Assembly: GCF_002080435.1 (NCBI RefSeq)
Contig: NZ_CP020538.1
Location: forward strand, 682,001 to 746,000
Reading direction: 5' to 3'
Length of the DNA stretch: 64,000 nucleotides
Origin: Sphingobium herbicidovorans
GTDB lineage: Bacteria; Pseudomonadota; Alphaproteobacteria; Sphingomonadales; Sphingomonadaceae
Position 1 is the stretch's first letter. Every line of letters begins with the position of its first letter. Of the stretch, positions 1 through 64,000 are shown piece by piece. The position numbers were made by a program, and so were the translations under genes. Under the pieces are notes generated by a model. It worked only from the letters and a program-made list of their open reading frames with translations, had not been told where the DNA came from and ran no database searches.

Positions 1-933
1 GAGCGAGGATCCCGTCTGCTCGTAAAGTCCCCAGAATAATGGATTTACGACCAGCAGGAATAGTGCGGCCAGCATCCGGTCGCGCCCGATGCGCTCCATC
101 CGTCCGAACGCTTCCCAAAGGATGTAGACCACCATCAACATGCTGGCGCCCGCCAGCATCCATCCCACCACGACATGCTGCTGGATCAACAGCCAGCACA
201 GCAGGATGGACAGCAGGCTCGACAGATAGACCAGCCATTCGCGGCTGATGACGCCGCCGATCCGCTCCGCCAGCCGCTGCGGGTCAGGCGGTTCTCCTCC
301 ACCCTGCAACAACGGCCGGCACAGGACGAAACCGATCACGCCCGCGATCATTCCCACCGACGCCGCGCCAAACCCCCAATGCCAGCCCCAGCGTTGCCCC
401 AGATAGCCGCATATCACCGGGCCCAGCGTCGCGCCCACATTGATGCCCATGTAGAAAATCGTATAGGCCGGGTCGCGGCGGATGTCGTCGCGCGGATATA
501 GCTGACCCACGAGCGCCGACACGCTGGCCTTCAGGAAACCCGTGCCGACGATCACCGTCGCCAGCCCCAGCCAGAACAGGCCAAGGCCCATGCTGCTGGC
601 CCCATCTTCCGCCTCCAGCCCCAATATGATGTGACCTATCGCGATGACGACGCCGCCGAACAGGACCGCCTTGCGCTGTCCCAGATAGCGGTCGGCCAGA
701 TAGCCGCCCATCAGCGGCGAGATATAGATCAGCGACATGTAGGCGCCGTAGGAATGGGCGGCATCGCGGTCGGAAAAAAGGAAATGCTGCGTCAGGTAGA
801 AGATCAGGAGCGCGCGCATGCCGTAGAAGGAAAAACGCTCCCACATTTCGACGAAAAACAGCAGGAACAGTCCGCGCGGATGGCCGATCCAGGTCTTGCC
901 CGCCACAGGTTGGATTTCAGATTGGGTCGCCAT
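1..933 (-). CDS. POT/PTR-family proton-coupled peptide transporter (partial, 3' end outside window)
   Basis: The frame is open from an ATG at 933 to the window edge, giving 311 residues without a stop. The N-terminus carries the POT signature EMWERFSFYGMR, with the ExxER proton-coupling motif at residues 29-33. It is followed by a YLTQHF segment, then YISPLMGGYLADRYLGQRK, the typical loop between helices 2 and 3, and further hydrophobic helices. Family members are inner-membrane symporters that import di- and tripeptides with protons and are about 450-550 residues long, so roughly the C-terminal third is missing. It is divergent from the nitroreductase gene that begins 110 bases away. The family call is secure; substrate specificity is not visible. 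Confidence 0.9.
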   Translation of the reverse strand, partial: MATQSEIQPVAGKTWIGHPRGLFLLFFVEMWERFSFYGMRALLIFYLTQHFLFSDRDAAHSYGAYMSLIYISPLMGGYLADRYLGQRKAVLFGGVVIAIGHIILGLEAEDGASSMGLGLFWLGLATVIVGTGFLKASVSALVGQLYPRDDIRRDPAYTIFYMGINVGATLGPVICGYLGQRWGWHWGFGAASVGMIAGVIGFVLCRPLLQGGGEPPDPQRLAERIGGVISREWLVYLSSLLSILLCWLLIQQHVVVGWMLAGASMLMVVYILWEAFGRMERIGRDRMLAALFLLVVNPLFWGLYEQTGSSL

Positions 934-1043
934 CCGTTTCCTGTCCGGCCAAATGCTTGATGGCGAACCTAGAGCGGAAATCGCCAGCCTGTCAAAACAG
1001 TCGGCACTTGCACGCCGCGCGCGGCTTCGCCATCTGATGCGCC

Positions 1044-1622
1044 ATGTTCAATGACGCCTCCACCCCGCTGTCGCTCCTGCGCACCCGTCGTTCGGGCAAG
1101 CCGCGAGACCTGGTCGCCCCCGGTCCGGACGCCGCCCAGTTGCGCCAGATATTGGAAATCGCCCTGCGCACGCCTGACCATGGCAAGCTCGCCCCCTGGC
1201 GCTTCGTCATCGTCCCGCAGGACAGGCGTGCCGATCTGGCGGACCTTCTGGACAGCGCTTATCGCCGGGAGAAGCCGGATGCCGGGCGATTGGAGCTGGA
1301 ATCCATGCATCAGTTCGCCCACCAGGCGCCTGCACTGGTGGTCGCGCTGTCCGCCCCGGTTCTGGGCAGCAAGATTCCGCTTTGGGAACAGGAATTGTCC
1401 TCCGGCGCGGCGATCATGAACCTGCTGCACGCCAGCCACGCGCTCGGTTTTGCCGCAGGATGGCTCACCGGCTGGCCGGCCTATAATGAAGATGTCCGCG
1501 CCGCCTTCGCGCAGGGCAGCGAACGGATTGCCGGGTTTATCTTCATCGGCACGCCGGGCCGTCCTCAAGAGGAACGTCCCCGCCCGGACTATGACCAGAT
1601 AGTTTCAGTCTGGAACAGCTAG
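1044..1622 (+). CDS. Nitroreductase family protein (YdjA-like, FMN-dependent)
   Basis: The product is 192 residues, the size of the small YdjA-type nitroreductases. The N-terminus has the family pattern LRTRRSGKPRDL, followed by LRTPDHGKLAPWRFVIV, where the basic residues and the APWRF segment contact FMN. The middle part GAAIMNLLHASHALGFAAGW and the C-terminal FIFIGTPG are also family hallmarks. Members are cytosolic homodimers that bind FMN and reduce nitro or quinone-like compounds with NAD(P)H; the physiological substrate is usually unknown. The GntR regulator gene follows 72 bases downstream on the same strand and may be co-transcribed. Confidence 0.9.
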   Translation: MFNDASTPLSLLRTRRSGKPRDLVAPGPDAAQLRQILEIALRTPDHGKLAPWRFVIVPQDRRADLADLLDSAYRREKPDAGRLELESMHQFAHQAPALVVALSAPVLGSKIPLWEQELSSGAAIMNLLHASHALGFAAGWLTGWPAYNEDVRAAFAQGSERIAGFIFIGTPGRPQEERPRPDYDQIVSVWNS

Positions 1623-1694
1623 TTGCAGCGACAACTGTCAAAGGATGGCGGACCGCCTTGACCTGCATCGCTGTATTATGGCACCGATGCACCC

Positions 1695-2039
1695 ATGGCC
1701 GACGATTCCAAGCCCGTCTATATGCGCCTTCGCGACATCATCGCGGCATCGATACTTGATGGCAGCTATGGCGATGGCGACATGCTTCCCTCTGTCCGAG
1801 CGCTTGCCATGCAGCAGGGCGCAAATCCCCTGACGGTGGCCAAGGCCTATCAATGCTTCCAGGACGATGGGCTGGTATTGGTCAAACGTGGGGTCGGGAT
1901 GTTCGTGGCAGACGGCGCATCCCGTCGCCTGCGCGAGGCGGAACGCCGCCGTTTTCTCGACACTGTGTGGCCGCCGGTTGCCGAACAGATCAAGCGCCTG
2001 GGCATCTCCGCCGAGGATCTGGGCCTGCAAGGCGTCTGA
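1695..2039 (+). CDS. GntR family transcriptional regulator (short, YtrA-like)
   Basis: This is a 114-residue protein made almost entirely of a GntR winged helix-turn-helix domain: PVYMRLRDIIAASILDG, then LPSVRALAMQQGANPLTVAKAY as the recognition region, and LVLVKRGVGMFVADGA as the wing. The C-terminal tail of about 40 residues is too short for a FadR/HutC-type ligand domain, which matches the YtrA subfamily. Such regulators often control adjacent transporter operons, but no transporter follows here: the next gene is convergent (prsR). The target and effector are unknown. The start at 1695 gives the canonical MADDSKPVYMRLRD N-terminus. Confidence 0.88.
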   Translation: MADDSKPVYMRLRDIIAASILDGSYGDGDMLPSVRALAMQQGANPLTVAKAYQCFQDDGLVLVKRGVGMFVADGASRRLREAERRRFLDTVWPPVAEQIKRLGISAEDLGLQGV

Positions 2040-2063
2040 AAGACCAGGGCGCGGCTCCGGCGG

Positions 2064-3413
2064 TCAACCTTGCAACTGATATTGTTTGAGAAGATCGTAC
2101 AGCGTCGGCCGGCTGATCCCCAGCATCTTGGCGGCCCCGGATATGTTGCCATCGGTTCGCGCGATAGCCCGGCGGATGGCGCGCCGGTCGGCCATTTCGC
2201 GAGCCGCTTTCAGATTGACGACGTCGCTCCCATCGGCCCGGTCGCCGTCCAGATCCAGGTCTGCCGCCGTGACATGCTTGCCATCAGCCATGATGACCCC
2301 GCGCTTCATCCGGTTTTCCAGCTCGCGCACATTGCCCGGCCAGTCCCAGGCGTCGAGCGCAGCCAGCGCGTCGGGCGCCAGCCCCTTGACCAGCGGGTTC
2401 ATTTCCTTGGCGAAGCGGTTTAGGAAATGGCGCGCCAGCAAAGCGGGGTCGCCGGGCCGGTCCTTCAGCGCGGGTATCCGCACCACGACCTCGGCGAGCA
2501 GATAATAGAGATCTTCGCGAAAAACGCCCGTAGCGATCAACTTCTCAACATCATGATGGGTTGCGGCCACGATGCGCGCGTCCACGGACAACGGCTGGGC
2601 ATCCCCCGTCACGTCAACCACGCCATTCTGCATGAAACGCAGCAGCTTTGCCTGCAACGCCAGCGGCATCTCGCCGACTTCGTCCAGGAACAGCGTGCCG
2701 CGATGCGCAAGCGCAATCTTGCCCGCCTTCGCATCGCTCCCATCATGAGCACCGAACAGTTCAGCCTCCAGCAATGGCTCTGGAATCGCGGAGCAGTTGA
2801 TCGTGATGAACGGCCCACCCCGCCGTTCGGACGCGTCATGTAGCCCCTGGGCCAGCAATGCCTTGCCCGTGCCGCTCGCTCCTGTCAGCAGGACGGACAG
2901 GCTCGTCGCCGCCACCCGCTCTATGGTGCGGGCCACCTTCGTCATTTCCGCGGCCCCTGTGATCAGCCGCCCCAGCACTCTTGCCTGCTCGGGCGCCGCC
3001 TCGGCCAGCCGGGCATTTTCCTTTTCCAGCGCGTGGACATGAAAGGCGCGGCTGACGATCAGCCCCAACTCGTCGATGTCGACAGGCTTCTGATAGAAAT
3101 CATAGGCCCCGCCCGAAATGGCGGCCAGCGCGCTTTCCCGCGCGCCATGCCCGGAAGCAACGATCACTTTCGTATCCGGCTTGATCCGCAGCATTTCCGC
3201 CAGCGTCGCAAAGCCTTCGCTGGTCCCGTCCGGGTCAGGCGGCAGACCAAGGTCCAGCGTAACGACATCGGGCGATTCCGCGCGCAGCATCTCGATCGCT
3301 TCCTCACGATCACCGGCGATGAACAGCTGATAATCCTCATAGGCCCAGCGCAACTGCCGCTGCAGGCCCGGATCGTCCTCGACGATCAGCAATTTGGGTC
3401 GCTTGTCGCTCAT
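2064..3413 (-). CDS. prsR: PEP-CTERM system response regulator PrsR (degenerate sigma-54 activator)
   Basis: The 449-residue product has a receiver domain (LLIVEDDPG acidic pocket, phosphoacceptor Asp in VVTLDLGLPP, Lys in YQKPVD), an AAA+ domain at about 140-370 and a C-terminal Fis-type helix-turn-helix (GNISGAAKMLGISRPTLYDL). In the XrtA/PEP-CTERM system PrsR is paired with PrsK and regulates exopolysaccharide and PEP-CTERM protein genes. The start at 3413 is chosen because its ATG shares one base with the prsK stop (TGATG), implying translational coupling; upstream starts would lie inside prsK. The AAA+ domain is abnormal. Walker A reads GASGTGKA, the GAFTGA loop is deleted between ELFG and GTLFLDE, and the arginine-finger segment reads DLYYLL instead of a DLxxRL form. 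Walker B (LFLDEVGEM) is intact. Confidence 0.9.
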   Translation of the reverse strand: MSDKRPKLLIVEDDPGLQRQLRWAYEDYQLFIAGDREEAIEMLRAESPDVVTLDLGLPPDPDGTSEGFATLAEMLRIKPDTKVIVASGHGARESALAAISGGAYDFYQKPVDIDELGLIVSRAFHVHALEKENARLAEAAPEQARVLGRLITGAAEMTKVARTIERVAATSLSVLLTGASGTGKALLAQGLHDASERRGGPFITINCSAIPEPLLEAELFGAHDGSDAKAGKIALAHRGTLFLDEVGEMPLALQAKLLRFMQNGVVDVTGDAQPLSVDARIVAATHHDVEKLIATGVFREDLYYLLAEVVVRIPALKDRPGDPALLARHFLNRFAKEMNPLVKGLAPDALAALDAWDWPGNVRELENRMKRGVIMADGKHVTAADLDLDGDRADGSDVVNLKAAREMADRRAIRRAIARTDGNISGAAKMLGISRPTLYDLLKQYQLQG

Positions 3414-5485
3414 CAGGCGGCCTCCCCCCTTACTCCTTCGCGCGGCGCTGTCGGCAGGCGCAATGTGAAGCGGCTTCCGACACCCGGCTTGCTTTCGACG
3501 CCGATGCTGCCGCCCATGCTTTGCGCCAGCGCCCGCGCCTCGAACGCACCGATGCCAAAGCCGCCCGCCTTGCTCGACGAAAATGGCTTGAACAGATCGC
3601 GGCGGATATATTCCGCGCTCATGCCGCGCCCCTGATCGATTACTTCGACCATGGCCCATTGCTCAAACCCGCCGAGCCGGATTTCCACCGGACGGTCGCC
3701 CGCGCTCGCGTCGATGGCATTCTGCAACAGGTGAATGATGATCTGCTCGACCCGCGCCGGATCGGCCAGAGCGAGCGGCGCGGAACCCGTCAGTCGGATC
3801 TCATGCTGGCCCGACCGGCTGCGCGCCACCCTTGCGGCTACCTCGTCCAGAGACATGGGTCTCGGCTCCTCCGCCCTCCCCTTGTTATGCTGGGACAAGC
3901 GCGCCAGCATATCGTTCATCTTGCCCACCGACTCCCGCAGCGTCAGCACCATGTCGGCGCGGAAATCCGCGTTGTCGGCATGACGCTCGGCGTTGCGGGC
4001 AAGCAGCGAAAGCTGGCTGACCAGATTCTTGACGTCATGGATGATGAACGCAAAGCGCCGGTTGAATTCGTCGAACCGTTGCGCGTCGTCCAGCGCCTGC
4101 TGACCCTGCGCTTCACTCAGATAGCTTGCCGCCTGCCGCCCCGCCGTGCGCAGCATGTCGAGATCTTCCCAGTCCAGCCGCCGGTCCATCAAAGGCCGCG
4201 CCAGCAGGATCGCGCCGATCAGGCGGCCAAAATGGATAAGCGGCACCAAAGCCCAGGCGCGGGGATCGGCGCGCATCCAGTCCGGCGTGTCGCCAGCTTC
4301 CTGCCGGGTCGGTCCCCGGTCGATATCGATGATCCACCCGCTACGCTCGATCAGCAGCGCGAGGGGCGCGGGCACCACGACCTCATGGAACAGATCGCCG
4401 TCCCAATTCCAATGCGTTTCGAACGTCAGCGCGCCGTCATCGGATCGCAGCATCAATATGGCGGCGGGCGAATCCGTGATGTCGGCAACCGCCTTCGCCA
4501 CCCGTTCGCCCAGCGGCGGCGCGTCGCTGCCCGGCCTGCCGATGGTGTCGCCAAAGCGCATCCATTCGGTTCGATAATCGTAGCGATGCTGGAAAACATG
4601 CTTTGCAACCTGCACCTTCCACATCGCCCGCATGCGAGGCGAAGGCAGCAGCACCAGCGCGCTTACCGCCATGAAGAAGACGCAGCCGATCTGGATCGCC
4701 CGCGCATAGGGGCCAGCGATCAACTCGATCGCAACCGCCGCCGCCGCGATCAGTATGACGTACAGCGTGATCGAAATCAGTGACAGGGCACGGAATGTCA
4801 GCGCGCGTGACAGTTGCACCTGCGGCGCTCTATCCCGGCGCATCCCCGCCGCGATGACGGGCGCCAGCATCGCCATCATTGGCCCACGCAGGGCGTATAG
4901 TTCACTGGCGCGATCGATCGCGAAATAACCGATTACATAGAGGTTGAAATCATAGGTCCACATGGCCGCCAGCGCGCCGAGCAGCAACGCGACCCGTCCA
5001 CGCTGCTGCGGCGGCCAGCTCACGTAAAGATGGTGGACCAGCATCAGGCTGCCGACCGCCGTCATCATGTGCAGGCTGAGCGACACCTGCACCAATGCGC
5101 GATGCAGATCGCTCGCGCCGGGCAGTTGTCGCCAGATCAGGTCAGTGAACGTCTGCAGCAGGATCAGCCCCGCCACCGCAGCATAGACCGACCCGATCGC
5201 CACCATCGATCCAACGCGATCCGCCGGGCCACGGCGCAGCATGATGAACAGCAACAGCAGCCAGGCGGCATTGCGGATATTCTCGCCAATCCCCGTCAGC
5301 GGCTTGTCCACGCCGCCGAACGACACATAAAGCGACCAGCAGGATGTCAGCAGCAGGGCGACCGCCAGCATTCGCTGGTCGATCCCATCGTCCCGCCGGC
5401 GCAGGATGAATATGCCGATCGCGGCGAACAGCACGGCGGCCAGCGCATGGCCCCAGTCCCCGACAAATTGCAGCAGCGTTCCCAT
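3413..5485 (-). CDS. prsK: PEP-CTERM system sensor histidine kinase PrsK
   Basis: The 690-residue protein starts with a block of about eight hydrophobic segments (residues 1-300), followed by a GAF-like region and a kinase core. The H-box is FAFIIHDVKNLVSQLSLLA, the N-box HLLQNAIDAS, and the ATP-lid boxes are DQGRGMS and FGIGAFEARALAQSMGG. This architecture matches PrsK kinases of the XrtA/PEP-CTERM system, which sit in the inner membrane and phosphorylate PrsR. The gene lies 7 bases after the EpsB-like glycosyltransferase and overlaps prsR, so the three form one operon. The signal sensed is unknown. Confidence 0.92.
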   Translation of the reverse strand: MGTLLQFVGDWGHALAAVLFAAIGIFILRRRDDGIDQRMLAVALLLTSCWSLYVSFGGVDKPLTGIGENIRNAAWLLLLFIMLRRGPADRVGSMVAIGSVYAAVAGLILLQTFTDLIWRQLPGASDLHRALVQVSLSLHMMTAVGSLMLVHHLYVSWPPQQRGRVALLLGALAAMWTYDFNLYVIGYFAIDRASELYALRGPMMAMLAPVIAAGMRRDRAPQVQLSRALTFRALSLISITLYVILIAAAAVAIELIAGPYARAIQIGCVFFMAVSALVLLPSPRMRAMWKVQVAKHVFQHRYDYRTEWMRFGDTIGRPGSDAPPLGERVAKAVADITDSPAAILMLRSDDGALTFETHWNWDGDLFHEVVVPAPLALLIERSGWIIDIDRGPTRQEAGDTPDWMRADPRAWALVPLIHFGRLIGAILLARPLMDRRLDWEDLDMLRTAGRQAASYLSEAQGQQALDDAQRFDEFNRRFAFIIHDVKNLVSQLSLLARNAERHADNADFRADMVLTLRESVGKMNDMLARLSQHNKGRAEEPRPMSLDEVAARVARSRSGQHEIRLTGSAPLALADPARVEQIIIHLLQNAIDASAGDRPVEIRLGGFEQWAMVEVIDQGRGMSAEYIRRDLFKPFSSSKAGGFGIGAFEARALAQSMGGSIGVESKPGVGSRFTLRLPTAPREGVRGEAA

Positions 5486-5492
5486 CGCCGCT

Positions 5493-6881
5493 TCAGCGCG
5501 CGCCTTCAGGCCACAGCACCACGCGCAACGTCTGGATCAGGATCAGCAGGTCCAGGAACGGCGTGTAGTTCTTGGCGTAATAAAGGTCATATTCCAGCTT
5601 GTTGCGGCTGTCCTCGATCGATGCCCCATAGGGATAGTTGATCTGCGCCCAGCCGGTGATGCCCGGCTTCACCATGTGACGCTCGGCATAATAGCGCAGA
5701 TGCTGTTCCAGATCCTCGACGAACTGCCGCCTTTCGGGACGCGGACCGACAAAGCTCATCTCGCCTTTCAGCACCGTCCAGGTCTGCGGCAATTCATCGA
5801 TCCGCAGCTTGCGCAGCCAATAGCCCAGCCGCGTGATGCGCGAATCGTCCTTCTCTGCCCAGACCGCCTGCCCGCTGACTTCCGCGTCCTGCCGCATGGT
5901 GCGCAGCTTCACGATCCAGAATTCCTCGCCATACAGGCCGACGCGCTGCTGGCGGTAAAATGCTGGCCCCTTGCTGTCGAGCTTCACCAGGATCGCGGCG
6001 ATCAGGATGATGGGGCCGGTCAGCAGCAGCAGGATGGAGCTGGCGACCACATCGAACAACCGTTTGGCGATGCTGGAAATCCGGCGGCCCGCCGAAAAGC
6101 CATCGGAAAATATCAGCCAACTGGGATTGACGCTGTCCAGGTCGACGCGCCCCGTCTCCCTTTCGAGAAAGGTCGAAATCTCGTTCACATGGACGCCGGT
6201 GGTCTTGATCCGCAGCAGGTCCGACAGCGGCAGGGCGTTGCGCCGTTCCTCCAGCGCCAGCACAACCTCGCTGGCGCCCAGCCGCACGACGAAATCGGCC
6301 AGATTGTAGATGGCGCTGCGGTTGATCGATTCAGGAATGACCTGCGCGCCATCGTTCATGGCGATGTAGCCCACGACCAGGAAGCCCGCGCCCTTGCGCT
6401 GTTCCAGATCCTTGATGCGGTTCGCGCGATTGCCTGCGCCAAGCACGACCAGTCGCCGTTTGAACGCCTCGCCCCCCAGCATCGATCCCAGGAGAAGCCG
6501 CACCGCCAGCAGCAGCGCGATGGCAAGGCCCATGGCATAGAGCGAATTGGACCGCCAAAGCGTCAGGTCGGGCAGGACGAAATGCATGACCGACAAAAAT
6601 ATGACGCCCAGCGAAATAGCGACCAGCAGTCGGGCGAAGGCGAAGCGAAGCGACTGGAGCGCCTCGGTGCCATAAACGCCAACCGCGATCATCCCTGTCT
6701 GGATCGACAAGGCAAAGCTCAGCAACGGCAGGGCGCGTGTCATGATCGGATCAACATTCATGCCGATCTGCTGTGCGCGCAATATCCACCCTGCTTCCGC
6801 CGCCCCGACCAGCAGGATAAAGTCGAGCAGTCCCAACAGCAGCACGGCGTGTGGCACATAATGTTTGAAAAGTCTGATCAT
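5493..6881 (-). CDS. XrtA/PEP-CTERM-associated undecaprenyl-phosphate sugar transferase (EpsB-like)
   Basis: The protein is 462 residues from the ATG at 6881, which gives the typical MIRLFKHYVPHAVLL start; a longer frame to 6932 adds an atypical 17-residue extension. The N-terminus has several transmembrane helices. The middle is a CoA-binding-like domain (RLVVLGAGNRANRIKDL). The C-terminal half is a bacterial sugar transferase domain: KRLFDVVASSILLLLTGPI, WIVKLRTM, LRKLRIDELPQTWTVLKG, MSFVGPRPER and VKPGITGWAQI. Such enzymes start exopolysaccharide repeat units by loading a sugar phosphate onto undecaprenyl phosphate at the inner membrane. It is the first gene of the prsK-prsR operon. A CTTACA-N5-TGTAAG inverted repeat lies about 60 bases upstream. 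Confidence 0.9.
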   Translation of the reverse strand: MIRLFKHYVPHAVLLLGLLDFILLVGAAEAGWILRAQQIGMNVDPIMTRALPLLSFALSIQTGMIAVGVYGTEALQSLRFAFARLLVAISLGVIFLSVMHFVLPDLTLWRSNSLYAMGLAIALLLAVRLLLGSMLGGEAFKRRLVVLGAGNRANRIKDLEQRKGAGFLVVGYIAMNDGAQVIPESINRSAIYNLADFVVRLGASEVVLALEERRNALPLSDLLRIKTTGVHVNEISTFLERETGRVDLDSVNPSWLIFSDGFSAGRRISSIAKRLFDVVASSILLLLTGPIILIAAILVKLDSKGPAFYRQQRVGLYGEEFWIVKLRTMRQDAEVSGQAVWAEKDDSRITRLGYWLRKLRIDELPQTWTVLKGEMSFVGPRPERRQFVEDLEQHLRYYAERHMVKPGITGWAQINYPYGASIEDSRNKLEYDLYYAKNYTPFLDLLILIQTLRVVLWPEGAR

Positions 6882-6940
6882 CAGTCGCGCGCATTTCCGA
6901 TGCTGCCTCGCCAAAGGGCAGCCTGGTGACATCGGATCAG

Positions 6941-6957
6941 CTTACAACCGGTGTAAG
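6941..6957. promoter_or_regulatory. Inverted repeat upstream of EpsB-like operon (operator candidate)
   Basis: CTTACA-ACCGG-TGTAAG is a perfect 6-bp inverted repeat with a 5-bp spacer. It lies 60-76 bases before the glycosyltransferase start, inside the 179-bp gap that precedes the epsB-like/prsK/prsR operon. Position and symmetry fit a dimeric regulator site, possibly PrsR. I found no convincing -24/-12 sigma-54 promoter in the same gap. Confidence 0.3.
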
Positions 6958-7060
6958 AAAATCCGACAGTGCGCACAGCGTGAACGAAAATCCCAAAGAT
7001 TTTCTGAAGATGAGGGATTTTGGGAGAGCGCTTAAGCCGTTCAGCAGTGGGTCGGCAGGA

Positions 7061-7333
7061 TCAGTTTTGCCGCCGGACATCCCGTACCGCTTCATGGGCG
7101 GCGTCTCCAACCAGCCGAGCCGCGCTGTCATCGGATTCGGCGGCTTCGGTGATCGCCCGGCTTTCCTTCACCTCACTTTCCCTGGTGAGATAAAAGAAGG
7201 CTATGGCAAGAATGAGGGCAATCGCTACCAGTGCGAAAATTACGCCGGTGCCGCGAGATTGCCCAGCCTGCGTCATGTCATCGGGCTGGCGCCACTCTGG
7301 AGGCAACACCCTGCCTCGTCCTCTCTTGACCAT
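7061..7333 (-). CDS. Small single-pass membrane protein downstream of ecfG
   Basis: The product is 90 residues: a basic, proline-containing N-terminus, one hydrophobic helix at about residues 31-49 (VIFALVAIALILAIAFFYL), then an acidic/alanine-rich tail. A strong ribosome binding site (GGGAGGT) sits 5 bases before the ATG at 7333, supporting this start over a later methionine at 7276 that has none. It begins 51 bases after the ecfG stop on the same strand and is probably co-transcribed with it. I do not recognise a family. A role in the general stress response is inferred only from position. Confidence 0.65.
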   Translation of the reverse strand: MVKRGRGRVLPPEWRQPDDMTQAGQSRGTGVIFALVAIALILAIAFFYLTRESEVKESRAITEAAESDDSAARLVGDAAHEAVRDVRRQN

Positions 7334-7384
7334 CGCGTACCTCCCAAACGCCTTCCCGCAGGGAAAGGATCGCTGGAGCCGCCG

Positions 7385-8053
7385 TTATACATCATCGGCG
7401 TCCTGTTCAGAACCCTGCTGTACCTCCCGCCCGCGGCTCAAGCGATCAACGTCGTCCATGATTTCGTCAAGGACGGCGGTATCCCTGGTCTCCTGGCTCC
7501 GCCGGGAAGGCAGGTCGCCGCTATCGAGTATCTGTTCCAGGGCAGCGCGGCCGCGCGCCACGCGGCTTTTGATGGTGCCTACAGCGACGCCGCAAATCTC
7601 CGCCGCCTCTTCATAGGCAAAGCCTCCCGCGCCGACCAGGATCAGCGCCTCGCGCTGCGGCTGGGGCAGCTGAAGCAAGGCACGCTGCATGTCGGAAAGC
7701 TCGACATGCTTGTCCTGCCCGGCGGGCGCGGCCAACAGCCGATCGGCCGTCAAATCGTCCCAGTCGCCGCGAAAGCGTGAACGCCGCATCTGCGAGAGAT
7801 AATGGTTGCGCAGGATGATGAAGGTCCAGGCCCGCATGTTGGTGCCGGCCTGAAATCGCCCACGCGCCGCCCAGGCTTTCAGGAGAGTTTCCTGAACCAG
7901 ATCGTCTGCGACGTCCCGATTGCCCGAAAGCGACCGCCCAAAGGCGCGCAGGTGCGGGATGACCGCGGCCAGCTCGCGCTTGAAATCATCGTCGGACAGC
8001 GATTCTCGCTTGTCCTCCTGGTGCTCCGCCGGTTGGCCAAGCCCTTCGCTCAT
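7385..8053 (-). CDS. ecfG: ECF sigma factor EcfG (general stress response)
   Basis: The 222-residue protein has a sigma region 2 (HLRAFGRSLSGNRDVADDLV, then QETLLKAWAA and NMRAWTFIILRNHY) and a region 4 (LPQPQREALILVGAGGFAYE, then EEAAEICGVAVGTIKSRV). These are the hallmarks of the ECF15/EcfG group that directs the alphaproteobacterial stress regulon and is held by the anti-sigma factor NepR. The ATG at 8053 is preceded by AGAGGG at 8 bases; the ATG at 8113 lacks a ribosome binding site, so the shorter form is preferred. After region 4 there is a tail of about 50 residues. A small membrane-peptide gene with a consensus EcfG promoter lies directly upstream, so autoregulation by read-through is likely. 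Confidence 0.93.
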   Translation of the reverse strand: MSEGLGQPAEHQEDKRESLSDDDFKRELAAVIPHLRAFGRSLSGNRDVADDLVQETLLKAWAARGRFQAGTNMRAWTFIILRNHYLSQMRRSRFRGDWDDLTADRLLAAPAGQDKHVELSDMQRALLQLPQPQREALILVGAGGFAYEEAAEICGVAVGTIKSRVARGRAALEQILDSGDLPSRRSQETRDTAVLDEIMDDVDRLSRGREVQQGSEQDADDV

Positions 8054-8161
8054 GGGAACAACCCTCTCACTGGCTGTCGCCCTCGCCGCATGAACCGAAG
8101 CCGTCAAAGCCATATGTGCGTCCGCATCCTATATACCCGTTGTTGTACGGAACCAATGTGA

Positions 8162-8302
8162 TTACCCGTAATAGCTCCACAGCACGATCAGCATGCCAAT
8201 GACGACCAAAGGCAGTGATATGCCGAGAATGTAGCGGACTATGTGTGGCGTGGAACCTGACCGGGCGTCTTCGGTAGCAACGTGCTTTTCCTCTTCCGCC
8301 AT
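8162..8302 (-). CDS. 46-residue membrane peptide under an EcfG promoter
   Basis: This short gene encodes a charged N-terminus (MAEEEKHVATEDARSGS) followed by one hydrophobic helix from about residue 21 to 43 and a WSYYG end. The ATG at 8302 has an excellent ribosome binding site (GGGAGGT) at 5-6 bases. A consensus EcfG promoter ends 30 bases before the start. It lies directly upstream of ecfG on the same strand, 108 bases away. Good translation signals, a matching promoter and a clean transmembrane profile make it a credible gene even though I know no named family. The function is unknown; membrane location and stress induction are inferred. Confidence 0.72.
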   Translation of the reverse strand: MAEEEKHVATEDARSGSTPHIVRYILGISLPLVVIGMLIVLWSYYG

Positions 8303-8331
8303 ATTTTACCTCCCGATCGTTACGGCTGAAT

Positions 8332-8356
8332 AACGCGGCGGGATGGTCAGGGTTCC
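8332..8356 (-). promoter_or_regulatory. EcfG (GSR sigma factor) promoter upstream of the small peptide gene and ecfG
   Basis: On the minus strand the sequence reads GGAACC, 16 bases, then GTT (preceded by C). This matches the alphaproteobacterial EcfG consensus GGAACC-N16/17-CGTT exactly. The -10 element lies 30 bases before the small peptide start, leaving room for a short leader with its ribosome binding site. Confidence 0.82.
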
Positions 8357-8395
8357 GATACCTGCCAGTCTTTTCTGAAAACCCGGGCGATCGAC

Positions 8396-9190
8396 TCAGG
8401 CCGGCGCCGTCGCCTCGTCAAAGAACAGAGCCTGGGAAATCGCCGCCTTTACCGTCGATCGCTGGAAAGGCTTGGTGATCAGGAAAGTGGGTTCCGGGCG
8501 TTCGCCGGTCAGCAGCCGCTCAGGGAATGCGGTGATGAAAATGACGGGAACCGAAAACTCGGCCAATATGTCCTTCACCGCATCGATGCCGCTGGAATCG
8601 TCGGCCAACTGGATGTCGGCCAGCACCAGGCCGGGACGTTCGGCCATGGCTTCACGCACGGCGTCTTCGCGCGTTACGGCGATGGCGGTCACCTCATGCC
8701 CCAGATCGCGCACGATCGTTTCGATATCCATCGCGATGATCGGCTCATCCTCGATGATCAGCACCTTGGCGCGGGTCTGCGCCTCGATCTCGCTCAGCGC
8801 TTCTTCGACCAGCGCCTCGACGTCCGCCGCATCCAATCCGATCAGATAACCGACATCATCGATAGTGAAGCCTTCCAGAGCGGTCAGCAGCAACGCCTGT
8901 CGCGGCAATGGCGTCAATCGCGCCAGCCGGGCCTGCGCCACGGCTTCCTGTCCGTCACCGGCCGACAGCATGGGGCTGTCTTCCAGATGCGACGAGGACC
9001 AGATGGCATGGAACGTCTTGTAAAGGCCCAGCCGCGGATCGACGTCGGCGGGAAATTCTTCGGGCGCCGCCACGATCGCTTCCAGCGTCGCGCGGACATA
9101 GGCGTCCCCATGCGCCTGACTGCCCGTCAGGGCGCGGGCGTAGCGGCGCAGAAAAGGAAGATGAGGGTGCAATTGCTGTCCAAGCGACAT
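8396..9190 (-). CDS. phyR: Anti-anti-sigma response regulator PhyR
   Basis: The 264-residue protein joins an N-terminal sigma-like domain (LPFLRRYARALTGSQAHGDA, and LPRQALLLTALEGFTIDDVG with YLIGLD mimicking sigma region 4) to a C-terminal receiver. The receiver shows LIIEDEP, phosphoacceptor Asp in LVLADIQL, the FITAFPERLLTG motif and LITKPF. On phosphorylation PhyR binds NepR through its sigma-like domain and releases EcfG. The start at 9190 (MSLGQQLHPHLPF) has a GGGAG site and gives the usual length; the frame extends to 9262 without better signals. It is divergent from nepR. Confidence 0.95.
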   Translation of the reverse strand: MSLGQQLHPHLPFLRRYARALTGSQAHGDAYVRATLEAIVAAPEEFPADVDPRLGLYKTFHAIWSSSHLEDSPMLSAGDGQEAVAQARLARLTPLPRQALLLTALEGFTIDDVGYLIGLDAADVEALVEEALSEIEAQTRAKVLIIEDEPIIAMDIETIVRDLGHEVTAIAVTREDAVREAMAERPGLVLADIQLADDSSGIDAVKDILAEFSVPVIFITAFPERLLTGERPEPTFLITKPFQRSTVKAAISQALFFDEATAPA

Positions 9191-9333
9191 CGGTAAATCT
9201 TCTCCCAGCCCATAGGGCGCGTTGTCATGAAACACTCGCCGAGCAGAAGGATGGATTGGCAATGCCGATGTGGCAAGCCCCCCGCCCCTTTACAGCTGCC
9301 GTCGGGTAAACGGCAAAAAATGCTTCGGCGAAC

Positions 9334-9358
9334 GGAACCAACGACAAAGAGATTTGTT
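9334..9358 (+). promoter_or_regulatory. EcfG promoter upstream of nepR
   Basis: On the plus strand GGAACC at 9334-9339 is followed by exactly 16 bases and GTT at 9356-9358, a consensus EcfG promoter. It lies in the phyR-nepR divergent region and points at nepR. It also excludes the ATG at 9270, which is upstream of the promoter, as the nepR start. Confidence 0.8.
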
Positions 9359-9485
9359 TCACAGCCGTTCGTTTTTTACTGATATCGAATTTGGTGCCGT
9401 AAGCCACGGGCGGTCGATTGACGCCGCGTGGGAAAGTCGCAAAAGAAAAGCTGGGTGCTATGCTAGCGTTGCAGAGGGGCGTATT

Positions 9486-9710
9486 TTGGTTGCTTCAACG
9501 ACGGAACGGGCTGTGAAAGGAGGGGACAGGAAAGATGTCGGCGCCAACACCCCGGCCTCGGGCGTGAGTGGCAGTGCCCCGCGCAAACGCCGCGCTTCTG
9601 CCGCCAAGGATGAAGGGCAGGTCGCAAATGCCCTGCGCTCGGTCTACAAGAGCGCGGTGGATGAAGACATCCCGTCCGAAATGCTCGACCTTCTTCGAAA
9701 GCTGGATTAG
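9486..9710 (+). CDS. nepR: Anti-sigma factor NepR
   Basis: The C-terminal segment (GQVANALRSVYKSAVDEDIP, then SEMLDLLRKLD) is the conserved NepR helix pair that grips EcfG. NepR is a small anti-sigma factor that is captured by phosphorylated PhyR. No ATG start exists in frame downstream of the EcfG promoter. I choose the TTG at 9486, which has AGAGGGG six bases before it, giving 74 residues; a GTG at 9513 (65 residues) is the alternative. The N-terminal half is basic and probably disordered, as is usual for NepR. A 7-bp inverted repeat follows the stop. Confidence 0.85.
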   Translation: MVASTTERAVKGGDRKDVGANTPASGVSGSAPRKRRASAAKDEGQVANALRSVYKSAVDEDIPSEMLDLLRKLD

Positions 9711-9720
9711 CGTGAATCAC

Positions 9721-9737
9721 GGTCAACGCCGTTGACC
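9721..9737. repeat. Perfect inverted repeat after nepR
   Basis: GGTCAAC-GCC-GTTGACC is a perfect 7-bp palindrome with a 3-base loop, 10 bases after the nepR stop. There is no T-run, so it is a weak terminator at best; a protein-binding site or mRNA 3'-end stabiliser is equally possible. Confidence 0.45.
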
Positions 9738-9752
9738 GGACCGGCGGAGGTC

Positions 9753-9854
9753 ATGTTGGTGCTTTTCGATATTGGCAGATTGACGGAGCGGCTCGCCGCC
9801 GCCGCGATCGGGCTGGTGGGCGCTGCGCCTCTGATCCTGGCCATGAAATCTTGA
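9753..9854 (+). CDS. Possible 33-residue peptide between nepR and the PhyP-like gene
   Basis: A short frame encodes an amphipathic start (MLVLFDIGRLTERL) and a hydrophobic stretch of alanine, isoleucine and leucine ending in MKS. A GGAGG sits only two bases before the ATG; the in-frame TTG and GTG codons that follow would have better spacing. It shares strand with nepR and the sensor gene. I recognise no family; the call rests on the ribosome binding site and context only. Confidence 0.3.
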   Translation: MLVLFDIGRLTERLAAAAIGLVGAAPLILAMKS

Positions 9855-9900
9855 CCACCGCATGACCGGGGCACTCCCCGTCCCCTATAGTTGATTGCTC

Positions 9901-11450
9901 ATGCGCAGCCTGAACAGCCTCATCCATTCCACCGGCATCAAGATGTTCCTCATCCTGACGCTCGCGTTGTTGCCGCTGGGCCTGATTGCGCTTGTCGCTT
10001 CCCTTCAGGCGATCCGGACCGCCGATCTGGAAAAGGAAGCGCTGCTCCGGGTGTCCGTGACGCAAAGCGCGCGTAAACTGACGGCTGATCTGGCGTCGGA
10101 CAGGATGGCCTTGATGCTGACCGCCAATGCGCTGTCCACGGGCGGCGAAGGCACCGAAATGTGCCAGAGGCTCTCGACTTTCCTGAAATCGCACGATCGC
10201 GAAGGCGGTCGATATTATATCTACGATCGCAGCGGACGGCGCTTATGCGGGGCGTCGCGCCCCGAACCGGGGGGATCACCCCCGCCGCGCGGTTCGACAA
10301 GGCGCCCGCGCAGCTGCTTCCTGGTTCGGGCTATCTGGCCAGTCGCATCATCAGCGGCAACGGCCAGATCGTCGCGCTTGCCTATTATTCACGCGCCTAT
10401 CTGGAAGCGATTACCAGCCCTACGACCGCGCTGCAAAATCGCCAGTTGAGCTTGCAGCAGGGCGATCGGCTGCTCATCGTCAGTAGTCCGATGGACGATC
10501 CTGAAGCGCACAGCACCAGCTTGTCCGCGCGGCTCGACCCGCCCGACATCCTGCTCACAATGACGCTGCGTGATCCGCCGGTCACGCTGGCGCGCATGCT
10601 TTCGCTGTTCCTGCCGCTGGTGATGTGGTTTGCGGCCGCAGCGATCGGATGGTTCGTCGTCAACCGCCTGCTCATCCGTCCGCTGGTGGTTCTTCGCCGT
10701 ACGGTCGCCGCCTATCATCCGGGCGAAGTGCTCGAACCGATGCGCCGGATCCGCACCCCCGCGCAGGAGATCGTCGCTCTTGGCGATACCTTTCGCGCGA
10801 TCAGCGAGGATGTGGCCACTCATGAGGCGGAAATGGCGGAAGGGCTGGAAACCCAGCGCAAACTGACGCGGGAGGTTCATCATCGCGTCAAGAACAACCT
10901 TCAGATCATCGCCAGCCTCATCAGCTTGCATGCCCGCGCGGCGCATGAACCCGAAGCGGTCGAAGCCTATGCCTCCATCCAGCGCCGCGTCGATGCGCTG
11001 TCGGTCGTCCATCGCAATCACTATGCGGAACTGGAGGAGCATCGCGGCGTCGGCGTCCGGTCGCTGGTCAGCGAATTGTCCGCCAGCCTGCGCAGCACCG
11101 CACCTGCGGAAGCGCGCCGTTTCGGTATCCAGATCGACAGCGACAATCTGCATATCAGCCAGGACGTCGCCGTGCCGGTCGCCTTCCTGCTGACCGAGCT
11201 GGTGGAATTGGCAATGTTGTCGGACCCGCAGACCGGGATGCGGATTTCAGTGCAACTGGAACCGGGGCGGCAGGACCGCGCGATCCTTCAGGTCAGCTCC
11301 CCCGCACTGCGCGGATCGGACGCCATCAGGGACCGCATTGCGGACCGCTACGGCAGGGTGCTCACCGGCCTTTCACGCCAATTGCGCGCGCCGCTGGAGC
11401 ATGATGAGACAGCGGGCGATTATTCCATCGCCATCACCGTCGTTCCCTGA
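9901..11450 (+). pseudogene. phyP: PhyP-like HisKA_2 sensor with degenerate ATPase, frameshifted at a G6 tract
   Basis: Two overlapping frames encode one protein of about 516 residues. The first (from ATG 9901, MRSLNSLIHSTGIKMFLILT) holds the N-terminal membrane helix and part of the periplasmic sensor. The second, entered near 10269-10274, holds the rest of the sensor, the helix MLSLFLPLVMWFAAAAIGWF, a HAMP-like linker and a HisKA_2 domain with H-box EVHHRVKNNLQIIASLISLH. The ATP-binding part is degenerate: the N-box reads LLTELVELAML with no Asn, and glycine boxes are absent. That is the PhyP pattern, described in Sphingomonas as a phosphatase-type regulator of PhyR encoded beside phyR-nepR-ecfG. 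A one-base gain or a -1 slip in the G6 tract restores the frame. It could be a sequencing error, a real mutation or programmed frameshifting. Confidence 0.75.
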
Positions 11451-11453
11451 CCG

Positions 11454-12659
<1,206 letters not shown>

Positions 12660-12679
12660 CTACAGCAGATGCGATCGGA

Positions 12680-12859
12680 TCAGCCGGCCTTGCGCACGCC
12701 ATCGAAAGCGACGACGGCGTCAATGTCAAAACCCTCCACGCGGCGGTAATTGCCGATGAAGCAAAGGCAGTCGGCCGCCAGATGCAGGCGCCAGCTTTCC
12801 CCCTCTTCGTCATGAAGCAGCAGCGTCACAATCTGGGGATCGGTGCGATGTCTATCCAT
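12680..12859 (-). CDS. Conserved-looking small protein of unknown function
   Basis: From the ATG at 12859 the frame encodes 59 residues (MDRHRTDPQIVTLLLHDEEG ... VVAFDGVRKAG). The composition is that of a compact folded protein rather than random frame, with WRLHLAADCLCFIGNYRR in the middle. No transmembrane or signal segment is visible and I recognise no family. It lies 95 bases upstream of tgt on the same strand. The ribosome binding site is weak, so the start is uncertain. Confidence 0.5.
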   Translation of the reverse strand: MDRHRTDPQIVTLLLHDEEGESWRLHLAADCLCFIGNYRRVEGFDIDAVVAFDGVRKAG

Positions 12860-12933
12860 GCAGGGCAACGTAATTAATAAAGGTTAACAAAGCCCTGCGA
12901 CCCCTCGCTCAGGTTTTTAGGTTAAGAGCGTTT

Positions 12934-12955
12934 GTTGCATTAATGCAACGTTAAC
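12934..12955. promoter_or_regulatory. CtrA box (TTAA-N7-TTAACC) overlapping a 16-bp palindrome
   Basis: TTAA at 12940-12943, seven bases, then TTAACC at 12951 match the CtrA consensus TTAA-N7-TTAAC exactly. The box overlaps a perfect 16-bp palindrome, GTTGCATTAATGCAAC, at 12934-12949. It lies 60-80 bases before the RpfF-like gene in an AT-rich 156-bp gap that has further TTAA half-sites. CtrA is the cell-cycle response regulator of alphaproteobacteria; binding here is inferred from sequence. Confidence 0.55.
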
Positions 12956-13015
12956 CATAGATTTCGTGATTTTGCGGCGACTTAGCAGCAACACTATGGG
13001 ATAAAAAGGGTTAAT

Positions 13016-14053
13016 ATGCCCGCTTTCGTCCAGCGCCGGTTGCATCCGCGAGCTAATCTTGTTTTGCTCGACACCGATCAAAATGCGGGGGCACAGATGA
13101 CTGATTCCGGACGGTTTAATCCGGCGCATGACGAAGTGGAGGACGTTTCGTCAGTGCATTTGCCTGATGACGACATCCATGGCTTCACCGTTAGGGAAAG
13201 CCCGCCGCAGGGGCGCGACAACAACCAGTCGATGCTGTTCGATCTTGGACAGATCGACGTCAGCTGGGATGAATCCATCGATACGCTGTGGGCGTTCATG
13301 ACCCCGGCGAATCGGCCCAACTATAATTTGCCCATGCTGCGAGACATCCGGCTATGGCAAACAGAGTCCAAGCGCCTGTTTGACGACGGCGCCTTGCCAC
13401 TCAAATATATGGTGCTGGGGTCACGCTTTCCGGGCGTTTTCAACCTGGGCGGCGATCTTGAACTTTTCGCGGCCTGCATCGAAAGAGGCGACCTGCCCGG
13501 CCTCGTCAAATATGGCCACGCCTGCATCGATGTCGTGCATCGCGCCTGGCGCAACGCCGACATGCCGCTCATTTCCATCGCGCTGGCGCAGGGCGATGCT
13601 CTGGGCGGCGGGTTTGAGGCGCTGCTCTGCTTCGACGTGGTGGTGGCGGAGCGGAGCGCTCGCTTTGGCTTGCCCGAAATGCTCTTCGGCCTGTTTCCGG
13701 GCATGGGCGCCTATTCGATCCTCGCCCGCAAGCTGGGACGTCGCATGGCGGAGCGCATGATCCTTTCCGGCAAGGTTTATACCGCCGAGGAAATGTACGA
13801 CATGGGCGTCGTCACCATTCTTGCCGAAGATGGCGAGGGTGAGCAGGCCGTTCGCGACTATATTCGCGGCAACCGCCCGCACCATGCGGGCCATGTCGGT
13901 GTGTTCGAAGCCGGCCGCCGGGTCGATCCGCTCGACTATGCCGAGTTGAAGGACATCGTGGAAAACTGGGCGGCGACCGCGCTCAAGCTGGATCCCAAGG
14001 ATCTGCGCCTGATGCGAAGGCTGGCATCCGCTCAAACCCGCCTGACCAAATAG
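13016..14053 (+). CDS. RpfF-like crotonase (putative DSF-family signal synthase)
   Basis: The 345-residue protein has a crotonase core from about residue 75 that closely resembles Xanthomonas RpfF. It shows FNLGGDLELF (oxyanion hole), SIALAQGDALGGGFEALLCF, ARFGLPEMLFGLFPGMGAYS and KVYTAEEMYDMGVV. The two glutamates needed by RpfF for acyl-ACP dehydration and thioester cleavage (E141 and E161 there) correspond to E201 in GGGFEA and E221 in GLPEMLF, with the same 20-residue spacing. RpfF enzymes make cis-2-unsaturated fatty acid (DSF) signals. The N-terminal 75 residues are acidic and not part of the fold. Starts at 13016 (AAGGG upstream) and 13097 (GGGGG upstream, 318 residues) are both possible. 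A CtrA box lies upstream, and a GGDEF-EAL gene converges on it 8 bases after its stop. An ordinary enoyl-CoA hydratase role is less likely but not excluded. Confidence 0.82.
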   Translation: MPAFVQRRLHPRANLVLLDTDQNAGAQMTDSGRFNPAHDEVEDVSSVHLPDDDIHGFTVRESPPQGRDNNQSMLFDLGQIDVSWDESIDTLWAFMTPANRPNYNLPMLRDIRLWQTESKRLFDDGALPLKYMVLGSRFPGVFNLGGDLELFAACIERGDLPGLVKYGHACIDVVHRAWRNADMPLISIALAQGDALGGGFEALLCFDVVVAERSARFGLPEMLFGLFPGMGAYSILARKLGRRMAERMILSGKVYTAEEMYDMGVVTILAEDGEGEQAVRDYIRGNRPHHAGHVGVFEAGRRVDPLDYAELKDIVENWAATALKLDPKDLRLMRRLASAQTRLTK

Positions 14054-14061
14054 GCGTCCGT

Positions 14062-16053
14062 TCAGGCGCGGCGTCGGTCCTTCATCAAGGTCACGACGTC
14101 GCTTCTTTCCCGCTTCATCTTGCCCATCATTTCAAGCAGGTCGTCGGCGGTCATGGGCTTGCTCAGCACGAAACCCTGGACATTGCTGAAGCCCATTTCG
14201 CGGGCGTAGCGCAGCTGTTCTTCAGTTTCGATGCCTTCCGCCACCGTTTCGACGTCCAGCGAGTGCGCCAGATAGGCGACCGACTGCGCAATCGCCCGGT
14301 CCCGCCCGCTTTCCCCCACCCCGCGCATGAAGCTCTGATCGACCTTGAGCGTGTCGAAAGCATAGTCGCGCAGATAGCCGAGCGAGGAATAGCCGGTCCC
14401 GAAATCATCCAGCGCCAGCCGCAGTCCGATCCGCTGCAATTCCGACAGGATCAGGCTGGTCCGGCCGCTATCTTCCAGGAAGATGGATTCGGTGACTTCC
14501 AGTTCCAGTCGGCGCGCCTTCAAGCCCGATCCCAGCAACGCCGCGATGACGGCGCGGGGCAACCCGTCGCTCTTGATAAGCGCGGGTGAGATGTTGACGG
14601 CGACCCGGACATGATCTTCCCAATGCATGGCGTCGCGGCAGGCTTGCTCCAGCGCCCATGCCGTAATCGACTCGATCAGCGAACTGCTTTCGGCGATCGG
14701 TATGAACTCAGCGGGCGAAATGCGTCCCATCACCGGATGGTCCCACCGCATCAACGCTTCGCAAATCGCGATCTTCCCCGTCACTGTGTCGAAGATGGGC
14801 TGATAATGCAGCAGCAATTCGCCGTTGGCCATGGCCGTGCGCAGGCCCATTTCCAGTTCATACGTCCGGTTCTGCCGCTCCTTCATCGACCAACTGAACC
14901 TGGCATGGCGGTTCCGGCCATCATGCTTGGCCTTGTAAAGCGCCATGTCGGCATGTTGCAGCAACTCTTCGCTGCCACGCCCGTCATCAGGCGCAACGGC
15001 AATGCCCATCGAAGCGGTGACAGTCAGGTGATAGCCGCTGACGTCGAAATCATGGACGAATTCGGCCATGATGTCGGCCGCAATCTGCTCGGCAACGGCG
15101 CTGTCGGCCCCTGGGCAGATCAGGATGAATTCATCGCCGCCAAAGCGCGCGACATAGCCGCGGTCATCCACGGCATGCGAAAGCCGCGCGGCGACCGAGC
15201 AGAGTAGCTGGTCGCCGATGATATGGCCCAGGGAGTCATTGATCTCCTTGAACCTGTCCAGGTCCATCCAGAAAACCGCCATTGCGTCCTGGTCGGAACG
15301 CCGCCTGTCGAACAGGTCGCGCAGGCGCATCTGCATCGCCATGCGATTCTCGACCCCCGTCAGGCTGTCGAATCGCGCCAGCCGTTCGAACTTGGTCGCC
15401 AGCTGGGACTTCTCATATTTGCCCTGCAACGCTTCAACGACGATTCGGTGGGTCGTCCGCGTAATCTCCGCCATGGCGAAGATCATCAGGAACAGCATGG
15501 TCGCCAGCACCCAATAGCCAAGCCCGCCTGCAATGCAGAGGCCGAGAGTGGTAGGCAGCAGGGCAAAGCAGGTCTGGCCGATGGCGATATGAACCCGGCC
15601 CGCATTACGCCCTGCAATGCCGCCGGAATAGGCCGCGACAAGACACACGCTCAATATGTGCAGCGACGCATCCTCGGTCAGCGTCAGCGTCGCGAAGGCA
15701 AGCAGGCCAAGCAGCGCCGCATATCCCCAGGCGCCCAGTTCATAGGCTAGTCCCCAGATCGGCCGGGTTGGACCATCCTGGTGCGCCAACTCTCGCTGGA
15801 AATAGACCGCCGACACCGAACGGCTGAGCGCGACCAGGAAGATCAACGCCGCAATCGCGCTGATTTCGACGCGCTGCGCGTGATGGGCGACCACGTAGCT
15901 GAGCGCTCCGCCAGCCACCGCGCCGATCATCAAAGAGGCGGGCGACGCGTAAAGCGATCTGACAAGACTATCCTGCACCTCAGCGCTCTGCTGAGTATCC
16001 GGCGCGAGGCGCGCGCGCAATTTTGCGCTCCAATGGCGGAAGAGGGATGACAC
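14062..16053 (-). CDS. Membrane-bound GGDEF-EAL protein (c-di-GMP turnover)
   Basis: The 663-residue protein has about five to six N-terminal membrane helices (residues 40-200), then a GGDEF domain (RFGGDEFILIC, residues 303-313) and an EAL domain. The EAL domain keeps the metal and catalytic residues: CEALMRWDHP (EAL at 432-434), NISP, LELEVTES, LALDDFGTGYSSL, LKVDQSF and VAEGIET. The cyclase site is also intact, but no RxxD inhibitory site is visible five residues upstream of GGDEF. Both synthesis and hydrolysis of c-di-GMP are therefore possible. The gene is tail-to-tail with the RpfF-like gene, recalling rpfF-rpfR pairs, although here the sensor is a membrane domain rather than the N-terminal and PAS domains of RpfR. 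Confidence 0.92.
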   Translation of the reverse strand: MSSLFRHWSAKLRARLAPDTQQSAEVQDSLVRSLYASPASLMIGAVAGGALSYVVAHHAQRVEISAIAALIFLVALSRSVSAVYFQRELAHQDGPTRPIWGLAYELGAWGYAALLGLLAFATLTLTEDASLHILSVCLVAAYSGGIAGRNAGRVHIAIGQTCFALLPTTLGLCIAGGLGYWVLATMLFLMIFAMAEITRTTHRIVVEALQGKYEKSQLATKFERLARFDSLTGVENRMAMQMRLRDLFDRRRSDQDAMAVFWMDLDRFKEINDSLGHIIGDQLLCSVAARLSHAVDDRGYVARFGGDEFILICPGADSAVAEQIAADIMAEFVHDFDVSGYHLTVTASMGIAVAPDDGRGSEELLQHADMALYKAKHDGRNRHARFSWSMKERQNRTYELEMGLRTAMANGELLLHYQPIFDTVTGKIAICEALMRWDHPVMGRISPAEFIPIAESSSLIESITAWALEQACRDAMHWEDHVRVAVNISPALIKSDGLPRAVIAALLGSGLKARRLELEVTESIFLEDSGRTSLILSELQRIGLRLALDDFGTGYSSLGYLRDYAFDTLKVDQSFMRGVGESGRDRAIAQSVAYLAHSLDVETVAEGIETEEQLRYAREMGFSNVQGFVLSKPMTADDLLEMMGKMKRERSDVVTLMKDRRRA

Positions 16054-16185
16054 GTCCTCGCCATCCTTGGCGAAACATGATTTCCATTTGGTAAATTCGC
16101 GCCCACAAAGATATCCGAAATGGACTCTTATAATCGGCTCGCAGGGGGTCTGGCGCCTTCCCCTAACGCTTCAACGTACGGACAA

Positions 16186-16216
16186 GAAAAGGGCCGGTGG
16201 ATCGCTCCACCGGCCC
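16186..16216 (-). terminator. Rho-independent terminator of groESL
   Basis: On the minus strand an 11-bp perfect stem (GGGCCGGTGGA paired with TCCACCGGCCC, loop GCGA) is followed directly by TTTTC. It lies 26 bases after the groEL stop. Confidence 0.85.
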
Positions 16217-16241
16217 ATATTCTTTCGACTGAGCGAAGGAC

Positions 16242-17987
<1,746 letters not shown>

Positions 17988-18000
17988 ATCAGTGATCGGC

Positions 18001-18288
18001 TTAGGCGACAACGCCCAGAATGTCCGATTCCTTCATGATCAGCAGGTCTTCACCATCGACCTTGACCTCGGTGCCCGACCATTTGCCGAACAGGATGCGG
18101 TCGCCAGCCTTGACGTCCAGCGGCGTCACCTTGCCGTCTTCGGCCTTTGAGCCGGTGCCGACAGCGACGATCTCGCCTTCCTGCGGCTTTTCCTTGGCGG
18201 TGTCGGGGATGATGATGCCACCCGCGGTCTTCTCTTCTGCCTCTACGCGGCGGACGAGAACGCGGTCATGCAACGGACGAAATGCCAT
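18001..18288 (-). CDS. groS: Co-chaperonin GroES
   Basis: This is a 95-residue protein of standard GroES length: [20 protein letters not shown], the mobile loop [20 protein letters not shown], then [20 protein letters not shown] and the end [13 protein letters not shown]. It forms the heptameric lid of GroEL and is the first gene of the operon. The HrcA-binding CIRCE element lies 105 bases upstream of its start. Confidence 0.98.
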
Positions 18289-18393
18289 GTTGATTGCCTT
18301 TCCCTCTGTTTGGGATGGGGCTGACGCGCGACCGCCGGGTTTCCCGAACGAATCCGCAACGCCTAGTCCTTCTCCCTAATGAACCATGCGCTG

Positions 18394-18420
18394 TTAGCAC
18401 TCTCTTTCGAAGAGTGCCAG
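18394..18420. promoter_or_regulatory. CIRCE element (HrcA operator) of groESL
   Basis: TTAGCACTC, nine bases, then GAGTGCCAG match the CIRCE consensus TTAGCACTC-N9-GAGTGCTAA with two changes in the last three bases. It lies 105-132 bases before groES, which points to HrcA repression of the chaperonin operon in addition to any heat-shock sigma factor control. Confidence 0.9.
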
Positions 18421-18680
18421 CGTGGCGAAATATGGAACTGCAAATTTATCGGTCAAGGGATGGAATGCAGAAATATTTCCCGCACCCGCCTTCCGCTGTG
18501 GAAGGGCCCGGCGGCTTGTGCGCGCCCCGACGGCATTTGTCACCATGGCAGCGCCAGCTTGCAGTTTTGTTGCGACCAGCGCTTTCGCCGGCGAGCACGC
18601 GGCTCTTCACGGCCAACGGTTGCGGCATCCTCCTGCGCGCCTTACTTGCAAGGCGATCTCAACATGGGAGCCTTTGCCGA
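18421..18680. other. Intergenic stretch without a recognised gene
   Basis: The 260 bases between the CIRCE element and the YghU-type GST start hold no convincing coding frame, RNA gene or terminator. Promoters for the divergent groESL and GST genes should lie here, but I cannot point to a clear -35/-10 pair. Confidence 0.5.
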
Positions 18681-19553
18681 ATGACCGACAGCTACACTCC
18701 GCCCCGCGTCTGGGCATGGGACAAGGACAATGGCGGCGCCTTCGCCAATATCAACCGGCCGATCGCGGGACCGACACATGACAAGGAACTGCCTGTCGGC
18801 CAGCATCCCCTGCAACTCTATTCCCTTGGCACGCCCAATGGCCAGAAAGTCACCATCCTGCTGGAGGAATTGCTGGCCGCCGGACATCGGGGCGCGGAAT
18901 ATGACGCGTGGCTGATCAACATCGGATCGGGCGATCAGTTCGGCAGCGGTTTCGTATCCGTCAATCCGAACAGCAAGATCCCCGCCCTGATGGATCACAG
19001 CGTTTCGCCGCCCCAGCGCGTGTTCGAATCGGGCGCGATCCTGGTCTATCTTGCGGAGAAATTCGGCGCTTTCCTGCCCACCGATCCGGCCGAGCGCACC
19101 GCCACATTGTCATGGCTGTTCTGGCAAATGGGCAGCGCGCCGCTATTGGGCGGCGGCTTTGGTCATTTCTTCGCCTATGCGCCTGAAAAGTTCGAATATC
19201 CCATCAACCGCTATGCGATGGAGGTAAAGCGGCAACTGGACGTGCTGGACCGCCAGCTGGCCGATCATGAATATGTGGCGGGCGATGACTATAGCATCGC
19301 CGACATCGCGATCTGGCCCTGGTATGGCGGGGTTGCGCTGGACCGGACCTATGCCGGCGCCGCAGAATTTCTGGATGTCCAAAGCTATTCCAATGTGATG
19401 CGCTGGGCAAAGCAGATCGACGCCCGCCCTGCCGTCAGGCGCGGCCGGATCGTCAACCGCGCGAACGGTCCGCTCAATGAACAACTGCATGAGCGCCACG
19501 ACGCCAGCGATTTCGATACGCGGACGCAGGACAAGCTGGAAAACGCCGAGTGA
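18681..19553 (+). CDS. yghU: YghU-type glutathione S-transferase / disulfide-bond reductase
   Basis: The 290-residue protein begins MTDSYTPPRVWAWDKDNGGA, has the YghU signature FANINRPIAGPTHDKELPVG and LYSLGTPNGQKVTILLEELL, and carries a thioredoxin-like N-domain (NPNSKIPALMD, then FESGAILVYLAEKFG) and a helical C-domain (YSIADIAIWPW). YghU and YfcG bind two glutathione molecules and reduce disulfides rather than conjugating substrates. The start at 18681 gives the family N-terminus; the open frame runs further upstream without a good start. It is monocistronic and convergent with ligA across a strong hairpin. Confidence 0.92.
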   Translation: MTDSYTPPRVWAWDKDNGGAFANINRPIAGPTHDKELPVGQHPLQLYSLGTPNGQKVTILLEELLAAGHRGAEYDAWLINIGSGDQFGSGFVSVNPNSKIPALMDHSVSPPQRVFESGAILVYLAEKFGAFLPTDPAERTATLSWLFWQMGSAPLLGGGFGHFFAYAPEKFEYPINRYAMEVKRQLDVLDRQLADHEYVAGDDYSIADIAIWPWYGGVALDRTYAGAAEFLDVQSYSNVMRWAKQIDARPAVRRGRIVNRANGPLNEQLHERHDASDFDTRTQDKLENAE

Positions 19554-19562
19554 CAGCAACAT

Positions 19563-19587
19563 GCCATGCTCCCTCGGGGAGCATGGC
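19563..19587. terminator. Hairpin between convergent yghU-like gene and ligA
   Basis: GCCATGCTCCC and GGGAGCATGGC form a perfect 11-bp stem in the 49-base gap between two convergent stops. There is no T-run, but symmetry and place suit a bidirectional transcription end. Confidence 0.6.
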
Positions 19588-19602
19588 GTCAACGCTGGTT
19601 CC

Positions 19603-23467
<3,865 letters not shown>

Positions 23468-23493
23468 GCTGTCGGACCCCAATGGACGTCGCC

Positions 23494-23559
23494 CCAGCGG
23501 ACGCCGGGCCTCGTGCCGCTAGGTCGTGCCCGATGGCCTGCGACCCCAGCGTCCGCTGG
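23494..23559. repeat. Inverted repeat between bamD and recN
   Basis: CCAGCGGACGC at 23494-23504 and GCGTCCGCTGG at 23549-23559 form an 11-bp perfect inverted repeat around 44 bases. The layout resembles the palindromic doublets at 17907 and 29723, with different arm sequence, and lies in the 110-base gap upstream of recN. Confidence 0.6.
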
Positions 23560-23577
23560 CGCAACGAATTTGGGCGC

Positions 23578-24363
23578 TTACGCCTTTCCGCCATGTTCCC
23601 GCATGAGCTTGTAGGACCGCTCATACCATTTGGAGCCGGGATAATTCCGGCCCAGCACGGCGGCGGCCTTCTGCGCTTCCTCGGGAATGCCGAGCGAGAG
23701 ATAGCTTTCGACCAGACGCTCCAGCGCTTCGGGCGTGTGGGTCGTCGTCTGATATTTATCGACCACCGTGCGGAAGCGCAGCGCCGCCGCCAGCCACTGC
23801 CCACGACGCTGGTAGAAACGACCGACTTCCATTTCCTTGCCAGCCAGATGGTCGTTGACCAGATCCAGCTTGAGCCGGGCGTCGGCGGCGTAGCGCGTTT
23901 CGGGATAGCGGCGGATCAGCTCGCCCAGCGCGTCAAGCGACTGTTGCGTGATCTTCTGGTCGCGCGTGACGTCCGCAATCTGTTCATAATAGCAGAGCGC
24001 GATCAGATAATAGGCGTAGGGCGCATCCTTGTTGCCCGTATGGATCGCCAGGAAACGCTGCGACGCCGCGATCGATTCATTATAATCGCGGTTCATATAA
24101 TAGCTGAACGCCGACATCAGCTGCGCGCGGCGCGCCCAGGGCGAATAGGGATGCTGACGCTCCACCTCGTCAAACAGGGCCGCCGCCAGTTTATACTGGC
24201 CGCGATCCAGCCGATATTTACCCGCATTGTACAGCGTGGACACGTCCCGCGCGACATATTGCGTGTCGGTCTTGTTCTTCGATGTGGCGCACCCGGCAAG
24301 CAGGGCGGCGAGCAGAACCGGGGTGGCAGCCGCGCCGATGCGCGTCATGGTTTTCGTCAGCAT
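23578..24363 (-). CDS. bamD: Outer membrane assembly lipoprotein BamD
   Basis: The 261-residue protein has a lipoprotein signal (PVLLAALLAGCATS, lipobox LAGC) and then TPR-like repeats: LYNAGKYRLDRGQYKLAAAL, FDEVERQHPYSPWARRAQLM, YYLIALCYYEQI and RRYPETRYAADAR. BamD is the essential lipoprotein of the BAM complex, which inserts beta-barrel proteins into the outer membrane. It precedes recN by 110 bases, an order common in alphaproteobacteria. Confidence 0.95.
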   Translation of the reverse strand: MLTKTMTRIGAAATPVLLAALLAGCATSKNKTDTQYVARDVSTLYNAGKYRLDRGQYKLAAALFDEVERQHPYSPWARRAQLMSAFSYYMNRDYNESIAASQRFLAIHTGNKDAPYAYYLIALCYYEQIADVTRDQKITQQSLDALGELIRRYPETRYAADARLKLDLVNDHLAGKEMEVGRFYQRRGQWLAAALRFRTVVDKYQTTTHTPEALERLVESYLSLGIPEEAQKAAAVLGRNYPGSKWYERSYKLMREHGGKA

Positions 24364-24430
24364 GGCCGGGTCATAGCGGAGCGAATGGCACTCGCCAAGC
24401 GGCAGAATGGCGGTCGCGCGTTTGATCCTG

Positions 24431-25447
24431 TCAATGCGCCTGCGCGGGCAGGTCCAACCGGACGATCGCGCCCCCTTCCGGCCTGGGGTGCAGGGCGAAT
24501 TGCCCGCTGAGCTGCGCGGCCAGCGCCTGCGCTATCCGAAGGCCCAGCGAACTGCCCTTGTCGATTTCAAAGTCCGGCGAAATCCCTTTCCCGTCGTCGG
24601 CGATCTCCAAAGAAAGCGTGCCGCTCATATCCTCCAGCGTAACGGTAATCGATCCGCCCCGGTTCGGCAGCCCATGCTCGATTGCGTTGCTGACCGCCTC
24701 GGCGACGATCAGGGCCAATGGCACTGCGACATGCGATTCCAGCGTCAGGCCGGGCGGCGCGACGACCGTGACGCTGATATCCTCGCGCCCGCTCGCTTCC
24801 ACGACGTCCGCGGTCAGCCTGGTCAGGAAGGCGTTAAGATCCTGTCCTTCCTCCGATGGATCGTAAAGCGCGCGGCTGATCCGCCCGACCAGCGCCAGAC
24901 GGCTGGCGGCATCGTCCAGCGCGCGGGCCGCCACTTCATGATCCACATGACGCCGTTGCAGTGACAACATCGCTGCCACGACCTGCAGGTTGTTGGACAC
25001 GCGATGCTGCAATTCGCGAAACAGCAGCTCCCGATTTTCCGCCAGGGCGCGGCTGCGTTCGCGCTCCACCGCCAGGTTGAAATTGGCGCGCTGCATAAAG
25101 TGGATGAGCGCGATTTCGATCCCCACCACCAGCCCGTAGAAAATGAGGGCCAGGGCGACGCCGCCGTCAAATATGCCGTCGGGCGGCAATGGAATGAAGA
25201 ATTGCCAGGACAGGAAACCGCAAAATATCGCTGCGAAAATCCCGGGGCCAAGGCCGAACAGGAAAGTTGACAGGATGACTGCGGGAAAAAATGAAACGAA
25301 GGGATAGCCGATGGGCAGGACATTCGACGCCATCAGCCGAAGCGCAAGGCTGGCGCCGCAAATAAGAGCCGTCAAAAAATAGGCATAGGCAGGCCGCGGA
25401 AGCACGAGCGGCAAGCGCTCCACGAACCTCTCATTGGTGCGTTGCAT
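24431..25447 (-). CDS. HisKA_2-family sensor histidine kinase with DUF4118 membrane domain
   Basis: The 338-residue protein has four N-terminal membrane helices of the KdpD-like DUF4118 type (LPIGYPFVSFFPAVILSTFL, then FGLGPGIFAAIFCGFLSWQF). A HisKA_2 domain follows (FRELQHRVSNNLQVVAAML with the phospho-acceptor His) and an intact HATPase (AEAVSNAIEHGLPNRGG, IADDGKGISPDF, SLGLRIAQALAAQL). Unlike the PhyP-like protein the ATP-binding boxes are complete, so it should be an active kinase. HisKA_2/HWE kinases of sphingomonads often phosphorylate PhyR, so a GSR input is plausible, but nothing adjacent confirms it. No cognate regulator gene is nearby. Confidence 0.88.
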   Translation of the reverse strand: MQRTNERFVERLPLVLPRPAYAYFLTALICGASLALRLMASNVLPIGYPFVSFFPAVILSTFLFGLGPGIFAAIFCGFLSWQFFIPLPPDGIFDGGVALALIFYGLVVGIEIALIHFMQRANFNLAVERERSRALAENRELLFRELQHRVSNNLQVVAAMLSLQRRHVDHEVAARALDDAASRLALVGRISRALYDPSEEGQDLNAFLTRLTADVVEASGREDISVTVVAPPGLTLESHVAVPLALIVAEAVSNAIEHGLPNRGGSITVTLEDMSGTLSLEIADDGKGISPDFEIDKGSSLGLRIAQALAAQLSGQFALHPRPEGGAIVRLDLPAQAH

Positions 25448-25534
25448 GGCATCCCCTGAACATCCTCGGCGGCGGACAGTAACAGATGTTTGCCCAACGC
25501 CAACTGATCGAGATCAGGAAAAGCCAACTTCACG

Positions 25535-25571
25535 GAAAAGGGGCGCCCGAACCACGGACGCCCCCTTTTCT
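25535..25571 (-). terminator. Rho-independent terminator after pnp
   Basis: Read on the minus strand, AAAAGGGGGCGTCC and GGGCGCCCCTTTT flank a short loop and end in a T-run, 23 bases after the pnp stop. The A-tract on the other arm could let it also stop plus-strand transcription. Confidence 0.8.
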
Positions 25572-25593
25572 TCAAGCCTGTCAGGCGGGACTA

Positions 25594-27921
25594 TCAGTCC
25601 TGCGTCAGGAAGTCGGGCAGACCGGCGTTGGAGCCGTCATCGTCGCCGCCCTTGTCGCTGCGCGGACCACGGTCGCGGCGCGGGCCGCGATCGCCGCCAC
25701 GGTCGCCACCGCGACCGCCACGATCACCGCCGTCACGACGCGGGCCACGGCCACGATCGCCACGATCGCCGCGATCACCACGGGGCTCGCGCGGTTCGCG
25801 GGCAGGACGGGTGTCCTCCAGCTCTTCGCCGGTTTCCTGGTCAACGACGCGCATCGACAGGCGAACCTTGCCGCGCGGGTCGATCTCCAGGACCTTGACC
25901 TTCACTTCCTGGCCTTCCGACACGACGTCGGTCGGCTTTTCGACGCGCTCATTCTTCATTTCGGACACATGGACGAGACCGTCCTTGCCACCCATGAAGT
26001 TCACGAACGCACCGAAATCGACGATGTTGACGACCTTGCCGTCGTAGATCTTGCCGACTTCCGCTTCCTGCGTGATGCCGAGGATCCACTTGCGGGCGGC
26101 TTCGATCTGCGCCGGGTCGGACGAGCTGATCTTGATCAGGCCTTCGTCGTCGATGTCGACCTTCGCGCCGGTTTCGGCGACGATTTCGCGGATCACCTTG
26201 CCGCCGGTGCCGATGACTTCGCGGATCTTCGACTTGTCGATCTGGATCGTCTCGATGCGGGGAGCGTGCGCCGACAGCTCGGTGCGGGTCGACGACAGCG
26301 CCTTGTTCATCTCACCCAGAATGTGGGCGCGGCCTTCCTTCGCCTGACGCAGCGCGACCTCGAAGATTTCCTGCGTGATGCCGGCGACCTTGATATCCAT
26401 CTGCATGGTGGTGATGCCCGCTTCCGTGCCCGCCACCTTGAAGTCCATGTCGCCCAGATGATCTTCGTCGCCCAGGATGTCGCTCAGAACAGCGAAATCC
26501 TTGCCGTCGAGGATCAGGCCCATGGCGATGCCCGACACCGGACGCTTCAGCGGAACGCCCGCATCCATCATCGACAGCGAACCGCCGCAGACCGTCGCCA
26601 TCGAGGACGAACCGTTGGACTCGGTGATGTCCGACAATACGCGGATGGTGTAGGGGAACTCGTCCTTGCTCGGCAGCACGGGGTGCAGCGCACGCCATGC
26701 CAGCTTCCCATGGCCGACTTCACGACGGCCCGGCGCGCCGAAGCGGCCGACTTCACCGACCGAATAGGGCGGGAAGTTATAGTGCAGCATGAAGTTTTCA
26801 TAATAGACGCCGTTCAGGCCGTCGATCATCTGCTCGGCGTCCTTGGTGCCCAGCGTGGTGGTGCAGATCGCCTGCGTTTCACCGCGGGTGAACAGCGCCG
26901 AACCATGGGTGCGCGGCAGGAAGCCGACCATCGCTTCGATCGGACGGATCTGCGTGGTGGTGCGGCCGTCGATGCGCTTGCCATCCTTGATGATGGCGCC
27001 GCGCACGATTTCCGATTCCAGCTTCTTGGTGACCTTGATGCCGGCCATCACGGACTGCGCGTCCAGACCTTCTTCGGCGAACCAGGCCTTCGCCTTGTCC
27101 CGCGCGGCATTGATCGCGTTCGAACGCGCCGACTTGTCGGTCAGCTTGTAAGCGGCGGCGATGTCCTTGCCGATCAGCTTCTTCAGCTTCTTCTTCAGAT
27201 CCTCGACGTCATCGCCCTTGGCGACTTCCCACGGATCCTTCGCGGCCTTTTCGGCCAGCTGGATGATCGCGTCGACCACCTTCTTGCTCGCTTCATGCGC
27301 GAACAGGACAGCGCCGAGCATCACGTCTTCCGACAGCTCCTTGGCTTCGGATTCGACCATCATCACCGCATTGCCGGTGGCGGCGACGACCAGGTCGAGT
27401 TCGCCTTCCTTCACCTCGTCCATCGACGGGTTCAGTTGATATTCGCCATCCTTGTAACCGACGCGAGCAGCGCCGATCGGACCCATGAAGGGCACGCCCG
27501 ACAGGGTCAGCGCAGCCGAAGCGGCGATCATCGCGACGATATCGGGCTCGCTCTCGCCATCGAACGACAGCACCTGGGCGATGACGTTGATTTCGTTGTA
27601 GAAGCCCTCGGGGAAGAGCGGACGGATCGGGCGGTCGATCAGGCGGCTGGTCAGCGTTTCCTTCTCGGTCGCGCCACGCTCACGCTTGAAGAAGCCACCG
27701 GGGATGCGGCCGGCCGCAGAATATTTTTCCTGATAATGGACGGTCAGCGGGAAGAAGTCCTGCCCTTCCTTCACCGACTTGGCGGCCGTCACGGCGCACA
27801 GCACCACGGTCTCGCCATAGGTCGCCAGCACGGCTGCGTCGGCCTGACGCGCAATACGGCCGGTTTCGAGCGTGAGGGTCTTGCCGCCCAGCTCGATTGA
27901 TACCTTCTTTACATCGAACAT
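25594..27921 (-). CDS. pnp: Polyribonucleotide nucleotidyltransferase (PNPase)
   Basis: The 775-residue protein has two RNase PH domains ([60 protein letters not shown]), a KH domain ([20 protein letters not shown]) and an S1 domain ([20 protein letters not shown]). It degrades RNA 3' to 5' by phosphorolysis, often in the degradosome. After S1 there is an unusual tail of about 75 residues rich in Arg, Gly and Asp ([16 protein letters not shown] type), closing with GLPDFLTQD. The gene follows rpsO after a hairpin, as in many bacteria, and ends at a clear terminator. Confidence 0.98.
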
Positions 27922-28061
27922 AGATTTTTCCTTCGCCCGCCTGGCCCTATTGCCGGGCGGGGCCTGTCATGCGGGCTAAACCGGCCCGCTACGGTTTTGG
28001 AGCATCGTCTGGCCCCTTGGTCGGAACATCCTGCCGAATTGCTGGAGTCCCGGAATCGGAA

Positions 28062-28082
28062 ACGGCCCCGCTGGGGGGCCGT
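28062..28082 (-). terminator. Hairpin between rpsO and pnp (terminator or processing site)
   Basis: On the minus strand ACGGCCCC and GGGGCCGT form an 8-bp stem followed by TTTCC, 17 bases after the rpsO stop. In E. coli the same place holds the rpsO terminator and an RNase III site controlling pnp; an equivalent role here is inferred. Confidence 0.6.
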
Positions 28083-28098
28083 CCCTTCTATAGCAGGC

Positions 28099-28368
28099 TT
28101 ACTTGCGCAGGCCCAGCTTGGCGATGAGGTCGGTGTAACGCGCCCCATCTTTTTTCTTCAGATAGTCCAGCAGCGAACGGCGCTTGTTGACCAGCATCAG
28201 CAGGCCGCGACGGCTGTGGTTATCCTTGTGGTGACCCTTGAAATGCTCGGTCAGGTTGGAAATACGTTCCGTAAGGATCGCAACCTGAACTTCCGGCGAA
28301 CCGGTGTCGCCTTCGGCGCGGGCATGTTCCTTGATCAGCGCTTCCTTGCGCTCTGCAGTAATCGACAT
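28099..28368 (-). CDS. rpsO: 30S ribosomal protein S15
   Basis: The 89-residue protein has the canonical length and sequence of S15: [20 protein letters not shown], then [40 protein letters not shown] and [12 protein letters not shown]. It binds 16S rRNA in the platform of the small subunit. It lies 15 bases after truB and upstream of pnp in the infB operon. Confidence 0.98.
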
Positions 28369-28383
28369 CGGCTTCCTTTCATT

Positions 28384-29280
28384 TTAGAGATTAAAGCCGC
28401 GCACCACCCGTATTTCCGGGCCACTGGCTTCGACCAGCGCGACGGGCGTTTGCCCATCCATCGCCAGCATCAGGCCGGTATGCGGTTTCCCCACGAGCAC
28501 CTTCCCCTGTCGGAGAGCCAGCGCGTCGTCGGGAGAGACTGCAAGAGCCGGGATGTCGTCCAGCCCTGCGGTCAACGGCAGCATGCACTGCGCGATGCCG
28601 CCGCCCCTAGCAGCTTCATCCAATTTGTCCAGTGAAATCGCGGTTTCCAGGGTGAACGGGCCTGCCTTCACCCGGCGCAGCATGGTGACATGGCCGACCG
28701 TGCCGAGGGCCAGCGCAATGTCGCGGGCAAGCGAGCGGATATAGGTGCCCTTGGACACATGGGCGCGAAGCGTCACCTCTTCCAGCGCGCCGACCGGTTC
28801 ACGCGGAGGCGCGGAGACGCGGAGAGAATATATCGTGACCGCCCGCAGCTTCATCTCCACCTCCTGCCCGGCGCGGGCGAGGTCATAGGCGCGCTGGCCG
28901 TCGATCAATATCGCGGAATAGGCTGGCGGCGCTTGCTCGATAGCGCCCGTGAAGATCGGCAGCACAGCTTCCAGCGCCGTCATCGTCGGCCGCACATCGC
29001 TCTGCGTGATCACCGCCCCTTCCAGGTCCAGCGTGTCCGTCTGCGCACCGAAGCGGATCGTGAAATCATAGATCTTGTCGCTGTCGAGCATACGCCCGGC
29101 CAGCTTCGTCGCTTCCCCCACCGCGATCGGCAGCACGCCGGTCGCCAGCGGGTCCAGCGTGCCGCCATGCCCCACCTTCCACTTGCCCGCCCCGCTGATC
29201 CGCAGCGCGCGCTTCACCGCGCTCACAGCCTGCGTCGAACCAAGGCCATGGGGTTTGTCGAGGATGATCCAGCCGTGCAT
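28384..29280 (-). CDS. truB: tRNA pseudouridine(55) synthase TruB
   Basis: The 298-residue protein starts MHGWIILDKPHGLGSTQAVS and carries the TruB motif VGHGGTLDPLATGVLPIAVG with the catalytic Asp, YDFTIRFGAQTDTLDLEGAV and SKGTYIRSLARDIALALGTV. It makes pseudouridine 55 in the T-loop of tRNAs. It sits between rbfA and rpsO, the standard place in this operon. Confidence 0.97.
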   Translation of the reverse strand: MHGWIILDKPHGLGSTQAVSAVKRALRISGAGKWKVGHGGTLDPLATGVLPIAVGEATKLAGRMLDSDKIYDFTIRFGAQTDTLDLEGAVITQSDVRPTMTALEAVLPIFTGAIEQAPPAYSAILIDGQRAYDLARAGQEVEMKLRAVTIYSLRVSAPPREPVGALEEVTLRAHVSKGTYIRSLARDIALALGTVGHVTMLRRVKAGPFTLETAISLDKLDEAARGGGIAQCMLPLTAGLDDIPALAVSPDDALALRQGKVLVGKPHTGLMLAMDGQTPVALVEASGPEIRVVRGFNL

Positions 29281-29312
29281 GGCCGCGCCCCTACCCGGCG
29301 CCAGCCTTGCTG

Positions 29313-29711
29313 TCAGCCTTCTTCGTCTGGTTCGGCCAGATCCTGCGCCACCTTGGGATCGCGCAGCAGCTTGTCGATATGGCTGCCTTCGTCGAAACTC
29401 TCATCGCTCAGGAATTTCAGCTTCGCCGCATATTTCAGCCGGATGCGGGTCGCCACCTCGCGCTGGAGGTACGCGGTGTTGGTGCGCAGGGCCTTCAGCA
29501 CCGCTTCCTCATCCTGCCCCAGCAGCGATTTCACGAACACCGTCGCGTGGCGCAGGTCAGGCGACATGCGCACTTCCGTCACGCTGACGACATGCTTGGT
29601 CAGCACATCGTCATGCACATCGCCGCGCTGGAGAATTTCGGACAGGACATGACGCACCTGCTCGCCCACGCGGAGCAATCGGACGGAAGGACCTTCGGGT
29701 TGTTGGGCCAT
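29313..29711 (-). CDS. rbfA: 30S ribosome-binding factor RbfA
   Basis: The 132-residue protein shows the RbfA pattern: [40 protein letters not shown] and [20 protein letters not shown] with [14 protein letters not shown]. It assists 16S rRNA 5'-end maturation and 30S assembly. The ATG at 29711 has GAGGA six bases upstream; a TTG six bases earlier is less likely. It follows infB after a palindromic repeat. Confidence 0.95.
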
Positions 29712-29722
29712 GATCAATCCTC

Positions 29723-29802
29723 GTCATCCCGGCGATGGCCGGGATCTCAGGCGGCTATAGACGCCCCGGAAGCGCGCGGCCCCGGCCTTCGCCGGGGCGA
29801 CG
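29723..29802. repeat. REP-like palindromic doublet between infB and rbfA
   Basis: The left arm GTCATCCCGGCGATGGCCGG matches the left end of the element at 17907 except in the small loop. The right part holds a second hairpin, CCCCGGCC-TTCG-CCGGGG type, ending in CGAC. It fills the gap between infB and rbfA. Confidence 0.72.
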
Positions 29803-29812
29803 CACTTCCCGA

Positions 29813-32404
29813 TTACAGCGTCCGGGCGCGCTCTTCGACCTCGAACAGTTCCAGCGTATCGCCGACCTTGATGTCGTTCGTGTCCTGCAGCACCGCGCCG
29901 CACTCCATGCCCGCACGGACTTCGGAAACGTCGTCCTTGAAGCGGCGGAGCGAGGCGATGTTGGTGCGCGACACGATGACATCGTCGCGGGTAAGACGCG
30001 CGGACAGACCCTTGCGAATGATGCCGTCGAGGACGAGCAGACCAGCCGCCTTGTCCTTCTTGCCCGCCGGGAACACCTGAAGCACCTCGGCCCGGCCGAC
30101 GATGGTTTCGATGCGCTCGGGAGCCAGCTGGCCCGCCATTTCGCCGCGTACTTCCTCCAGCAGGTCGTAGATCACGTCATAATAGCGCAGCGAAATCTTC
30201 TCGCGCTCCGCCAGCTGACGCGCCTTGGCGTTGGGACGGACGTTGAAGCCGATCAGCGGAGCGCGGCTGGCAGCGGCCAGCGTAACGTCGCTCTCGGTGA
30301 TCGCGCCGACGCCCGAATGCAGGATGCGGACCTTGATCTCGTCGGTCGAGATACGGTTGAGCGACGAAACAATCGCTTCGACCGAACCCTGCACATCGCC
30401 CTTCACGACCACCGGATATTCGATGACCGTGGTATTGAGCGCCGAGAACATATGCTCGAAGCTGGTCGGAGCCGAAGTGGTCCGCTTCTTCGTCACCTGT
30501 TCCTGACGATAGGCGGCGACTTCACGGGCGCGCGCCTCATTCTCCACGACGGTCATCTGATCGCCGGCCAGCGGAACGCCCGACAGGCCCAGCACCTCGA
30601 CCGGGGTCGAAGGTCCTGCGACCTTCACATTCTGCCCCTTGTCGTTGATCAGCGCACGCACCTTGCCGCTTTCCGCGCCGATGACGAACGTGTCGCCGAC
30701 CTTCAGCGTGCCCTTGCGGACCAGCACGGTCGCGACCGCGCCACGGCCCTTGTCCAGCTGCGCCTCGACCACATTGCCTTCGGCGGGGCGGTCGGGATTG
30801 GCGGTCAGTTCGAGCAGTTCGGACTGAAGCAGGATCTTTTCGATCAGCGTGTCCAGGCCAGTGCCCTTCAACGCAGACACTTCGACATCCTGCGTTTCGC
30901 CGCCCATATCCTCGACGACAACCTCATGCTCCAGCAGGCGCTCGCGCACGCGCTGGGGGTTGGCTTCGGGCTTGTCGATCTTGTTGATCGCCACGATCAT
31001 CGGCACGCCGGCGGCCTTGGTATGGTTGATCGCCTCGATCGTCTGCGGCATCAAACCGTCGTCGGCCGCCACCACCAGGATGACGATGTCGGTGACGTTC
31101 GCGCCGCGTGCCCGCATTTCCGAAAAGGCTTCATGGCCCGGCGTATCAAGGAAGGTGATCGTGTCGCCGCCCTTGGTCTTGATCTGATAGGCGCCGATAT
31201 GCTGCGTGATGCCCCCGCTTTCGCCCGACACCACACTGGTGCCGCGCAGCGCGTCGAGCAGCGACGTCTTGCCATGATCGACATGGCCCATGATCGTCAC
31301 GACCGGCGGACGGGTTTTCAGCGTTTCAGGCGCATCATCATCGCCTTCAATGCCAATTTCGACGTCGGCGTCGGACACGCGCTGGATGCGATGGCCAAAT
31401 TCTTCGACCAGCAGCTCCGCCGTATCCTGATCGATCGGCTGATTGAGCGTGACGGCGGTGCCCATCTTGAACAGGGACTTCACCAGGTCCGCGCCCTTTT
31501 CGGCCATGCGGTTGGCGAGTTCCTGCACGGTGATGCTTTCCGGCACCACGACGTCGCGGACCTGCTTTTCACGCTGCTGCGCGCCACCCGAATAATGGGC
31601 GCGGCGTTCCTTCTCACGAGCACGCTTGAGCGCTGCGAGCGAGCGGGCGCGGGCACTGTCATCATCGGCCAGAGCGCGGGTTACGGTCAGCTTGCCGGAC
31701 TGGCGGCGATTGTCATCGCCACGCTTGGCGCGTTCTGGCTTGGCGGGCTCAGGCCGCTTGACGGGCGTTACCGGCGTAAAGCGGCGCGGCGGCGGCGCAG
31801 CAGATGCAGGCGCCGCGGACTGACGTTCCTCGGCCGCTTGCGGCGCGGGCTGTTCCTCTACCGCGGCGGGTGCCGGCTCGGTGGCCGGAGCGGCAGGAGC
31901 GGCAGGAGCCTTCGCCTCTTCCTCAACCTGGCTCGTAGCCGCGGCATCGGCGGTCTCGGCGGCGGCGCGATTTTCCTCTGCCCGGCGCTTTTCCTCTTCG
32001 ACGGCGGCCAGACGCTGTGCATCCTCACGGCGGCGCGCATCTTCCAGCGCGGTCATGCGGGCTTCCTCGGCCTCACGCAGCAGCTTTGCCTGCAATTCCT
32101 GACGCGACATCAGGCTCTGCTGCGGCGCCGGGCGAGCCGGAGCGGCTGGCTGCGGGGCACGCGGCGGCTGCGGGGCTGGCGTGGCGGCGACAGGCGCCGG
32201 GGTCGGATCAGCCTGCGGCGCAGATGCGGGCGCGCCACCGGCTTCGCCGGGCTTGCCCAGGATGCGGCGCCGCTTCACCTCAACGACGACCGTATTCTTG
32301 CGGCCATGGCTGAACTGCTGCTGCACCTGGCCGGATTCCACGGTCCGCTTGATGCCCAGCGGCTTGCGGCCCAGAACCGGCTTGTCTTCCTTGCTGTCAC
32401 TCAT
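29813..32404 (-). CDS. infB: Translation initiation factor IF-2
   Basis: The 863-residue protein starts [20 protein letters not shown]. It has a long Ala/Pro/Glu-rich low-complexity N-terminal region (to about residue 330), then the GTPase domain ([60 protein letters not shown]) and the C-terminal fMet-tRNA-binding domains. IF-2 brings initiator tRNA to the 30S subunit. The ATG at 32404 is chosen over an upstream in-frame TTG at 32443. It is in the usual place after ylxR. Confidence 0.97.
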
Positions 32405-32486
32405 ACGACTGAACTGTACCCTTCGCTTCGTTCCGACCGGCAAGGCCCGTCGGCGCCTTATTCAAACTGGCCATCCACAGGCTACT

Positions 32487-33143
32487 TCAAGCGCCCAATG
32501 CACCGGCGGAGTCCTGCTCCCCATGCACTGGCGCCCCGGTAGCGCAACCCAGATAGCTTTCCAAGCGGCCTATGGCCGCACGCAGACGCGACGCCGCACG
32601 CGAGTCGGTCACTGCGATATGGACGACATTGTCGCGCCCCATTGCCATAGATAGGGCATGTCGGTCCACAGGCAAGACGACACCTGCCAAATCACTGCCT
32701 TCCGCTTCTTGCCCGACGCGCAGCGCCTGGTCCAGCTTGCGGTTGCCATCGGCGGCCGCATCGCTGGCATGGAGCAGCAGGCGAACGTCGCCCTTGCGGC
32801 AGGCCACATCTATCTTTTCAGAGCCGGTCAGCAGCATCGACGCGCGCGATTCCAGCCCCAGCCGGTCAAGCAGCACCCTGCGAAGGCCCTCCTCGATCAG
32901 GTCGGGCAGATTGTCCGGGATCTGCAACTCGCCGGTCTTGAATGCTCGCGCCAGCGCGCCCTTCAGCTTGCCCTTGGCGAGCGCCTGCTCCAGTTCGGCG
33001 CGCGAAACCCCAATCCACGCGCCCCGGCCCGGAGCCTTGGCCCGGACGTCCGGCAACACTTGGCCCTCAGGCCCGACCGCCAGCCGGATCAGAGCATCGG
33101 GATCATCCCTTTCGCTCGACAAAATGCATTTGCGTTCGGTCAT
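32487..33143 (-). CDS. ylxR: YlxR-type RNA-binding protein (DUF448 plus L7Ae-like domain)
   Basis: The 218-residue protein has an N-terminal DUF448/YlxR domain (ERKCILSSERDDPDALIRLA, DVRAKAPGRGAWIGVSRAEL) followed by a region resembling an L7Ae-like fold (RRVLLDRLGLESRASMLLTG, DVRLLLHASDAAADG, VVHIAVTDSRAASRL). The two-domain form is typical of alphaproteobacteria, whereas many other bacteria have only the 90-residue YlxR. YlxR proteins bind RNA; the exact role is unsettled. It lies between the tautomerase gene and infB. Confidence 0.9.
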   Translation of the reverse strand: MTERKCILSSERDDPDALIRLAVGPEGQVLPDVRAKAPGRGAWIGVSRAELEQALAKGKLKGALARAFKTGELQIPDNLPDLIEEGLRRVLLDRLGLESRASMLLTGSEKIDVACRKGDVRLLLHASDAAADGNRKLDQALRVGQEAEGSDLAGVVLPVDRHALSMAMGRDNVVHIAVTDSRAASRLRAAIGRLESYLGCATGAPVHGEQDSAGALGA

Positions 33144-33203
33144 CGCCGCTTCTCCCTATGGGGAGAGTTGTTGGCGATTGCTGCCAAATCGCGCCCGTCC
33201 CCT

Positions 33204-33227
33204 GCCCCTTCCCGTGGCGGGAGGGGC
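33204..33227. repeat. Hairpin between tautomerase gene and ylxR
   Basis: GCCCCTTCCCG and CGGGAGGGGC pair around a TGG loop with one bulge in the 120-base gap of the nusA-infB operon. No T-run follows on the minus strand, so it may attenuate or process the transcript rather than end it. Confidence 0.4.
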
Positions 33228-33263
33228 GTTGACGGAGCAGCACTGAATGTAGGCGTCAGCCTC

Positions 33264-33500
33264 TCATCGGGAAGTGACCGCAGCATTGGCGTCCTCCCCG
33301 CTTTGCGGCGGCGCCGCGCGATCGGCGACCAGCAGGCCGCCAGACCCATAATTTTCCGTCGAAACTTCGGAAATCACCACCTGCACGGCAGCAGGCGACT
33401 TCCCCAGCCGCTCGACAAGCGACTGGGTGACGTCGGCGACAATGGCCGCCTTCTGCTCACGGGTGGCGTTTCCGGCCAGACGGATGTCGACAAAGGGCAT
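33264..33500 (-). CDS. 4-oxalocrotonate tautomerase family protein
   Basis: The 78-residue protein begins MPFVDIRLAGNATREQKAAI, giving Pro1 after methionine removal, the catalytic base of the tautomerase superfamily, and continues VADVTQSLVERLGKSPAAVQ VVISEVSTENYGSGG in family style. Such enzymes are small homo-oligomers that isomerise enol/keto acids. The last 20 residues are a non-family tail. The gene starts 6 bases after the nusA stop and is probably translationally coupled to it; its place inside the nusA-infB operon is unusual. Confidence 0.88.
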   Translation of the reverse strand: MPFVDIRLAGNATREQKAAIVADVTQSLVERLGKSPAAVQVVISEVSTENYGSGGLLVADRAAPPQSGEDANAAVTSR

Positions 33501-33506
33501 GTTGCT

Positions 33507-35078
33507 TCAGGCTTCCTCGCCCTCGAACCAATGGGCGCGCGCGGCCATGATGATCTCATTGCCCTGCTCTTCGCTCAGGCCATATTCGGCCAGCACGCCA
33601 CCCTTGTCTTCGGTGGTTTCGCTGCGGCGGCGGCGCTGATCGACGCGCTTTTTCGCGACCAGTTCGTCGGTCGCAAGGTCGGCCAGATCGTCCAGCGTCT
33701 TGATGCCCGCCTTGCCCAGCGTCACCAGCATGGCTTCGTTAAGGTGCGGCATGTCGGCCAGCGCATCCTCGACGCCCAGCGCGCGGCGTTCCTCGCGGGC
33801 GGCAGCCTCGCGACGGTCCAGCGCTTCCTGTGCGCGGCTTTGCAGCTCGGCGGCCAGATCCTCGTCGAACCCTTCGATGGCGGCCAGTTCCTCGACGCCG
33901 ACATAGGCGACTTCTTCCAGCTCGCCAAAGCCTTCGGCGACCAGCAGCTGGGAGAGGGTTTCGTCCACGTCCAGCTCGTTCTGGAACAGTTCGGAACGGG
34001 CGACGAATTCCTTCTGCCGCTTTTCGGACGCGTCGGCCTCGGTCATGATGTCGATTGCCTTGCCGGTCAGCTGGCTGGCGAGGCGGACATTCTGGCCGCG
34101 ACGGCCAATGGCAAGCGACAGCTGATCGTCGGGGACGACGACTTCGATGCGTTCTTCCTCCTCGTCGATGACGACGCGAGCGACCTGCGCGGGCTGCAGC
34201 GCGTTGACGACGAAGGTGGCCGTGTCTTCCGACCAGGGGATGATGTCGATCTTCTCGCCCTGCATTTCCTGCACGACGGCCTGCACGCGGCTGCCCTTCA
34301 TGCCGACGCAGGCGCCGACCGGGTCGATGCTCGAATCGCGGCTGATGACGCCGATCTTGGCGCGGGAACCCGGATCGCGGGCGGCGGCCTTGATCTCGAT
34401 CACGCCGTCATAGATTTCGGGCACTTCCTGCGCGAACAGCTTCTTCATGAATTCGGGGTGCGCGCGGGAAAGGAAAATCTGCGGCCCACGATTTTCGCGG
34501 CGTACGTTCAGGATCACCGAGCGGATGCGGTCGCCGACGCGGACGACTTCGCGCGGGATCTGCTGGTCGCGGCGGATGACGCCTTCGGCGCGGCCCAGGT
34601 TCACGACGACATGGCCGAACTCGACGGATTTCACGACGCCGGTGATGATCTCACCCACGCGGTCCTTGAATTCCTCATGCTGGCGCTCGCGCTCGGCGTC
34701 GCGGACCTTCTGGAAGATCACCTGCTTTGCCGACTGGGCGTCGATGCGCCCCAGGTCGATGGGAGGCAGCGGATCGACGATGAAGTCGCCGACAACGGCG
34801 TCCTTCTTCAGCTTCTGCGCCTGCTTGAGGTCCACCTGCTTGAAATAATCGTCAACCGCCTCGACCACTTCGACGACACGCCACAGGCGCAGGTCGCCGC
34901 TTTCGGGGTCCAGCTTCGCGCGGATGTCGTTTTCAGCGCCGTAGCGCGCACGGGCGGCGCGCTGGATCGCGTCTTCCATCGCCTCGATGACGATCGCCTT
35001 GTCGATCATCTTTTCGCTGGCGACGCTGTTCGCGATGGCGAGCAGCTCGGCCTTGTTGGCGGAAATGGCGTTGGCCAT
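33507..35078 (-). CDS. nusA: Transcription termination/antitermination factor NusA
   Basis: The 523-residue protein has the N-terminal RNA polymerase-binding domain (NKAELLAIANSVASEKMIDK, VIEAMEDAIQRAARARYGAE), S1 (GEIITGVVKSVEFGHVVVNL), two KH domains (CVGMKGSRVQAVVQEMQGEK, AIGRRGQNVRLASQLTGKAI) and C-terminal helical repeats (LSQLLVAEGFGELEEVAYVG). It controls pausing, termination and antitermination. The ATG at 35078 gives the standard MANAISANK start; it follows rimP by 13 bases. Confidence 0.97.
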   Translation of the reverse strand: MANAISANKAELLAIANSVASEKMIDKAIVIEAMEDAIQRAARARYGAENDIRAKLDPESGDLRLWRVVEVVEAVDDYFKQVDLKQAQKLKKDAVVGDFIVDPLPPIDLGRIDAQSAKQVIFQKVRDAERERQHEEFKDRVGEIITGVVKSVEFGHVVVNLGRAEGVIRRDQQIPREVVRVGDRIRSVILNVRRENRGPQIFLSRAHPEFMKKLFAQEVPEIYDGVIEIKAAARDPGSRAKIGVISRDSSIDPVGACVGMKGSRVQAVVQEMQGEKIDIIPWSEDTATFVVNALQPAQVARVVIDEEEERIEVVVPDDQLSLAIGRRGQNVRLASQLTGKAIDIMTEADASEKRQKEFVARSELFQNELDVDETLSQLLVAEGFGELEEVAYVGVEELAAIEGFDEDLAAELQSRAQEALDRREAAAREERRALGVEDALADMPHLNEAMLVTLGKAGIKTLDDLADLATDELVAKKRVDQRRRRSETTEDKGGVLAEYGLSEEQGNEIIMAARAHWFEGEEA

Positions 35079-35091
35079 GGCAGTCGAACCC

Positions 35092-35616
35092 TTATTCTTC
35101 GGTGTCAAACTCGTCCGCACCCTCGGAAGAGAGCGGCATGGTAGCAGAAATGAGAGCGTCGGTCAGCACGAGCTTGGCCTCGCCCACCGCCGCGAAGGGG
35201 ATCAAAACCTCCCCGGCCTTATTGTCCTTGAACTGGATATCGTCGCCCTCAACGCCCTTCAGCGTTCCGCGAAAACTCTTGCGACCCGCCACCGTTTCGG
35301 TCGTGGCGATCTTTGCTTCATGCCCGGCCCATTCCATGAAATCGTGCAGCCGGGTCAGCGGCCTGTCGATCCCCGGCGAGCTGACTTCCAGACGATAGGC
35401 TTCCTCGATCGGATCAGCCTCATCCAGCACATCGGACAGCCGGCGCGAGATCGCGGCGCAATCTTCGATGACCAGCTGCTTGGTCACCGGATTTTCCGCC
35501 ATGATCTGAAGCGTATGTTCGTCACCCGACCCGAACAGCTTGATGCGCACAAGCTCGAATCCCAGGGCCTTCACCTCCGGTTCGATCAGCGCAGTCAGTT
35601 CGGCGATGTCCGCCAT
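35092..35616 (-). CDS. rimP: Ribosome maturation factor RimP
   Basis: The 174-residue protein begins MADIAELTALIEPEVKALGF and shows the RimP pattern: ELVRIKLFGSGDEHTLQIMA, DCAAISRRLSDVLDEADPIE and YRLEVSSPGIDRPLTRLHDF. It supports 30S assembly. It is the first gene of the rimP-nusA-infB operon; the 196-base gap upstream is shared with the divergent sugar dehydrogenase gene. The ATG at 35616 is chosen over upstream in-frame codons because it gives the family N-terminus. Confidence 0.96.
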   Translation of the reverse strand: MADIAELTALIEPEVKALGFELVRIKLFGSGDEHTLQIMAENPVTKQLVIEDCAAISRRLSDVLDEADPIEEAYRLEVSSPGIDRPLTRLHDFMEWAGHEAKIATTETVAGRKSFRGTLKGVEGDDIQFKDNKAGEVLIPFAAVGEAKLVLTDALISATMPLSSEGADEFDTEE

Positions 35617-35812
35617 GCAATCTCCAGCAATCAATAAGCAGCTTCCGCGCCGCAGGCGTTCCCGCCCGCGACCCCGACATGTTTGACGATGTAAGGAAGC
35701 AAGCGCGCTATATGCGCGGTTGAGCAAAGCTGCAACATTATTCGTCAGTAGCTATTGTAGGACAGAGTCAAATGGATGGGGCCGCCCCTGTCCGCCCCGG
35801 ATGGAGGATAGA

Positions 35813-36949
35813 ATGCGTACTATGGTCGCCACCGTCTTCGGCCTCGCTCTGGCCGCCTGCTCCGTCGATGATGCGGAAAGCCAGAACGCCGCCGCCCCCG
35901 GCGACCGGCCCTTCAAAACATCCGTCATCGCGGATTTCGATTCGCCCTGGGCCATGACTTTCCTGCCCGATGGCCGCGCGCTCATCACGGAAAAAGCGGG
36001 CGAGATGATCCTTTTCGACCCAAAGAACGGGACAAAAATCCCGGTCGGCAACATGCCCAAGGTTGATAGCGCGGGCCAGGGCGCGCTCATGGACGTGGTT
36101 CTCGACCCACAATTCGCGCAGAATAAAACCGTCTATTTCAGCTTTTCGGAAAGCGGCCCCGGCGGCAAGGGGGTCGCCCTCGCCAAAGGCGTCTTCAACC
36201 AGACCAGCAATGGCGAAACGAAGCTGGACGGCGTGACCACCATCTTCCGCGCCACCCCCTATGTCGATGGCAACGGCCATTATTCCGGCCGCATCGCCTT
36301 CTCGCCCGACGGCCAATATCTGTTCTTCACCAATGGCGAACGGCAGAAATTCGATCCTGCTCAGGACCCGAAGGCGACCCTGGGCAAGGTGCTCCGCCTC
36401 AACCTCGACGGCACGCCCGCCGCAGGAAACCCGCTCGCGGCAAAGGGCTTCCATCCCGCCGTCTGGTCCTATGGCCACCGCAATCTGCTGGGCATCGCCT
36501 TCGACAAGGATGGGCGCCTCTGGGAGCAGGAGATGGGGCCAAAGGGCGGGGACGAAATCAACCTCATCAAGCCCGGCCTCAACTATGGCTATCCCAAGGC
36601 GTCGAACGGCGACCATTATGACGGCAAGCCCATCCCCGACCATAATGGCCATGACGGGTTTGAAGCGCCCAAGGTCTGGTGGAACCCGGCCATATCTCCG
36701 GCGGGCCTGCTCTATTATTCGGGCGACCTGTTTCCGCAGTGGAAGGATTCGCTGTTCCTCGGCGGACTATCGAGCCAGTCGCTGGTCCGCGTAAAGCTGA
36801 ACGGCGATACGGCATCCAAGGCCGACCAATGGGATATGGACGCCCGCATTCGCGAAGTAGAGCAAGGCCCGGACGGCGCGCTGTGGCTGCTGGAAGATGG
36901 CGGGCGCGGGTCGCAAGGGCGGCTGCTGAAATTGACGCCTGCTGGATAG
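35813..36949 (+). CDS. PQQ-dependent sugar dehydrogenase-like lipoprotein
   Basis: The 378-residue protein has a lipoprotein signal (MRTMVATVFGLALAACSVDD, lipobox LAAC), then a soluble aldose dehydrogenase-like beta-propeller: DSPWAMTFLPDGRALITEKA, GQGALMDVVLDPQF, GHYSGRIAFSPDGQYLFFTN, VWSYGHRNLLGIAFD, PKGGDEINLIKPGLNYGYP and SPAGLLYYSGDLFPQWKDSL. YliI/Asd-type enzymes oxidise aldoses in the periplasm using PQQ and Ca2+. The ATG at 35813 has GGAGGA just upstream. Whether this strain makes PQQ cannot be judged here. Confidence 0.92.
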   Translation: MRTMVATVFGLALAACSVDDAESQNAAAPGDRPFKTSVIADFDSPWAMTFLPDGRALITEKAGEMILFDPKNGTKIPVGNMPKVDSAGQGALMDVVLDPQFAQNKTVYFSFSESGPGGKGVALAKGVFNQTSNGETKLDGVTTIFRATPYVDGNGHYSGRIAFSPDGQYLFFTNGERQKFDPAQDPKATLGKVLRLNLDGTPAAGNPLAAKGFHPAVWSYGHRNLLGIAFDKDGRLWEQEMGPKGGDEINLIKPGLNYGYPKASNGDHYDGKPIPDHNGHDGFEAPKVWWNPAISPAGLLYYSGDLFPQWKDSLFLGGLSSQSLVRVKLNGDTASKADQWDMDARIREVEQGPDGALWLLEDGGRGSQGRLLKLTPAG

Positions 36950-37043
36950 GCTCACCCTGCTGACAGGGACGCGCCGTATCAGCCGTTGACCAGCGCCCTG
37001 ACAATCGACACGATAGTGTCCGATAATGAGGGGGAGGATGGCC

Positions 37044-38315
37044 ATGTTAGACGCGGCATTGTTGCGGCGCGACTTGCTGAAGGGCGCAGTTTGCCTCGGG
37101 CTAATAGGCGCTGCGCCCGGATATGCGCGAGCAAGTGCAAGGCGCTTTCCCGCCATCCGCGCGATGGTGGATCGCGTCATAAGTGAAAGAGCCGCACCCG
37201 GCGCCATCGTCGCGGTCGGCGAAGGCGTAGGTCGGCCGGATTATATCAGCAGCGGCACGATCGCGCTCGAAAGCCCCCTCCCCGTAAATGAACAGACCTT
37301 GTTTCGTATCTATTCGATGACAAAGCCCGTCACCGGAATGGCGGCGATGCTGCTGATCGCCGAGGGCCGGATGAAGCTGGACCAGCCAGTTGCTGACTTT
37401 ATCCCCGGCTTTGCCAATATGCGCGTTCTCACCAACCCTAGCCAAGGCGTGGAAACGCGTCCTGCAACATCGGTGATGACAATCCGACACCTTCTGACAC
37501 ACACCGCCGGCCTGGGTGGCGGACCTGCGGTCAAAGGTCCGCTCAAGGACATATATGAAAAGACGGGGCTAAGGCAGAATCTGGTCAGTGCGGGGGAACG
37601 GCTGGAGCACGCCCCACCTGCGAACCTGAAGGACTTTGCAGATCGGCTGGCGGCGGCTCCGCTTCTTTCAGACCCGGGCACTGCCTGGAGCTATTCGGTT
37701 GGACTGGATTTGCTGGGGCGGATCATCGAGATCGTGGCGGGCGTCCCATTCGAGCAGTTCCTGGAGCGGCGGTTTTTCGCGCCTCTTGGCATGCGCGACA
37801 CCTTCTTCACTGTGCCCGAGAGCAAGAAAGCGCGTCTCGTCACGAACTATACGGGTCAGGGAGCCAAGTTGACGGAGGTCGATGCAGGCCCGGCTTCGAT
37901 ATTCCTGAACAAGCCCGCTTTCCCTTCGGGCGGAGGCGGCCTCATATCCACGGCGCACGATTATGATCGTTTCCTGGCCATGCTGGCGAACGAGGGCCGC
38001 ATGGGTCGCGCAGAGATCATGCCCCCTGACGCCGTGAAGGCGGGAACGTCGAACCTCCTGCCGCAGCGCGTGAGCATGCGCGACTATATCGGCATCCCTG
38101 GGGTCGTGGGCTTTGGCGCGGGTGGCTGCATTGCCAATCATGGCGGGCTCAAAGGCCTGTTCGGCTGGCTCGGCGCTGCCGGGACCATCGGTGTCATCGC
38201 GCCCGATCAGCGGCTGCGGGTGACAGGTCTGATCAACAATATGTCGGTCTTCAGCTTCGCCATGAATCTGCCCAAGGCGGTGCATGACGATTTAGGCTCA
38301 GCCAAGGCAGCCTGA
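37044..38315 (+). CDS. Serine hydrolase of the beta-lactamase / family VIII esterase group
   Basis: The 423-residue protein has a twin-arginine-like signal (LLRRDLLKGAVCLGLIGAAP) and the class C-like fold: nucleophile motif YSMTKPVTG (SxxK), the tyrosine motif WSYSVGLDLLGR and a C-terminal HGGLKGLFGWLGAAGT in place of the KTG box. The YSx and WxGAAGT forms are those of family VIII esterases rather than true beta-lactamases. The ATG at 37044 has GGGGGAGG six bases upstream; ATGs at 37026 and 37038 overlap that ribosome binding site. It probably acts in the periplasm on an ester or amide; the substrate is unknown. Confidence 0.88.
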   Translation: MLDAALLRRDLLKGAVCLGLIGAAPGYARASARRFPAIRAMVDRVISERAAPGAIVAVGEGVGRPDYISSGTIALESPLPVNEQTLFRIYSMTKPVTGMAAMLLIAEGRMKLDQPVADFIPGFANMRVLTNPSQGVETRPATSVMTIRHLLTHTAGLGGGPAVKGPLKDIYEKTGLRQNLVSAGERLEHAPPANLKDFADRLAAAPLLSDPGTAWSYSVGLDLLGRIIEIVAGVPFEQFLERRFFAPLGMRDTFFTVPESKKARLVTNYTGQGAKLTEVDAGPASIFLNKPAFPSGGGGLISTAHDYDRFLAMLANEGRMGRAEIMPPDAVKAGTSNLLPQRVSMRDYIGIPGVVGFGAGGCIANHGGLKGLFGWLGAAGTIGVIAPDQRLRVTGLINNMSVFSFAMNLPKAVHDDLGSAKAA

Positions 38316-38353
38316 ACCCTGACGGGAGTAGCAGTCCCATGCCGGCAGCAGAG

Positions 38354-38381
38354 CGTCACCCCGGACCAAAGCCCGGGACGA
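38354..38381. repeat. Short REP-like palindrome between convergent genes
   Basis: GTCACCCCGG, a 7-8 base loop, then CCCGGGACGAC. This is a single-arm relative of the GTCATCCCGG elements at 17907 and 29723, in the 108-base gap between the serine hydrolase and pyrG stops. Confidence 0.55.
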
Positions 38382-38423
38382 CGCAGGCAAAGACAGCCTA
38401 TGGAAACCCAGGGAATTAGGCGA

Positions 38424-40058
38424 TCAGACCAGCCGGCTCTGCTTGACCGCCGCCTCGATAAAGCTCGCAAACAACGGATGGGGGTCGAACGGCTTGGACT
38501 TCAATTCCGGGTGGAACTGCACGCCTACGAACCATGGATGGTCCGGCCGCTCGACAATCTCCGGCAGCGTGCCGTCCGGCGACATGCCTGAAAAGATCAG
38601 GCCGCCTTTTTCCAACGGCTCGCGATAGCCCGCATTGACTTCATAGCGGTGGCGGTGGCGTTCGCTGATCTCGCCCGTGCCATAGATGCCAGCAACGACG
38701 CTGTTGCCGGTCAGCTTGGCCGGATAGGCGCCCAGCCGCATCGTGCCGCCCAGGTCCGTTTCAGCCGTGCGCTTCTGCAAGCCTTCCTTGCTCATCCATT
38801 CGGTGATCAGGCCAACGACAGGCTCCGACGTCTCGCCAAATTCGGTCGTTGACGCCTCGGCAATCCCCGCCGTGTTCCGCGCGCCCTCGATGCAGGCCAT
38901 CTGCATGCCCAGGCAGATGCCAAAGAAAGGCACATTGCGTTCGCGCGCGAACTTGACGCTTGCGATCTTGCCTTCCGAACCGCGCACGCCGAACCCGCCG
39001 GGGACCAGAATGCCGTGCATCGGCTCCAGGCTGGCGGCGACGTCATCATCGCCTTTTTCAAACAGCTCGGCGTCGATCCACTTGACGTTCACCTTCACCC
39101 GGTTGGCGAAACCGCCATGGGCCAGCGCTTCGTACAGCGACTTGTAGGCGTCGGGCAGGCCGACATATTTGCCCACGACGCCGATCGTCACTTCGCCTTC
39201 CGGGTTCTGCTGGCGATCCATGATGTCGATCCAGCGGTCGAGCGAGGGCGTCGGCGCGTCATGAATGCCAAAGGCGCGCAACACCTCGTCGTCCAGCCCC
39301 TCGGCATGATATTGCGCGGGCACGGCATAGATGCTGCTGGCGTCCAGGGCCGGGATGACCGCTTCGGGGCGCACGTTGCAAAATAGCGCGATCTTCTTGC
39401 GCTCGCTTTCCGGCAGCGGATGTTCGCATCGGCACAGCAATATGTCCGGCTGAATGCCAAGCGACGTCAATTCCCGCACGCTATGCTGGGTCGGCTTGGT
39501 CTTCAGCTCGCCCGCCGCCGCGATGTAGGGGACCAGCGTCACATGGACGAAGATCGACTGGCCGCGGCCCAGATCATTATGCAGCTGCCGGATCGCTTCC
39601 ATGAAGGGCAGCGATTCGATGTCGCCGACGGTCCCGCCAATTTCGCACAGCACGAAATCCAGATCATCCGATTCGGCCATGGCGAACGCCTTGATCTCAT
39701 CGGTGACGTGCGGGATGACCTGCACCGTCGCGCCCAGATAATCGCCGCGCCGCTCGCGATGGATGATCGTCTGATAGACGCGGCCCTGCGTCACATTGTC
39801 CGACTGACGCGCCGAAACGCCCGTGAAACGCTCATAATGGCCAAGATCCAGGTCGGTTTCCGCCCCGTCGTCGGTCACATAGACTTCGCCATGCTGATAC
39901 GGGCTCATCGTGCCCGGATCGACGTTGAGATAGGGATCGAACTTCCGAATGCGCACACGGAAACCTCGCGCCTGCAACAAAGCTGCAAGCGAAGCGGCCA
40001 TCAGGCCCTTGCCAAGCGAGGAGACCACGCCGCCGGTGATGAAAATATACCGCGCCAT
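38424..40058 (-). CDS. pyrG: CTP synthase
   Basis: The 544-residue protein has an N-terminal synthetase domain ([60 protein letters not shown]) and a C-terminal class I glutaminase ([36 protein letters not shown] with the catalytic Cys, and [19 protein letters not shown]). It makes CTP from UTP, ATP and glutamine. It follows secG by 92 bases, with tpiA further upstream. Confidence 0.98.
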
Positions 40059-40150
40059 GGGAGGAGAGGCTTAGCCTTTTACAAACGAGTTGGGCAAGCG
40101 CGCGAATCCACGCGCGAGCAAAAAAGATTCGGAAATTTTAAAAAGGACGA

Positions 40151-40531
40151 TCAGTTGGCGAGCGGAACCGCGCCGTTCGCTGCCTGTCCGTTGCTCGCCG
40201 CGCCAGCCGCACCGGCCAGCGGGTCGGCGCTGCCAGCGGCCGGAGCCGGGGCAACGGGGGCGGCAGGCGCCTGATTCACCAGCGAAGTATCGATATCGCT
40301 AGGCGCATGCTGGACCGACGCGATCACCGCCAGCACGATCGACAGCGACACGAAGATGACCGCCAGAACGCTGGTCGAACGGGTCAGGAAATCCGCCGCG
40401 CCACGCGCCGACATCAGCCCCGCCGGGCTGCCACCCACGCCCAGACCGCCGCCTTCCGACTTCTGCATCAGGATGACGGTGACAAGCAGGGCCGCAACAA
40501 TGGCCTGCACGACGAGGATGAAAGTGAACAT
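40151..40531 (-). CDS. secG: Preprotein translocase subunit SecG
   Basis: The 126-residue protein has two membrane helices with the SecG motif between them (MFTFILVVQAIVAALLVTVI, LMQKSEGGGLGVGG, then RSTSVLAVIFVSLSIVLAVI). The C-terminal 45 residues are Ala/Pro/Gly-rich and likely disordered, which is common in alphaproteobacterial SecG. It assists SecYE-mediated export and lies between tpiA and pyrG, a conserved order. Confidence 0.94.
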   Translation of the reverse strand: MFTFILVVQAIVAALLVTVILMQKSEGGGLGVGGSPAGLMSARGAADFLTRSTSVLAVIFVSLSIVLAVIASVQHAPSDIDTSLVNQAPAAPVAPAPAAGSADPLAGAAGAASNGQAANGAVPLAN

Positions 40532-40620
40532 GCGAGGAATCTGTCCGAATGGGGATCGTTGGGGTGCCCATAGCGGCGATAGGCGGCGGGGGCAACCGGC
40601 GAGCGGTCGAGTGGCGCAGT

Positions 40621-40800
40621 CCGTTCCGGCTGAGCCTATGGTCCCTTCGAGCTGAACCCACGGTCCGCTCAGGCTGAGCCTGTGGCCTGTTAGCGTTCAG
40701 CCCAAAGTCCGTTCGGGCTGAGCCTGTAGTCAGTTCGGACAAACCCAAGGCCCGTTCGGGCAAACCCACGATCCGTTCGGGCTGAGCCTGTCGAAGCCCC
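40621..40800. repeat. Imperfect tandem repeat, about 22 bp x 8, between secG and tpiA
   Basis: The 321-base gap between secG and tpiA holds about eight head-to-tail copies of a 21-23 bp unit with consensus CCGTTCGGGCTGAGCCTGTGG. Several copies diverge (for example CAGTTCGGACAAACCCAAGG). The last copy ends in TGTCGAAGCC, the form found as dispersed single repeats in sphingomonads. There is no spacer of constant length, so it is not a CRISPR array. No gene is seen in this gap. Confidence 0.8.
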
Positions 40801-40852
40801 CTTCCCCTTTCGGCAGAAGCAAGCCCCAGCGCAGCCCGAACGGTGGAAAAAG

Positions 40853-41596
40853 CTAGCCCGCAGCCGCAATGACGGGCGCGAACTTTGCGGCAGTCAGGCT
40901 CGCGCCGCCCACCAGTCCGCCGTCCACATCCTCGATCGCCATCAATTCGGCCGCATTGTCGCCGTTCATCGACCCGCCATAGAGGATTCGCATGCCCCCC
41001 GCATCAGCCGCGCCGATCCGTCCGCCCAGCGCCGTCCGCAGCGCCCGGTGCATCGCCTCCACCGCTTCCATCGTCGGAATGCGGCCGGTCCCGATCGCCC
41101 AGATCGGTTCATAGGCGATCGCCAGCCAGTCCGCCGCCGCGCCGTCGGGCAACGAAGCCAGCAGTTGCGCAGACACGACCGCTTCCGCGTTACCCGCGTC
41201 CCGCACGTCCAGGCTTTCGCCGACGCACAATATCACCTTCAGGCCCGCAGCTTTCGCCGCCAGCGCCTTGGCCGCCACATCGGCGTCGCTTTCGCCCTGG
41301 TCCTGCCGCCGTTCGCTATGGCCGACGATGGTCCAGCTCGCGCCCGCCTCGGCCAGCATCGCCGCCGACAGACAGCCGGTATGCGCGCCGCTGTCCTTCA
41401 TATGGCAGTCCTGCGCGCCGACGAAGGCCGCGCCGCTCACCGCCTGCGCCGATGCGATCAGGGTGGCGGGCAGGCAAAGCCCTACCTCGACGGATGGGTG
41501 CGCTGCTGCTGCGGCGCCGATCGCCTCGACCTCGCCCAGCTGGGCGCGAAGGCCGTTCATCTTCCAGTTGCCGACCACCAGCTTGCGCCTGCCCAT
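40853..41596 (-). CDS. tpiA: Triosephosphate isomerase
   Basis: The 247-residue protein begins MGRRKLVVGNWKMNGLRAQL with the catalytic Lys, and has TIVGHSERRQ (His), LAIAYEPIWAIGTGRIPTME (Glu) and ILYGGSMNGDNAAELM for phosphate binding. It interconverts DHAP and glyceraldehyde-3-phosphate. It is divergent from ppiD and is followed by a tandem-repeat gap, secG and pyrG. Confidence 0.97.
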   Translation of the reverse strand: MGRRKLVVGNWKMNGLRAQLGEVEAIGAAAAAHPSVEVGLCLPATLIASAQAVSGAAFVGAQDCHMKDSGAHTGCLSAAMLAEAGASWTIVGHSERRQDQGESDADVAAKALAAKAAGLKVILCVGESLDVRDAGNAEAVVSAQLLASLPDGAAADWLAIAYEPIWAIGTGRIPTMEAVEAMHRALRTALGGRIGAADAGGMRILYGGSMNGDNAAELMAIEDVDGGLVGGASLTAAKFAPVIAAAG

Positions 41597-41767
41597 CGAT
41601 CCATACCTCTTCAGTTATCAATCCGTGCCGCCAGCCGCGCAGGCCAGCCTCGCCAAGGCGGATGGACAAGAGCCAGCCATTTGTCCAGCCATGCCACACT
41701 TGCCGCCGCGACGATCCGCCCCTAAAGCGGGCCACCGTAAAAAGTCTTTCAATTCTGGACTTCATTC

Positions 41768-43720
41768 ATGCTTTCCAACTTCCGCCGCTTCATCCGTTCG
41801 AAATTCGGCGCGCTGTTCGCGCTCCTTTTCCTAGGCGTCATCGCGGCGGCGTTCATCCTGGGCGACCTTAGCAGCGGGCAGTTTGGATCCTCGCTCGGCG
41901 GCGGCGGCGAAACGGTAGCGAAGGCAGGCGGCACTCGCCTGACGCAGACGCAGCTCCAGGAACGGGTGCAACGCGTCTTTGAAAACGCCCGTCGCGCCAA
42001 TCCCGGATTGCAGATCAACGAATTCCTGGCCCAGGGCGCCGCTGGTCAGATTTACGACCAGCTGGTCGCCGCGATGACGTTGAAGGAATATGCCGAAGAC
42101 CAGGACGTTCATATCTCGAAACGCCTTGTCGATGCCCAGATCGCCCGGATCCCGGCGTTCCAGGATGCAGCGGGTGCGTTCAGCCAGGAAAATTTCCGCC
42201 AGCTGCTGCAGCGCGAACGCATCACCGAGCAGGCGCTGCGCGAGGATATCACCCGCGAGATATTGGAACGGCACATGCTCGCGCCGCTGGGCCTGGGGGT
42301 AAAGCTGCCCGACAGCGTCATCCTCCCCTATGCCTCGCTTCTGCTTGAAGCGCGCCAAGGTACGATCGCAGCCATCCCCGCCACCGCGTTCAAGGACATC
42401 AAGGATCCCACCGACGCCCAGTTGAGTGAGTATTACCGGAGCAATGCGGCGCGCTTCACCATCCCGGAACAGCGCCGCATCCGCTACGCGGTGATCGACA
42501 GCGAACGCTTTGCGCAGGCCGCCCAGCCGACCGATGCCGAAATCGCAGCGGCCTACAATCAGAACAAGGCGAGCTACGCAGCGAAGGAAAGCCGCAGCTT
42601 TGAACAGCTCATCCTGCCCACAGAGGCTGCCGCCAAGGCGGTCGCCGGTCAGGTGAAGGGTGGAAAGTCACTCGCCGCCGCCGCGCAGGACGCAGGCCTT
42701 GCCGTATCGACGCTGGCGGATCAGAGCCGAGAGAGCCTGACCACATCTTCCTCAGCCGCAGTTGCCAATGCCGGGTTCGCCGCCCAGCAGGGGGAAATCG
42801 TCGGCCCGGTGCGCGGGTCGCTCGGATGGGTCATCCTGCGTGTGTCCAATATCAAGACGACACCAGCGCGTGCCCTCCCGGCCGTTCGGGACGAAATCGC
42901 AGCGACGCTTCGCACCCAGAAGCAGAAGCGGCTGCTCAATGAATTCACCGGCAGGATCGAGGACCAGATCGCGGATGGCGGCAGCTTCGAGGAAGTGGTC
43001 AAGGACAATGGGCTGAAGCTGGAAACCACTCCGTTTCTGCTCTCCACCGGTCAACAGGCCGAAGATGAGGTCTATCAGGCTCCCGCTGACGTCCAGCCTT
43101 TGCTGGCGCCAGTGTTCCAGATGAGCCAGGACGACGACGCACAGCTTATCCCCATCAAGGAAGACCAGCGCTATGCTCTGGCCGCGCCCGCCGAAATACG
43201 CGCAGCTGCGCCGCCACCGCTGGCGAAGGTAAAGCCGGTGATCGTGGCCCAGTATAAGCTGACGCAGGGCAATGCGAAGGCGAAGGCCCTGGCCGAACAG
43301 ATTCGCACGAAAGTCGCCAAGGGCATGAAGCTGGCCGATGCGGTCGCGCAGGCGGGCATCCCCCTGCCCGCGCCACAAACGGTTGGCGGCCGCCGGGCCG
43401 ACATCATGCGCGAAGGCCAGCGTCCGCCAGCCGAAGTCGCCATCCTCTTTTCCATGGCCGCTAACAGCGTGAAGACGCTGCCTGTCGGTCAGGACCGCGG
43501 CTATTTCGTCGTGCAGCTGAACGGCATCAAACGTGGCGACGCAGGCGGCCAGACCGCCTTGCTCGATCAGGTTCGCGGCCAGTTGAGCGACGTCGTCGGC
43601 CAGGAATATGGACATCAGTTCGAGCGCGCCGTGGAAAAGCAGCTTGGCGTCAAGCGCACCCCCTCGGCTGTGGCGAACGTCGAACGCGCGCTCACCAGCA
43701 CTAACAGCGGCGCTCAATAA
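41768..43720 (+). CDS. ppiD: PpiD/SurA-type periplasmic peptidyl-prolyl isomerase
   Basis: The 650-residue protein has a single N-terminal membrane anchor (FGALFALLFLGVIAAAFILG) preceded by basic residues (FRRFIRSKF), a SurA N-like chaperone region (LTQTQLQERVQRVFENARRA, LKEYAEDQDVHISKRLVDAQ) and a parvulin-like central part (FEQLILPTEAAAKAVAGQVK, GEIVGPVRGSLGWVILRV). PpiD is anchored in the inner membrane next to the Sec exit and helps newly exported proteins fold. It is followed one base later by trpE and is divergent from tpiA. Confidence 0.93.
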   Translation: MLSNFRRFIRSKFGALFALLFLGVIAAAFILGDLSSGQFGSSLGGGGETVAKAGGTRLTQTQLQERVQRVFENARRANPGLQINEFLAQGAAGQIYDQLVAAMTLKEYAEDQDVHISKRLVDAQIARIPAFQDAAGAFSQENFRQLLQRERITEQALREDITREILERHMLAPLGLGVKLPDSVILPYASLLLEARQGTIAAIPATAFKDIKDPTDAQLSEYYRSNAARFTIPEQRRIRYAVIDSERFAQAAQPTDAEIAAAYNQNKASYAAKESRSFEQLILPTEAAAKAVAGQVKGGKSLAAAAQDAGLAVSTLADQSRESLTTSSSAAVANAGFAAQQGEIVGPVRGSLGWVILRVSNIKTTPARALPAVRDEIAATLRTQKQKRLLNEFTGRIEDQIADGGSFEEVVKDNGLKLETTPFLLSTGQQAEDEVYQAPADVQPLLAPVFQMSQDDDAQLIPIKEDQRYALAAPAEIRAAAPPPLAKVKPVIVAQYKLTQGNAKAKALAEQIRTKVAKGMKLADAVAQAGIPLPAPQTVGGRRADIMREGQRPPAEVAILFSMAANSVKTLPVGQDRGYFVVQLNGIKRGDAGGQTALLDQVRGQLSDVVGQEYGHQFERAVEKQLGVKRTPSAVANVERALTSTNSGAQ

Positions 43721-43721
43721 T

Positions 43722-45251
43722 ATGGGCGCCGGCGTCGCCCGTGGGGGCAATGACGGAATCGCCGCTGCTCGCGATGCCCTTGATGCTGGCAGGTCGGCGC
43801 TGGTCTGGCGTCGCCAGATCGCGGACACCGACACGCCAATCTCCGCGGCGCTCAAGCTGTTCGAGCCCGACCGCGGTGATTTCCTGCTGGAATCGGTGGA
43901 AGGCGGCGCCGTTCGCGGCCGCTACAGCCTGATCGGCCTGGCGCCCGACCTGGTTTTTCGGGCGCAAGGGCAATCGGCCGAGATCAACCGCAACTGGGCG
44001 CACGACCGGGATAGCTTCGTTCCCGAAGCGGCTGGCGCACTGGATGCCTTGCGGGCGCTGGTCGCTGAATGCCGGACAGAGCTTGACCCCGCGCTGCCCC
44101 CCGCGCTTGCATGTCTCGTAGGCTATTTCGGATATGAGACTGTCGGTCTGGTGGAAAAGTTGCCCCGCCCCGCCGCCAATCCGCTCCAGCTGCCCGACAT
44201 GCTGTTTGTGCGGCCAACGATCATCCTTGTTTTCGATCGGCTGGCCGACGCGCTCTATCTGGTTGCACCCGTGTGGAAGGGCAGTTTCAGCGATGTTGAT
44301 GCAGCGATCACGCAGGCGCTTGAGCGCATCGACGCGACGGCCGCCCGCTTGGCTGCGCCTCTCCCCTCCCTGCCGCCGCCTGCCGACATCGCGGATATAG
44401 AGGTCACGCCCGTGCTGGAACCCGGCCGCTATAAGACGATGGTGGAGCGGGCGAAGGACTATATCGTCGCCGGTGACATATTTCAGGTGGTCCTCGCGCA
44501 GCGTTTCACCAGTCCCTTCACCCTGCCTCCGATCGCGCTATATCGCGCTCTCCGCCGCATCAATCCCTCGCCCTTCCTCTATTATCTGGACCTGCCTGGC
44601 TTCGCGCTGATCGGATCAAGCCCGGAGATATTGGTGCGCGCGCGTGATGGTGAGGTCACGATCCGGCCAATCGCGGGCACCCGGCCCCGGGGCAAGACCG
44701 CCGTCGAGGATGCGGCCAATCGCGAAAGCCTGTTGGCCGACCCGAAGGAGCGCGCCGAACATCTGATGCTGCTGGACCTTGGCCGCAATGATGTCGGCCG
44801 TGTCGCCAGCGCGGGATCCGTGACCGTGACTGACAGCTACACGGTCGAATTTTACAGCCACGTGATGCACATTGTATCGAATGTGGTCGGTCGGCTGGCT
44901 CCGGACAAGGATGCGCTCGACGCCCTCTTTGCCGGTTTTCCCGCAGGCACTGTTTCGGGTGCGCCCAAGGTGCGCGCCTGCGAGATTATCGCCGAACTGG
45001 AACCGGAAACCCGCGGCGCCTATGCAGGTGGCGTCGGCTATTTCGGCCCGGACGGCAATATGGACAGCTGCATCGTCCTGCGCACGGCGGTGCTCAAGGA
45101 CGGCGTAATGCATGTTCAGGCCGGCGCTGGCATCGTCGCTGACTCCACGCCCGAATATGAACAGCGGGAGTGCGAAGCAAAAAGCGGCGCGCTTCTCGCA
45201 GCGGCGCGCGAAGCGGTAGAGCTCGCCCGGCAAGCCGGGTTCGGGCAGTAA
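43722..45251 (+). CDS. trpE: Anthranilate synthase component I
   Basis: The 509-residue protein contains the tryptophan feedback motif FLLESVEGG near residue 60 and the chorismate-binding core: RAKDYIVAGDIFQVVLAQRF, IGSSPEILVRARDGEVTIRP, IAGTRPRGKT, LMLLDLGRNDVGRVAS, HIVSNVVGRLAPDKDAL and GAPKVRACEIIAELEPETRG. It makes anthranilate from chorismate, using ammonia from TrpG. The ATG at 43722 begins one base after the ppiD stop, so the two genes are coupled. The expected trpG-trpD-trpC do not follow. Confidence 0.95.
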   Translation: MGAGVARGGNDGIAAARDALDAGRSALVWRRQIADTDTPISAALKLFEPDRGDFLLESVEGGAVRGRYSLIGLAPDLVFRAQGQSAEINRNWAHDRDSFVPEAAGALDALRALVAECRTELDPALPPALACLVGYFGYETVGLVEKLPRPAANPLQLPDMLFVRPTIILVFDRLADALYLVAPVWKGSFSDVDAAITQALERIDATAARLAAPLPSLPPPADIADIEVTPVLEPGRYKTMVERAKDYIVAGDIFQVVLAQRFTSPFTLPPIALYRALRRINPSPFLYYLDLPGFALIGSSPEILVRARDGEVTIRPIAGTRPRGKTAVEDAANRESLLADPKERAEHLMLLDLGRNDVGRVASAGSVTVTDSYTVEFYSHVMHIVSNVVGRLAPDKDALDALFAGFPAGTVSGAPKVRACEIIAELEPETRGAYAGGVGYFGPDGNMDSCIVLRTAVLKDGVMHVQAGAGIVADSTPEYEQRECEAKSGALLAAAREAVELARQAGFGQ

Positions 45252-45314
45252 ACTGCTCCGCCCTCGTCCGGTCGATCCTCACACATGCCTCGCCAGCCGA
45301 TTCCATAAGAACCG

Positions 45315-46040
45315 CTAACGGCATCCGCGCCAGCCGAAAGCTCCCCTTTCCGCCTGATCCAGATGGAAATGATCATGATGCGCCGCGTTATAGTCCGGCG
45401 ACAGGACGGTCGCGAAAAACTCGCATGCCCCCTTGCGAACAATCCGAAGGAAATCCACGTCCTTTCCCTCACCGTTCCAGTCGCCCGCCACGCTAATCCT
45501 CCGCCCATCCTCGAGGGTGAAGCCGCTGATGTCTATCGCGTCAGCCGTCGCATGTTCGCTGAAATCGCCATCCGCGCGCCCGTATAGCCGCCTGCAACTG
45601 TAAGAGCCAAAATGGCTGATGGACTTTACCGCCTGTCCAAATGTCTCTTGCGCCGCAGGCTGCACCACATGCCATTCCCAAAGCTTGAGCGCAGCGACAA
45701 CCGGACAGGAAGGCGCTACCGAGGCAGGAGACAGAAGGACGCTTCCCTCCTGAGGTTTCAGCCTCACCGCATCACTATAACGGCATTGGCCGCTTCCCCC
45801 GGGGGGCATGGCCGCATAAGGCACGCCCGCCCTGTCCAGCAAGGCACGGCAACGGTCCGGCTCATCGGTGAGGGCGGCTAGCTTGCGACCAGTGAACATG
45901 CCCACAGGCTGCGCGAGGTCGAGTTCGGTCCAGGGCAGGTCCTGAGGTCGTTGCCGAACAAAAGCATAGGCCATCAGCGCACAGGCGAGGAGGGCGGCGA
46001 GCAGGACAAGCCTGCGCAAAATGAAATGGACTCGGCGCAT
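45315..46040 (-). CDS. Extensin-like family protein (PF06904 type)
   Basis: The 241-residue protein has one N-terminal membrane segment (LRRLVLLAALLACALMAYAF) and a C-terminal extensin-like domain: RKLAALTDEPDRCRALLDRA, SISHFGSYSCRRLYGRADGD, SEHATADAIDISGFTLEDGR and a DHFHLDQAERG metal-site motif. The His/Asp pattern resembles LAS-type peptidases that act on peptidoglycan, but the enzymatic role of this family is unproven. It starts 3 bases after the stop of the Nudix gene, so the two are co-transcribed. Confidence 0.88.
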   Translation of the reverse strand: MRRVHFILRRLVLLAALLACALMAYAFVRQRPQDLPWTELDLAQPVGMFTGRKLAALTDEPDRCRALLDRAGVPYAAMPPGGSGQCRYSDAVRLKPQEGSVLLSPASVAPSCPVVAALKLWEWHVVQPAAQETFGQAVKSISHFGSYSCRRLYGRADGDFSEHATADAIDISGFTLEDGRRISVAGDWNGEGKDVDFLRIVRKGACEFFATVLSPDYNAAHHDHFHLDQAERGAFGWRGCR

Positions 46041-46043
46041 GGC

Positions 46044-46817
46044 CTAACCACGCCGCACGCTGCCCATCGGTTCCGAAGTTATGGGATAGCCAAGGTGATC
46101 GGGTATACAAAGGTGCCGCTCTCCGTCCCGCTCTTCCACCCAGGGACAAACCTTTTCGACGGGGAACGAGGCGGCGTGCGCCACGATCGCCTCATAGCTG
46201 TCGAACAGCGCAAGCCGTTCAAGATTGCGGCGCGTGGGGTAGATGATCTGGCCATGCCCCGCCTCGCACAGGTCGATCGTAGCCTGGGCGCCTTTCCAGA
46301 AAAGGCGGACATTTTCAGTGGAATCCACGCACGCCACCTGACCTTCCGGAGCGCGCACGACATAAAAACGCGTGTCGTAGACGCGGCGGATGGCTCGTTC
46401 CGCGCCAGACGGGTGCCAGCGGCTGAACGGCACCAATTGATCCAATGCGAGTTCCAGCCCGTGCGACTGGATGATGGTTGAGAAGGGATTGCCCTGCGTC
46501 AGCGCATCCCGCAGTTTACTCACCTGCGCCAGATTCGGTGGCGATGCGAAGCCTATGGCAAGACCGCTTTCCTCCAGCGTTTCGCGAATAGCAGCGATAC
46601 GCGCAGCAGTTTCTTCAAGCGGTTCCGACCAGTCGATCGCCCTCGCCAGATCACGATCCGCCTGATCGACTGCGCCGCCTGGAAAGACCAGCGCTCCCGC
46701 GGCGAAGTCCATTCTTCCGGAACGCTCCATCATCAGGATATCCGGCGGGCCATCCGACATGTCGCGAACGATTACCGCTGTCGCAGCGGAACGGCCTTCA
46801 GTGGTAGGAGGTGCCAT
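46044..46817 (-). CDS. Nudix hydrolase (NUDT19-like)
   Basis: From the ATG at 46817 the product has 257 residues: [40 protein letters not shown] and [20 protein letters not shown], which is the Nudix box in the long-insert form of the NUDT7/NUDT19 group. Later segments ([31 protein letters not shown]) also fit. NUDT19-like enzymes can hydrolyse CoA or acyl-CoA; the substrate here is unknown. A GTG at 46868 would add 17 residues and starts 18 bases from the tRNA-Ala gene. Confidence 0.86.
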
Positions 46818-46885
46818 TCCACCGCCATAAGCAGGGATGACGGCAACGGTAAAGCCCTTACGGATCACCCCATGTTTGAAGGGGG

Positions 46886-46961
<76 letters not shown>

Positions 46962-47173
46962 GAAGGAGCGCTGCCTATAAGCGAGGCCCGATCCCCTTGC
47001 AACGGTCTTTTTGCGCTGATCCGGCCACTTGCGGGAGCCGCTTGCCGTGGTCGGTAGACCGGCTCAAAGCAGGGACGTTTCCCTCGCGTAATAGCCGGAA
47101 CGATGCGCCCCCACGCTCATTGGAGATGCAACGGCCTAAAGGCCGGAACAACCCTTGGTCAAGGAGAAGGACG

Positions 47174-48112
47174 ATGGGCTATCAAGGCGGACGTCACTAC
47201 GGTGGCTATGACAGGAATCGCGGCGATTGGGATCGTGGATCGGATCGCCATCGCGGGCAGCGTGACTGGCGGGACGACCGCAGTTATCGTTATGGAACCC
47301 GTGGCCAGTTCAGTGGACCGGATGCTCGGCGCACGCCTGAGGATTACGACCCCGATGAGCGCGGCTTCTTCGATCGCGCCGGAGATGAAATTCGCAGCTG
47401 GTTCGGAGACGAGGAGGCTGAACGCAGGCGCGAATATGACGATTATTATAATCGTCCATATGGCGACCCACGGGATGAAAGCAGCCGCATCGGATTTGCG
47501 TCGGCGTCGCGCACCAACCAATATCTGCCCAATCGGGGCTACGCGCCATTCACCGGGGAACGCAGCGGCTATGGCAGCGAGGACCATGGCAACCGCATCC
47601 GCTCCTTTGGGCCCGCCCATGATTATAGCGAACACCATGATGCAAATTACTACGCCTGGCGCCAGCAACGGATCGAAGAGCTGGATCGCGACTATGCCGA
47701 ATATCAGCGGGAAAATCGCGACCGGTTCAACAATGAGTTTGGCAGCTGGCGCAGCCGTCGCACAGAGCAGCGCCAGGCAGTCCAGCAGGTGCGGGAGCAT
47801 ATGGAGGTCGTCGGCAGCGATGGCGAGCATGTCGGCACAGTGGACCATCTGAAGGGCGACCGCATCATCCTGACGAAGACCGATCAGGATGCGGGCGGCG
47901 TTCATCATTCGGTGCCGTCGTCATGGATCAAGTCGGTCGATGCGCAGCGGGTGACGCTGGAAAAGACCGCAGACCAAGCGCATGCGGCGTGGCGAACTGA
48001 AGGTGAGCAGAATGCCTTGTTCGGCGAGCGGCGCGAAGATGGAAGTGGTACTGGCGCGAGCGGAAGCGGAAGCCTGACTAACCCCGCTTCTGGAAATAAT
48101 CGTTATCGGTGA
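47174..48112 (+). CDS. DUF2171 domain protein with SWFGD motif
   Basis: The 312-residue protein begins MGYQGGRHYGGYDRNRGDWD and has a long N-terminal region very rich in Arg, Asp, Gly and Tyr, containing the short motif DEIRSWFGDEEAERRR. The C-terminal about 100 residues form a DUF2171-type (PRC-barrel-like) domain: VREHMEVVGSDGEHVGTVDH, LKGDRIILTKTDQDAGGVHH and PSSWIKSVDAQRVTLEKTAD. The start at 47174 has AAGGAGAAGG just upstream. SWFGD/DUF2171 proteins in sphingomonads are usually considered stress-associated; no EcfG promoter is visible here. It ends at a strong terminator. Confidence 0.85.
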   Translation: MGYQGGRHYGGYDRNRGDWDRGSDRHRGQRDWRDDRSYRYGTRGQFSGPDARRTPEDYDPDERGFFDRAGDEIRSWFGDEEAERRREYDDYYNRPYGDPRDESSRIGFASASRTNQYLPNRGYAPFTGERSGYGSEDHGNRIRSFGPAHDYSEHHDANYYAWRQQRIEELDRDYAEYQRENRDRFNNEFGSWRSRRTEQRQAVQQVREHMEVVGSDGEHVGTVDHLKGDRIILTKTDQDAGGVHHSVPSSWIKSVDAQRVTLEKTADQAHAAWRTEGEQNALFGERREDGSGTGASGSGSLTNPASGNNRYR

Positions 48113-48126
48113 TACATGCCGTGATT

Positions 48127-48158
48127 AGCAGGGGCTCAGCACGAGCCCCTGCTCTTTT
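48127..48158 (+). terminator. Rho-independent terminator of the DUF2171 gene
   Basis: AGCAGGGGCTC-AGCAC-GAGCCCCTGCT forms an 11-bp perfect stem followed by CTTTTAT, 14 bases after the stop. Confidence 0.9.
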
Positions 48159-48267
48159 ATCCGTTTTGTGACTCAAAAGCAGAGCGCCGACGGACGCCTG
48201 CGTGCCTGTATAACGGCGATTTTCAGTCACGACCCCATCGAAAGACGCTGACAGCCATGCGCCATTT

Positions 48268-48531
48268 TCATGGGCCGATGGCGCTGGCTTCGGCTTGTAG
48301 CATGGCGCCGTATTGACCCTCCCCCAGATAGCCGGGTGTCACCGGCACACCGGCATCGATCATCAGGCGCTTGGCCGCATCCTTCATCCCCATCGCCGCA
48401 ATGCTCGCCGGGCTTCGTCCCACCCAGATCGGTCCAGCGTCAATTATGGTCGGCAAGAAGCCATAACCGGAGGTGAATGGCCTCTGCGGCGGCGGATCGG
48501 CCAAGCTTGGCGGCACTCATATGCTTGCGCT
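48268..48531 (-). pseudogene. Remnant of an acyl-CoA carboxylase biotin-carboxylase subunit
   Basis: A minus-strand frame encodes about 80 residues with clear similarity to the N-domain of propionyl/methylcrotonyl-CoA carboxylase alpha subunits: SGYGFLPTIIDAGPIWVGRS, PASIAAMGMKDAAKRLMIDA and GVPVTPGYLGEGQYGAMLQA with EASAIGP. The segment before it (AAAEAIH) is in another frame, so there is a frameshift at the IHPGYGFL site. The ATP-grasp and C-terminal parts are absent, and a stop follows AIGP. Full-length subunits exceed 600 residues. It is a decayed fragment between the DUF2171 and DUF486 genes. Confidence 0.8.
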
Positions 48532-48583
48532 CCATGGCTCGCTAATGCGAGAGCGCTGGCCATACCGCTATTTGAGGCCTGTC

Positions 48584-48922
48584 ATGCCCACCGTCCTGCT
48601 CCTCATCGTCTCGAACCTGTTCATGACAGTAGCCTGGTACTGGCACCTCAAAGGCGGGATGGAAAAACCGCTCCTGCTGGTGATCCTCATCAGCTGGGGC
48701 ATCGCGCTCGTCGAATATTGTTTTGCGGTTCCCGCCAACCGTTTTGGTTTTGCAAGCGGCTGGAGCGCGGGGCAGCTCAAGATCACGCAAGAGGCCATCG
48801 CCCTGATCATCTTCGGTGGTTTCATGGTCACGGTGTTGGGCGAACCGCTGCACTGGCGCCATCTCGCCGCATTCCTGTGCATTATGGCGGCCGTCGGCTT
48901 TCTGTTTGTGGGCCGCACCTGA
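48584..48922 (+). CDS. DUF486 family membrane protein (DMT-like)
   Basis: The 112-residue protein has four hydrophobic helices in the DUF486 pattern: MPTVLLLIVSNLFMTVAWYW, HLKGGMEKPLLLVILISWGI, LVEYCFAVPANRFGF and QLKITQEAIALIIFGGFMVT, followed by LHWRHLAAFLCIMAAVGFLF. The family resembles half-size drug/metabolite transporters and has no assigned substrate. The ATG at 48584 has GAGG eight bases upstream and gives the usual length; the frame extends upstream into remnant DNA. It lies next to the biotin-carboxylase fragment. Confidence 0.9.
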   Translation: MPTVLLLIVSNLFMTVAWYWHLKGGMEKPLLLVILISWGIALVEYCFAVPANRFGFASGWSAGQLKITQEAIALIIFGGFMVTVLGEPLHWRHLAAFLCIMAAVGFLFVGRT

Positions 48923-48966
48923 TTCTCGCGCCGGCAGCCAGAGGGAATTACTGGGGCGGCTGGACA

Positions 48967-49170
48967 ATGGCAGGATCGATTTGGCGCGGCCTCTGTTACG
49001 GGAAGGGCATGGCTCTGGCTTTCGGTCAGCAGAGGAGCATCGACTTTCTCCAAGGACCGGGCATCGAAGAAAAGGAGGAATGCGCCGCAAAGATCATGAC
49101 AGCGATCAAGCACGCCTTGCGCCATGCCACCTTCGAAGATCAGGGCAAAAGGAGCGAGGAGTCGCCATAG
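48967..49170 (+). CDS. Doubtful small ORF after the DUF486 gene
   Basis: A 67-residue frame ([20 protein letters not shown] ... [12 protein letters not shown]) with reasonable composition fills the gap before queA and overlaps the queA stop by 31 bases on the opposite strand. No ribosome binding site or family is visible. It may be another remnant or a chance frame. Confidence 0.2.
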
Positions 49171-50168
49171 GAATAGAAGCGGTAGCCTGTCGCAATGGCA
49201 TGGGCATATGCGGCCTGCATGCGATCACGACCCATCAAGGCGCTTACCAGCATGAACAGGGTCGAGCGCGGCAGATGGAAGTTGGTCATCAATCCGTCGA
49301 TCGCGCGGAAGCGATAGCCTGGCGTGATGAAGATACGCGTCTCGTCAGCGAACGGCCGTACCAAGCCGTCCGCGTCACACGCGCTTTCCAACAGACGCAG
49401 GCTGGTCGTGCCGACAGCTATCAGGCGACATCCCTTTTGCCGTGCAGCGTTCAGACGGTCGGCGGTGGCCTGATCGATCCGGCCCCACTCCGCATGCATG
49501 CGATGGTCGTCCGTGTCATCCGCCTTCACCGGCAGGAATGTTCCCGCCCCGACATGAAGGGTCAGCGTTTCTGAGGCGACGCCCGCATCAGCCAATGCCG
49601 CCATGAGTTCGGGCGTAAAGTGCAGCGCCGCAGTCGGGGCCGCAACCGCTCCGTCTTCCCGAGCGAACATGGTTTGATAGTCGCTGCGGTCACGAGCATC
49701 GGTAGGCCGTTTGCTGGCGATATAGGGTGGCAAGGGCATACGGCCAGCCCGCTCCAGCAGCAGCTCGACAGGTTCCTCCCCTTCGAAAGTGAGAGTGACG
49801 CCGCCTTCGTCGTCCCGCGGACCGGCAATCGCGGTGACGCCCCCGCCGAAGTCGATCCGGTCGCCCTCGCGCACGCGCTTGGCGTTGCGCAGAAAAGCTT
49901 GCCATTGCCGCAAGCCAAGCCGCTTGTGCAGCGTCGCGCCAACCTTCGCCTGGCCGCGCATGCCCTCAAGCTGGGCGGGAATGACTTTGGTGTCGTTGAA
50001 TACCAGCACATCCCCGGCGCGGAGCAGCGAAGGGAGATCGCGAACGCAATGATCGCGCAATGACGCATCGCCCGAAACCAGCAGGAGCCGCGCAGAATCG
50101 CGCGGCGACGCCGGCCTCAGCGCAATATTCTCGGGGGGCAGATCAAAATCGAAAAGGTCTACGCGCAT
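49140..50168 (-). CDS. queA: S-adenosylmethionine:tRNA ribosyltransferase-isomerase QueA
   Basis: The 342-residue protein begins [20 protein letters not shown] and has the QueA motifs [80 protein letters not shown] and [12 protein letters not shown]. It transfers the ribosyl part of SAM to preQ1-tRNA to make epoxyqueuosine. It ends the minus-strand run xseB-ispA-coaD-ppi-queA. A GTG at 50183 would add five residues. tgt, the preceding pathway step, is in another part of the window. Confidence 0.96.
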
Positions 50169-50261
50169 GCGGCCGCCGTTCACAAAAGCCGAGCATCATG
50201 TCGTTGGTGGCCCATTCCGCAGGACGCAGAAACAGGTTGCAAGCAATAAATAGAATCCAGC

Positions 50262-51011
50262 CTATCTCTTCTTCGGCGCGACCGACTTCCTTGCGGTGGC
50301 GGGGGCCACAATCGATGGCACAGCAGGCGCAGGCAGCGCCATCACCGGCGCCTTGCCGTCACTTTCGATCGAAGCCTGAAGAATCGTCGTCGGATTGGCC
50401 GGCGGCTCTCCCGGCGCGATCGTGTCGACATATTGCATACCTTCGATCACGCGGCCGAAAACCGTATATTTCTTGTCCAGCTGCATGCGTGGCAGGAAGA
50501 GGATGAAGAATTGGCTGTTGGCGCTATTGTCATCCTGGGCGCGCGCCATCGACACCGTGCCGCGCAGGTGGGGCATGGGATTGAACTCGGCCTGAAGGTC
50601 CGGCAGCGAAGACCCGCCCGTGCCGTCGCCTTTCGGATCACCGCCCTGCGCCATGAAGCCGGGGATAACCCGGTGAAATTTCAGGCCATCATAAAAGCCC
50701 TGACGCGTCAGTTGCTTGACGCGCTCAACATGCTGCGGCGCGATGTCGGGCCGCAACTGGATGCGCACGCGGCCGCCAGTCGATAGATCGAGATCCCAGA
50801 CATTCTGCGGATCGACCGGCACGGTCGCGGGAGGCAACTGAGCTGCCGGATCCTGCCCCAGCGACTTGGCATTTTGTTCGGCGCGCGCTGCGGCCTCCGC
50901 CTTCTTCATCTCTTCGCCCTTGGCGCCGCCGCCCTGAGCCAGCGCCACGCCGCCGGTCGCGTAGAGGGCGACGGTTATCGCCACGGTTTTGAACGCCGAA
51001 CTGAACCGCAT
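50262..51011 (-). CDS. Periplasmic cyclophilin-type peptidyl-prolyl isomerase
   Basis: The 249-residue protein begins with a signal peptide (MRFSSAFKTVAITVALYATG, then GVALAQGG), a linker, and a cyclophilin domain: RVKQLTRQGFYDGLKFHRVI, PGFMAQGGDPKGDGTGG, MARAQDDNSANSQFFILFLP and KYTVFGRVIEGMQYVDTI. It should catalyse proline isomerisation in the periplasm. The C-terminal about 45 residues are Ala/Pro/Lys-rich. The start at 51011 gives the signal peptide; an upstream frame to 51083 lacks one. It lies between coaD and queA. Confidence 0.94.
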   Translation of the reverse strand: MRFSSAFKTVAITVALYATGGVALAQGGGAKGEEMKKAEAAARAEQNAKSLGQDPAAQLPPATVPVDPQNVWDLDLSTGGRVRIQLRPDIAPQHVERVKQLTRQGFYDGLKFHRVIPGFMAQGGDPKGDGTGGSSLPDLQAEFNPMPHLRGTVSMARAQDDNSANSQFFILFLPRMQLDKKYTVFGRVIEGMQYVDTIAPGEPPANPTTILQASIESDGKAPVMALPAPAVPSIVAPATARKSVAPKKR

Positions 51012-51104
51012 GGATGAGCTTTCCCTGATATCTGAAGCCTGGTGGCGAAGCTGCCCTGATAGCGCGCTCTTGGCGATTGGCAACTGAACGAAGGCTGAGC
51101 GCTT

Positions 51105-51617
51105 TTATTCCCCGCCCTTCTGCCCCACTTCCTGAACGCGCTTAACGACTTCTTGGCATATCGTGGAGCTGACGAACTTGTGGATCGGGCCGCCATACAG
51201 CGCGATTTCCTTAACCAGGCGGGACGCGATTGGCTGAAGCGACACGTCCGCCATAAGGAATACGGTTTCCACGCGTGGATTGATCTGCTGGTTCATCCCC
51301 GCCATCTGATATTCATATTCGAAGTCAGCAACAGCACGCAGGCCCCGGATGATGACGCTGGCGCCCTGCGATTCGGCAAAATCCATCAACAGCGAGTTGA
51401 AACCGGTGACGACGATTTCCGTATCGATCCCGGCGCATTCGCGGCGCACCATCTCCAGTCGTTCGTCATCCGAGAACATGGGCGACTTGGCGATGTTGGT
51501 CGTGACCCCGATCACCAGCTTGTCCACCAGCTTCGCGCCGCGGCGGATGATGTCCATGTGCCCCAAAGTGATCGGGTCGAACGTACCGGGATAGACCCCC
51601 ACCCTCTGATTGCTCAT
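51105..51617 (-). CDS. coaD: Phosphopantetheine adenylyltransferase
   Basis: The 170-residue protein has the CoaD motifs RVGVYPGTFDPITLGHMDII (nucleotidyltransferase TxGH), RGLRAVADFEYEYQMAGMNQ, and VSSTICQEVVK near the C-terminus. It adenylates 4'-phosphopantetheine, the penultimate step of CoA synthesis. It follows ispA with only 3 bases between, indicating one transcript. Confidence 0.97.
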   Translation of the reverse strand: MSNQRVGVYPGTFDPITLGHMDIIRRGAKLVDKLVIGVTTNIAKSPMFSDDERLEMVRRECAGIDTEIVVTGFNSLLMDFAESQGASVIIRGLRAVADFEYEYQMAGMNQQINPRVETVFLMADVSLQPIASRLVKEIALYGGPIHKFVSSTICQEVVKRVQEVGQKGGE

Positions 51618-51620
51618 GCC

Positions 51621-52529
51621 CTACCGGTCCCTTTCCACGATATAGTCAGCGATCGCCCGCAGCAGGTCAGCCTCCCCGCCGAACGCATGGAGATGCGCCT
51701 TGGCCTGCTCGACCAGCAAGCACGCCTGTTCGCGCGCGCGCTCGACCCCCAGCAGCGAAACGAAGGTTTCCTTCCCCGCCGCCGCATCCTTACCCAATGC
51801 CTTGCCGGCGAGCGCTGCGTCGCCTTCCACATCCAGTAGATCGTCGGCAATCTGGAAAGCGAGGCCTATGTCGCGCGCATAGCCATGCAGACTGACGCGA
51901 GCTTCTGGCGGGATACGCGCCATGATGGCGGCAGCGTCCACGCAAAACCCGATGAGTGCGCCGGTCTTGAGCTGTTGAAGCCGGGTGACGGTGGCAAGGT
52001 CGAAGCTCGCCCCTTCCGCCTGCAGGTCCATCATCTGCCCGCCCGCCATTCCGGCAGGCCCGCTGGACAAGGCGAGCGCCTTCACCAATTCGATCCGAAC
52101 GAAGGGATCGGCATGCGTTTGCTCATCGGCAAGCACTTCAAATGCCAGGTCATGCAGACAATCACCCGCAAGTATGGCGGTCGCTTCGTCAAAAGCCTTG
52201 TGAATCGTCGGCCTGCCCCGGCGCATATCGTCATCGTCCATCGCAGGCAGGTCGTCATGCACCAACGAATAAACATGGATACATTCGACGGCGAGCCCGA
52301 CGCGCAACGCCGATTCGCGGGATATATTGAACAGATCACCCGCCGCCTGGACCAGCAGCGGCCGCAATCTTTTGCCGCCGCCGATCGCGGCGTGGCGCAT
52401 CGCCTCATACAGGCGGGCGCGCGGATCGCCCGGAACGGATAGCAGCAGATCGAACGCGTGATCCACATCGGCCGCAACTGCAACCGCGCGGGTGGCGATT
52501 AGCGCCTTCCGGGAGGTTCCCCCCTCCAT
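51621..52529 (-). CDS. ispA: Polyprenyl (farnesyl/geranylgeranyl) diphosphate synthase
   Basis: The 302-residue protein has the first aspartate-rich motif in YSLVHDDLPAMDDDDMRRGR, the GGGKRLRPLL segment, GDCLHDLAFEVLADEQ, and the second motif in FQIADDLLDVEGD. It condenses IPP with allylic diphosphates for quinone, undecaprenol and carotenoid precursors; product length cannot be read with certainty from sequence. The ATG at 52529 lies 11 bases after the xseB stop, the common xseB-ispA order. No dxs gene follows. Confidence 0.94.
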   Translation of the reverse strand: MEGGTSRKALIATRAVAVAADVDHAFDLLLSVPGDPRARLYEAMRHAAIGGGKRLRPLLVQAAGDLFNISRESALRVGLAVECIHVYSLVHDDLPAMDDDDMRRGRPTIHKAFDEATAILAGDCLHDLAFEVLADEQTHADPFVRIELVKALALSSGPAGMAGGQMMDLQAEGASFDLATVTRLQQLKTGALIGFCVDAAAIMARIPPEARVSLHGYARDIGLAFQIADDLLDVEGDAALAGKALGKDAAAGKETFVSLLGVERAREQACLLVEQAKAHLHAFGGEADLLRAIADYIVERDR

Positions 52530-52540
52530 GACCGCCCCGC

Positions 52541-52801
52541 TCAATCGGCGCCGAACGGTTCGGCGCCCGTCACGGCGCCGGTCGGATCAATCGTCAACTT
52601 CTGAATGCGTGCCTCCGCCGCCTGCAGCCTTTCCAGGCAGCGTTTGCGCAATTCCTCGCCCTGCGCATAGAGAGAGATCGATTCATCTAGCGGAACATCG
52701 CCGCTTTCCAAACGGCGTACGATCGTCTCAAGCGCACGCAGCGCATCCTCAAATGACAATTGGGACAAATCGCCCTGCTCAGTCTTGCTGTCCTCGGCCA
52801 T
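52541..52801 (-). CDS. xseB: Exodeoxyribonuclease VII small subunit
   Basis: From the ATG at 52801 the product has 86 residues, the usual size. It shows LSFEDALRALETIVRRLESG and DVPLDESISLYAQGEELRKR, the XseB signature, then a helical CLERLQAAEARIQKL. It partners XseA in degrading single-stranded DNA. An ATG at 52867 would add 22 residues with no family similarity. It is the first gene of the xseB-ispA-coaD-ppi-queA run. Confidence 0.92.
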   Translation of the reverse strand: MAEDSKTEQGDLSQLSFEDALRALETIVRRLESGDVPLDESISLYAQGEELRKRCLERLQAAEARIQKLTIDPTGAVTGAEPFGAD

Positions 52802-52971
52802 GATGTCTGCATTGGCGAGGCCTGCCAGCCGGGTCAAGTCCGCACCGTCCGAGGGTAGCGATTCCATTCCCTTCAGTCATGAAAACGTCATGAAAGACGC
52901 CAAGAGGCTGGCGGAATTTAGGCACTTTTGCGTTGACGCTTACGTCGCCAAGTGCACATAGAAGGATCGCT

Positions 52972-53355
52972 ATGAAATATTATATCCCCCTAATTTCCGC
53001 CATGGCCCTCAGCCTGCTGTCCGCCTGCAACAACAATGACGAACCAGAAGTAGTCGGGGGGCCGGCCGATCCGATGGCCGAACGGCTTGCAAACGCTGCG
53101 CCCGTGGAGTTGCCGCCTTCGGTGAAGGAAAGCCATCAGTATCGCTGCAAGGATAACAGCCTGATCTTTGTCGATTTCATGAGTGACGACAAGACGGTCA
53201 ACCTGCGCACCGAAAAGGACGGTTCACCCACCAAGCTGGTCGCTGCCGCGCCGGGCGAGCCCTTCACCGCTGAAGGCGGCTATTCAATCGAAGGCACCGG
53301 CAAACAGATCACCGCGACACTGCCAGGCAAGAGCGCGCTTAGCTGCAAGGCCTGA
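52972..53355 (+). CDS. Small lipoprotein with a MliC-like domain
   Basis: The 127-residue protein has a lipoprotein signal (MKYYIPLISAMALSLLSACN, lipobox LSAC). The C-terminal half (HQYRCKDNSLIFVDFMSDDK, TVNLRTEKDGSPTKLVAAAP, GYSIEGTGKQITATLPGKSA with SCKA) has the two-cysteine, beta-rich layout of MliC-type lysozyme inhibitors, though similarity is modest. The ATG at 52972 has GAAGGA eight bases upstream. It is monocistronic, divergent from xseB. Confidence 0.75.
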   Translation: MKYYIPLISAMALSLLSACNNNDEPEVVGGPADPMAERLANAAPVELPPSVKESHQYRCKDNSLIFVDFMSDDKTVNLRTEKDGSPTKLVAAAPGEPFTAEGGYSIEGTGKQITATLPGKSALSCKA

Positions 53356-53519
53356 GCCTCTTACCTATTCGTTTCCGGTCGGGCCCCATCGGAGCCCGGC
53401 CATTTCATCTGCTTCAGAAACGAACGAATGCTATCCAGCGCCTGTAAGTAGAGCATGTTTTTCCGACTTGTGCTGGCCAAGGATTGTCTATCAGACGCGC
53501 CCCGGCTAAAGGCGCGCTC

Positions 53520-55697
53520 ATGTCAACCGCAGCTCCTCAGATCACCCCGGAAATCATCGCCGAACACGGCCTGTCGCCGGAAGAATATGATCGCGTTCTG
53601 AACGCTCTCGGCCGCGAGCCGAATCTGACCGAACTCGGCATCTTTTCGGTCATGTGGTCCGAACATTGCAGCTACAAATCGAGCCGCATCCATCTTAAGA
53701 AATTGCCCACGGAAGGGCCCCAGGTCATTTGCGGACCAGGCGAGAATGCGGGCGTCGTCGAAATCGGCGACGGGCAAGCGGCGATCTTCAAGATGGAGAG
53801 CCACAACCACCCCAGCTACATCGAACCCTATCAGGGCGCGGCGACGGGCGTGGGCGGCATCCTGCGCGACGTCTTCACGATGGGGGCACGGCCGGTGGCG
53901 AACATGAACGCACTGCGTTTTGGCCGCCCCGACCATCCGAAAATGAAACATCTCATCAGCGGCGTGGTTCATGGCATCGGCGGCTACGGCAATTGCGTGG
54001 GCGTGCCGACCGTTGGCGGCGAGGTGAATTTTCATCCCGCCTACGACGGCAATATCCTGGTCAACGCGATGACCGTGGGCGTGGCGGACACCGACAAGAT
54101 TTTCTATTCGGCGGCATCGGGCATTGGCAATCCGATTGTCTATGTGGGGTCGAAGACCGGGCGTGACGGCATCCATGGCGCGACCATGGCATCGGCCGAT
54201 TTCGGCGACGACGCCGACGCCAAGCGTCCGACGGTTCAGGTGGGCGACCCCTTCACCGAAAAACTGCTGATCGAAGCCTGCCTGGAGTTGATGGAGTCAG
54301 ACGCCATTGTCGCCATTCAGGACATGGGCGCAGCGGGTCTGACTTCCTCCTCCGTGGAAATGGCGTCCAAGGGCGGCGTCGGCATCCAGCTCAACATGGA
54401 CGATGTACCGCAGCGCGAAACGGGCATGACGGCCTATGAGATGATGCTGTCGGAAAGCCAGGAGCGCATGCTCATGGTGCTTAAGCCCGGCAAGGAAGCC
54501 TTCGCCGAAGCGATCTTCAGCAAATGGGAACTGGATTTCGCCGTAATCGGCCATGTGACCGACACGGGCCGCATGGTGCTTGTCCATCATGGCGAAACCG
54601 TTTGCGACATCCCGCTGGCACCATTGGCCGATGATGCGCCGCTCTACGACCGCCCAGCCATGCCGAAGGAAGAATACAAGGTGTGGGCAGGCGTGAAGCC
54701 CTTGGGTGAGATCGCCGAGAGCACGGACATCGGAGCCGACCTCGTCAAGCTCATGGGATCGCCAGACATCGCTTCGCGTCGTTGGATCTGGGAGCAGTAT
54801 GACCATATGGTTGGCGCCGATACGGTGCAGCGCCCCGGCGGCGACGCAGCCGTCGTGCGCGTACATGGCTCTCAGAAGGGCATCGCGATCAGCACCGATT
54901 GCACCCCGCGCTATTGCTATGCCGACCCTTATGAGGGCGGCAAGCAGGCTATCGCGGAATGCTATCGCAACATCAGCGCGGTCGGCGCACTGCCGCTGGC
55001 CGTCACCAACTGCCTGAATTTCGCAAATCCGCAGCGGCCCGAAATCATGGCTCAGTTCACCGGCTGCCTTGACGGCATGGGCGACGCTTGCCGGGCGCTC
55101 GACTTCCCGATCGTGTCGGGCAATGTCTCGCTTTACAATGAATCGAAGGCGACGGGCGGTGGCTCGGCCATCCTCCCTACCCCCGCGATTGGCGGCATCG
55201 GCCTCCTCAAGGATATCGACATCATGGCAACCATCGCCTTCAAAAGAGACGGTGAGGCCATCTGGCTGATTGGCGGTGAAGGCGCCCACCTTGGCCAGTC
55301 GATCTGGTTGCGTGAGATCGCCGGGCGCGAAGCGGGCGATGCGCCCAAGGTTGATCTGGCCGCCGAGCGCGCCAACGCCGAATCCGTTCGCGCGTTGATA
55401 GCTGCGGGCAAGGCAAGCGCAGTGCATGACATTTCGGATGGCGGTTTGCTGGTCGCCGTGGCGGAGATGGCCTTGGCCGGCGGAATCGGCGCTGAATTGG
55501 ACATCGACCTCACCACGGCCACTGCGTTCGGCGAAGATCAGGGCCGCTATCTCGTGACCACGGCTTCCGACATAGTTGTATCCGGCGCGGTACGGATCGG
55601 CACGACCGGCGGCGACAAGGTGGCCGATGTCACGCTGGACGCCCTTCGCACCTCCCATGAAGGCTTTTTCCCGAACCTGATGGATGCCGAACTCTGA
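53520..55697 (+). CDS. purL: Phosphoribosylformylglycinamidine synthase II (small PurL)
   Basis: The 725-residue protein is the small PurL that needs PurQ and PurS. It starts [20 protein letters not shown] and has [64 protein letters not shown]-like [20 protein letters not shown] and [20 protein letters not shown]. It makes FGAM from FGAR, ATP and ammonia in purine synthesis. It is monocistronic; purS and purQ are not in the window. Confidence 0.97.
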
Positions 55698-55758
55698 TTG
55701 CGCGCTTGATCTGAACTCGCGCTCTCATAGTGAAAAATGTTGGGCATGAGGCCGGTCG

Positions 55759-56541
55759 CTAGAGCGGCGAGCGAGTAATTCGGCCGAACAGGACCTGATA
55801 GCTGTCTTCGCCGCCAGCTTCGTCAAATGCCGCCATCGTCCGACGCAATTCCTGGGGCGAGAGCGGCTTTCGGCCGTCATTGGGCACGACTGCGCCAATG
55901 CCCTTGAGGTGCGCGATCAGCCCGCGAGCGCCATCGCATCCCAACGGATAGATTTCATCGAAAGCGAAGGCATCCTCGTAACTGCTCAGAACAGAGCGCA
56001 GGTCAGCCAGGCTTGGATATGCAGGCACGCCCGCGATCAGCCCACAATCCACATGCGCCTCTCGCCAATTGCAGAAACTCCCCTCTCCCATGGTCGAAAA
56101 GATGAGGCTGCCGCCAGGCCGCAATAGGCTGGCGAGCCGACCCAGAGCATCTGGCAGGTCATCGAACCATTGAAAGGCCAGGCTGGAAAGAATGAGGTCG
56201 AACCACTCTCCCTCGAACGGCGGAGACTCCCCATCCATTGCGAGGAAGGTGCCAGCGACGAAGGCGTGCCTGGCTGTCCTGGCCAGCATCTCGGGCGAAA
56301 GATCGGTGACAATCAATTCTGCGACAGGCCAGCGGGCCTGAATGTCCCGAGTCAGAAATCCCGTGCCGCAGCCTATCTCCAGAATGCGTTGCACTCCGCC
56401 CGGCTTCTGCCGCTGCGCAAGTTCCGCGACCAATGCCGCGGCGGCCCGCTGGGGTCCGGCATGATCGTCATAATGATTCGCCGCCGCGCCGAAGGCATCG
56501 CTTATCCGTTGCTTGCGACCGCTTTCCATGGCTAGTCGCAT
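55759..56541 (-). CDS. BioC-like SAM-dependent methyltransferase
   Basis: The 260-residue protein has a class I SAM fold: RISDAFGAAANHYDDHAGPQ, ILEIGCGTGFLTRDIQARWP (motif I), LIVTDLSPEMLARTA, FDLILSSLAFQWFDDLPDAL and GGSLIFSTMGEGSFCNWREA. The AFGAA..YD start, the LAFQWFDDL segment and the FSTMGEGSF segment are typical of malonyl-ACP O-methyltransferase BioC, which opens biotin synthesis. No other bio gene is nearby, so the name is tentative. An ATG at 56529 is an alternative start. Confidence 0.82.
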   Translation of the reverse strand: MRLAMESGRKQRISDAFGAAANHYDDHAGPQRAAAALVAELAQRQKPGGVQRILEIGCGTGFLTRDIQARWPVAELIVTDLSPEMLARTARHAFVAGTFLAMDGESPPFEGEWFDLILSSLAFQWFDDLPDALGRLASLLRPGGSLIFSTMGEGSFCNWREAHVDCGLIAGVPAYPSLADLRSVLSSYEDAFAFDEIYPLGCDGARGLIAHLKGIGAVVPNDGRKPLSPQELRRTMAAFDEAGGEDSYQVLFGRITRSPL

Positions 56542-56590
56542 GGCAGAGCGAGGCCCGCTTTGCCAGTGCCTTTAAGGGAACAACCACCAC

Positions 56591-57835
56591 ATGACCGCCT
56601 GTTCATCCCGCATCGCCGCCATGGATGTTTTGCGGGGATTCGCCGTGATGGGCATATTGTGGATGAACATCAGCGCCTTCGCGCTGCCCGAACCCGCATA
56701 TATCAATCCCGCGGCGGTGGGACCGCTGTCATGGGGAGACCGGCTTTTCTGGCTGGTGAGCTTTCTCTTCTTCGATGGCAAGATGCGCGCCCTTTTTTCC
56801 ATGCTGTTCGGCGCCTCCATGCTGCTTTTGATCGACAGGGAAGAGTTGGCGGGGCGCAATGGACGCCGCGCTCAACTTCTCCGGACGGGATGGCTGTTCG
56901 TATTTGGTCTCGCCCATTATCTGCTGCTCTGGTCGGGCGACATCCTGATGAACTATGCGCTCGTCGGACTGGGAGCGATGCTGTTTATCCGCAGGGAGCC
57001 GTTGTCTCTTCTGAAATGGGCCTTTCTCTGCTTTTTCACGCATTTTCTGATCTGTGCAACTTTCGTGCTCAGCCTCTACGGTTGGGCTCATGCCGCAATG
57101 GCTCCCGGCGCCCCCATCCACATCCGGGAGGGTTTTGATCAATTTGCCGGTCCTTTTATCAACCCGAATGATCCCGCCATCCGGCAGGAGATTGCGACCT
57201 ATCGCAGCAGCTTCGGAACGATCCTCGCGCACCACTTCCACATGTATACCCGAAACTGGTGGTGGACATTTCTATTCACCGCTTTCGATACCCTTGGTTT
57301 CATGTTGATGGGCATGGCAATGCTGAAGGGCAGGTTTCTCACCGGCCGCTGGCAAGAAGGACAATATTGGCGCACCGCCCGCCACTGTTTTCTTATCGGC
57401 ATGCCACCCATGACGGCTTTGGCCGCTTGGCTCGCGTTGCGCGACTTTCCCGCGCTACCGACACTAGGGACCGCGCTTGCCTGGTCCTTTCCGTTTCGAA
57501 TCCCCCTGGCGGTCGGCTGGGCAGCGCTGATTCTATGGCTATTCTCGCGATACGAGAATCATCGGCTGATGACCGCTATCGCGCGGACGGGGAGGTTGGC
57601 GCTGAGCAACTATCTCGGCACCAGCCTCATCATGTGCGCCGTCTTCTATGGATGGGGGCTTGGCCTTTTCGCTCAGATCCGCCCCGCAGAGCTACCAATG
57701 CTGGTATTCTGCGCCTGGTTGGTGATGCTGGTCTGGTCGACTGCGTGGCTGTCGCGATTCGCGATCGGTCCGATGGAGTGGCTTTGGCGCAGTTTGGCAC
57801 GAAGGCGACCACAAAGGATTCGCAACAGCAGCTAG
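56591..57835 (+). CDS. DUF418 family integral membrane protein
   Basis: The 414-residue protein has about nine to ten membrane helices and the DUF418/YeiB pattern: RIAAMDVLRGFAVMGILWMN, FFDGKMRALFSMLFGASMLL, LLWSGDILMNYALVGLGAML and a C-terminal RTGRLALSNYLGTSLIMCAV with GLGLF and PMEWLWRSL. These proteins are thought to be transporters or acyltransferase-like membrane proteins; no function is established. It is divergent from the BioC-like gene and is followed by bfd. Confidence 0.92.
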   Translation: MTACSSRIAAMDVLRGFAVMGILWMNISAFALPEPAYINPAAVGPLSWGDRLFWLVSFLFFDGKMRALFSMLFGASMLLLIDREELAGRNGRRAQLLRTGWLFVFGLAHYLLLWSGDILMNYALVGLGAMLFIRREPLSLLKWAFLCFFTHFLICATFVLSLYGWAHAAMAPGAPIHIREGFDQFAGPFINPNDPAIRQEIATYRSSFGTILAHHFHMYTRNWWWTFLFTAFDTLGFMLMGMAMLKGRFLTGRWQEGQYWRTARHCFLIGMPPMTALAAWLALRDFPALPTLGTALAWSFPFRIPLAVGWAALILWLFSRYENHRLMTAIARTGRLALSNYLGTSLIMCAVFYGWGLGLFAQIRPAELPMLVFCAWLVMLVWSTAWLSRFAIGPMEWLWRSLARRRPQRIRNSS

Positions 57836-57891
57836 AATACTATTGCGACCCATTATCACTTACGCTATCTCTCGATTCTAGGGAGAGCGCC

Positions 57892-58062
57892 ATGGTTGTG
57901 TGTATTTGCAATGCCATTCGGGAAAAAGATCTGAAGGAAGCCGTACGTGGCGGCGCAGATACTCCCTGCAGTGCATATGCCCGACTGGGCCGTCGTCCAA
58001 AATGTGGGCAATGCGTCTCCTTTGCACGCACGCTGATCGCCGCTGAGCGCGCGACTGCATGA
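57892..58062 (+). CDS. bfd: Bacterioferritin-associated ferredoxin
   Basis: The 56-residue protein MVVCICNAIREKDLKEAVRG continues to RRPKCGQCVSFARTLI. Cysteines at 4, 6, 38 and 41 form the [2Fe-2S] site of Bfd. Bfd docks on bacterioferritin and reduces its stored iron for release. The ATG at 57892 has GGGAGAG upstream. bfr follows 159 bases downstream. Control by an iron regulator is likely, but I see no certain Fur or Irr box in the short upstream gap. Confidence 0.93.
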   Translation: MVVCICNAIREKDLKEAVRGGADTPCSAYARLGRRPKCGQCVSFARTLIAAERATA

Positions 58063-58221
58063 CACTATTGAGGATCAGCCTCAATTTGATGGAGCCACCA
58101 GTCGCGAAGCCGACGCAATAGCGTGTTCTAAATGCATCGATTTTCCAAGGCTTTCCGGTTAACATAAGGCCAAAATCTGCCTATAGTTACGGCTTCATTC
58201 CAATAAGCCGGAGCAACCGCC

Positions 58222-58701
58222 ATGAAGGGCGACGCCAAAGTCATCGATTATCTGAACGAGGTCCTCAAGAATGAGTTGACCGCGATCAACCAATATTTCT
58301 TGCACTACCGCATGCTGGACCATTGGGGCGTCGAAAAGCTCGCGAAGTTCGAATATGAAGAGTCGATCGACGAGATGAAGCACGCCGACAAGGTAGCGGA
58401 GCGGATCCTTTTCCTGGATGGCCTACCTAATTTTCAGCTGCTCGGTCGGTTGAAGATCGGCGAAACGGTGGAAGAGGTGCTAAAAGCCGATCTTGAGTTG
58501 GAATATGAAGCGCTTCCCGTCCTCAAGGATGCAATCGCTTATTGTGAAACGGTTCGCGATTATGTGAGTCGTGACCTATTCCAGTCGATCCTCGAAAGCG
58601 AGGAAGAGCATGTCGATAGCCTAGAAACCCAGTTCGAAATGATCGAACGCATGGGAATCCAGAACTACATACAGCTGCAGAGCAAGGCCGCCGAGGACTG
58701 A
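58222..58701 (+). CDS. bfr: Bacterioferritin
   Basis: The 159-residue protein closely follows E. coli Bfr: [60 protein letters not shown] with the heme-ligand Met and ferroxidase residues, [20 protein letters not shown] and [20 protein letters not shown]. It forms a 24-mer that stores iron. It pairs with bfd just upstream. Confidence 0.98.
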
Positions 58702-58708
58702 AACTGGT

Positions 58709-58738
58709 GGGCGGGCCACGCATCCGGCAGCCCCGCCC
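58709..58738. terminator. Hairpin between convergent bfr and mutT
   Basis: GGGCGGG at 58709-58715 pairs with CCCGCCC at 58732-58738 in the gap between the two convergent stops. The run after it is only weakly T-rich, so its terminator role is moderate. Confidence 0.5.
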
Positions 58739-58746
58739 TCAACATT

Positions 58747-59148
58747 TCAAATCAGCGAATCAAGCAGTCCGATCAGCGGTAGATCGGCCGGCGGCATTTC
58801 AAGAGCGAACATCTGGCTGGGCTTGACCCATTTCAGTTCCGTGGCATGCCGCGCTTCGGGCAAGCCCTCCCACTTCCGGCACACATAGAGCAAAAGCAAC
58901 AGATGCCGCTCGCCGAGCGCTTCGCTCGCAAAGCTCGCGGGCGCGAGACAGCTGGCATGGGTTCGGATACCGAGTTCTTCCTCCAGTTCACGAATCAGCG
59001 CGGTTTCGGGTGTTTCGCCGATCTCCACCTTCCCGCCAGGGAATTCCCAAAGGCCGGCCATCGCTTTTCCCGGCGGACGTTGTTGGAGCAGCACGCGGCC
59101 GTCGGCATCGACTAGTGCAGCAGCGACCACGAGCAGCGGGAAAATCAT
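58747..59148 (-). CDS. mutT: 8-oxo-dGTP diphosphatase MutT (Nudix)
   Basis: From the ATG at 59148 the product has 133 residues: MIFPLLVVAAALVDADGRVL, LQQRPPGKAMAGLWEFPGGK and the full Nudix box GGKVEIGETPETALIRELEE ELGI. It matches MutT, which removes 8-oxo-dGTP from the nucleotide pool. The longer frame to 59256 adds 36 residues that do not look like the family. It is convergent with bfr. Confidence 0.92.
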   Translation of the reverse strand: MIFPLLVVAAALVDADGRVLLQQRPPGKAMAGLWEFPGGKVEIGETPETALIRELEEELGIRTHASCLAPASFASEALGERHLLLLLYVCRKWEGLPEARHATELKWVKPSQMFALEMPPADLPLIGLLDSLI

Positions 59149-59233
59149 CGTCATATTCGCCCAGAAAAGGAGTTTGTTAACCCCGGCTCTTTTACAAGGC
59201 GAAGCGGGCCTGTCTGCAAGAAACGGTGGTGAA

Positions 59234-59419
59234 ATGCGCGTTTTAATCGAAAGCATATCCCGATCGGGACTGTGGCAGTGTCAAAGAGGCGCCACGGCGG
59301 TTGAATATGGCCTTATCCTGGCACTGGTCTGCCTGGCCATGATTAGCGCTCTGTCCAACGTGGCCGATAAGACGATCGGCATGTGGAACAATGTCGCGAC
59401 AGAAGTTCTCGCGCATTAA
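59234..59419 (+). CDS. Flp family type IVb pilin (first copy)
   Basis: The 61-residue protein MRVLIESISRSGLWQCQRGA continues with TAVEYGLILALVCLAMISAL and a short polar tail. The GATAVEYGLI segment is the Flp processing and hydrophobic assembly motif, with Glu at +5 after the GA cleavage site. Flp pilins are cleaved by TadV and assembled by the Tad apparatus. It diverges from the second copy 133 bases downstream and has a Trp-Gln-Cys leader end. No tad genes are present in the window. Confidence 0.88.
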   Translation: MRVLIESISRSGLWQCQRGATAVEYGLILALVCLAMISALSNVADKTIGMWNNVATEVLAH

Positions 59420-59449
59420 CCATCAATATCTGACACTTCTTTCGATCCA

Positions 59450-59466
59450 TTAAATCTTTGTCAACC
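59450..59466. promoter_or_regulatory. CtrA-like box upstream of the second Flp pilin
   Basis: TTAA, seven bases, then TCAACC, one mismatch from the CtrA consensus TTAA-N7-TTAAC. It lies about 90 bases before the second pilin start. pilA is a known CtrA target in Caulobacter; binding here is inferred. Confidence 0.35.
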
Positions 59467-59552
59467 TAACGCGCATAAACCGTCCATTGCTGACCTAATT
59501 CCAAGCGGGGCGGCCGGGAAGTTAACGGGAATTCAAGTCAAGGAGACTTAAA

Positions 59553-59714
59553 ATGCAGTTCGTGCGTAAGATGCTGAAGAATGAAAAGGGCGCAACGGCC
59601 ATCGAATATGGCCTGATCGCAGCCCTGATCGCCGTCGCCGCCATCGGCGCGATGACCAGCCTCGGCGGCAAGCTGGGCAACACCTTCAACAATGTTTCGG
59701 GCAATCTGAACTAA
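59553..59714 (+). CDS. Flp family type IVb pilin (second copy)
   Basis: This 53-residue protein, MQFVRKMLKNEKGATAIEYG then LIAALIAVAAIGAMTSLGGK and LGNTFNNVSGNLN, is a canonical Flp pilin: short basic leader, GATAIEYGLIAALIA processing/assembly motif and small polar tail. The ATG at 59553 has AAGGAG eight bases upstream. A CtrA-like box precedes it and a strong terminator follows, so it forms its own unit. It is probably the major pilin, being closer to the consensus than the first copy. Confidence 0.94.
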   Translation: MQFVRKMLKNEKGATAIEYGLIAALIAVAAIGAMTSLGGKLGNTFNNVSGNLN

Positions 59715-59737
59715 GCTCGACTCTATTGTGAAATAAT

Positions 59738-59770
59738 GGGCGGCGGGAGCGATCCTGCCGCCCTTTCTCT
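59738..59770 (+). terminator. Rho-independent terminator of the Flp pilin gene
   Basis: GGGCGGC at 59738-59744 pairs with GCCGCCC at 59757-59763 and is followed by TTTCTCT, 23 bases after the pilin stop. Confidence 0.85.
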
Positions 59771-59794
59771 ATGTGCAACGGGCGTCCTCAACGG

Positions 59795-61270
59795 TCAGAC
59801 GATGATCTTCACTCGCTGCCCCGGCCGCAGCACACTTTGCGCAGTCAGAGCGTTTAGCGTGAGAAAGCGTTCGAGCTGATAATCCGAATAAGCCATGCGT
59901 CGGCTGATCGACTGGACCGTTTCGCCTGTCTTAACGGTCACGATGCTGACGCGCCGGGACTTGATCGTCGCAGTTTCCTGAGCCGTGAGGCGCTGCACGG
60001 ACTGAACCATTGATGTGAAGGGGCCTATGCCTTGCCCCGCGGCTGTCAGCAGGAGGAAATGATAGACTTTCCCGCTACCAAAATCATAAGCAAAAACGGT
60101 CGCGTCAACCTGGCTGGATTGGGTGCTGGCACGAATGGTTCGCCAAGCAGCAGGGACGCCGTTCACAGTCGTACGGCGCACTTCTCCTGCAGGAACCTGG
60201 GCGTTGCTTCCGGCTAGTTGCGCGAAGACCGAGTCGATATAGGCCGGAAGGTTCCCGGAATAGGCCCCTCCCGAGAATTGGGCCTGGCCACCCGAGCCCG
60301 TGACTGACACAGCGTCGGCAGCATTTTCCATGCCGAATCCAGAAGGGGCAGTGAATGCGAGGCGCAGGTCAGGGTGCCGAAAAATGCGTCCATCAATAAC
60401 GCCTTGCCGCGGATCGTCGCCGTAGAGGAGGCCGTCCACCATATTAATGAACGCATCCTTGTTACGTGCATCGGGGTGGACCTTCGGTCCAGATGCGTTC
60501 CGGGCTGCACGCCCTACGCGCGAGGCTGGATCGGGATGAGTGCTGGCCCATTCTGGTAAGGACCGGACGTTACCAGATATGCGGGTATCCAGATTGCTCT
60601 GAGCCGCGAGGGAGGCCAGCATGGTCGACAGCGCGCGCGGATCATAACCGCCCGCCGCAAGGTAACGGATGCCCAGATCATCCGCCTCATATTCTTGCGA
60701 ACGGGAAAATTTGAGAGTCAGCAACTGGCTACCTTTGCCGATCCCCTGTTGCAGCAAGCCCGCAAAACCTGAATCGCCAAGCAAGGCTCCGGTAAGCACC
60801 TGCAGCAGTGTGCCACCGATAGCATTCCGCTGCGCCGCCTGTTGCCGCCGCTGGCCATGACGGGCCGCGACATGGCCTACTTCATGGCCCAGCACCGCCG
60901 CCAGTTCAGCTTCGTCGTTCATCAGTGCGACGAGTTGGCGGGTGACGTAGACATAACCGCCCGGTATCGCAAAGGCATTATTTACCGGTGAGTTTACCAG
61001 CGTAACTGTAAAGTCGCTTTGCGCATTTGACAGACCGGACTGTACCGCTATGCGGCGGCCGACGGTTTCAACATATTTTGCCTGAGGTCCGGCATAGGCG
61101 CCGCCAAATTCATTGAGCAATTGCGGATGCTGTTTCGCTCCACTCGCCTTGTCTTGTGCGCTGATCGATGAAACCGTCTGGATCGCGCGTTGCTGGCCCA
61201 GCACCGATGGCGTGGCGAAAGCGGCAACCAATCCGGTCGCACCGCATATGTACGCTATTCCCCTTTTCAC
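59795..61270 (-). CDS. Periplasmic M48 family metalloprotease with LysM-like C-terminus
   Basis: The 491-residue protein has a signal peptide (MKRGIAYICGATGLVAAFAT, PSVLGQ), an M48 domain with the zinc motif LAAVLGHEVGHVAARHGQRR (HExxH) and downstream Glu in FSRSQEYEADDLGIRYLAAG, a substrate-like middle region (YLAAGGYDPRALSTML ... WASTHPDPASRVGRA) and a C-terminal LysM-like part (VKTGETVQSISRRMAYSDYQ, LRPGQRVKIIV). BepA-like proteases help quality control of outer-membrane proteins. I prefer the GTG at 61270, which has GGGAGGA upstream; an ATG at 61282 overlaps that site. Confidence 0.92.
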   Translation of the reverse strand: MKRGIAYICGATGLVAAFATPSVLGQQRAIQTVSSISAQDKASGAKQHPQLLNEFGGAYAGPQAKYVETVGRRIAVQSGLSNAQSDFTVTLVNSPVNNAFAIPGGYVYVTRQLVALMNDEAELAAVLGHEVGHVAARHGQRRQQAAQRNAIGGTLLQVLTGALLGDSGFAGLLQQGIGKGSQLLTLKFSRSQEYEADDLGIRYLAAGGYDPRALSTMLASLAAQSNLDTRISGNVRSLPEWASTHPDPASRVGRAARNASGPKVHPDARNKDAFINMVDGLLYGDDPRQGVIDGRIFRHPDLRLAFTAPSGFGMENAADAVSVTGSGGQAQFSGGAYSGNLPAYIDSVFAQLAGSNAQVPAGEVRRTTVNGVPAAWRTIRASTQSSQVDATVFAYDFGSGKVYHFLLLTAAGQGIGPFTSMVQSVQRLTAQETATIKSRRVSIVTVKTGETVQSISRRMAYSDYQLERFLTLNALTAQSVLRPGQRVKIIV

Positions 61271-61344
61271 GACTCCTCCCACATGCTCACCCTGTTACTG
61301 CTACGCAACGAGATTGGCGACAGCATGTTCCGAAATCGAGAAAA

Positions 61345-62289
61345 TCAGGCCCCGATCGCCAGGAATTTGTCGGCGCGATCGGTTCGCAAATCCTGCGGGC
61401 TGAGGCTCGAGAGCGAGTCCAGTTCTTCACCGATCGCCGCCCCCAAGCTGGCGATCGCCTGCACTGGTTCCCGGTGCGCGCCGCCGACAGGCTCGGGGAC
61501 GATGCGATCGATGACGCCCAGTTCCTTCAGATGCTGCGCCGTCACCTGCATTGCCGTCGCCGCATCGCTGGCTCTATTGGCAGTACGCCAGAGGATCGAT
61601 GCGCAGCCCTCTGGAGAGATGACCGAATAGACCGCATGTTCTAACATCAGTACGCGGTTGGCCGCTGCGAGCGCCACTGCTCCGCCCGAGCCACCTTCAC
61701 CCACCACGGCGGCGACCATTGGCACTCCAAGAGCCAGGCACTGTTCGGTTGAACGGGCAATCGCTTCGGCTTGTCCACGCTCTTCCGCCTGAACGCCTGG
61801 GAAAGCGCCCGACGTATCGACTAGCGTCACCACCGGCAGTCTGAAACGATCAGCCAATTGCATCAGGCGGATAGCCTTCCGATAGCCTTCCGGCTTCGCC
61901 ATGCCGAAATTGTGACGAACGCGGCTGGCCGTGTCATCCCCCTTCTCGTGACCGATCACCATGACGCGCCGTTCGCCCAACGTCGCCAAGCCTCCAATGA
62001 TCGCCTGGTCATCAGAAAAAGCGCGGTCCCCGGCCAGCGGCATGAAATTGTCGAACATGCCCGCGACATAGTCCTTGAAATGCGGGCGGTCGGGATGACG
62101 CGCGACTTGCGTCTTTTGCCACGGCGTCAGCTTGGCATAGGTATCGACCAACATCTTCGAAGCGCGCTGTTCGAGCTTGTCGATCTCGCCGCTGATGTCG
62201 ATATCTCCGGCGCTGGCGGTCGCGCGCAGTTCAATGACACGCGCCTCAAGCTCGGCGATAGGCTTTTCAAATTCCAGAAAACTAACCAT
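61345..62289 (-). CDS. accA: Acetyl-CoA carboxylase carboxyltransferase subunit alpha
   Basis: The 314-residue protein matches Acc[112 protein letters not shown] and [14 protein letters not shown]. With AccD it transfers the carboxyl group from biotin to acetyl-CoA in fatty acid synthesis. It follows xerD by 11 bases. Confidence 0.97.
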
Positions 62290-62300
62290 GGCCGACGGCG

Positions 62301-63218
62301 TTAGGGCGCAGATGCTCCGTCGTCAACGGAACGATCGCGTATCGTCGCCAGTGGATGGCGGCTATTGACCAGTTCGACGAGACGGCGGCTATCGACATGT
62401 GTGTAGATTTGCGTCGTTCCGATGTCGGCATGGCCCAGCATAGACTGAAGCGCGCGCAGATCCGCCCCGCCCTCCAGCAAGTGCGTGGCGAAGGCGTGAC
62501 GCAGGACATGAGGACTCACTCGCTCCGGCGCGATGCCCGCAGCAGCCGCGAGTTCCTTCACCAACTGATAAAGACGGATGCGACTGACATGGCTTATGCG
62601 CGATGGAAAGAGCCAAGGACTGTCGGCAGGCACATGGACAAGCCAGGCGGCTACGGCCCCGCGAGCCCGATCGGAAATCGGCACCAACCTCTCCCGCCCG
62701 CCTTTGCCCTTCAGGATCAGGAATGGCCGGTCAGCGGCAAGCGCCCGACGCGGGAGGGACACCAGCTCCGTTGCCCGCAGACCCGAACCATAGAGCAGTT
62801 CGATGAGGGCGGAAAGGCGCAGGTCTAGAGGCGCGGGATGCTCGACAGCCAGTTTCTGGGCGATCAGGGTAAAAAGAGATTCGACCTCTTGCCCGGACAA
62901 TATCTTGGGCAAAGGTCGTCGCGTGACGGGACGCGGCAATGCAGAGGATGGATTGTCGGCACGCAGCCCCTCCTCTTCAAGAAATGCATAGAAGGCACGG
63001 AGCGCCGAAGCCTTTCGCGCGACGGAGGAAGCTGCGAGGCTCGCCCATGAACTGGCTAATCCGGCGATGCCTCCCTTTGCAGCGCCAGAAAGGCCGTTCA
63101 GCAGGACCGCGGCCCCCTCAAGATCGGCCCGATACGCAAGCAAGGTGTTGCGCGAAGCGCCACGCTCAGCCGCCATCATCTCCAGAAAGCGGTCGATGAG
63201 GGCGCTGTCCTCTCCCAC
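62301..63218 (-). CDS. xerD: Site-specific tyrosine recombinase XerD
   Basis: The 305-residue protein has a SAM-like N-terminal core-binding domain ([40 protein letters not shown]) and a tyrosine recombinase domain with all catalytic residues: [20 protein letters not shown] (Arg), [13 protein letters not shown] (Lys), [17 protein letters not shown] (HxxR), [18 protein letters not shown] (His and Tyr). With XerC it resolves chromosome dimers at dif. It lies between a hypothetical gene and accA, an order common in sphingomonads. Confidence 0.93.
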
Positions 63219-63222
63219 AGCG

Positions 63223-64000
63223 TCAAGACCGGCTGATCGCCTCCGCCGCGATCATGCGTGCTTCAGGATCGAGCCCGACCTGATGCAGAGCCGCGACGAT
63301 ATGATATAAATGAGCCGGCGGCAAACGGCTCCAATCAGCCGTCTGCATACCCGTCGCCGCCAGCAGCGCGACGGTAGCTTTTTCTCCTCGCACCGCAGCC
63401 TGACCGATTGCCCTCGCCCACCGGCTGTTTGCTGTCAAATTCAGCCCGTTATCCTGAGCCAAGGACGCGCTCGCCTGCGAATTGACGCGCGCAAGTCCTG
63501 CGAGGCCCGCGATCAGCATCTGACCCTTGCGGCCGCCCGATCCCTCCACGAAGGATGCTATGCGGCTTTCGCTTATATCGACGACGCTGCTCGGCGCACC
63601 CACGGCCAGCAGCGCCCAAAGATCCCCAGCGCCATCCCCCTCGGCCTGGCGCGCCACTCCGCTCCAGCGGGCAGCGTTACGGTCGTAACCGGCCGTCAGC
63701 ATAGCGGCCACCAAATTGGCCGCATCCCGCGTTTCGACCGAACCGATCGGTAAAGCGGCCGCGGCGCGGGCGGTAGCGATCAATCCGACATAATCGGGCT
63801 GAGCATTGTCGCGCCATAATGTCCGCATCGCCTGAAGCCGTTCATCGGCCGACGCGCCGCGATAGGCGGTCCGCAGGGCTTCAATGCGGTCCGCCACATC
63901 AGAAGCGGCGTCACCATCAGCACCCAGTTGACTGTAGAATCCTACCAACGCCTTGTTCGAAAACACGCCCAACCGAGCTGCGACCTCGACACCCGGCAAG
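63223..64000 (-). CDS. Hypothetical protein, partial (5' end outside window)
   Basis: The frame is open to the window edge, giving 259 residues with the stop at 63223, 4 bases before the xerD start. It is mostly helical, Ala-rich and probably has repeat-like segments (AARLGVFSNKALVGFYSQLG, ADRIEALRTAYRGASADERL, AAMLTAGYDRNAARWSGVAR, VALLAATGMQTADWSRLPPA). I recognise no named family; a TPR-like or solenoid fold is suggested by the pattern. The N-terminus, and any signal peptide, lie outside. Confidence 0.75.
   Translation of the reverse strand, partial: LPGVEVAARLGVFSNKALVGFYSQLGADGDAASDVADRIEALRTAYRGASADERLQAMRTLWRDNAQPDYVGLIATARAAAALPIGSVETRDAANLVAAMLTAGYDRNAARWSGVARQAEGDGAGDLWALLAVGAPSSVVDISESRIASFVEGSGGRKGQMLIAGLAGLARVNSQASASLAQDNGLNLTANSRWARAIGQAAVRGEKATVALLAATGMQTADWSRLPPAHLYHIVAALHQVGLDPEARMIAAEAISRS

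Follow-up and report, generated by a model that had tools for sequence, protein, structure and literature searches.

We propose, with a probability of roughly 60%, that two neighbouring genes in the window (the whole 64,000-nucleotide stretch of Sphingobium herbicidovorans DNA analysed here) form a variant rpf (DSF-family) module, in which an RpfF-type crotonase is paired with a membrane GGDEF-EAL protein, GEmem, as its c-di-GMP-linked receptor. The original prediction had the two genes lying tail to tail and 8 bases apart, and both open frames and the gap were found where expected (Table 1).

Table 1. Features of the rpfF-GEmem locus, in positions of the window
Feature	Position	Strand	Details
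rpfF-type crotonase gene, open frame	13016..14053	+	345 codons; probable start ATG at 13097, 318 aa
Codon of E201, aligned with Xcc E141	13616..13618	+	alignment
Codon of E221, aligned with Xcc E161	13676..13678	+	alignment
Gap of 8 bases, stop codon to stop codon	14054..14061	.	
GEmem, six-helix membrane GGDEF-EAL protein	14062..16053	-	663 codons / 663 aa, GTG start
GEmem residues 38-227, unnamed membrane domain, six long predicted helices	15373..15942	-	AlphaFold2
GEmem GGDEF domain, residues 227-382, motif RFGGDEF, without RxxD I-site	14908..15375	-	Pfam, alignment
GEmem EAL domain, residues 404-633, motif EALMR	14155..14844	-	Pfam, alignment
Dyad TGTTGC-N6-GCAAC(A/G) upstream of rpfF, candidate operator	12933..12950	.	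locus comparison

The crotonase and its membrane neighbour

As judged from sequence and fold comparisons, the crotonase is RpfF-type rather than an ordinary enoyl-CoA hydratase. The glutamate pair and the oxyanion segment to which the original prediction had pointed are both kept: E201 and E221 align with the glutamate pair of Xcc RpfF with a spacing of 20 residues in both proteins, and FNLGGD of the crotonase lies on FNLGGD of Xcc. The positions of E201 and E221 are glutamate in 97 of 97 RpfF rows of the alignment, and G145 of the crotonase is present in the same 97 rows. Because enoyl-CoA hydratases have counterparts of such a pair (PMC9864630, excerpt), the glutamates alone are no marker of RpfF, and the identity is marked by profile, fold and tree evidence. 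Checked in this way against ordinary hydratases, the crotonase goes with RpfF: it scored 155-173 bits against RpfF chains and 61 bits against the next crotonase, every one of its best 12 fold matches is an RpfF or DfsA, and in the tree three of the four own-genome crotonases are placed far outside the RpfF rows, while the fourth (L004, a row of 154 aa with 45% of columns) lies inside them on a branch of 7.84 and was taken as misplaced. The broader NCBIfam model NF006452 is matched with 372.8 bits (cut-off 177), whereas the narrower RpfF equivalog model NF053515 gives 179.6 bits, below its curated cut-off of 550; therefore, we use the label RpfF-type and not that of a proven equivalog. Aligned to the PDB chain, the window crotonase is identical at all nine pocket residues reported for Xcc RpfF (G85, L136, G137, G138, E141, E161, M170, W258 and L276; PMC9864630, excerpt), a placement that uses a 16-residue PDB-chain offset deduced from E141 meeting the glutamate of GGGFE. 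By analogy, the RpfF product would be a cis-2-unsaturated fatty acid.

The gene probably starts at the ATG at 13097, and the start at 13016 in the original prediction is probably 27 codons too early. In a comparison of 17 Sphingobium-type loci, which left out L025, an ATG stands at the place of 13097 (M28) in 16 and is missing in L024, whereas at the place of 13016 one was seen by eye in only about two (L010 and L017). Because the ATG is conserved at 13097 and only rarely at 13016, RpfF is probably 318 aa long with the glutamate pair at 174 and 194. Two readings of rpfF loci were rejected. The upstream dyad was considered as a general rpf operator, and at least 10 of 12 matching positions were found in only 3 of the 72 loci beyond the 18 Sphingobium-type loci. 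A fused RpfF was suspected in genome G265 (L149) from a 656-aa frame around rpfF; Pfam is empty in its first part, and the reading was dropped as the residues look like an open high-GC frame.

By its motifs, GEmem is a putative, catalytically complete GGDEF-EAL enzyme. Both domains are complete in Pfam, and in a 30-row alignment G305-F309, E432, N487, E519, D549, D550, K570, E606 and Q626, which we take to be the catalytic positions, are invariant. All 28 rows compared for it lack the RxxD I-site; two of these rows belong to a second GGDEF-EAL protein. AlphaFold2 (mean pLDDT 85.3) predicts six long helices in residues 38-227, the sixth of which continues to the GGDEF domain. This membrane domain has no Pfam match, and in GEmem as a whole Pfam found no REC and no PAS domain. 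The alignments, domain matches and predicted helices bear out the earlier description of the neighbour as a membrane protein that keeps its GGDEF and EAL motifs intact and lacks an I-site.

We also considered the membrane domain as a transplanted RpfC sensor and rejected this, the hhalign probability being 1.1% and the RpfC motif RxDSExxQ, which marks DSF sensing, being found in 0 of 31 rows. In agreement with the original prediction that RpfC is absent, a genome-wide profile search gave no RpfC-type sensor at E <= 1e-8 (20 of 33 candidates scored), and according to Pfam neither of the two paired proteins is an RpfG-type HD-GYP regulator.

Distribution and joint inheritance

Conservation of the pair in related genomes, on which the original prediction had staked itself, was found at both levels compared. 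In the Sphingobium-like genus, rpfF is present in 69 of 81 genomes, and GEmem lies convergent beside it in 69 of 69; GEmem also occurs in 4 of the 12 genomes of the genus that lack rpfF. Because the two genes are convergent in these 69 genomes and in 18 of 18 Sphingobium-type loci on genome contigs, the pair is beyond chance. At the family level, rpfF is present in 56 of 149 genomes, with a partner arrangement of three sorts. GEmem adjoins rpfF in 13 of the 56; an RpfC-like kinase and a REC-PAS-GGDEF-EAL protein adjoin it in 6 (type B); and in 37 rpfF lies elsewhere, not next to GEmem (type C), with GEmem still present in 36 of these. Among family genomes lacking rpfF, 9 of 93 have GEmem. No full-length GEmem is among the matches listed for any of the six type B genomes, and it is there that the kinase module takes the corresponding place, which agrees with the proposal that the membrane protein stands where a receptor is expected.

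The type B RpfFs form a separate group on the RpfF tree, and the DSF-sensing motif is near-complete in one of the six type B kinases and was not found in the other five. Further afield in the Alphaproteobacteria, the gene facing rpfF encodes a hybrid kinase at 14 of 20 loci, and RxDSExxQ, the residues of which are reported to be necessary for DSF sensing by RpfC (PMC5391125, excerpt), is exact in 12 of these 14.

On the RpoB tree, rpfF and the partner module are gained or lost together (median p 0.008). Among 15 independent pairs that differ in rpfF, the module follows rpfF in 8.2 on average, is unchanged in 6.8 and never changes in the opposite direction. RpfF and GEmem distances are correlated beyond RpoB. 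Only two independent pairs on the tree, too small a number to judge by, bear on whether GEmem and the kinase module exclude each other in rpfF genomes.

Interpretation of the pair

Because rpfF faces RpfC-like kinases elsewhere and is inherited together with its partner, we place GEmem in the position that RpfC/RpfG or RpfR would hold in other bacteria. In our working model, RpfF would, by analogy, convert a 3-hydroxyacyl-ACP to a cis-2-unsaturated fatty acid; this product, within or at the inner membrane, would most likely act on the six-helix domain of GEmem; and the long sixth helix would transmit the change to the GGDEF-EAL part, so that the signal would be relayed via c-di-GMP within one polypeptide. 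EAL phosphodiesterase activity would be favoured and c-di-GMP lowered, as has been reported for RpfR and RpfG. What we infer in this model is that DSF is made, that GEmem binds or senses it, and which way c-di-GMP changes.

Several observations count against a module: the score below the NF053515 cut-off, a membrane domain unlike the RpfC sensor, GEmem in some rpfF-less genomes, non-adjacency in 37 of 56 rpfF genomes, and the pairs (6.8 of 15) without a module change.

A more far-reaching version, which we put forward tentatively and would not bet on, is that GEmem represents a third class of DSF receptor, the six-helix domain of which would bind cis-2-unsaturated fatty acids inside the membrane, so that one polypeptide would set c-di-GMP directly and stand in for the entire RpfC/RpfG phosphorelay, with the swap having taken place inside the Alphaproteobacteria. 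Under such a scheme, the older arrangement (rpfF facing a motif-intact RpfC) and an intermediate one (RpfC-like kinase and REC-PAS-GGDEF-EAL) would coexist in that class.

An unlikely alternative is that the two proteins are coupled by contact: RpfF would bind GEmem, either GEmem restraining RpfF or RpfF setting GEmem, and the fatty acid would be sensed elsewhere or not at all. Complexes of RpfF with the RpfC REC domain (PDB 3m6m, partial record) and with the RpfR FI domain (PMC6361424, excerpt; PDB 6dgn, partial record) are known and rpfF and GEmem are inherited together, but Pfam finds in GEmem no REC or PAS domain. Type C genomes, with rpfF and GEmem unlinked, are neutral in this respect.

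It also seems rather improbable that RpfF is mainly an acyl-ACP thioesterase/dehydratase that alters membrane fatty acids, with GEmem reading packing or fluidity and no diffusible signal involved. Release of fatty acid from acyl-ACP is possible for RpfF enzymes (PMC4504480, excerpt), and what serves GEmem as sensor is an integral membrane domain that matches no named ligand fold; however, the same enzyme family faces kinases with the RpfC DSF-sensing motif in the 12 of 14 kinase loci at class level, which points to a signal.

We give little credence to the idea that rpfF and GEmem are neighbours without a functional tie, kept together by descent. Gene order around the pair is conserved in general, since 17 of 18 Sphingobium-type loci also have tgt in place; linked genes are co-inherited in any case, and GEmem occurs without rpfF in nine genomes of the family. 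Against this, locus L025 keeps the pair although the usual flanking genes are absent, adjacency requires 9 changes on the RpoB tree, both genes are present in nearly all unlinked type C genomes, rpfF and the module change together and never oppositely, and another c-di-GMP module occupies the same place in type B genomes. Lastly, an ordinary enoyl-CoA hydratase is hardly credible: Pfam matches and record names are generic and some NCBIfam hydratase models match (at most 78 bits among the 25 matches listed), but NF006452 reaches 373 bits and the RpfF model 180, and the chain scores and best 12 folds side with RpfF/DfsA.

Comparison with known DSF systems

A review describes DSF perception as following two core routes, one through RpfC/RpfG and one through RpfR (PMC4504480, excerpt), and in excerpts of a census of c-di-GMP sensors (PMC8846402) DSF is tied only to RpfR, in beta- and gammaproteobacteria. 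The titles and abstract openings listed from the open-licence PMC literature on rpfF/DSF, sphingomonads and Alphaproteobacteria contain no description of the rpfF-GEmem pair, and no paper on rpfF together with Sphingobium was found there. The wiring as a variant rpf module looks like an undescribed third way for DSF-type cell-to-cell signalling; in 69 of 81 genomes of the Sphingobium-like genus and in many other sphingomonads, the partner linked to RpfF is of another kind. If true, a single transmembrane protein would act as the switch between fatty acid and c-di-GMP, DSF-type signalling and cross-talk would be predicted across a large group of environmental bacteria, and one enzyme family with three partner types would offer material for studying receptor replacement.

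In Xanthomonas and Burkholderia, rpfF is convergent with its own receptor gene (PMC4504480, excerpt). The pair resembles the RpfF-RpfC/RpfG system of Xanthomonas and relatives in enzyme type and pocket residues, in a convergent partner gene and in the c-di-GMP output expected here. It differs in that a single membrane GGDEF-EAL protein, the membrane domain of which shows no similarity to the RpfC sensor, stands where a hybrid kinase and an HD-GYP regulator would be expected, in a genome in which no RpfC-type sensor was found. With RpfF-RpfR of Burkholderia and Cronobacter it shares a GGDEF-EAL gene convergent to rpfF (PMC4504480, PMC6361424, excerpts), signal and c-di-GMP enzyme being two genes. 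Unlike RpfR, a protein described as soluble that carries FI and PAS domains at its N-terminus (same excerpts), GEmem begins with a part made of six predicted membrane helices, and it has no PAS match in Pfam. The sphingomonad type B module (for example L069, L071 and L062) shares the enzyme family, the convergent place and GGDEF-EAL at the output, but consists of two proteins, apparently linked by phosphorelay, where GEmem is one membrane protein.

Identity of the RpfF-type enzyme

The crotonase encoded by rpfF is an RpfF-type enzyme. It scored 373 bits against NCBIfam NF006452 (cut-off 177) and 180 bits against the narrower RpfF model NF053515, below the cut-off of 550; the highest ordinary hydratase model among the NCBIfam matches listed gave 78 bits. 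In the PDB sequence comparison, four RpfF chains scored 155–173 bits and the next crotonase 61. Using its AlphaFold model (mean pLDDT 69; residues 1–73 and 221–229, which include E221, below 50) in a fold search, the first 12 matches were all RpfF/DfsA chains with TM-scores over the target of 0.87–0.90, and the others among the 50 matches listed did not exceed 0.77. The nine residues named for Xanthomonas RpfF in PMC9864630 are all identical in the window protein. Among 97 RpfF rows (56 family genomes, 18 contig-scan loci, 19 class-level rows, and four from the PDB, with partial L164 excluded), E201, E221, G145, G197, G198, and W318, counted from position 13016, are conserved in all, L336 in 96, M230 in 94, and L196 in 92. 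In a 75-row tree, three of four crotonases from the same genome branched far from every RpfF row, and the fourth, a row of 154 aa, was misplaced on a branch of 7.84. Because such proteins are already named "DSF synthase" in JGI and some NCBI records, this identity is not new.

Judged from sequence conservation, rpfF probably starts at 13097, because the equivalent ATG is kept in 16 of 17 printed Sphingobium-type loci and many of the 120 homologues listed have 305–320 aa; the ATG equivalent to 13016 was seen by eye in only about two of these 17. The window's genome is Sphingobium-like, its nearest named matches being Novosphingobium sp. Chol11 (89%) and Sphingobium vermicomposti (84%), followed by more Sphingobium.

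Features of the rpfF locus in the window
Feature	Position	Strand	Kind
rpfF, crotonase-type gene	13016–14053	+	ORF
GEmem, GGDEF-EAL gene, 663 codons	14062–16053	−	ORF
Dyad TGTTGC-N6-GCAACG upstream of rpfF	12933–12950		
Small divergent frame, 62 codons	12680–12868	−	open frame

The membrane protein GEmem and conservation of the pair

rpfF and the gene for the membrane GGDEF-EAL protein GEmem lie tail-to-tail, 8 bases apart. They were convergent in all 18 loci of a contig scan, with tgt also in place in 17; locus L025 keeps the pair, yet its 12.9 kb showed no tgt, sensor-kinase gene, or groEL. A match to the product of the small divergent frame was present in every one of the 18 Sphingobium-type loci except L025. 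Among 81 Sphingobium-like genomes, rpfF was present in 69 and GEmem in 73 (69 with both, four with GEmem only, eight with neither, and none with rpfF only). The genes were convergent in all 69, separated by ≤150 bases in 61 and by at most 1254, as measured from match coordinates.

Both domains of GEmem are complete. The GGDEF motif and E432, N487, E519, D549, D550, K570, E606, and Q626, which we take to be the catalytic positions, are invariant across 30 aligned rows. An RxxD I-site was found in none of 28 rows, of which two represent a second GGDEF-EAL protein and none is from a genome with unlinked genes (type C, see below). In the structural model (mean pLDDT 85.3, pTM 0.56), residues 38–227 are predicted to form six long helices, the sixth continuous into the GGDEF domain. 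A fold search with the whole model returned GGDEF-EAL proteins. With residues 1–215 as query, 132 proteins matched at E ≤ 1e-5 among 6875 candidates whose lengths were 0.55–1.75 times that of full-length GEmem, and all 120 of the matches listed carry both EAL and GGDEF. Some records (P0148, P0149) name GEmem a "histidine kinase" though GGDEF and EAL are the sole domains listed, probably a naming error. Two loci of genus g71 carry another membrane GGDEF-EAL gene, different from GEmem and arranged in tandem behind it (L092, 2647–4992; L093, 7713–11090).

Partners of rpfF in the family and the class

In a sample of 149 Sphingomonadaceae genomes, 56 carried rpfF (E ≤ 1e-30), and reading all 56 neighborhoods gave three arrangements: an adjacent, convergent GEmem (type A, 13 genomes), a convergent RpfC-like kinase followed by a REC-PAS-GGDEF-EAL protein (type B, six genomes; loci L062, L069, L071, L072, L110/L167, and L120), and rpfF beside other genes (type C, 37 genomes). 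In type C, an ATPase gene lies 3' of rpfF in all 37, often with asnB upstream and a pirin-like gene, as named from our reading of the proteins. A full-length GEmem is encoded elsewhere in 36 of these; G111, the remaining genome, is an assembly in about 360 contigs. No full-length GEmem was among the matches listed for the six type B genomes, with absence throughout defined in this way (at most eight candidates scored per genome, matches listed to about E 8e-109). Of the 18 Sphingobium-type loci, 12 have a dyad matching TGTTGC-N6-GCAACA at ≥10/12 positions upstream of rpfF, nine of them at almost the same position, compared with 2/12 other type A, 1/6 type B, 0/36 type C, and 0/18 class-level loci; the dyad may be a candidate operator for some regulator.

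In three type B loci analyzed with Pfam, out of six, the search identified HisKA, HATPase, REC, and HPt in the kinase and REC, PAS, GGDEF, and EAL in its partner; the kinase of a fourth genome (G084, L167) was also analyzed by Pfam, and G064 and G122 were assigned by tblastn. A search with the REC-PAS-GGDEF-EAL protein at E ≤ 1e-130 (at most seven candidates scored per genome) matched 7 of the 149 genomes, the six of type B and G130. G130, a genus mate of G064, keeps the regulator (L166) without a detected rpfF, and no complete kinase was seen beside it. A profile of the RpfC-type sensor built from 14 kinases (at most 20 candidates scored per genome) likewise matched 7 of 149, the six type B genomes and G038, and had no match in the window's genome. 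The G038 sensor domain (C1:255720–256220) lies in a genome without detected rpfF and is possibly a receiver of signal from other species.

Across the Alphaproteobacteria, 21 of 289 genomes have an RpfF-type enzyme, 19 of them outside the Sphingomonadaceae and spread over 12 families. In 14 of the 20 class-level loci read (G342 has two), a convergent hybrid kinase lies opposite rpfF (L147–L159, L161). L146 shows part of a receiver where its contig ends, L160 and L164 are cut off, and no kinase was seen near rpfF in L162, L163, and L165. Ahead of the membrane region, 12 of the 14 kinases carry an exact R-x-D-S-E-x-x-Q motif (last residue M in L147; T replacing S in L159), corresponding to R15, D17, S18, E19, and Q22 of RpfC, reported as essential for DSF sensing (PMC5391125). 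A second L159 kinase, on the opposite side of rpfF, lacks this motif, which among type B kinases is near-complete in L062 and was not found in the other five. At 12 of the 14 loci, the next same-strand gene encodes a REC-kinase (REC-PAS-HisKA-HATPase by Pfam in the three examined); in G259 (L161), it encodes a REC-PAS-GGDEF-EAL protein. No HD-GYP protein was seen among the partners read at these 14 loci. We infer that rpfF facing a true RpfC is the older class arrangement, with type B one step removed from it and GEmem in the place of RpfC in types A and C, an order for which the root of the RpfF tree is not firm.

Joint history and a possible variant DSF module

Of the 149 genomes, 49 have both genes, seven rpfF only, nine GEmem only, and 84 neither (Fisher p 1.9e-22, inflated by kinship). 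The RpoB tree of 70 genomes combined 30 search-supplied loci with 40 genomes picked to cover types and contrasts and, therefore, is not a random sample. On it, rpfF changed 21 times, no fewer than with shuffled labels (as low in 177–188 of 500), GEmem 14 times (no shuffle as low), and adjacency nine times. Over 15 independent pairs of unlike rpfF status, the module, counted as either GEmem or the type B regulator, differed in the same direction in a mean of 8.2, in the opposite direction in none, and was equal in 6.8 (median p 0.008). With GEmem alone, the direction agreed in 7.4 pairs, was opposite in none, and did not differ in 7.6 (median p 0.008; range 0.004–0.06). In nine pairs differing in the module, rpfF followed in 7.4 and was opposite in none. 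In an RpfF tree for which type C was thinned from 37 rows to 16 and type A from 31 to 26, types A and C formed one group (88/100) with C nested in A, and type B a separate group (99/98), with the bootstrap not settled. RpfF and GEmem distances correlated beyond RpoB, with a partial r of 0.84 (permutation p 0.0002, n = 14), or of 0.69 within type A (p 0.0006, n = 9), a correlation that plain joint inheritance of linked genes would also give.

We place at about 0.58 the probability that rpfF and GEmem form a variant DSF signaling module, as suggested by gene content and arrangement. RpfF would produce a cis-2 fatty acid, the membrane domain of GEmem would sense it or contact with RpfF would set GEmem, and GEmem would then shift c-di-GMP, most likely down. 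Counted against this are the presence of GEmem in nine of the 93 family genomes that lack rpfF, and in 4 of 12 such genomes of the genus, and the unlinked genes of type C. That GEmem itself senses the fatty acid is a tentative and somewhat doubtful proposal; this is the weakest step because its sensor domain showed no similarity to the RpfC sensor in a profile comparison. Searching open-licence literature by titles and abstract starts, we found no published report of such a pair.

According to PMC4504480, the receptor genes of Xanthomonas and Burkholderia (the rpfC operon and rpfR) are convergent with rpfF, and the perceived signal activates a c-di-GMP phosphodiesterase. Convergence is not universal: rpfF, rpfC, and rpfG of leptospirilli all run in one direction (PMC8357829). 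While Xanthomonas has the HD-GYP regulator RpfG, type B loci have a REC-PAS-GGDEF-EAL protein in that place. By these sequence and domain comparisons, GEmem belongs to neither the RpfC nor the RpfR receptor family. The accessible text of a c-di-GMP sensor census links DSF only with RpfR (PMC8846402), and RpfR also binds RpfF (PMC6361424); if our reading is right, GEmem would act like RpfR, but from the membrane.
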